From positions 1-32,762 of the forward strand of contig MHOO01000012.1 in the NCBI GenBank assembly GCA_001820095.1: a DNA stretch of 32,762 nucleotides, in the 5' to 3' direction. Positions within the stretch are counted from its first letter, which is position 1. Each line of letters starts with the position of its first letter. This document shows positions 1 to 32,762 of this stretch, in pieces. This DNA is from Candidatus Staskawiczbacteria bacterium RIFCSPHIGHO2_01_FULL_39_25 (GTDB taxonomy: Bacteria > Patescibacteriota > Minisyncoccia > Minisyncoccales > Staskawiczbacteraceae). The translations under genes and the position numbers were made by a program. The notes below the pieces were generated by a model. The model saw only the letters and a list, made by a program, of their open reading frames with translations. It searched no databases and was not told where the DNA came from.

Positions 1-175
1 CATTGCTGGGTAGCTAAGTTGGGAAGGGATAAGCGCTGAAAGCATATAAGCGCGAAACCCACTCCAAGATGAGAACTCTTAGATTTCCCGTAGATGACGG
101 GATTGATAGGCCACAGGTGTAAGCGCCGTAAGGCGTTCAGCCGGGTGGTACTAATAAATCATACATCCTTCGATA
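1..175 (+). rRNA. rrl: 23S rRNA, 3' end (partial)
   Basis: Matches remembered 23S 3' domain strings: CTGAAAGCATATAAGCGCGAAACCCACTCCAAGATGAGA, GATAGGCC...GTGTAAGCGCCGTAAGGCGTTCAGCCGGGTGGTACTAATAAA. The 3' end is approximate. Confidence 0.93.
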
Positions 176-454
176 TACTCAGGATACTGGGATATTAAAA
201 GGTTTTAGCGTAAGTATCAGTGCTTTGCACTGAAATAGATACAGATTTTATATTATCTTTACTTTTCCACTCCGCTTTTGCGGAGTGGGAATAAAGTATG
301 CCCGTAGCCATGCATAGCATGGCGGAGGATAATATATGAATTATTTAAAATTTTGATAACAAAATTTCAAAGAGGCATATAATGCCATTGGCGTAGCCAA
401 TAAATTCCTATTTATCTTTATTTTTACCTTAATTTACCACAGATTAAGTTCTGT

Positions 455-563
455 GGTGGCAATTATACTGAGCTTGTCCCACCTGTTCCCATTTCGAACA
501 CAGAAGTGAAATAGCTCAAGGCCGATGATAGTGCGATGAGCGCGAAAGTAGGTAGTTGCCACC
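455..563 (+). rRNA. rrf: 5S rRNA
   Basis: GGTGGCAA...TTGCCACC terminal helix; internal CCCATTTCGAACACAGAAGTGAAA and GCGCGAAAGTAGG are typical of 5S. Confidence 0.93.
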
Positions 564-564
564 T

Positions 565-744
565 TAGCACTTAATCCCAAAATATCTTAAAATAAAAGCC
601 AAGAGTTTCGGCTCTTTATTGGTAATTTGGTTGCTGGCGTTGTAAAAATCTGAAAACGTAGGTTTCTACATTTTCAGATTTTTTCTTAGCCAGCAACCAA
701 ATTCCCTGATAAATAGCTCGAAAATATTTTGGGATTGAGCGCTA
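565..744. repeat. Large palindromic element directly downstream of 5S rRNA
   Basis: Nested arms: TAGCACTTAATCCCAAAATAT / ATATTTTGGGATTGAGCGCTA; AATTTGGTTGCTGGC / GCCAGCAACCAAATT; AAAAATCTGAAAACGTAG-gttt-CTACATTTTCAGATTTTT. Confidence 0.85.
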
Positions 745-754
745 GAACTTAATT

Positions 755-781
755 AAAAACCGGCCGACAAGGCCGGTTTTT
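755..781 (+). terminator. Rho-independent terminator, probably of the rRNA operon
   Basis: AAAAACCGGCCgacaaGGCCGGTTTTT. Confidence 0.85.
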
Positions 782-808
782 GTGTTTTATTTATTACGAT
801 GTTATAAT

Positions 809-967
809 AGACCTGTTGTGTAATAAACTTCGTAGCGAAATGAAGTAATTTTTAGCGAAAATTTGATAGAATTTTAAGGTTTATGCTTGCCATAAGCTGA
901 AAAATTATAGTAAATTTGCAGCAAAAATTACAAAATTGCAGTAGAAAGTTTATTATACAACAGGTCT
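809..967. repeat. Palindromic element upstream of rmuC
   Basis: Terminal arms AGACCTGTTGTGTAATAAACTT / AAGTTTATTATACAACAGGTCT; contains core GCGAAAATTTGATAGAATTTTA shared with the elements at 3011 and 5050. Confidence 0.85.
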
Positions 968-979
968 AAAAATTTTAAC

Positions 980-2011
980 ATGGAATTACTCTACATCATA
1001 TTTTTTGGTTTGGTAATTTTTGGCATGGCAATAGTCATATTTTTGCTGTTGCTGAAAAAACATAGCAAAGAAGATAATCCTTTATTAATGCTGCAGCAGC
1101 AAATAAATCATATTTCGCAAGTACTTGATACTAGGTTATTTGAATCAAATAAGAACCAGCAGTTTCAATTCAACCAGTCTGCAAAAATAATCGGGGATGT
1201 GCGGGAAAGGTTAGCCAAGCTTGATGAAACGAATAGGCAGGTAGTCAGTTTCGCTGACCAGCTAAAAGGCTTGCAGGATATTCTAAAAAATCCAAAACAA
1301 CGGGGGGTTTTAGGCGAATACTATTTGGAAACGGTTCTAAAGAACGTGTTGCCGCCAAGTTCCTACCAAATGCAGTATAGTTTTAAGGATGGCACCATGG
1401 TTGATGCCGTAGTGTTTATTGATAAAAGCATTATTCCTGTTGATTCAAAATTTTCTTTGGAAAACTATAATAGGATGGTTGAGGCACGAGATCCCAATGA
1501 AAAGAAAAGATGGGAAACTGCTTTCATTAATGACTTAAAATTGAGAATTGATGAAACGGCAAAGTATGTAAAACCGGAAGAAAAAACGATGGATTTTGCT
1601 TTTATGTTCATACCCTCTGAAGCTGTGTACTATGATTTGCTGATCAATAAGGTAGGGGCTATTACCGAAGACACTAATAATTTAGTGTATTATGCGGGAA
1701 AGAAAAAAGTGGTGGTAGTATCTCCAACATCCTTTTTAGCTTACTTGCAGACGGTATTACAGGGCTTAAGAAACCAGAAAATTTCAGAACAAGCCCAGAC
1801 TATTATTAAAGAGGTAGAACGGCTAGGCAAGCATTTATTTGCCTATTCAGAATTCATGAGAAGGATGGGAGACCATTTAGGTTCAACGGTAAGTTCATTT
1901 AACAAAGCCCGATCAGAATTTCTAAAAGTTGATAAGGATGTCGTAAAAATAACCGACGGAGAATTAAAAATTAAAATAGATGAGGTTTCAGCCCAGATAG
2001 TTGACGAATAA
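980..2011 (+). CDS. rmuC: DNA recombination protein RmuC homologue
   Basis: N-terminal TM, coiled coil, GVLGEYYLETVLKNVLPPSSY...DAVVFIDKSIIPVDSKFSLENY, RmuC-like. Confidence 0.88.
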   Translation: MELLYIIFFGLVIFGMAIVIFLLLLKKHSKEDNPLLMLQQQINHISQVLDTRLFESNKNQQFQFNQSAKIIGDVRERLAKLDETNRQVVSFADQLKGLQDILKNPKQRGVLGEYYLETVLKNVLPPSSYQMQYSFKDGTMVDAVVFIDKSIIPVDSKFSLENYNRMVEARDPNEKKRWETAFINDLKLRIDETAKYVKPEEKTMDFAFMFIPSEAVYYDLLINKVGAITEDTNNLVYYAGKKKVVVVSPTSFLAYLQTVLQGLRNQKISEQAQTIIKEVERLGKHLFAYSEFMRRMGDHLGSTVSSFNKARSEFLKVDKDVVKITDGELKIKIDEVSAQIVDE

Positions 2012-2044
2012 CCTATTTTTTGATAAGATTACTTTTGAACTTAT

Positions 2045-2365
2045 ATGTTGGCTGTCATTAAAACAGGCGGAAAACAATATTTGGTTTCGCCCGGCGATAA
2101 AATAAAAGTTGAAAGATTAGATGAAAAAGAAGGAAAAGAAATTACCTTTAGCGAGGTTTTATTATGCGACAAAGACGGAAGTGGCAAGAAGGTTGAAATT
2201 GGCAGCCCTGTGATAAAAGACGTTAAGGTGAAAGCAAAAGTTTTAAATCATGGAAAAGGCGAGAAATTGATTATTTTTAAATATAAGCCAAAGAAAAGAT
2301 ATAAAAGAAAAATAGGGCATCGCCAGCAATTTACCGAAATTGAAATTTTAGAATTTAAAGATTAA
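2045..2365 (+). CDS. rplU: 50S ribosomal protein L21
   Basis: MLAVIKTGGKQYLVSPGDKIKVERL...KYKPKKRYKRKIGHRQQFTEIEI. Confidence 0.97.
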   Translation: MLAVIKTGGKQYLVSPGDKIKVERLDEKEGKEITFSEVLLCDKDGSGKKVEIGSPVIKDVKVKAKVLNHGKGEKLIIFKYKPKKRYKRKIGHRQQFTEIEILEFKD

Positions 2366-2392
2366 AAAATCTGCTTGTCGCAGATTTTTTTT
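2366..2392 (+). terminator. Rho-independent terminator after rplU
   Basis: AAAATCTGCttgtcGCAGATTTTTTTT. Confidence 0.85.
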
Positions 2393-2432
2393 AGCTCATT
2401 GACAATCACATCAAAAAAAGCGAGGTGTTCCA

Positions 2433-2948
2433 ATGGAAAAAAGAGAAGATGAAATTCCTTGCACAAAAGACCACAAGATTAGGTGTACCTATAAAAATCG
2501 TGACGCAGTCATATGCGATGCGGTGGTGTTTGTAAGAGATTTAAGGCTTGAGCCAGGCCCTAAGCTTCAAAATCCAAAAAAAGACCACAGCTTTCATCAC
2601 ACGATGTATTATTACTGCCCGGCTTGCAGCGATCCTCTTGCTAAAGTGTTTGATTGGGGCGACGGCAGGCCGCTTGTGCTTGCAGCAAATGTTGAGCTTG
2701 TTTCTGTGATGTCGGAAGTAGAATTACTGGAAATGGCTAATAAAATTATTGAACCGTATGGTTTAAGGGCAGAGTTCCTCGGAGATGTTCATTCAGTAGG
2801 TGTCGGGGGCGATTGTCGCACCTACACCAGGGTAATGGTGCTCATAGGGTCTTATCCTGGCAATGAGATACTAGCATCTTTATCTACTAAGCTAGGTAAT
2901 ACTACTGGTATCAATAGGATAACCTTTGAACTTGCTAAAGAAAATTAG
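2433..2948 (+). CDS. Protein with GMP synthetase C-terminal (GuaA dimerisation)-like domain; no ATP-PPase or amidotransferase
   Basis: C-terminus SVGVGGDCRTYTRVMVLIG...LSTKLGNTTGINRITFELAKEN parallels GuaA SVGVMGDGR.Y.WVVSLRAV...VSNRIINEV.GI.RVVYDIS. SD-like GAGGTG upstream, terminator downstream. Confidence 0.7.
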   Translation: MEKREDEIPCTKDHKIRCTYKNRDAVICDAVVFVRDLRLEPGPKLQNPKKDHSFHHTMYYYCPACSDPLAKVFDWGDGRPLVLAANVELVSVMSEVELLEMANKIIEPYGLRAEFLGDVHSVGVGGDCRTYTRVMVLIGSYPGNEILASLSTKLGNTTGINRITFELAKEN

Positions 2949-2967
2949 CATGATAACAAAAGGTTGT

Positions 2968-2999
2968 TGGCCCATGGTAAAATCCACGGGCTTTTTTTT
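2968..2999 (+). terminator. Rho-independent terminator
   Basis: GCCCaTGGtaaaatCCAcGGGCTTTTTTTT. Confidence 0.7.
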
Positions 3000-3010
3000 G
3001 GAAAAAGTAT

Positions 3011-3193
3011 AATATACCTTGAATTACGAAATGCTTTCATGGTATTTCCTCCAAATTTGGAAGGCGAAAATTTGATAGAATTATTTTACGTAGTTTACTA
3101 CGTAAAATAATTATTGCGGATTTTCGACCCAAATTTGAAGGAAAGACCCGAAACTTGCTTTTTCATGAGGCATTTCGTAATTTAAGGTAATAT
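3011..3193. repeat. Palindromic element (same family as 809-967 and 5050-5229)
   Basis: Arms ATACCTTGAATTACGAAATGC / GCATTTCGTAATTTAAGGTAAT; internal CAAATTTGG stem; apical TTATTTTACGTAG-ttta-CTACGTAAAATAA; core GCGAAAATTTGATAGAATT. Confidence 0.88.
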
Positions 3194-3209
3194 ATAAATA
3201 ATAAGTAGT

Positions 3210-3998
3210 ATGAAAAAAGAAGTTGAATGGCTTTTGAAAGAAAAATATCATGGAAAGCCAACCATACAGTTTAGAGAAGATACAAAGCGCCTTAAAAAAG
3301 GCGAACCCTTAGATTATGTAATTGGATTTACCGAGTTTTTAGGTTGCAAGATTGATTTGTCTAAAAAACCCTTGATTCCGCGCCCTGAAACAGAATATTG
3401 GGTGCAAGAGGCTATAAAAAAAATGAAGAGTCGCACATCCCAATTTTTAAGTCCTAGCATAAAAGTTTTAGATATATTTGCCGGTTCGGGATGCATCGGT
3501 ATTTCTATTGTGGCTGGAAGCGAGAGTTTTTTGCAAAGCAAAAACTCCCTTCCTCGGCATATAAAACATGCAAAAGTAACATTTGCAGAGAAAGATAAAA
3601 ATTTATTACAACAAATACAAATAAATTGCAGGGCAAATAAGATACCCAAAAAGAGCTATGATATTGTTGATTCTGATATTTTTTCAAATATAAAAGGGAG
3701 GTATGATTATATTTTTGCTAATCCTCCCTATATCCCAGAAGTTAAAAAAAATAAAATCCAAAAATCGGTTTTGCGCTATGAACCGGTTTCAGCATTATTT
3801 GGGGGGAAGGATGGGCTCTTGTATATTAAAAAATTTCTATCTGGCGCTAAACATTTTTTAAATCCAGGCGGAGAAATATACATGGAATTTGATTCTACGC
3901 AAAAAAAGAAAATTGAAAAGTTGCTGCGGGCTTTAGCATATAAAAATTTCGTGTTCCACAAAGACCAATATGGCAAATGGAGATATGTAGTGATATAA
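3210..3998 (+). CDS. prmC: Peptide chain release factor N5-glutamine methyltransferase
   Basis: FAGSGCIGISI SAM motif, NPPYIPE catalytic motif, PRPETEYWV. Confidence 0.9.
   Translation: MKKEVEWLLKEKYHGKPTIQFREDTKRLKKGEPLDYVIGFTEFLGCKIDLSKKPLIPRPETEYWVQEAIKKMKSRTSQFLSPSIKVLDIFAGSGCIGISIVAGSESFLQSKNSLPRHIKHAKVTFAEKDKNLLQQIQINCRANKIPKKSYDIVDSDIFSNIKGRYDYIFANPPYIPEVKKNKIQKSVLRYEPVSALFGGKDGLLYIKKFLSGAKHFLNPGGEIYMEFDSTQKKKIEKLLRALAYKNFVFHKDQYGKWRYVVI
3516..3553. repeat. Short palindromic insert-like sequence inside prmC
   Basis: GGAAGcGAGAGTTTTTTGC-aaa-GCAAAAACTCCCTTCC; encodes GSESFLQSKNSLP. Confidence 0.6.
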
Positions 3999-4024
3999 TA
4001 GGGAAATCGTTATATAATCTCATT

Positions 4025-4633
4025 ATGAAATTCAATACATCAGCAGGTCAAATATCAAGAGTTTTAATAATAGTAGCAGTACTAGTGCTAGTGACTATTG
4101 TAGTAGTGTATTTTGTTATTAAAATGACTGCGGGAAAAAGACAACAAGCCCAAACTGTGAATAATTCTGCTGCTGAAACTGAAAATGCGCCCCCTAAGCT
4201 CGTCCTTGAAACAACGATTGGCGATGTTAAATTTATATTCCAATCAGCGAAAAATTTAGGAAATACTATTCAAGGTTCCACCAATACGTATTCAACGCCA
4301 CAAACGATTACTACTACAGAAAGGTTTATTAAAGTTATCATTGGAGCTCAAAATAAAGGGAAAAGCAATGTTCCCCTGCACGCATGGGATATAGGAAATA
4401 TCGTTGATTCTGATGGGAGGAATTTTATATCAATAAATGACAAAGCATCGTTCTTGGTGCCTAAACCTAACTTATGCGGAGCTATTTTAAAACCTGAATT
4501 TGATCCGGTCCCCTGTGTAAAAATATACGAAGTTTCAAAAATATCAAAAAATCTTAAAATAGAAGTCTTGTTTTCAGCTCCCGGTTCAACAAAAAAACAA
4601 AAGTCATTAATTGATTTGGAAATAAACGAATAA
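4025..4633 (+). CDS. Membrane-anchored protein, DUF4352-like extracellular domain
   Basis: ORF trimmed from 3977 to ATG 4025 because TATAAT lies at 4013-4018; N-terminal TM, then FIKVIIGAQNKGKSNVPLHAWDIGNIVDSDGRNF. Confidence 0.65.
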   Translation: MKFNTSAGQISRVLIIVAVLVLVTIVVVYFVIKMTAGKRQQAQTVNNSAAETENAPPKLVLETTIGDVKFIFQSAKNLGNTIQGSTNTYSTPQTITTTERFIKVIIGAQNKGKSNVPLHAWDIGNIVDSDGRNFISINDKASFLVPKPNLCGAILKPEFDPVPCVKIYEVSKISKNLKIEVLFSAPGSTKKQKSLIDLEINE

Positions 4634-4641
4634 ATATTACT

Positions 4642-5049
4642 ATGGCAAAAACACCAAAAGAAAAAAATAAAATAGAAGAAAAACTTCCTATTGATGCTCC
4701 AGAGCCGTCTGCCCCAGAAAAACTTGAGCCGATCTTTGAGGCAAAAGAATCACCGTCAAAAGAAGAAATCTTGCAGAGAGAGCAAAAAGAACTTGAAGAA
4801 ACACGGGAGTCTTTAGACATGGAAAGGGATTCTAAAGGAGAAGCACGTGGCATGGGCCAAGATTCTGCCCATTTGGAAAGCGACGAAATAGTTAAAAAAT
4901 TATTAGCAGATGCAGAACAAAAAGGCGAAAAGGGGATAGAATCTGCATTAGGCGCAGCACAAAAAATGAAGGATCCCTATATTCTAGATAGGCTGCGTGA
5001 CATGCTTGCTGAAAAAATACAAAAAAATAAATTTGGTAAAAAGAAATAG
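4642..5049 (+). CDS. Hypothetical charged protein upstream of the TraG/VirD4-like ATPase
   Basis: Intact ORF between co-directional genes; acidic/Lys-rich; no recognised family. Confidence 0.65.
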   Translation: MAKTPKEKNKIEEKLPIDAPEPSAPEKLEPIFEAKESPSKEEILQREQKELEETRESLDMERDSKGEARGMGQDSAHLESDEIVKKLLADAEQKGEKGIESALGAAQKMKDPYILDRLRDMLAEKIQKNKFGKKK

Positions 5050-5229
5050 ATTTACTTTGAGTTACGAAATGCTTTCGCGGTATTTTCCCAGAATTTGGAG
5101 ATAGAAATTTGATAGAATTTTAAAATGTAGCAAGCTACATTTTAAAATTATTGCAAATTTATAGCCCAAATTCTGGAAAAAGACCCGAAACTCGCCTTTT
5201 CATTGGGCATTTCGTAATTCAAAGGATTT
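5050..5229. repeat. Palindromic element (same family as 3011-3193)
   Basis: Arms ATTTACTTTGAGTTACGAAATGC / GCATTTCGTAATTCAAAGGATTTA; AGAATTTGG stem; apical AATTTTAAAATGTAGC-aa-GCTACATTTTAAAATT; core AGAAATTTGATAGAATTTT. Confidence 0.88.
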
Positions 5230-5237
5230 AGCAATAC

Positions 5238-7703
5238 ATGCCCCTGATACTTTATGGATTAATTATAGCTTTTTTCTTACTCTTATTGGCAATTGTTTTT
5301 GCGTTATTTTCTGAAAATTCAGAAAGAATCGCCATCTTCGGCAGCCTTGAAACCGTTTTGTTTTTGGTAATGATGCCAAAGCACGACCCTAAGAAAGACG
5401 ACCAAGGCCAAAAAGAAGAAAAGATGCTGATTTCCCAAATGGAGCAAGTGCTTGCTAATTTTTTATATCTAAAAAAACCAAAGATATTCCAAGGCTATCC
5501 GTCGGTGGCGTTAGAAATTGCTTCTCAAGCTGGCAATGCTGATATTGCTTTTTATGTTGCTGTTCCCAAATATCTAGAAACTATGTTTGAGAAATATGTG
5601 CAGGGGGTATATCCGCGGGCAATCATTGAAAAGGTTTCCCAAGACTACACGGTATTTGAGCCTCAAGGGAATACAGCGGCGGCCTACCTAAAGCTAAAAG
5701 AAAATTACCTTTTTCCTATAAGCACTTACCAGAAGTTAGAAAAAGATCCTCTTGCTAACATTACCAATAATTTAAGCAAAATTAATAAAAATGAGGGGGC
5801 TGCCATTCAGCTCATCGTGCGGCCTCTTTCAGGGTTAAACGTAAGAAAAAAAGGCGAAAAAGCTCTCTCTTCCATACGCGAGGGTAAACATATAAGAACA
5901 GCGGTCATAGAAGCAACTCGCCACCCCTTTTTTAGCCTGCTAGCGGAAATTTTTAAGGGAAGCGATATTAAAACTAAAGAAAAGCAGGATGAACTGCAGA
6001 AAAAAGAAAAAACGATTGACCAGGTCAGTTATGATGCCATTCAAAGTAAAATACAAAAACAGTCTTTTGAAACTAATATAAGGGTTATTGCTTCTGCCCA
6101 ATCGCAAGAGCGGGCAGAAGATATTTTAAACCATTTGATGGGGTCATTCAGCCAGTTTTCTATTTCTGCAATCAATAGCTTAAATCCCATAGAGGTTAAG
6201 GGGAGCCGGTTAAAAAAACTGATCTATAACTTCAGCTTTAGGATTTTTAACGAAACAGAAAAAAATATTTTAAATATAGAAGAGCTTGCCAGTATCTATC
6301 ATTTTCCAACCCATTTTACAGAAACGCCTTATATAAAATCAGTAAAATCTGCAGTGGCGGCCCCTCCTGCCGATCTGCCTGAACAAGGAGTGAATTTGCT
6401 GGGAAAGGTAGTATTCCGCGGAGAAGAAAAAAAGGTATACTTTGCATCAAAAGATGACCGGAGAAGGCATTTTTATATCATTGGACAAACGGGTACCGGT
6501 AAATCCGCTTTTTTGCGGGAAATGATACGCCAGGACATTGAAAATGGGGAAGGCGTGGCCGTTATTGATCCCCACGGAGAACTCATTGAAGATACGCTGG
6601 CAAATATCCCTAAAAACAGGGTAGATGATGTGGTATTATTTGAACCATTTGATACCGCCAGGCCCATAGGGCTAAACATGCTAGAGTATGACACTCCCGA
6701 GCAAAAAGATTTTGCCGTCCAGGAAATGATTGCCATTTTTTATAAACTGTTTCCACCAGAAATTATCGGCCCCATGTTTGAGCACTACATGAGAAACGCT
6801 ATGCTAGCATTAATGGCAGATAAAGACAATCCTGGTACCTTGGTTGAAATTCCTAAAATGTTTACGGATCCCACATTCCTGCAAACAAGATTGGAAAAAG
6901 TTTCAGATCCTGTAGTAAGGAATTTCTGGGTAAAAGAGTGGGCCCAGACTACGGGAAGCACCAGAAGCGATATGTTAGGGTACGTGGTTTCAAAGGTAGG
7001 CCGGTTTATTGAAAATGAAATGATGCGCAATATCATCGGGCAAGGGCATTCCGGCTATGATTTATCAGATATCATGGATAAAGGAAAGATTTTTTTGGCT
7101 AATTTATCAAAAGGCTTAACAGGAGAAGTGAATAGCTCATTGCTTGGCTTGATTCTAGTTTCAAAAATGCAGATGGCCGCTATGAAACGGGCAAAACTTT
7201 CAGAAAGCGAAAGGAAAGATTTTTATTTGTATATAGACGAATTTCAAAACTTTACCACTGATTCCATTGCCACTATTCTTTCTGAAGCTAGAAAGTATAA
7301 ATTAAATTTAACCTTAGCCCACCAATACATCCCGCAATTAACTGACCAGATTAAAAATGCGGTGGTGGGAAACGTGGGAAGCATAGGCGCATTTCGAATT
7401 GGAGCGGAGGACGCTGAATATTTAGAAAAGCAATTTGAACCCGTATTTTCACGGTTTGACTTAGTGAATTTAGATAACTTTAACCTAGTTGTAAAAATGA
7501 TGCTGCGCAATAAAACGTCTACTCCGTTTAGGATGGAAACCTACGTGCCTAAAAAGGGCAGAGAAGAGATTGTGGAAGCCATTAAGAAGATTTCAAAATT
7601 AAAATACGGCAAGCCAAAAGCTATTGTTGAGGAAGACATATTCCAACGGTCTTTTATCCAGACTCCCATTGCCCAAACTCCCCCGCCAGTAAATCTTAAG
7701 TAA
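5238..7703 (+). CDS. TraG/VirD4-like (HerA-FtsK superfamily) ATPase with N-terminal TM
   Basis: Walker A GQTGTGKS; Walker B-like FYLYIDEFQNF; GEGVAVIDPHGELIEDTL; LAHQYIPQL motif. Confidence 0.85.
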   Translation: MPLILYGLIIAFFLLLLAIVFALFSENSERIAIFGSLETVLFLVMMPKHDPKKDDQGQKEEKMLISQMEQVLANFLYLKKPKIFQGYPSVALEIASQAGNADIAFYVAVPKYLETMFEKYVQGVYPRAIIEKVSQDYTVFEPQGNTAAAYLKLKENYLFPISTYQKLEKDPLANITNNLSKINKNEGAAIQLIVRPLSGLNVRKKGEKALSSIREGKHIRTAVIEATRHPFFSLLAEIFKGSDIKTKEKQDELQKKEKTIDQVSYDAIQSKIQKQSFETNIRVIASAQSQERAEDILNHLMGSFSQFSISAINSLNPIEVKGSRLKKLIYNFSFRIFNETEKNILNIEELASIYHFPTHFTETPYIKSVKSAVAAPPADLPEQGVNLLGKVVFRGEEKKVYFASKDDRRRHFYIIGQTGTGKSAFLREMIRQDIENGEGVAVIDPHGELIEDTLANIPKNRVDDVVLFEPFDTARPIGLNMLEYDTPEQKDFAVQEMIAIFYKLFPPEIIGPMFEHYMRNAMLALMADKDNPGTLVEIPKMFTDPTFLQTRLEKVSDPVVRNFWVKEWAQTTGSTRSDMLGYVVSKVGRFIENEMMRNIIGQGHSGYDLSDIMDKGKIFLANLSKGLTGEVNSSLLGLILVSKMQMAAMKRAKLSESERKDFYLYIDEFQNFTTDSIATILSEARKYKLNLTLAHQYIPQLTDQIKNAVVGNVGSIGAFRIGAEDAEYLEKQFEPVFSRFDLVNLDNFNLVVKMMLRNKTSTPFRMETYVPKKGREEIVEAIKKISKLKYGKPKAIVEEDIFQRSFIQTPIAQTPPPVNLK

Positions 7704-7738
7704 ACAAAAATCACGCTATTTAGCGTGATTTTTGTTTA
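7704..7738. terminator. Bidirectional terminator between convergent genes
   Basis: AAACAAAAATCACGCTatttAGCGTGATTTTTGTTT. Confidence 0.88.
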
Positions 7739-7743
7739 ATAAT

Positions 7744-8310
7744 TTACTCTGATGCCCGTTTTACATATTCTCCCAATTCAGTGTTTACTTCTATTACATC
7801 GCCTTCTTCAATGAAGAGCGGCACTTGAATTGTTGCGCCGGATTCTAAAACGGCTTCTTTAGTGCCGCCTTGCGCGCGGTCTCCTTTAATACCCGGAGGC
7901 GCTTCTTTTACTTTTAATTGCACTTTAATAGGGGACTTCACGTTGATAATTTTTTCATTGAAAATAATACCCTCTACTAATGAATTAGGCTTGAAAAACT
8001 TAGCCTGTTTTCCTAATTGATCTTCAGTAAACGAAAACCGTTTTGAAGGGTCGTTTTCCTCGCAGAAAAAATATTGTCCCTTCGTTGAATACAAAAACTT
8101 AATATTTTTTTTGATAAGTTCTGCTTCTTGGAACACATCTCCCTGCTGGAAGTTTTTTTCCTGCACAGAACCATTGATTAAGTTCTTAATTTTTGTTTGT
8201 ATTACCGGCCTTCTCTGGGCCATTTTAACCAAAAGCGATTCCATCACTTCCCATGGCTGGTTTTCATAAATAAATTGCGCGCCTTTTTTTAGATCGGTGT
8301 GTGTTAACAT
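7744..8310 (-). CDS. efp: Elongation factor P
   Basis: Three-domain EF-P: DLKKGAQFIYENQPWEVME...IKVQLKVKEAPPGIKGDRAQGGTKEAVLESGATIQVPLFIEEGDVIEVNTELGEYVKRA. Confidence 0.93.
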   Translation of the reverse strand: MLTHTDLKKGAQFIYENQPWEVMESLLVKMAQRRPVIQTKIKNLINGSVQEKNFQQGDVFQEAELIKKNIKFLYSTKGQYFFCEENDPSKRFSFTEDQLGKQAKFFKPNSLVEGIIFNEKIINVKSPIKVQLKVKEAPPGIKGDRAQGGTKEAVLESGATIQVPLFIEEGDVIEVNTELGEYVKRASE

Positions 8311-8316
8311 GCGTGT

Positions 8317-8438
8317 GAATCTTGAATCTTGTATCTAGTAGCTTGAATTGAATGGTGAATTTTGAATGTTGAATGTATTACTTTTATTCTTCATTCTATA
8401 TTCTATTCCAGATTCAAGATACCAGATTCCAGATTCTA
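8317..8438. repeat. AT-rich GAATCT-type intergenic repeat (copy 1)
   Basis: GAATCTTGAATCTTGTATCTAGTAGCTTGAAT ... CCAGATTCAAGATACCAGATTCCAGATTC; self-complementary; also near 23168 and 25263. Confidence 0.85.
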
Positions 8439-9104
8439 ATCAATAATTCTCCATTCAATCGCCGATTCCTTATCTGCAAATAGCAGCCATTCACCCTGTT
8501 TTGAAATGACGTACCATTTCCTTTTTTGTTCAGACCACACCATCGGATCTCCTTTGTAGAATGGCTTTTTAACGATTTCTTTTGGCTTTAACCTGTCCAG
8601 TTCCAACCACTTTTTAAAAACGGTTTCAATAGTGTAGTCTAATTTCCTGGAATTTGCCCACAAGGCAACCTTACTAATGGCCTCTTTGGCTTTATCAACG
8701 GAACCTGAAAGCTCTAAAAGCTGTTTTGCGGGCTTGGTAAATCGCGAATATATTATCTTTCTTTTTTTAGCATTTTCTTTCAATTCTTGCAAGGACAACC
8801 CCTTAGAATTAAAAAAATGGGTGATAAGCTGGCGTATGGCAGTTTCTTCTTTTAAATCTTCGAAATAAGCCACTTTTTTCTTCTTAATATACTCTTCAAT
8901 CTTTTTAGCAGAACTTTCCCCAATGCCTTTAATTTCTGTTATGCCTTTCAGCCCTTTTTCTTTATAAATATCTGATATTTCGGTTTGTAAACCATCTAAA
9001 ATACGGGCAACTTTCCGGTTGGCATTAATCCTGAACGCACTGTCTCCCTTAATTTCTAAAAGCCCGGCTATTTCGTTGAATATTTGCGAAATTTCCTTGT
9101 TCAT
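8436..9104 (-). CDS. Helix-hairpin-helix protein resembling the N-terminal domain of PolX, lacking polymerase and PHP domains
   Basis: MNKEISQIFNEIAGLLEIKGDSAFRINANRKVARILDGL...GLKGITEIKGIGESSAKKIEEYI. Confidence 0.75.
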   Translation of the reverse strand: MNKEISQIFNEIAGLLEIKGDSAFRINANRKVARILDGLQTEISDIYKEKGLKGITEIKGIGESSAKKIEEYIKKKKVAYFEDLKEETAIRQLITHFFNSKGLSLQELKENAKKRKIIYSRFTKPAKQLLELSGSVDKAKEAISKVALWANSRKLDYTIETVFKKWLELDRLKPKEIVKKPFYKGDPMVWSEQKRKWYVISKQGEWLLFADKESAIEWRIID

Positions 9105-9212
9105 TTTAACTTATGATAACACGAGTTTAAAGGTACTAAAACATTTACAAGCAAATAATTGTATGCTATAGTTACACAGGAACATTAACAATTCTCTTGG
9201 GGAGAAACTACC

Positions 9213-9866
9213 ATGAAAGGTGAATTCTCTGGAAGTCTTCCGGCAGTTATTTACAATCAAGCAAATCTGTACGAAGGCGATTTAATCTACTACTTTAAAA
9301 CAGTATTCCACCGCGCCCAAAACTTAAATAACCCGTATCATAACTTCCGCCATGTCTTTCATGTGCTATGGCTTTGCCACGAGGCTTGCATGTATTACCA
9401 TGAATCTTTGAATCCAAGGGATATGCGTAATCTTTTGATTGCCGCTATGTTCCATGACTTTGATCATCCTGGTATTATGGGCGACGACGATCTGAATATT
9501 GAAAGAGCGGTACGGGGGCTTGCAAGGCACATTCATCCAAAAGATCATTTGCATCTTGATGATATTGTTAAGCTGATTCGGGCTACCGAATGGCCGTATA
9601 AGACAGACTCTGAAACATTGGCGCTTTCCGCCCAGATCATCCGCGACGCGGATTTATCGCAATGTTTTAGCGTTGCATGGATCCAGCAGACCTTGTTCGG
9701 TCTTGCTTCTGAATGGGGCAAAAAACCCTTTGATGTGCTGAAAGGCCAAATTGATTTTTTGAATAAGTTGAGATTCTTTACTGAATGGGCGCAAAGGAGG
9801 TTCCCTCAAAGCGATATCGATGAAAAACTCGATGAAGTGAGAGGCCTTATCTCTTTACTTGAATAG
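9213..9866 (+). CDS. HD-domain phosphohydrolase resembling class I cyclic-nucleotide phosphodiesterases
   Basis: YHNFRHVFHVLWLC...LLIAAMFHDFDHPGIMGDDDLNIERAVRGL...IIRDADLSQ; SD GGGGAG upstream. Confidence 0.7.
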   Translation: MKGEFSGSLPAVIYNQANLYEGDLIYYFKTVFHRAQNLNNPYHNFRHVFHVLWLCHEACMYYHESLNPRDMRNLLIAAMFHDFDHPGIMGDDDLNIERAVRGLARHIHPKDHLHLDDIVKLIRATEWPYKTDSETLALSAQIIRDADLSQCFSVAWIQQTLFGLASEWGKKPFDVLKGQIDFLNKLRFFTEWAQRRFPQSDIDEKLDEVRGLISLLE

Positions 9867-9995
9867 AATTCTTAGAGCCTGTTGGTTTAACCGATAGGCT
9901 TTTTTATTAGTTATTTTTAGTGATTGATTGAAAATAATCTCATTTTTGGTAAAATAACTTTAAGTTAAGAAATGCTTTTCCGAGCAGTTTATATA

Positions 9996-10562
9996 ATGCA
10001 GAAAAAACATAGAATTTTTATTGCCATCAATTTAGCTCCGGATGTTAAGAAGTTTTTAGCTGGATTTGAGAAAAAGTGGCCAGAATTACCCGCAAAATGG
10101 ATTGGGGCAGATAATTTGCATATTACGTTAGTATTTTTAGGGGATATTACCGACGAAGAATTAGGCCAAACGTGTGTCATTGCAAAAGAAGTTGCACAAA
10201 AGCATGCATTATTTGATATACATTTAAATAAGGTTACTTATGGGTCTGACGGCAAGATCCCACCGCGTATGATTTGGGCAGGAGGGGAGAAATCAAAAGA
10301 ACTGTCCTTGCTTAAAAGAGATTTAGAAGAAGCGTTGTTAGAAAAGGTGAATTTTTTGCTCGACCATAAAGCATTTGCGCCGCATGTTACGTTAGCCAGA
10401 ATCAAAGAATGGGAGTGGAGACGCATTGAACCCGAAGAAAGACCAGAGGTACATGAGGATATTGACGTGCTTTTTACAGTAGAATCAATTGATGTAATGG
10501 AAAGCAAATTAACACGACAAGGTCCAAGATATGTTATTGTGGAGTCACATCAATTGCAGTAA
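9996..10562 (+). CDS. thpR: RNA 2',3'-cyclic phosphodiesterase (2H superfamily)
   Basis: MQKKHRIFIAINLAPDVKKFL, two HxT motifs (LHITLVFLG, PHVTLARIK). Start trimmed from 9972. Confidence 0.88.
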   Translation: MQKKHRIFIAINLAPDVKKFLAGFEKKWPELPAKWIGADNLHITLVFLGDITDEELGQTCVIAKEVAQKHALFDIHLNKVTYGSDGKIPPRMIWAGGEKSKELSLLKRDLEEALLEKVNFLLDHKAFAPHVTLARIKEWEWRRIEPEERPEVHEDIDVLFTVESIDVMESKLTRQGPRYVIVESHQLQ

Positions 10563-10566
10563 AAAA

Positions 10567-10596
10567 TAATTTGAAATTTGAAATTGTAAATTCGTT
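10567..10596. repeat. AT-rich AAATT-type repeat abutting the murC start codon
   Basis: aataatttgaaatttgaaattgtaaattcgttATGA. Confidence 0.7.
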
Positions 10597-11889
10597 ATGA
10601 AAATCCATTTTATCGGCATTGGCGGAATAGGAGTATCTGCTTTAGCACAGTATTATTTGGAAAAAGGACACCAAATTTCGGGGTCTGATTTGGCTGCGTC
10701 AGAAATTACTGATTTTTTGAAAGAAAAAGGGGTAACAATACTGATAGGGAATTCAGTGGAAAATATTAGTAAAAATATGGATTTGGTTGTTTATAGTCCT
10801 GCAGTAAAACCGGATAATCCTGAATTAGCACAAGCCATAAGCTATAATCTAAAAGCGATAAGTTATCCGGAGGCGTTGGGAGAACTCACAAAACAATACT
10901 ATACTATTGCAATTTCTGGGGCGCATGGAAAAAGTACGACTACCGCACTTATTGGATTAATTTTAATAAAGGCGGGGTTAGACCCTACGGTTATTATAGG
11001 AACAAAATTAAAAGAATTCGGAGGGTCAAATTTCAGGATGGGGGAAAGCAAATACCTTGTTATTGAAGCCTGCGAGTATGATTCTTCGTTTTCCCATTAT
11101 TTCCCAAAGATTACTGTGGTAACTAATGTAGACAAAGAGCACCTGGATTATTTTAAAACATTTAAAAATGTCATTAAGGAATTCAAAAGGTTTATTGAGA
11201 AATTGCCTCCGGGTGGGTTTTTAGTTGCTAATGGGAAAGATAAAAATATACCAAAAGTTAAAAAGGCCCGCTTCAGCACTTTTTATTATGCGACAAAACA
11301 GAAAGAAGCTGGGAAATTAAAAAAGATGTTGCAGATTCCGGGAAAACATAACGTGTCTAACGCTTTAGCTGCATTAACGGTGGCAAGAATTCTTAATATC
11401 AAAGATAGCGTTGCTTTTGCATCTTTATCTGAATATAGGGGAAGTTGGCGTCGCTTTGAATTGAAAAAAGGTATGGCAGGGAATAAAGAAATAACAGTTA
11501 TTTCTGACTATGGACATCATCCTACAGAAATTTTAGCAACATTAAGTTCGGTAAGAGAAAAATATCCAAATAAAAAAATCTGGTGCATTTTTCAGCCTCA
11601 TCAGCACCAGAGAACGCACTATTTGCTTAATGATTTTGTGAAAGTATTCAGAAGGGTTTCCATTGATAATATCCTTATTACCGATATTTATGATGTTGCC
11701 GGGCGGGAAACTCAAAGAATCAATGCTAATGTAAGTTCAGAAAAGCTTGTTAAAAAAATTAACCGCAAACATATTATTTATATTAACGTGAGAGACGCAG
11801 AAAAATTCGTGAAAGACAATATCAAAAACGGCGACGTGTTAGTGATTATGGGTGCCGGAGACATTTACAAACTTGCAGACAAGTTTTAA
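10597..11889 (+). CDS. murC: UDP-N-acetylmuramate--L-alanine ligase
   Basis: MKIHFIGIGGIGVSALAQYYLEKGHQISGSD; SGAHGKSTTTALI; DYGHHPTEI. Confidence 0.95.
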   Translation: MKIHFIGIGGIGVSALAQYYLEKGHQISGSDLAASEITDFLKEKGVTILIGNSVENISKNMDLVVYSPAVKPDNPELAQAISYNLKAISYPEALGELTKQYYTIAISGAHGKSTTTALIGLILIKAGLDPTVIIGTKLKEFGGSNFRMGESKYLVIEACEYDSSFSHYFPKITVVTNVDKEHLDYFKTFKNVIKEFKRFIEKLPPGGFLVANGKDKNIPKVKKARFSTFYYATKQKEAGKLKKMLQIPGKHNVSNALAALTVARILNIKDSVAFASLSEYRGSWRRFELKKGMAGNKEITVISDYGHHPTEILATLSSVREKYPNKKIWCIFQPHQHQRTHYLLNDFVKVFRRVSIDNILITDIYDVAGRETQRINANVSSEKLVKKINRKHIIYINVRDAEKFVKDNIKNGDVLVIMGAGDIYKLADKF

Positions 11890-11937
11890 ATAGCATCGGC
11901 CACAAAGGAGTCGGGAAAATCGATAATGTAAAATTAA

Positions 11938-11974
11938 AAGGGCTAGCGGGTGAGCTAGCCTTATTTTTTTGTTG
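11938..11974. terminator. Terminator after murC, possibly bidirectional
   Basis: AAAAGGGCTAGCgggtgaGCTAGCCTTATTTTTTT. Confidence 0.8.
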
Positions 11975-11983
11975 TGGGTTGTT

Positions 11984-12181
11984 CTAGTATTCACTGCTTT
12001 TAGGTCTTTTGCTTGGGGTATGAGTTTTTAGGGGAATCATAGCGTTAGTAAATCGCACCTGCGAATTTATATGATTGCATGAGGAGCATAAAAATGCTCC
12101 CGTATTTCGGTCAACGTCGGTATCCTGGCACTTTAAACACTTCTTTAAGTTCTGTTCTTTTTTTACTAGTTTCTTGGTCAT
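11984..12181 (-). CDS. Small zinc-ribbon protein
   Basis: 65 aa with two CxxC pairs (CLKCQDTDVDRNTGAFLCSSC); strong SD on the minus strand (TTGGAGGGATTCTGCG-ATG). Confidence 0.65.
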   Translation of the reverse strand: MTKKLVKKEQNLKKCLKCQDTDVDRNTGAFLCSSCNHINSQVRFTNAMIPLKTHTPSKRPKSSEY

Positions 12182-12219
12182 CGCAGAATCCCTCCAAAAA
12201 GAGTGCTTTCAAAGAACTA

Positions 12220-12491
12220 GGGGGTGTGGGACTCGAACACGAACCAGCTTGAGAAGCGAAAAAATGAGATAATTTCAATATTTCTTGCGACGAAATATAG
12301 CTGTGGCTCTACATTGAGGAGCAAAAACGAAGAAATTAGCCATTTGTTCGCTTCCCTTCGGGCTCTCGTATATTGCTTATCTTCTGCGTATTCGGAGCTC
12401 AACGATGCCTAAAGCATCGTTTCACTCCTCAATCCTTGAATACCAAGCAATATACGAGAGCTCAATTGATTCTGTTCGAATCCCACACCCC
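12220..12491. repeat. Multi-stem structured element with tRNA T-arm/acceptor-like inverted ends
   Basis: Terminal arms GGGGTGTGGGACTCGAACA (12221-12239) / TGTTCGAATCCCACACCCC (12473-12491), one mismatch; inner arms CTCTCGTATATTGCTT (12363-12378) / AAGCAATATACGAGAG (12445-12460); apical ACGATGC-ctaaa-GCATCGT. Confidence 0.8.
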
Positions 12492-12562
12492 TACCCCTTA
12501 ATAATATGTTATGTAATTTTTATAATAACGTCAATATGCTTGTAGAAAAGTTTCAAAATACG

Positions 12563-12568
12563 TATAAT
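12563..12568 (+). promoter_or_regulatory. -10 box TATAAT seven nt upstream of the SemiSWEET-like ATG
   Basis: cgTATAATaatatctATG; spacing fits a leaderless mRNA. Confidence 0.55.
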
Positions 12569-12575
12569 AATATCT

Positions 12576-12869
12576 ATGATTAATATATTTGGAGCTATCG
12601 CCTCAACCGTTGCGATGATATCAATCCTGGTGGGCCCGATAAGCCAGATAATAAAAAATTACAAAAGAAAAAGCTGTGAAGGGCTGTCTTTCTTTTTTGT
12701 GCTATTGCCGTTTTTTTCCTACATTGCTTGGGCTAGCTACGGAATATCTAAAGATGATTTTTTTCTTTACTTTACCCAGGTCCCAGGGTCAATATTTATG
12801 CTGGTAATATTAATCCAGTTTTTTGTGTATAAAAAACCAAAAAAGAAAGATTCTGGGGCAGAACTCTAA
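12576..12869 (+). CDS. SemiSWEET/PQ-loop family small transporter
   Basis: 97 aa, three predicted TMs, VGPISQIIKNYKRKSCEGLSFFFVLLPFFSYIAWASYG. Confidence 0.75.
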   Translation: MINIFGAIASTVAMISILVGPISQIIKNYKRKSCEGLSFFFVLLPFFSYIAWASYGISKDDFFLYFTQVPGSIFMLVILIQFFVYKKPKKKDSGAEL

Positions 12870-12892
12870 GGTATTTATAAAAAGACCTTCAT

Positions 12893-12922
12893 ATTGGTTC
12901 CTTATGAGGAACCAATTTTTTG
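12893..12922 (+). terminator. Rho-independent terminator
   Basis: ATTGGTTCCTtatgAGGAACCAATTTTTTG. Confidence 0.85.
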
Positions 12923-12948
12923 TTCTTCCACTTTTTTTAAAAAAATAG

Positions 12949-12954
12949 TATAAT
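12949..12954 (+). promoter_or_regulatory. -10 box TATAAT eight nt upstream of the tyrS ATG
   Basis: agTATAATtgcggaatATG. Confidence 0.55.
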
Positions 12955-12962
12955 TGCGGAAT

Positions 12963-14159
12963 ATGGTAAAAACTGACGCACAAACAATAGAAGAAGTTTT
13001 AAGCAGGGGAGTAAGCGAGGTAATTGTTAAGGAAGATTTAGAAAAAAAGCTGCTTTCCGGCAAAAAATTAAGGATTTATTTGGGGGTTGACCCTACGGGG
13101 TTTTCTTTGCATTTAGGGCACGCAGTGGTGTTAAGAAAATTAAAAGAATTTTTAGATTTGGGACACGAAGTTATTTTGCTTATTGGAGATTTTACTGCTA
13201 AAATTGGCGACCCAACTGGGAAAGATACCACCAGGATTCCATTAACCGATAAACAAATTAAGGAAAATTTCAAAGATTACAAGAAGCAGGCGTCTAAAGT
13301 TTTAAATTTTTCAAAAGTAAAAATAAAATATAATTCTGTATGGCTTTCAAAGTTAAGGTTTGAAGATGTTTTAAAGCTAGTCGGCCATTTTACGGTTCAG
13401 CAAATGCTGCACCGTGACATGTTTGATAAAAGGGTAAAAGAAAACGCCCCCATCAACCAAACTGAATTTTTGTATCCCTTAATGCAAGGATATGATTCTG
13501 TCGCTATGGACGTTGATGTAGAAATTGGCGGCAATGACCAAATGTTTAACATGCTAGCCGGGCGTACTTTACAGAAAATTTATCATAATAAAGATAAGGA
13601 TATTCTAACAACTAAGCTATTGTTGGGCACGGATGGACGCAAAATGAGCAAAACGTACGATAATGCCATTTATTTAACTGATGAGCCGAATGATATGTAT
13701 GGCAAAATAATGTCCATAAAAGATGAATTAATCGGCCAGTATTTTGAATTAGCAACCAATTTAGATGAGCAAAAAATTACAGAAATTTTAAGTATGCCAA
13801 ATCCGCGCGACCAAAAAGCACTATTAGCAAAAGAAATTGTAACCATGTATCATGGCGAGAAGGCCGCTATTAAAGCGGCGGAAAATTTTGATAAAGTTTT
13901 CCGCCAGCACCAAATGCCTTCTGAAATTGAAATTTTTAAAACAGATAAAACAACCTACCCGATTCTAGATTTATTGTGCGACACCAAATTAGCGCCTTCA
14001 AAAAACGAAGCAAAAAGACTAGTGGAAGGCGGAGGAGTGACGGTGAGAATTAAGAATGAAGAATTAAGAATTAAGAATTGGCGCGAGGAAATAGCCATTG
14101 AAGATGAATTGATAATACAGGCCGGCAAAAGAAAATTTATAAAGATAAAAGTAATATGA
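12963..14159 (+). CDS. tyrS: Tyrosyl-tRNA synthetase
   Basis: YLGVDPTGFSLHLGHAVVLRKL, KMSKTYDNAI (KMSKS), C-terminal S4-like domain. ATG 12963 preferred over the reported TTG 12954. Confidence 0.94.
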   Translation: MVKTDAQTIEEVLSRGVSEVIVKEDLEKKLLSGKKLRIYLGVDPTGFSLHLGHAVVLRKLKEFLDLGHEVILLIGDFTAKIGDPTGKDTTRIPLTDKQIKENFKDYKKQASKVLNFSKVKIKYNSVWLSKLRFEDVLKLVGHFTVQQMLHRDMFDKRVKENAPINQTEFLYPLMQGYDSVAMDVDVEIGGNDQMFNMLAGRTLQKIYHNKDKDILTTKLLLGTDGRKMSKTYDNAIYLTDEPNDMYGKIMSIKDELIGQYFELATNLDEQKITEILSMPNPRDQKALLAKEIVTMYHGEKAAIKAAENFDKVFRQHQMPSEIEIFKTDKTTYPILDLLCDTKLAPSKNEAKRLVEGGGVTVRIKNEELRIKNWREEIAIEDELIIQAGKRKFIKIKVI

Positions 14160-14497
14160 AGATTGTAAAAGAAAGTATTGAAATTTCAGAATTAAAAGAA
14201 ATGATGGCAAGAATGTCCGGAGTTTTTGTGAAGGCTGTAGTTGATATTGAAAAGGAGATTATGGCAGTTGATGCCGAATTGCATGCTGACTTGATGGAAT
14301 TTTTAATTGAAAAAGAAGCGTCAGAACCCAAAAACATCTGGGGCGTTAATATTTACCCAGAAAAAGCAGGAGAAGATTTTATTGAGTTTGATTCAATGGT
14401 TAATATTAAGCCGGGCCTAGGGAATAGAACAAGAAGTGTTGACAGCCTGCAAATGCAAGAGAAAATAAGAGGTATTATAAAAAAATTAATACCATGA
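14156..14497 (+). CDS. DUF5674 family protein
   Basis: VDIEKEIMAVDAELHADLMEFLIE...NIWGVNIYPEKAGEDFIEFDSMVNIKPGLGNRTR. Confidence 0.75.
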   Translation: MKIVKESIEISELKEMMARMSGVFVKAVVDIEKEIMAVDAELHADLMEFLIEKEASEPKNIWGVNIYPEKAGEDFIEFDSMVNIKPGLGNRTRSVDSLQMQEKIRGIIKKLIP

Positions 14498-14826
14498 ATT
14501 ATATCCATAAGGAATTAGCCGACGGAAGATGGTTGAAATTTTCTTTTGCAGAACAGATGGCGAATACGGGTGCAGAAATCGGAAGGGCAATTAATTGGAA
14601 AATTAAAGATGAAAAAATAAGCAACCTGGCTTTTGAAAGAGGACTGGAGCTTCTTGACTTGACTATTAACGATCCTAAAAACAGTAGAAAATTAAAGGAA
14701 TTATGCCGGTTACGGGAAGTGTTAGCAGATTATTTTATGGGAAATAATGAATATGGTTCAACCGACCAGAGTTGGAATAATTATTTTTACTTTTTTAACG
14801 CCGCAGTATCAGCAAAATATTTTTAA
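14494..14826 (+). CDS. Conserved hypothetical protein
   Basis: MNYIHKELADGRWLKFSFAEQMANTGAEIGRAINWK...ALELLDLTI-like pattern, remembered from CPR/archaeal hypotheticals; overlaps the upstream stop. Confidence 0.7.
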   Translation: MNYIHKELADGRWLKFSFAEQMANTGAEIGRAINWKIKDEKISNLAFERGLELLDLTINDPKNSRKLKELCRLREVLADYFMGNNEYGSTDQSWNNYFYFFNAAVSAKYF

Positions 14827-14837
14827 TCAAAAGTAGT

Positions 14838-14907
14838 GTTTTAAAATTTCAAATTTAATAATTTCAAATTGAATTCAAATTTAAAATTGTAAATTTCAAA
14901 TTAAATT
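14838..14907. repeat. AT-rich AAATT-type repeat upstream of aspS
   Basis: Iterated attTCAAATTT/AAATTTgaa units up to the ATG. Confidence 0.65.
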
Positions 14908-16356
14908 ATGCATCGATTTTTAATAAATGATACTGCAAAACATATTGGTGAAAAGCTAACCGTGGCCGGGTGGGTTAATGTAAAACGCGCCCACGGGAAA
15001 ATTGTATTTATTGACTTGCGTGACCGCAGCGGGGTTTTGCAATGTGTATTTATACCGTCTAACAAAGAAGCCTATGAAAAAGCCCAGGAGATTAAGCCAG
15101 AATGGGTGATTGAGCTGGTGGGCCAGGTGGTAAAGAGGCCTGACAGCATGGTGAATAAAAATATTGCCACGGGCGAGGTTGAGCTTTCTGTGGAAGGGGT
15201 AAATGTGTTATCAAAAGCAGAGACTCTGCCGTTCGCTATTGAAACGGATGGCAGGGAAATTAACGAGGAAATACGGATGAAGTACCGATATTTGGATTTA
15301 AGAAGAGAAAGGCTGAAACAAAATCTTATTGTGCGACATAAAGTGACTAACTTTGTGAGGAATTTTTTCACCCAGGAAGGCTTTGTGGAAATTGAGACTC
15401 CTATGCTAACCAAGTCCACGCCCGAAGGGTCGCGCGACTTTGTGGTGCCATCCAGGCTTCACGCCGGCAAATTTTACGCGTTGCCGCAATCGCCGCAGCA
15501 ATATAAACAACTGTTAATGGTTGCCGGATTTGAAAAATATTTCCAGATTGCCAAATGCCTGCGCGACGAAGACCCAAGAGGGGATAGGCAAACCGAACAT
15601 ACCCAGATTGACGTAGAAATGAGCTTTATAGAAAGGGAAGATTTTATGGAGCTTTATGAAAGAATGCTTATTCAAATGGTGCAGACGATATTTCCAGCAA
15701 AAAAAATTCAGGAAATTCCATTTCCACGCTTAAGCTACCAGGAAGCCATGGAAAAATACAAATCAGATAAGCCAGATTTAAGAAAAGATCCTTCTGATTC
15801 CAATTTGTTAGCATTCTGCTGGGTAGTAGATTTTCCATTTTTTGAAAAGGACGATGAGGGCAAATGGACGTTTACCCATAACCCTTTTTCGGCTCCCAAG
15901 CCAGAGCATATGGCAGATTTACTGCAAAAGAAAAACATAGAAAAGATTTTAACTACCCAATATGACATTGCCTTAAACGGCTGGGAAATTGGAGGCGGAA
16001 GCATCAGGAATAATACGCCGCAAGCCATTGAAGCAGTATTTTCTGTTATGGGATACGATAAAAAAGAAATTACTGAAAAATTCGGGCACATGATTGAAGC
16101 GTATACGTTTGGCGCTCCGCCTCATGGAGGCATCGGTTCGGGGATAGATAGGATTATTGCTATTTTGCAGAATGAACCCAATATCCGGGAAGTCATTGCC
16201 TTTCCAAAAACGGGCGACGGCAGGGATTTGATGATGCAAGCTCCCAGCGAAATTTATCCAAAGCAATTGAAGGAACTGCATATTAAAGTAAGCAGCGATC
16301 AGCCAGTAAAGCCGCTTAAAGTTATTCAGAGTAAATTAAAAAGTAAGAAAAAGTAA
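14908..16356 (+). CDS. aspS: Aspartyl-tRNA synthetase, apparently without the bacterial GAD insertion
   Basis: GEKLTVAGWVNVKRAHGKIVFIDLRDRSG; ETPMLTKSTPEGSRDF; FRQ-like ADE/DEDPRGDRQTEHTQIDVEMSF; GIGSGIDRI. SDKPDLR is followed almost at once by WVVDFPFFE. Confidence 0.94.
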   Translation: MHRFLINDTAKHIGEKLTVAGWVNVKRAHGKIVFIDLRDRSGVLQCVFIPSNKEAYEKAQEIKPEWVIELVGQVVKRPDSMVNKNIATGEVELSVEGVNVLSKAETLPFAIETDGREINEEIRMKYRYLDLRRERLKQNLIVRHKVTNFVRNFFTQEGFVEIETPMLTKSTPEGSRDFVVPSRLHAGKFYALPQSPQQYKQLLMVAGFEKYFQIAKCLRDEDPRGDRQTEHTQIDVEMSFIEREDFMELYERMLIQMVQTIFPAKKIQEIPFPRLSYQEAMEKYKSDKPDLRKDPSDSNLLAFCWVVDFPFFEKDDEGKWTFTHNPFSAPKPEHMADLLQKKNIEKILTTQYDIALNGWEIGGGSIRNNTPQAIEAVFSVMGYDKKEITEKFGHMIEAYTFGAPPHGGIGSGIDRIIAILQNEPNIREVIAFPKTGDGRDLMMQAPSEIYPKQLKELHIKVSSDQPVKPLKVIQSKLKSKKK

Positions 16357-16363
16357 AAAATTT

Positions 16364-17407
16364 GTGAATATAGATTTTGAAAAATATACCGGTATTGCCG
16401 TGTTAGTGCGCCTGGGTGCCGTATTTTTTATCTTTGCGTTATTTTTAGGAGGGACAACCATGGGAATGCAATGGTTCTCTCATAGTCTCGGAAAATTTTT
16501 TCTTTCACAAGTAAGCAATAATGAAACCGTCTTTGCGGGAAATTTAGAAGTAAGCGCTTCAAATATTCCTGCTCAAAATCAGGAGGATTTAAAAATGACC
16601 GAGAATGCATTACCGTTACGGAATTGGCAAATAGAAGATTTAATCATAGGAGCGGAATCTGCAATATCAGCTGAAGTTAGCCGTAATCCAGAAATAGAAA
16701 CGGCAAAATTTTTGTTTAAAAAAAATGAAGAGAAAAAATTGCCCATAGCAAGCTTATCAAAATTAATGACCGCGTTAGTGGTGTTAGAAAAATACCCGTT
16801 AGACCAAAAAGTTACTATCAGCCAAGAGGACATGGTTCAACTGGGCGAACAAGGTAGCTTGAAAGCAGGCCAAGTGCTTTCTGTTAAAAACCTTCTTTAC
16901 ATAACCCTTATAGAGTCTAGCAACAGGGCGGCTTATGCCCTTTCTGAAATAATGGGCACCCAGAATTTCGTTAGCTTGATGAATGCTAATGCAAAGGCAC
17001 TGGACCTTGCCAATACTCATTTTGAAGATACCACAGGCCTTGATTCAAAATCATATTCAACTGCCGAAGACCTTATTGTGCTATCAGCACACTTATTTGA
17101 AAAATACCCGCTATTTAAAGAAATCATAAGCTTTAAAGAGTTTAATGTGTATTCAGAAGATGGTACCTTTCACCATACGCTAATAAACACTAATAAATTT
17201 TTAGGAGAAGTGCCCGGTGTTATTGGCGGAAAAACAGGGTGGACTGATGAGGCTCGCGGATGTTTTCTGGTCATTCAGCATTTACCCAATCAAACAGGAA
17301 ATTTAGCAGAGAAAAACTACTTGATACATATTATTTTAGGCACCGATAAGAGGTTTGAAGAAATGAAAAAAATGATTGATTGGGTGCATACGGCATACAA
17401 CTGGTAA
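16364..17407 (+). CDS. D-alanyl-D-alanine carboxypeptidase (S11 family)
   Basis: SLSKLMTALVVLEK (SxxK), SSN, KTGWT motifs; N-terminal TM; GTG start. Confidence 0.9.
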   Translation: MNIDFEKYTGIAVLVRLGAVFFIFALFLGGTTMGMQWFSHSLGKFFLSQVSNNETVFAGNLEVSASNIPAQNQEDLKMTENALPLRNWQIEDLIIGAESAISAEVSRNPEIETAKFLFKKNEEKKLPIASLSKLMTALVVLEKYPLDQKVTISQEDMVQLGEQGSLKAGQVLSVKNLLYITLIESSNRAAYALSEIMGTQNFVSLMNANAKALDLANTHFEDTTGLDSKSYSTAEDLIVLSAHLFEKYPLFKEIISFKEFNVYSEDGTFHHTLINTNKFLGEVPGVIGGKTGWTDEARGCFLVIQHLPNQTGNLAEKNYLIHIILGTDKRFEEMKKMIDWVHTAYNW

Positions 17408-17552
17408 TTTGAAATTTACAATTTGAAATTTGAATTCAATATATCAATATAACAATATCTTAATTTGAAAACACGAAGTCGAGTTTTAAATATTTCAAAT
17501 TTAATTAATTCAAATTGATTTTAAATTGTAAATTTCAAATTTCAAATTCGCT
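17407..17552. repeat. AT-rich AAATT-type repeat abutting the mraY start
   Basis: Self-complementary TTTGAAATTTACAATTTGAAATTTGAATT ... AAATTGTAAATTTCAAATTTCAAATTCGCT-ATGA. Confidence 0.75.
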
Positions 17553-18614
17553 ATGACTCTTCTAACCTTTAACGTCATCAAAGTACTAGGGGTATCAGTG
17601 GTGGCTTCTACGGTCGCTATCTTATGGTGTCCGCTGCTCATAGATTTTCTCTATAAGCATAAGCTTTGGAAGAAATCAGCGAGAACAAAGGCAATAAGCG
17701 GAGAAGATGCGGTAATTTTTAATGCTCTTCATAAAGAAAGGGAAACAAAGGTTCCGCGAATGGGCGGACTTCTCATTTTTATTACCACCGTAGCGGTAAG
17801 TTTTTTATTTTATATTATTTCCATTCTTTTTCCCGGCTCTTGGCTGGCAAGAATTAATTTTCTTTCACGGAGCCAGACGTGGCTGCCATTATTTACCTTT
17901 ATTGCAGCTTCTTTATTCGGCCTTTTAGATGATGCGCTTGTAGTATCATCTCTTGGCAAATATATTGGCGGAGGCATCTCTTTTAAAAAACGTTTGCTGA
18001 TTGTTGTCTTGATAGGATTAGCTTGTGGATTATGGTTTTATTCAAAGCTAGGCTGGGATGTTATCAGCATCCCGTTGATAGGCCAATTTTCTATAGGAAT
18101 TTTGTATATTCCGCTTTTTGTATTGGTCATGGTAGCCTGCTGGGCAGGAGGAATTATTGATGGACTAGATGGGCTTTCGGGTGGAGCATTTGCCTCTATT
18201 TTCGGGGCGTTTACTATTATCGCCTTTTCCCAGGGAAAAGTTGACCTGGCGGCCTTTTGCGCGGCAATTACAGGCACTCTATTTGCATTTCTCTGGTTTA
18301 ACATACCTCCGGCGCGCTTTTATATGACCGAAGTGGGAATTTTAGGCCTTACCACCACATTAGCCGTCGTGGCATTTCTAACCGATTCAGTTTTTGTTTT
18401 GCCAATTATCGCCGGGCTTCTCGTAATAGAGGTGGGGTCGGTAATTATCCAGCTTTTATCAAAAAAATTATTAAAGAAGAAAATATTTCTTTCTACGCCC
18501 ATTCACCATCATTTTGAAGCCATTGGCTGGCCGGCATATAAGGTTACCATGCGATTTTGGGTAGTAGGTATTGTGCTCGCTATTATCGGGGTAGTTATTA
18601 AATTATTGGGTTGA
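17553..18614 (+). CDS. mraY: Phospho-N-acetylmuramoyl-pentapeptide-transferase
   Basis: KVPRMGGLLIF, GLLDDALVV, GIIDGLDGLSGG, TPIHHHFEAIGW. Confidence 0.94.
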   Translation: MTLLTFNVIKVLGVSVVASTVAILWCPLLIDFLYKHKLWKKSARTKAISGEDAVIFNALHKERETKVPRMGGLLIFITTVAVSFLFYIISILFPGSWLARINFLSRSQTWLPLFTFIAASLFGLLDDALVVSSLGKYIGGGISFKKRLLIVVLIGLACGLWFYSKLGWDVISIPLIGQFSIGILYIPLFVLVMVACWAGGIIDGLDGLSGGAFASIFGAFTIIAFSQGKVDLAAFCAAITGTLFAFLWFNIPPARFYMTEVGILGLTTTLAVVAFLTDSVFVLPIIAGLLVIEVGSVIIQLLSKKLLKKKIFLSTPIHHHFEAIGWPAYKVTMRFWVVGIVLAIIGVVIKLLG

Positions 18615-18653
18615 AACCTTTATTATTATAAGATAGTATAGATATATAAAAAT

Positions 18654-19373
18654 ATGGCAAAAGGAAACCCGGAAAACTCAATTTTAGGGAAACAAGAAGA
18701 TAGTCCATTACTTAGAAGAGAAGGGAAAAGAATAGCTAGAAAAGGTAAGGCCGCTAAAACAGAAGCAGTAATAGTGCCGCAGGAACAATGGGTGCAAAAT
18801 AGAGAAGATGAGAGGTTTCAACACATAGAAAATGTAATTGGACCTCAAAAAGAAAATATGGGGCATGAAGCTGCACAACAGCCAGCAGAACAAGCAGAGA
18901 TAGAAAGATTAAAAAATTTAATATCAAAAGAACTTGAGGAGCATGCAAAAACATTAGAAAGAAATAATAAAGAGGGAATAGGAGCCGTAGTGGAAGGTTT
19001 TACGGCAGAACAAGAAGGGGAAGAGCCCATCCAATTATCTGCACTAGAGAAGATAAAAAAATCAGGCATAATGAAAAAATTACCAGAAATAGTTTTGAAT
19101 GAAGAAGGATCGCCAGGTAAACTTATGGACGCATTAGAAAAATCAAAGGTGCCGGCTGCAGCGGGATGGGGAATCAAGAAAGGCTGGGCGGCAGCAAGAA
19201 CGCCGTTGTTGCTTACAAGCTTCATCGCAGGAGAACTGATGGGAACAGTATGGGATATTATAAAAGAAGAGTCAAAAATAATATGGGGCGCTTTGCGGAG
19301 AAAGTCTGCGCCAGGATTTTTTGAAATGGTTGGTACGATGTGGCGAAAGCATTTTCCTAAAAAAGAACGGTAA
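18654..19373 (+). CDS. Hypothetical protein
   Basis: Intact ORF between mraY and the S41 protease; coiled-coil-like middle, hydrophobic patch near the C-terminus; no recognised family. Confidence 0.65.
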   Translation: MAKGNPENSILGKQEDSPLLRREGKRIARKGKAAKTEAVIVPQEQWVQNREDERFQHIENVIGPQKENMGHEAAQQPAEQAEIERLKNLISKELEEHAKTLERNNKEGIGAVVEGFTAEQEGEEPIQLSALEKIKKSGIMKKLPEIVLNEEGSPGKLMDALEKSKVPAAAGWGIKKGWAAARTPLLLTSFIAGELMGTVWDIIKEESKIIWGALRRKSAPGFFEMVGTMWRKHFPKKER

Positions 19374-20578
19374 TGTTACAAAATATGTTTAGTGGAGAAA
19401 AAAGAAAAATAATATATCCTTTTGTCTTAGCGGCGCTTTTTTTTGTTACGTTTGGCGCAGGGTTTTTTGTAGGCAAAAATCAGGTAGTATGTAATGTTTG
19501 CGCCCCTGAAGCTGTTAATTTTTCCCTTTTTTGGGATGCCTATAATAAACTGCACCAGAGTTTTATTAACCCCACTGATATTAATGACCAAAAGATAATT
19601 TATGGAGCGATTTCCGGAATGACCAAAAGCCTGGGTGACCCCCATACTTCTTTCTTTGAACCAACCCAGGCAAAAATGTTCCAACAAGATCTTTCTGGAT
19701 CATTTGAAGGAATTGGCGTAGAAGTGGGAATAAAAAAAGACCAACTAACGGTTGTTGCGCCCTTAAAGGGGACTCCGGGTGAACGGGCAGGATTAAAAGC
19801 CGGGGATGTAATTGTTAAAATTAATGGAAAAAGTACTATTGATATCACTACCGATGAAGCGGTTAACATGATCCGAGGTAAAAAAGGAACCCAGGTTACG
19901 TTAACTATTTTCAGAGAAGGGTGGAAAGATACCAAAGATATCATCATAACCCGTGATACTATTAAGATTGACTCTATAACATGGGAATTAAAAGAGGGAG
20001 ATATTGCCTATATACAAATCTATCAGTTTGGCCAATCATTATCATACGATTTTAAAAAGACGGCCCAGCAAATATTGGTAAGCCCGGCGAGAAAAATTGT
20101 CTTAGATTTGCGCAATAACCCGGGCGGATACCTTGAAGTGTCCCAAGATATTGCCGGATGGTTTTTACAAAAAGGGCAGGTTATTACGATTGAAGATTTT
20201 GGCAGCGATGAACCTCAAAAAGAGTATAAAGCCCAGGGAAATGCTGTTTTTGCAAACTATCCAATCGTAGTGCTTATTAATAAAGGGTCGGCTTCAGCCT
20301 CTGAAATTTTAGCCGGAGCATTACGAGATAATAGAAATATCAAGCTGGTAGGGGAAAAATCGTTTGGGAAAGGATCAGTGCAGGAAGTAATTACCCTGCA
20401 AGATGGAGCATCGTTTTTAAAAGTAACGGTTGCAAAATGGCTCACTCCGAATGGAAAATCAATTTCAGAAGTTGGTTTGGAACCGGATATTAAAATAGAG
20501 ATAAGCGAAGAAGACAGCGAAGCGAATAAAGATTTGCAACTGGAAAAAGCGCTTGAAATAATTAAAGAATTAAAGTAG
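19373..20578 (+). CDS. C-terminal processing peptidase (S41, PDZ)
   Basis: N-terminal TM, PDZ (GIGVEVGIKKDQLTVVAPLKGTPGERAGLKAGDVIVKING), KIVLDLRNNPGG, NKGSASASEILAGALRDN, GEKSFGKGSVQ. Confidence 0.93.
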   Translation: MLQNMFSGEKRKIIYPFVLAALFFVTFGAGFFVGKNQVVCNVCAPEAVNFSLFWDAYNKLHQSFINPTDINDQKIIYGAISGMTKSLGDPHTSFFEPTQAKMFQQDLSGSFEGIGVEVGIKKDQLTVVAPLKGTPGERAGLKAGDVIVKINGKSTIDITTDEAVNMIRGKKGTQVTLTIFREGWKDTKDIIITRDTIKIDSITWELKEGDIAYIQIYQFGQSLSYDFKKTAQQILVSPARKIVLDLRNNPGGYLEVSQDIAGWFLQKGQVITIEDFGSDEPQKEYKAQGNAVFANYPIVVLINKGSASASEILAGALRDNRNIKLVGEKSFGKGSVQEVITLQDGASFLKVTVAKWLTPNGKSISEVGLEPDIKIEISEEDSEANKDLQLEKALEIIKELK

Positions 20579-20589
20579 AATAGGACATA

Positions 20590-20713
20590 TAATTTTCAAT
20601 TTACAATTTTCAATTTTTAATGAATTATCAATTAAGCGAATTTTCAAATACGTTTAGAAATTAACTTATTAGAAATTTATTAGAAATTCAAAATTAGAAA
20701 TTAGAAATTCGTT
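20590..20713. repeat. AT-rich AAATT-type repeat abutting the rplI start
   Basis: aattttcaatttacaattttcaattttt ... aaattagaaattagaaattcgtt-ATGA. Confidence 0.7.
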
Positions 20714-21166
20714 ATGAAGGTTATCTTATTACAAGACGTTGAAAACGTCGGCAAGAAATATGAGATTAAAGAAGTAAAACCCGGCTTTGCCCGAAATTTT
20801 TTGATACCCCAAAATCTCGCTAAACCCGCTACCGTAAAAAATGTAAAATGGCTGGAAACCCAAAAAGAAGCATTAGAAAAGGAAGCTGAAGAAGATTTGA
20901 AGAAAGCGCAAGAATTAGCTTCCCATCTTGATGGGATAGAAGTAAGCATTGCGGTAAAAGTAGGAGCAGAAAACCAGCTTTTTGAGTCGGTTAATAATGT
21001 AAAAATTTCCGAGAAACTGAAAACTATGGGTTTTGATGTAAAAAAATCACAAATTAATTTAAAAGAACCGATTAAAGAAGTGGGGGAGTTTCCTATTAAA
21101 ATTACCCTAGACCATAATTTAGAAGCTGAAATTACATTATTAGTAGTCCAAGAGAAAGAAGTTTAA
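20714..21166 (+). CDS. rplI: 50S ribosomal protein L9
   Basis: [40 protein letters not shown]. Confidence 0.96.
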
Positions 21167-21177
21167 AAATACAAAAG

Positions 21178-22797
21178 ATGGCAAAGTATATTTTTGTGGC
21201 AGGCGGAGTAATGTCGGGAATCGGCAAGGGAGTGGCTACCGCATCAATCGGAAGAATACTAAAAAGCAAGGGCTTTGGTGTCACCGCAATTAAAATAGAC
21301 CCCTATATCAATGTTGATGCCGGCACCATGAACCCTATTGAGCACGGAGAAGTTTTCGTGACAGAAGATGGCTTAGAATGCGATCAGGATATTGGAAACT
21401 ATGAAAGGTTTTTAGAAGAGAATATTTATACTGATAACTATATGACGACTGGTAAAGTATACCAGACCGTCATAAACCGTGAACGGAACTTAGAGTATAA
21501 CGGAAGATGCGTTGAAGTAGTTCCTGACATACCCAATGAGGTTATTGCGACCATTAAAAGGGCTGGGAAAAAGGTTAAGGCGGATTTTGTTTTAATTGAA
21601 ATTGGGGGCACCGTGGGAGAGTACCAGAATATGTTGTTTCTGGAAGCAGCTAGAATGCTGAAGATTTCACATCCAAAAGATGTGCTTTTTATTTTGGTGA
21701 GCTATATGCCAGTACCCGCCATCATAGGCGAAATGAAAACAAAGCCCACCCAATACGCCGTAAGAACATTAAATTCTGCGGGAATCCAACCGGATATGAT
21801 TTTAGCACGATCGGTGCTTGCGCTAGATGAACCCAGAAAGAGAAAACTTTCTATTTCTTCTAATGTCTTGCCCGAAGATATTATTTCAGCTCCTGATGTA
21901 ACGTCAATTTATGAGGTCCCTATTAATTTTGAAAAAGAAAACCTGGGAAATAGGATTTTAAAAAAATTCGGCCTAAAGGCAAGGGCAAGCGATCTTAAAA
22001 AATGGGAGAACTTTGTAAAAATAATCAAAAATTCTCCTGAACCAGTGGAAATCGGCATTGTGGGAAAATATTTTGAAAGCGGTAAATTTACTTTAACTGA
22101 TTCCTATATTTCTGTCCTTGAAGCGGTAAAACATGCTTGTTTTGCGCAACATCGAAAGCCTAAGATAACCTGGATTTCTGCGGAAGAATTTGAAAAAAAT
22201 CCGGCAACTCTTAAAAAGTTAAAAAACTTTGATGGTATTATTGTTCCGGGCGGATTTGGCAATAGGGGAATAGAGGGCAAAATCAAAGCTATTGGATACT
22301 GCCGAAAAAATAAAATTCCATTTTTAGGATTATGCTTGGGAATGCAGCTATCGGTAATAGAATTTGCCAGAAATGTATGCGGATTGAAAGATGCAACCTC
22401 TGCTGAATTTAAGGAGAATTCAGATAATATGGTTATTGATGTCATGGAAGACCAGAAGATGTTGCTAGAAGAGAAACGCTATGGCGGAACTATGAGGCTT
22501 GGTTCTTACTCATGCGAGTTAAAACCTAAAACCATCAGCCTGAAGGCCTATGGCACCCCAGAAATAACCGAGCGGCATCGCCACCGGTATGAATTAAATA
22601 ATTCCTACCGAAGTATTCTTGAAAAAAAGGGAATGGTAATAGCGGGAGTAAATCCCCAGAAAGATCTGGTAGAAATTATTGAAATACGAGACCATCCGTT
22701 TTTTGTAGCAACCCAATTTCATCCAGAGTTTAAGTCCAGGCCGTTAAACCCGCATCCTTTATTTAAAGAGTTTATAAAAGCAGCAATTAAAAAATGA
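21178..22797 (+). CDS. pyrG: CTP synthase
   Basis: MAKYIFVAGGVMSGIGKGVATASIGRILKSKG; GLCLGMQ class I amidotransferase motif. Confidence 0.97.
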   Translation: MAKYIFVAGGVMSGIGKGVATASIGRILKSKGFGVTAIKIDPYINVDAGTMNPIEHGEVFVTEDGLECDQDIGNYERFLEENIYTDNYMTTGKVYQTVINRERNLEYNGRCVEVVPDIPNEVIATIKRAGKKVKADFVLIEIGGTVGEYQNMLFLEAARMLKISHPKDVLFILVSYMPVPAIIGEMKTKPTQYAVRTLNSAGIQPDMILARSVLALDEPRKRKLSISSNVLPEDIISAPDVTSIYEVPINFEKENLGNRILKKFGLKARASDLKKWENFVKIIKNSPEPVEIGIVGKYFESGKFTLTDSYISVLEAVKHACFAQHRKPKITWISAEEFEKNPATLKKLKNFDGIIVPGGFGNRGIEGKIKAIGYCRKNKIPFLGLCLGMQLSVIEFARNVCGLKDATSAEFKENSDNMVIDVMEDQKMLLEEKRYGGTMRLGSYSCELKPKTISLKAYGTPEITERHRHRYELNNSYRSILEKKGMVIAGVNPQKDLVEIIEIRDHPFFVATQFHPEFKSRPLNPHPLFKEFIKAAIKK

Positions 22798-22818
22798 GGC
22801 TAAAGCCTCAGTTTTTAA
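22794..22818 (+). terminator. Terminator overlapping the pyrG stop codon
   Basis: TGAGGCtaaaGCCTCAgTTTTT. Confidence 0.75.
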
Positions 22819-22884
22819 CATTTCACAATTAACATGTAACATTTGACTTTTACGTGTTAATGGTCAATGGTCAAATGTCAATTG

Positions 22885-23163
22885 TTATTTTGGATCAATA
22901 TTAACTACCTTTGTTCTTCGTTGAGAACCATTAAATACCTTTTTTAAGATAGTAGAAAAACGGACAACTCCATCTTTCATTGAATAAAGGGTATCATCTG
23001 AACCTCTTTTTACATTTTTACCAGGAAGATATTTTGTACCTCTTTGCCGTATAATGATTTGACCAGTTTTTGCAACTTGGCCGGCATAAATTTTAACTCC
23101 TAGCCTTTGGGCCGCAGAGTCTCTGCCGAGCCTAGATGAACCTGATGATTTACTTGTGCTCAT
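22885..23163 (-). CDS. rpmA: 50S ribosomal protein L27
   Basis: [63 protein letters not shown]. Confidence 0.95.
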
Positions 23164-23167
23164 TTAT

Positions 23168-23280
23168 GAATCTTGAATCTTGTATCTAGTAGCTGGAATT
23201 AAATATTGAATTAAGAATATGAAATTTTTATTCTATATTCTTTATTCTATTCTAAATTCAAGCTTCCAGATTATAGATTC
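23168..23280. repeat. AT-rich GAATCT-type intergenic repeat (copy 2)
   Basis: GAATCTTGAATCTTGTATCTAGTAGCTGGAATT ... TTCTAAATTCAAGCTTCCAGATTATAGATTC. Confidence 0.85.
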
Positions 23281-23290
23281 CATTAAAACA

Positions 23291-23446
23291 ATGTTATCAA
23301 AATTCTTATCATTTGTCAAAGTTAATCTCAATAATATTATATTAGCTGTTATCGTGATGCTTTTGGTGTTGTTTTCCTTCGCTTCTGGATATATAATAGC
23401 AAAGTACCAAGATAGAGAACCAATTATAATCGAAAATCCTAATTAA
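23291..23446 (+). CDS. Small single-TM hypothetical protein
   Basis: MLSKFLSFVKVNLNNIILAVIVMLLVLFSFASGYIIAKYQDREPIIIENPN; the reported start 23219 lies in the repeat, so ATG 23291 is preferred. Confidence 0.6.
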   Translation: MLSKFLSFVKVNLNNIILAVIVMLLVLFSFASGYIIAKYQDREPIIIENPN

Positions 23447-23514
23447 CCTAATTATTCTAAATAAATTCAATATTTTGGGAATTAAATTTTGGGCTTGGTT
23501 AGAATAATTTTGAA

Positions 23515-24198
23515 ATGAACATTCCGCAACACATAGTCTTATTCCCCGATGGCAATCGCCGATGGGCAAAAAATAAAGGTAAGAAACCGTTTGATGGCCA
23601 TCTTGCCGGCTATAAAAATCTTCTTAAATTTGGCGAGTGGTGCAAAAAGAAGGGAGTGAAAGTTCTTACTGCTTTTGGCTTTTCTACGGAAAATTGGAAG
23701 AGAAGCGATCAAGAGGTGAAATATTTAATGAAGTTATTTGAAATCGGGTTGCTGCAATCCCTGAAAAAATTTAAAAAGGATAACGTAAAGGTAAAAATCA
23801 TCGGCCAAAAAGAAAAACTTCCTAAATCATTGCAAAGAGTGATAAAAAAAATTGAATCAGAAACCGCAAATCATAAGGATCTGCATTTAAATCTTGCGGT
23901 AAGTTATGGGGGAAAATGGGACATTCTGCAAGCTGTCAAAAAAATTATAGAAGAAAAAGTTCCTGCAGAAAATATTAATGAAGAAATGTTTGATCAATAT
24001 TTATCAACCGCAGGATTGGTAAAACCGGATCTTATTATTAGGGCAGGAGGAGAAATGCGCCTTTCAAACTTTGTACTATGGCAGGCAGCCTATTCAGAAT
24101 TATATTTTTCTCCCAAGCTCTGGCCTGACTTTAACGAAAAAGACTTAGATTTAGCCATTGAAGAATTTGACCTGCGCCAGCGAAGATTTGGAAAATAG
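23515..24198 (+). CDS. uppS: Isoprenyl (undecaprenyl) diphosphate synthase
   Basis: MNIPQHIVLFPDGNRRWAKNKG...GFSTENWKRS...DLIIRAGGEMRLSNFVLWQAAYSELYFSPKLWPDF. Confidence 0.94.
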   Translation: MNIPQHIVLFPDGNRRWAKNKGKKPFDGHLAGYKNLLKFGEWCKKKGVKVLTAFGFSTENWKRSDQEVKYLMKLFEIGLLQSLKKFKKDNVKVKIIGQKEKLPKSLQRVIKKIESETANHKDLHLNLAVSYGGKWDILQAVKKIIEEKVPAENINEEMFDQYLSTAGLVKPDLIIRAGGEMRLSNFVLWQAAYSELYFSPKLWPDFNEKDLDLAIEEFDLRQRRFGK

Positions 24199-24247
24199 CA
24201 ATGCTATATTTATATTATGCCCCTAAGCTTGCTTTCGGCCAGCCGGG

Positions 24248-24274
24248 GTCCCGGCCACAAAGTGGCCTAGGGAC
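24248..24274. repeat. GC-rich compact hairpin
   Basis: GTCCC-GGCCAC-aaa-GTGGCC-ta-GGGAC, bounded by TATTATG/CATAATA. Confidence 0.6.
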
Positions 24275-24278
24275 GACA

Positions 24279-24308
24279 TAATAAGAGACACTAGTTGTGT
24301 CTCTTTTG
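24279..24308 (+). terminator. Rho-independent terminator
   Basis: AAGAGACActagttgTGTCTCTTTTGTT. Confidence 0.7.
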
Positions 24309-24354
24309 TTATTTACGATGTATAATTAAGTTAGTTCTTTTCAAGGAGAAAGTG

Positions 24355-24711
24355 ATGACCAAAAAAAGAGGGCTATACACCATGATTCTCTTGGCAATAT
24401 TAGGTGGTACAAATTTTCTTACCTATGGTGTTACCACTTACGGATCTCAGGCAAAAAGTTATGTTAAAATAGTTTTCTTAAGGGAGTATCATCAAGATTG
24501 CAATCTTGAAAAACAAGAGCAAATACGCGCCGGCGTTGCTATACCAAATGATTTGCTCTGTGATAATGAAGATACAAACTATGAGATGGCAAGAACTTTT
24601 TTCCCAAATAACCGATGGGCATATATGCTTACTGAAAAAATGTTACTACCGGGCCATCAGGTATTTGTTTTTAGATTGTTAGCAAAAGACGAAAAACTAA
24701 CATTAGAGTAA
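24355..24711 (+). CDS. Secreted or membrane-anchored hypothetical protein
   Basis: SD AAGGAG upstream of ATG 24355, inside the reported 24295 ORF; N-terminal hydrophobic segment; TATAAT at 24319; terminator downstream. Confidence 0.7.
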   Translation: MTKKRGLYTMILLAILGGTNFLTYGVTTYGSQAKSYVKIVFLREYHQDCNLEKQEQIRAGVAIPNDLLCDNEDTNYEMARTFFPNNRWAYMLTEKMLLPGHQVFVFRLLAKDEKLTLE

Positions 24712-24729
24712 CCTTTCTCTTTGCAAAAA

Positions 24730-24770
24730 AAACAGTCAGGTATAGTATTGTACCTGACTTTTTAATTTTT
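24730..24770 (+). terminator. Rho-independent terminator
   Basis: AGTCAGGTAtagtattgTACCTGACTTTTTAATTTTT. Confidence 0.82.
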
Positions 24771-25256
24771 ATTTGTTAGTGTTTTTGCCATTTCCAACCA
24801 TTTTGCTTTTTTCGGCTTATGTTTATATTTTGCCGTTGAGGTATGTATTTGAATCAACTGCATGAGATCATTCCTCTTCCATTTTGAAAGGTATTTGCCT
24901 TTATTTTGATGGATAATCTGCACTGCTTTTTGCCATAGGTCAAAATCTTTTTTTTTGTTATCCGCCAATGCATTCTTATTAAAATAGGGGATTATCATCA
25001 TAACAATATCATCAATTTTTTGCACCGAAAACCGTGCTTGTCCTTTTGTGACAGAAACGCTTCCGCATCCAATGTTCTTTTTTATTCTTTCTAGGATTTT
25101 TATATTTTCTTTCGGTGCGGTAATTACAAATTGGGCCTTCCACCGGTAGTAGGTAGGGGAGTTGGTCCTTTCGTGGCGCGTATCTTTCCTGAATTGTAAA
25201 TCAAAACATCCGTCGTTGTTTGCCAAAGTAACTATATTAACATTATTTTTTGCCAT
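24762..25256 (-). CDS. LAGLIDADG-type homing endonuclease-like protein (free-standing)
   Basis: IVTLANNDGCFDLQFRKD...KAQFVITAPKENIKILERIKKNIGCGSVSV...ARFSVQKIDDI. Start MAKNNVN at 25256 preferred over 25331. Confidence 0.72.
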   Translation of the reverse strand: MAKNNVNIVTLANNDGCFDLQFRKDTRHERTNSPTYYRWKAQFVITAPKENIKILERIKKNIGCGSVSVTKGQARFSVQKIDDIVMMIIPYFNKNALADNKKKDFDLWQKAVQIIHQNKGKYLSKWKRNDLMQLIQIHTSTAKYKHKPKKAKWLEMAKTLTNKN

Positions 25257-25262
25257 AAAGAT

Positions 25263-25350
25263 GAATCTAGAATCTAGTATCTTGAATCTGGAATGGAATA
25301 AAGAATATGGAATAACGTATTCAAGCTTCAAGATACAAAATTCAAGATTC
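25263..25350. repeat. AT-rich GAATCT-type intergenic repeat (copy 3)
   Basis: GAATCTAGAATCTAGTATCTTGAATCTGGAATGG ... TCAAGCTTCAAGATACAAAATTCAAGATTC. Confidence 0.85.
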
Positions 25351-25449
25351 TAACCAAAGTATACCAAATATTTAATTATGCGACAAGGTAAATTCTTATT
25401 GTGCGACAAATCAGGCTAAAATAAAATTTTGTTTTTCATTTATTCAAAT

Positions 25450-26409
25450 TTAATTTTTATTTTTTCCATGAAATCTCTGATGGATATCCTTTAACCTTTT
25501 ATTGGTAACGTGAGCGTATATTTGGGTGGCAAGTATGTTTTTATGCCCTAAAAACTCTTGTATGACTCGTAAATCTACTCCCTGGGTTAAAAGATCGGTC
25601 GCAAAACTATGGCGCAACACATGCGGAGTGGTAGTAATAGGCAAGCCGGTCAAAATGATATATTTTTTAAGATTCTTCTCAATGGCTCTTGGGGTCAACC
25701 TGCGTGGCGCGCTTTTCCTACCACTGTAATTTATAAATAACGCTTTCTCTTTATCGTCTTGGGCGTCCCGGGCATCAAGATATTTTTTTAGCCACTCCAC
25801 GGTGCTTTTTGAAAAATACACCGTTCTTGCTCTGCCGCCCTTGCCGACAATTCCAAGTTCTATATCATTTGTAGTTGGCTTGATTTTAATTTGTTCTCTA
25901 TTTAAAGAAGTTAGTTCCGAGATCCTCATCCCGGTTGAAAAAAAGGTTTCTAGTATAGCCCTATCTCGCAAACCTTGAATTGTAGAGGTATTGGGTGTCA
26001 AAAACAGCTTCTGTAACTGCTCTAAGGTTAAAAACTTCACTGTTTTCTCTTTATCAGGCCTAGAAAGCGTTATTTTCTCAGGGGGTATAGAAAGTATGTC
26101 TTTTGCTACAAAATAGCCTAAAAGAGATCTTAAAGCGATTAAATAGTAGTTCTGGGTAATCTTCTTTAAAGGTTGGTTATTATGAGTAGGGGAATGACGT
26201 GATAGATAGACCCTATAATCCCAAATATGTTCTGGGGTAAGCTGGTGGGGAAGCAGACTATCAAGCTTACTTTTTTTTAACCAAACCAAAAATTTTTCAA
26301 GAAATCTGCGGTAATTTTCCTGGGTTTTAGAAGATAATCCTTTTTCAATGTCTATCCAATCTAAGAAGTCATTTATATGCTTTGGTATCGATATGTTACT
26401 TTGGTTCAT
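25450..26409 (-). CDS. Tyrosine recombinase, XerC/XerD-like
   Basis: N-terminal SAM-like core-binding domain; catalytic TGMRISEL, HVLRHSFATDLL, LGHKNILATQIYAHV. Confidence 0.93.
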   Translation of the reverse strand: MNQSNISIPKHINDFLDWIDIEKGLSSKTQENYRRFLEKFLVWLKKSKLDSLLPHQLTPEHIWDYRVYLSRHSPTHNNQPLKKITQNYYLIALRSLLGYFVAKDILSIPPEKITLSRPDKEKTVKFLTLEQLQKLFLTPNTSTIQGLRDRAILETFFSTGMRISELTSLNREQIKIKPTTNDIELGIVGKGGRARTVYFSKSTVEWLKKYLDARDAQDDKEKALFINYSGRKSAPRRLTPRAIEKNLKKYIILTGLPITTTPHVLRHSFATDLLTQGVDLRVIQEFLGHKNILATQIYAHVTNKRLKDIHQRFHGKNKN

Positions 26410-26418
26410 ATTAATAGC

Positions 26419-26456
26419 TATAGTTAATAGAACCTATATGAGTTCTATTAACTATA
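26419..26456. promoter_or_regulatory. Perfect 15-bp inverted repeat with 8-bp asymmetric spacer, upstream of the Xer gene
   Basis: TATAGTTAATAGAAC-CTATATGA-GTTCTATTAACTATA. Confidence 0.75.
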
Positions 26457-26512
26457 ATTATGCGAACCTTACTATATTCAATATAACGCCTCGTAAATAG
26501 GCGTGTCAATAC

Positions 26513-26887
26513 CTATTGCGAACAGAAATCTTTTTGATCTATTAGTTCTTCGGGTTTAACTCCCATTGCCTGTAACATTTTTTCTGCAATAAATTTTTTT
26601 GTAGCGCCAGCAGAATTTTCTGCCAGCGTATTTTTTTCTTCAACTATTTTATCTTGCAGGGCAGCGGTGCCTTTTCCTACTTCCCCACTCACCCCTTCTA
26701 GCCTTCCATAGACGTTCTTTTTAAACCAATCACCTATGCCAGCAAAGTACGGATTCTCCGTTTTAACCCTCTGGGAATACAAGTTTTTTGCTCCGGCCTT
26801 AAAATACGGGGTTTGGCTTAAAAAAACCACCCCCAATATGGTTGCCGCAATAAAAATATTTTTTATAAATCCCCTTTCTTTATCCAT
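26513..26887 (-). CDS. Membrane-anchored hypothetical protein
   Basis: N-terminal TM (NIFIAATILGVVFLSQ), intact ORF, no recognised family. Confidence 0.65.
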   Translation of the reverse strand: MDKERGFIKNIFIAATILGVVFLSQTPYFKAGAKNLYSQRVKTENPYFAGIGDWFKKNVYGRLEGVSGEVGKGTAALQDKIVEEKNTLAENSAGATKKFIAEKMLQAMGVKPEELIDQKDFCSQ

Positions 26888-26903
26888 AATGTGTTTTGTC
26901 GCA

Positions 26904-27042
26904 TAATAGAGATTCCCGCGACTACGTCGCTCTCTATTAATTTTTAAAAAATAATATTTTGCTTCGCAAATTTTAAAAAATTAATGAATCTATATATTTT
27001 CCTCCGCTGCGGCTCCGGGCAGGCATTCGCCTGAAAATATAA
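26904..27042. repeat. Cluster of three hairpins between gltX and the 26513 ORF
   Basis: AATAGAG..GCGACtacGTCGC..CTCTATT; TTAATTTTT..TATTTTGC-ttc-GCAAATT..AAAAATTAA; TATATTTTC..GAAAATATA. Confidence 0.65.
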
Positions 27043-27045
27043 AAA

Positions 27046-28503
27046 CTATAAAAGTATTTTTATAGCATCTTGAATCCTTTGCAGAGTTTTTTCTTTGCCT
27101 AAAATTTCGGCGATTTCAAAGGGTCCTGCCGATGCTGATTTACCCGACAGCGCTACCCGTAACGGCCACAGCAGGTATCCCCTATTTTCTAGGGGGTAAT
27201 TTTTCTGCCCGTTAAATTCCGAAGATTTTTCCAGCAGAGTCTTTTCTATTGTTTTTATATCCCATTTTTTTATTCCGGTAATTACTTTCAAAGACGCATC
27301 TAATGCATCTTTTACATCTGACTCCCCCATTTCTTTCCACGATAATATGTTTTTATCATACTCTAATGTTTCTTTGAAAAAATAATCTGCCATAGCGGCA
27401 ATGTCGGATAATTTTTTCATGCGCGCTTTATGGATTTCAATTATTTTTTCTAATGTTTTTTTAGGAATTTTTTGGGCTAATTCAGGCAAATGCGCCAAGC
27501 ATAATTTCATTAGTTGGCTTGCAGTTTTCTGGCGGATATAGTAAGCATTTATAGAATCTAGTTTTTGCACATTAAACACGGCGCCAGCCTTTTGCACTTT
27601 TTCTATGGAAAACTCTTTAATTAAATCCTTTAAAGAAAATACCTCTTTTTCGGTCCCTGGATTCCAACCCAATAGGACCATAAAGTTAATAAGGGCTTCA
27701 GGCAAGTAACCCTGTTGGTGGTAATCGCTTACAGCTACATCGCCCGCACGCTTGGACATTTTGCTTTTGTCGGGATTGAGCAATAACGGTACATGACCGT
27801 ATGTTGGCTGAAAAAACCCTAGAGCTTCCTGCAACAATATTTGTTTTGGCGTATTTGAAAGATGGTCTTCTCCGCGAATAATATGGCTGATTTGCATTTC
27901 GTAGTCATCTACTACCACCGCAAAGTGATACAAAGGTTCCTGTAAATTTTTAGCAATGACAATATCTCCCACGAGCCCCATGTCAAATTCCACATCGCCT
28001 CGCACTAAATCATTGAACACCACTTTTTTATTTTCAACTTTAAAACGGATAATGCCACTGGTATTTTTTGCATTCCGGCACTTGCCGTCATATTTTGGGG
28101 CTAATCCCCTGCTCTGCTGGTCTTGGCGCTTAGCTTCCAACTCCTCTGTCGTGCAGATACAGTAATACGCCTTCCCTTCCACAAGAAGTTTTTCTAAATA
28201 TTTCTTATAGATATCTAATCTTTGCGATTGTTTATACGGGCCGAATTTCCCCCCAATGTCCGGGCCTTCATCCCATGTAATTCCTAACCACTGCAGTTCA
28301 TCAATAATATTTTGGACCCATTCTAATTTAGACCGCTCTTTATCGGTGTCTTCAATTCGTAAAACGGTTGCGCCTTTGTTTTTTTGAGCAAACAAGTAAT
28401 TAAAAAGAATAGTCCTTGCGTTTCCAATATGCAAAGGCCCCGTTGGCGATGGCGGAAACCTTAACCTTATTTTTTGTAATGGTATTTGTTTTTTTTTATT
28501 CAT
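27046..28503 (-). CDS. gltX: Glutamyl-tRNA synthetase
   Basis: RLRFPPSPTGPLHIGNARTILFNYLFA, KMSKRAGDVAVSDY. MNKKKQ start preferred over 28554. Confidence 0.95.
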   Translation of the reverse strand: MNKKKQIPLQKIRLRFPPSPTGPLHIGNARTILFNYLFAQKNKGATVLRIEDTDKERSKLEWVQNIIDELQWLGITWDEGPDIGGKFGPYKQSQRLDIYKKYLEKLLVEGKAYYCICTTEELEAKRQDQQSRGLAPKYDGKCRNAKNTSGIIRFKVENKKVVFNDLVRGDVEFDMGLVGDIVIAKNLQEPLYHFAVVVDDYEMQISHIIRGEDHLSNTPKQILLQEALGFFQPTYGHVPLLLNPDKSKMSKRAGDVAVSDYHQQGYLPEALINFMVLLGWNPGTEKEVFSLKDLIKEFSIEKVQKAGAVFNVQKLDSINAYYIRQKTASQLMKLCLAHLPELAQKIPKKTLEKIIEIHKARMKKLSDIAAMADYFFKETLEYDKNILSWKEMGESDVKDALDASLKVITGIKKWDIKTIEKTLLEKSSEFNGQKNYPLENRGYLLWPLRVALSGKSASAGPFEIAEILGKEKTLQRIQDAIKILL

Positions 28504-28507
28504 AACA

Positions 28508-29620
28508 TCAGCCGAGAAATTCAAGAATTTCTCTTGCAATAGCCTTGGCAGCAAGCGGTTTTGAAAATTGCAAAGCCGCTTCCCGCATCCTTTTTAATTC
28601 AGCGGGTTGTGAAAGCAAATAGTTTATTTTTCCAATGAAAAAATTAGGGGTTAAATTCTCCTGTTCCATAATTAATGCCGCTCCATTTTGCGCGTATTGG
28701 TAAGCGTTTTTTGACTGGTGGTTAGACGCCGCCGATGGCAAGGGAACCAGGATGCTGGCTTTGCCCGCAGCCGCTATTTCAAAAATACTGCCAGCTCCCG
28801 CTCGTGAAATTACCAAGTCAGCTATCTTGTAAGCTTGCTTTAATTCTACCTCCCCGAGCGATTCATATAAATGATAGTATTTTTCTAATTCATCGCTTAA
28901 GATTAGCTCTGACTCCATCTTCATTTTATTATAATTTTTCTTGCCAGACGCATAAATAATTTCATACTTTTTTAAAAGGTCATTTAAAATGACTAATATA
29001 AAGTCATTAATAGATTCAGCGCCTTGAGAGCCTCCCAAAAATAAAAGTACGGGTTTTAACGAAGTTATTTGGAACAGTTCTTTTGCTGATGTATCATCCC
29101 CATCCAATAATTCTTTCTTGATGGGGTTTCCCACCAATATCGCTTTTGATAAATCAAAGTATTCTGTTTTAGGAAATGAAATAAATATTTTTTTTGCCCA
29201 TTTATAGGCTATCCTATTGGAAAGTCCTGGCACGCTGTCTGACTCATGCAAGAATATGGGAAATCCCAGTAATTTTGCGCAAAAGCAAACGATAGCAGAC
29301 CCTGATCCGCCTTTGCTGAAAACAACCTTCGGCCTAATAACTAACAAAAGAAAAAAACTTTGCAAAAAGCCAAATGGTATTTTAACTGCCATATCCAAGA
29401 TATTATCAAAAGAAAAATACCTCCGTATTTTTCCGGATACAATGGCATAGGTTTTAAAATTTTCTTGGGAAAGAGATACTATAGCAGCCTTGTCCTTAGG
29501 ACCAATATAATAAAGCTTAAGATTATCATTGTCTAAGGATAATCTCCTTAGTTCCCTGCCAATGGCAATAATAGGCATAATATGGCCGCCCGTCCCCCCG
29601 CCCGTAAATAATATTTTCAT
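28508..29620 (-). CDS. murG: UDP-GlcNAc:lipid I N-acetylglucosaminyltransferase
   Basis: MKILFTGGGTGGHIMPIIAIGREL; LLFLGGSQGAESIN; ADLVISRAGAGSIFEIAAAGKASILVPLPSAASNHQ. Confidence 0.95.
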   Translation of the reverse strand: MKILFTGGGTGGHIMPIIAIGRELRRLSLDNDNLKLYYIGPKDKAAIVSLSQENFKTYAIVSGKIRRYFSFDNILDMAVKIPFGFLQSFFLLLVIRPKVVFSKGGSGSAIVCFCAKLLGFPIFLHESDSVPGLSNRIAYKWAKKIFISFPKTEYFDLSKAILVGNPIKKELLDGDDTSAKELFQITSLKPVLLFLGGSQGAESINDFILVILNDLLKKYEIIYASGKKNYNKMKMESELILSDELEKYYHLYESLGEVELKQAYKIADLVISRAGAGSIFEIAAAGKASILVPLPSAASNHQSKNAYQYAQNGAALIMEQENLTPNFFIGKINYLLSQPAELKRMREAALQFSKPLAAKAIAREILEFLG

Positions 29621-29641
29621 GCTAATTTAAAATTTCGCAAG

Positions 29642-30766
29642 TTATCCGTGCTTAGATATATTGAGCAGTATCCCTATTCCCATTAATTCAGCCATCAAGT
29701 GCGATCCTCCATAGCTGAAAAATGGCAATGGAATGCCGCTGACAGGAAATACGCCGATATTTGAAGCAATATTCATGAAAGCCTGCGTTACTATCCACGT
29801 GGCAATGCCAATAGCCGTTAAGCGGGAAAACTTATCTGAAGTTGCATTTGCGATTTTAAGGCTTTGCCAAAGAAATACGATAAATAATAAAATTAAAATA
29901 GAGGTTCCTATGATGCCCGTTTCCTCTCCTAAAATAGAAAAAACCGAATCTGACATTGCTTCTGGTAAAAAACCGAATTTTTGGGTAGACATGCCTAGCC
30001 CCTTGCCGAAAATTCCACCGGAACCTATAGCCATTAAAGACTGCCGTATGTGAAAACCAATGCCTAAGGGATCTGTTTCTGGATGCAAGAATACTAAGAA
30101 GCGCTGTACCCGGTAGGGCTCCACGATAATTAACATGATGCCAGCTGAAATTCCCCCTGCCACCGATACCATAGTATGCCACAAAGGGGTGCCTGCGGCA
30201 AAATATACCACCAGAAGAGAAATACTGATAATGCCTAGCGTGCTGGCATCTTTTTGGAAATACAAGGTAATAGCGATAATTCCTAATAAACATAAAAAGG
30301 GCACATATACTTTTATAAGGTTATCATACCCTTTTTTTGCCAATGACATCCAGCTTTTTTTTGAATGTTCGGAAAACTTGTTTGAAAGCCAGGCTGAAAG
30401 ATACAAAACCGCGGTAATTTTTAAAAACTCTGAAGGCTGGAAGCTGGCTCCGCCAATACTTATCCATCGCTGGGCTCCCCCAAATTTGCTTCCCATTCCT
30501 GGCAGAAAAACAACCACTAACAGCAGAATATTCGCTGCTAAAAGAAAAGGAGATGCCTTTTTTAGAAAACTTAGGGGAATCTTATATAAAACAAGACCTG
30601 CTACAAGGCCGATGAAAAGCGCAAAAAGCTGGTGAAATAGGTAATAATTGGTATTGCCAAACGTCCGCAGTGATGCAATGGCTGAAAGCGCAGATAAAAA
30701 CAGAAATCCAAAAACGACCAGGAAAATTACGGTTATAAGAAAGTAATAATTAATGCGCCTGTTCAT
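29642..30766 (-). CDS. ftsW: FtsW/RodA/SpoVE family protein, probably FtsW
   Basis: Polytopic; GAQRWISIGGASFQPSEFLK; GIPLPFFSYGGSHLM. Confidence 0.92.
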   Translation of the reverse strand: MNRRINYYFLITVIFLVVFGFLFLSALSAIASLRTFGNTNYYLFHQLFALFIGLVAGLVLYKIPLSFLKKASPFLLAANILLLVVVFLPGMGSKFGGAQRWISIGGASFQPSEFLKITAVLYLSAWLSNKFSEHSKKSWMSLAKKGYDNLIKVYVPFLCLLGIIAITLYFQKDASTLGIISISLLVVYFAAGTPLWHTMVSVAGGISAGIMLIIVEPYRVQRFLVFLHPETDPLGIGFHIRQSLMAIGSGGIFGKGLGMSTQKFGFLPEAMSDSVFSILGEETGIIGTSILILLFIVFLWQSLKIANATSDKFSRLTAIGIATWIVTQAFMNIASNIGVFPVSGIPLPFFSYGGSHLMAELMGIGILLNISKHG

Positions 30767-30791
30767 ATATAAACACTAAACTACGCGAAAA

Positions 30792-32759
30792 TTAGCGAGA
30801 ACTAAACTTTTTTACTAATTTTTTGAACTCATCGCCCTTCTCTTCAAAATTCTTCCACAGAGAATAGCTTGGGCTTGCACACGACAATAAACAGATGCGC
30901 CCTGGCTTGGTATGCTTATATGCGAACTTAACTGCTTTTTCCATACTAGAGGTTTTCAAAGTATTCATGCCCTTTGCCTTCTTTAACATCCTATTTCCAC
31001 TTTCAGGAAAAAGCACCGCATTCTTTATATTATATTTTTTAATTGTTTTTTCCAATGCAGAAAAGTCATAGCCCCTATCCTGCCCGCCTAATAAAATAGT
31101 ATCTACGTTTTTAAGCGCCTTAATTGCCATAATGCTAGACTCGGGAGTTGTTGAAATAGCATCATCATAAAAGGTAATTCCGCCATACTCCCCCACCCGT
31201 TCTAATCTATGGGGCAACCCTTTAAAATTTATAACAGCTTTTTTAATAATGGGATCTGAAACCTTGCATAACCTAGCTACGGTAACCGCCAGCCTTATAT
31301 TATCCTTATTATGCGCCCCTATTAACGGAATATCATTGTCTTTAATGCCAACATCTTTTACCATTGGAACTGCTTTTCTGTGATATCCTTTTAGCCATTT
31401 TTTTATTTCTTTATTCTTTGGATGGTAGACAAAAGAATTATTTTTGTTTTGGAAACGGATGATATTTTTTTTAGCATCATAGTAGTTCTCAAGGCCGCCA
31501 TGGTAATCCATATGTTCTGGGAATAAATTAGTGACAACGGCAATATCGGGTGAAAAGGCAACGTCATCTAATTGGTAACTGGAAAGCTCTACCACAAATA
31601 GCGCATCTTTTTTTATAGGATGCATTAATTCTGCAAGCATGGGATGACCAATATTGCCTACCAATCTCACATTCTTTCCTGCTTCTTTTAATATGGCAAA
31701 GATTAAAGAAGCCGTAGTGCTTTTTCCCTTGCTGCCCGTTACCCCTATGATGGTGTTTTTACCAAGCACTTTAGAGAAAAAAATATTGGTGGCAGTGGTA
31801 TGCGGAATTGTTACGAGTTGTTTGTTAATTCCCGGAGTTTTAACCGCAATATCAAAATCTTTCTGCTTTTTCAAATATTGTTTCCCCTGCTTTTCATCAG
31901 CAATTCCTATTTTTAGCTTGGGATAATATTTCTTAAGATATTGTTGGGTAACTTTCCCCTCTTTTCCATATCCCAATAATAGAACCTTTTCCATTCCCAA
32001 GAATTTAAATATTTCAGGAACCAAAGATCCTTTTTGAGCTTTAAAAACTTCTGGATAGTATTTTGCCCTATGCCCTAGCCGTCGCATAATAAAATCTTGG
32101 CCGTATTTTTTCTTAGCTAAATAAAGGGCTGCCTGGGCCTCTTGGAATGTTCCCACACAGTCAAAAGGCTTCATAGCGCCAAAGCCTAAGACATCTTTAA
32201 AAAGGGGCAGCAATGCTGCGTCCTGGTAAAGATTTTTCTTAAAAATACCCATTAAATCTTTTTTAGGCAGGAATGCTGATAGTAATATAAATGCAAAAAT
32301 ACATTTAGGGCAATTGAGGCACCATAGGGTTTTTGATTTTTTATTAAAGGCGAAGTTTTTATTGCAGCTTGAAAAAACAGGGAAATATTTTCTGTACTCA
32401 GAAAACATTTTTACGATTCTTATTTCATAGAAGGGGCGCAACAAGGAAAAGTAAAATACATCGGGGCTGATGAACTCTGCTACATATTCTTGGAAGATTT
32501 TCTCAAACTCAAACGACTTGCTCCATTGGTGGTTAATAGTATGCCCTTTATAGGTTGTATTCCCAAAATTACTGCTATATTCATTGCCGACAATAACGTA
32601 TGAATAGTTGTATAATACCGCCGTTAAAACTCCAAAAAAAGCGTAGATAGCCGAAATGGGAATATGGCCGTTATACTGATGCGGTACATATGCCTGGTCA
32701 TCTAAAAAGCGTTGTATTTTTTGCTCTTTGATCCCCATGGCTTTTATAACATTATCCAC
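30792..32759 (-). CDS. MurL-like epimerase domain fused to MurD-type ligase; N-terminus probably truncated by the window edge
   Basis: N-terminal region NEYSSNFGNT...INHQWSKSFEFE...FSLLRPFYEIRI...FSSCN...WCLNCPKCIFAFILLSAFL (MurL-like); C-terminal GVTGSKGKSTTASLI...NIGHPML...ELSSYQLDD...FPEHMDYHGG (MurD). Confidence 0.85.
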   Translation of the reverse strand: MDNVIKAMGIKEQKIQRFLDDQAYVPHQYNGHIPISAIYAFFGVLTAVLYNYSYVIVGNEYSSNFGNTTYKGHTINHQWSKSFEFEKIFQEYVAEFISPDVFYFSLLRPFYEIRIVKMFSEYRKYFPVFSSCNKNFAFNKKSKTLWCLNCPKCIFAFILLSAFLPKKDLMGIFKKNLYQDAALLPLFKDVLGFGAMKPFDCVGTFQEAQAALYLAKKKYGQDFIMRRLGHRAKYYPEVFKAQKGSLVPEIFKFLGMEKVLLLGYGKEGKVTQQYLKKYYPKLKIGIADEKQGKQYLKKQKDFDIAVKTPGINKQLVTIPHTTATNIFFSKVLGKNTIIGVTGSKGKSTTASLIFAILKEAGKNVRLVGNIGHPMLAELMHPIKKDALFVVELSSYQLDDVAFSPDIAVVTNLFPEHMDYHGGLENYYDAKKNIIRFQNKNNSFVYHPKNKEIKKWLKGYHRKAVPMVKDVGIKDNDIPLIGAHNKDNIRLAVTVARLCKVSDPIIKKAVINFKGLPHRLERVGEYGGITFYDDAISTTPESSIMAIKALKNVDTILLGGQDRGYDFSALEKTIKKYNIKNAVLFPESGNRMLKKAKGMNTLKTSSMEKAVKFAYKHTKPGRICLLSCASPSYSLWKNFEEKGDEFKKLVKKFSSR

Positions 32760-32762
32760 TAA

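Follow-up and report, generated by a model that had tools for sequence, protein, structure and literature searches.

RUP of pneumococcus and other bacterial MITEs are miniature, palindromic and non-autonomous, and their ends match those of a resident insertion sequence; in classical MITEs it is the ends that are conserved. Bacterial MITEs have been reviewed (PMC10969869). The Correia repeat enclosed elements of Neisseria (CREE/NEMIS) are small and ORF-less, have inverted ends of about 26 bp, occupy TA (sometimes CA) sites and have a strong potential to form RNA stem-loops, with a mover that is undetermined (PMC2649163). In REPINs, the REP-derived units associated with RAYT, two inverted hairpins make up one mobile unit (PMC3116915). 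Long hairpins at the tips of 16S and 23S stem-loops are a feature of rRNA intervening sequences, and the rRNA genes of CPR bacteria carry many short inserts that are ORF-less, intron-less and uncharacterised (PMC11270868).

The three-armed element of roughly 270 nt at positions 12220-12491 of the window (the whole stretch of 32,762 nucleotides analysed here) shares properties with all of these. We consider that it is probably a non-autonomous palindromic mobile DNA element (MITE/REPIN-like), previously unnamed; searches of Rfam 15 and of open-access literature gave no description of the family. It resembles Correia elements and REPINs in the way it works, but lacks the defining feature of REPINs (RAYT) and that of classical MITEs (shared ends). 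All the listed properties of the Correia elements recur here; CREE, however, are mostly 104-108 or 153-157 bp long with a few defined end variants, whereas the ends of the present element vary almost freely yet stay complementary, and the Correia family is defined by a sequence of its own, which our element does not share. Compared with REPINs, the hairpins are much longer, there is an extra outer stem, the flanks are TA and several carriers have no RAYT. In contrast to RUP and other MITEs, no resident insertion sequence with matching ends was found and, unlike rRNA intervening sequences, the element lies mainly outside rRNA genes.

Structure of the element in the window

The element is abutted by TA at both ends and, with its neighbours, is made up as follows.

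11984..12181, - strand: neighbouring small ORF of 65 aa with zinc-ribbon-like CxxC pairs, outside the element (ORF list)
12218..12219, no strand: left flanking TA, putative target-site duplication (sequence; TA frequency in 63 copies)
12220..12248, no strand: left arm of the outer stem, or terminal inverted repeat, pairing with 12466-12491
12253..12354, + strand: hairpin B, family core (folds; match to covariance model R1)
12362..12461, + strand: hairpin A, inverted counterpart of hairpin B (perfect base stem; family-wide inverted-copy test)
12466..12491, no strand: right arm of the outer stem, or terminal inverted repeat, containing the tRNA T-arm-like GTTCGAATCCCAC
12492..12493, no strand: right flanking TA, putative target-site duplication (sequence)
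12576..12869, + strand: neighbouring MtN3/PQ-loop (SWEET-like) gene, outside the element (Pfam PF03083 and PF04193)

Folding confirmed the multi-branched structure. RNA folding of 12218-12493 gave z scores of -11.3 (+ strand) and -13.6 (- strand) against 200 shuffles, none of which equalled either value, and DNA folding of the element gave -10.4. The initial annotation had described outer arms of 19 bp; these are present at 12221-12239 and 12473-12491 with one mismatch, C/A on the + strand and U/G on the - strand, as are the inner arms it had described, hairpin A having a perfect base stem of 16-17 bp (12362-12378/12445-12461). R1, a covariance model covering 216 positions of the core, matches 12249-12465 with 184.9 bits. 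The initial annotation had also judged the element not to be an ordinary tRNA, and we agree: ARAGORN found 0 tRNA genes in the window, a search of Rfam 15 that included group I/II introns gave no family above cut-off for the element, and the D-arm and anticodon arm of a cloverleaf, intron-containing or otherwise, are absent.

The surrounding genes encode a Mur ligase, the 65-aa ORF, the SWEET/PQ-loop protein and tyrosyl-tRNA synthetase. The 65-aa ORF has a strong Shine-Dalgarno site and matches no Pfam family.

Copies of the element and their insertion sites

In the 743-kb genome to which the window belongs (G000), BLASTN located six full-length copies and one stem-only remnant, and a search with R1 raised the count to 8 copies. 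R1 copies occur patchily in the genomes of relatives (15 of 58) and in 8 of 381 genomes sampled across the phylum. A degenerate 25-mer, scanned against 85,462 species represented by one genome each, matched 22 stretches, whose titles are Staskawicz-, Azam-, Portnoy-, Harrison-, Berkel- and other CPR/Patescibacteria, one being titled merely 'bacterium'. Carriage by phages, plasmids or viruses was considered and rejected, as, at the sensitivity used, nothing in the phage, plasmid and IMG/VR collections matched.

The architecture was measured in 63 full-length copies with a measurable outer stem, all from related Patescibacteria. All but one are 265-284 nt long, and in each an outer stem of 26-31 bp encloses two inward hairpins, in most cases recognisable as inverted copies of one another, the arrangement that forms the mobile unit in REPINs. 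Hairpin B matched the reverse complement of hairpin A better than 30 shuffles in 36 of the 63 copies and matched it as a direct repeat in 1. Each hairpin carries a conserved purine-rich internal loop between its stems (CAAGGCGCGACGAG / GAGCAACGAAGA). Since the two arms are inverted copies with the same loop, the covariance model matches nearly all elements on both strands. The copies are short, dispersed and effectively non-coding, as MITEs are, with longest contained ORFs near shuffled length (median 47 aa, slightly longer than the 38 aa in shuffles). They also have terminal inverted repeats; what they do not have is an end sequence common to the copies and to an autonomous parent.

Several copies have unusual surroundings. 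A stem-only derivative (L008:1479-1532; G000:C4:about 16458-16516) retains both outer arms, lacks the 216-nt core and directly adjoins a full copy that has another outer stem. Arm B of L006 (G000:C9:11056-11263) and of L016/L026 (G037) contains small hairpin repeats of other kinds, so several palindromic repeat families appear to coexist and to insert into each other. In G004, an unrelated and longer palindrome (ACTGACCTTTCACACTTAACTTTA...) has L161 at its centre, and L160 lies within a dispersed CGTCATTGCGAG...CTCGCAATGACG repeat. L028 (G008:C37:3004) breaks a reading frame resembling msrA about 18 codons in, with another msrA start immediately downstream.

Element-free sites were sought by comparing the joined flanks of 27 copies with 13 genomes of the genus. 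Sister species have the same genes without the element, which shows that the element inserts. The clearest cases have one TA when empty and TA on both sides when filled: L012/G008 (empty GGATTAAAAG, GGAT-TA-AAAG; filled GGATTA[element]TAAAGT) and, by comparison with a paralogue, L160/G004 (TCTAGA when empty, TCTA[element]TAGA when filled). The empty site of L080/G003 is GGGTTAACTG. For L162, L164, L165, L166 and L014 the gene or gene edge is uninterrupted in the element-free site and the junctions are decayed or ambiguous, those of L165 and L166 being equally compatible with no duplication. Directly outside the stem, TA is found on the left in 26 and on the right in 31 of the 63 copies, against a background of 6.1%, and is preceded by a pyrimidine; the consensus is Y-TA-R. 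Both TAs are present together in 13 of the 63, and identical 2-nt flanks are not in excess (17 observed, 15.4 in permutations). With one or other TA so often lacking and identical flanks at the permutation level, duplication of the TA rests on few sites. Decay of the flanking TA was tried as a measure of age and rejected, stem mismatches not rising with decay (rho -0.07). Given this and the two-sided identity no higher than in permutations, the age argument for correction in place is suggestive only.

The dispersed copies, their constant architecture, the element-free gene sites and the flanking TA together lead us to a non-autonomous palindromic mobile element, one of the possibilities that the initial annotation had raised.

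Arm pairing and the rival explanations

Between copies the outer stems have a median identity of 54%, and copies inside a single genome (G009) already differ in their ends. Within a copy, the two outer arms match at 93% (1,572 of 1,693 positions), and they have therefore changed in concert. In the core, RNAalifold found double changes at 38 of 56 predicted pairs. Both the homologous copies in relatives (15 of 58 genomes) and the covariation on which the first reading of the sequence had staked itself are thus present, and the compensatory changes at first sight made a convincing case for RNA function. Where pairing is required in RNA, one-strand mismatches are expected to be GU and rarely AC. 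The outer stems have a GU:AC ratio of 60:37 and the core, with two columns that are always G-U omitted, one of 91:79; pooled, the ratio is 151:116, compared to 25:0 in the tRNA stems of the same genomes (p 2e-6). One strand is thus not favoured in the way that a functional RNA would require. The slight excess of GU over AC in the elements (p 0.04) leaves room for a weak RNA role. Orientation relative to co-directional gene pairs is random (24:19). The little strand bias and the random orientation point to pairing at the level of DNA rather than RNA. Template switching is known to homogenise the arms of inverted repeats and to mimic compensatory change (PMC8604942, PMC8794818, PMC7202029). The closest pairs of copies differ mostly by single, uncompensated changes, so pairing would be restored slowly or only at transposition.

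It follows that a structured non-coding RNA, or a cis-regulatory leader or terminator of, for example, the neighbouring zinc-ribbon gene, which the initial annotation had offered as a second possibility, is very unlikely. The very stable fold, the extensive covariation and the location just 5' of that small ORF favour it, but the wobble changes with little strand bias, the near-palindromic symmetry that lets the model match both strands, the random orientation relative to genes (rRNA copies too occur in either orientation), the patchy presence with element-free sites and the lack of an Rfam family all disfavour it. We find an element or relic derived from tRNA, also suggested at the outset, scarcely credible. 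The likeness of the ends to tRNA 3' ends is real: 19 of the 63 outer stems have 10-16 exact nt in common with the 3' region of a tRNA, against 22 of 1260 shuffles, nearly always around the T-loop (GTTCGAATCC), and in the right arm of the window copy there is a 13-nt identity between the family's end and tRNA-Ser(tga). As the element is palindromic, the sequence resembling a tRNA 3' end terminates both strands. However, the likeness is limited to about a third of the copies, the ends of the other two thirds are unrelated to tRNA, no copy has a D-arm or anticodon arm, and ARAGORN was negative. The tRNA likeness marks a sub-family and is not the basis of the element's movement or folding; a tRNA origin of the ends was rejected for this reason.

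The rivals that accept mobility differ in the enzyme they call upon. One candidate is a DDE insertion sequence that targets TA (IS630/Tc1-like or IS5/IS427-like): the element would be an ordinary MITE left behind after loss of the transposase, and its ends would vary simply with age and among several sub-families. The TA beside the insert and the dispersed, ORF-less copies with inverted ends agree with such an origin, which we nevertheless regard as doubtful, because it is the interior of this element that is conserved, its ends being variable even inside G009, and because among carrier relatives IS630 (PF13358) is present in G004 only and DDE_Tnp_1 is absent from many carriers, among them G000, G015, G018 and G278. 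A giant REPIN, moved by RAYT (Y1 HUH) through single-stranded DNA, would account for the two inverted hairpins with conserved 5' feet (TTTAG/TTGAG); the topology and a recognition based on folding match REPINs (PMC3116915), and a Y1 gene is about 2 kb away from one copy, G038:C4:51896. Y1_Tnp is, however, absent from G000, despite its 8 copies, and from G004, G015 and G030, no copy was found at the 30 Y1 loci examined, and the flanking TA differs from the single 5' tag of REPs, which makes this origin unlikely. RAYT, IS630 and DDE_Tnp_1 were each rejected as the mover since each is lacking in several carriers, and the searches for Y1, IS630 and DDE_Tnp_1 gave no autonomous partner or parent.

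Returning to a non-autonomous palindromic mobile element, we suggest that the gene-less unit would insert at TA (Y-TA-R), leaving TA on both sides, and that its folded DNA (a single-stranded hairpin or a cruciform) may be recognised by an enzyme acting in trans. Processes at the level of DNA would keep the arms complementary, whatever their sequence; template-switch repair of quasi-palindromes and selection at each transposition are candidates. More tentatively, the family may represent a class of mobile DNA with ends that are recognised by folded shape instead of sequence, in which any outer sequence is allowed as long as the arms pair, pairing is restored in place on DNA, and the conserved internal hairpins carry the motif of a putative CPR enzyme. 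The family adds a mobile repeat that looks active to the reduced genomes of CPR bacteria. It is also a clean natural case of mobile DNA palindromes with strong covariation that probably does not reflect RNA function, and it calls for caution in covariation-based discovery of non-coding RNA.

Copies in rRNA genes

One G009 copy is inserted in the 16S gene at exactly the GCAA tetraloop of helix 6, a site that is empty in G001, G003, G005 and G006 (GGGGCC-GCAA-GGCACC). L019 and L169 are homologous copies from two genera, inserted antisense in 23S rRNA, and differ by several double changes; L102 occupies a spacer between 16S and 23S. Insertion targeted to hairpin loops was suggested by L029, L027 and the 16S helix-6 loop but rejected, since the flanks were not more prone to form hairpins than TA sites taken at random (Fisher p 0.13, Mann-Whitney p 0.87). 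The rRNA copies are few among many insertions, and survivorship is the better reading of the positions in 16S and 23S. Some of the short inserts in CPR rRNA genes that have neither ORF nor intron may be explained by this family, which offers them a likely origin (PMC11270868); if recognition is by shape, elements of this class would likewise be one source of the non-intron inserts. The same 16S helix-6 loop holds other, apparently unrelated palindromic inserts of roughly 130-190 nt in G000, G004, G008 and G037 (L123, in the G000:C3:110508 region, L124, L121 and L128).
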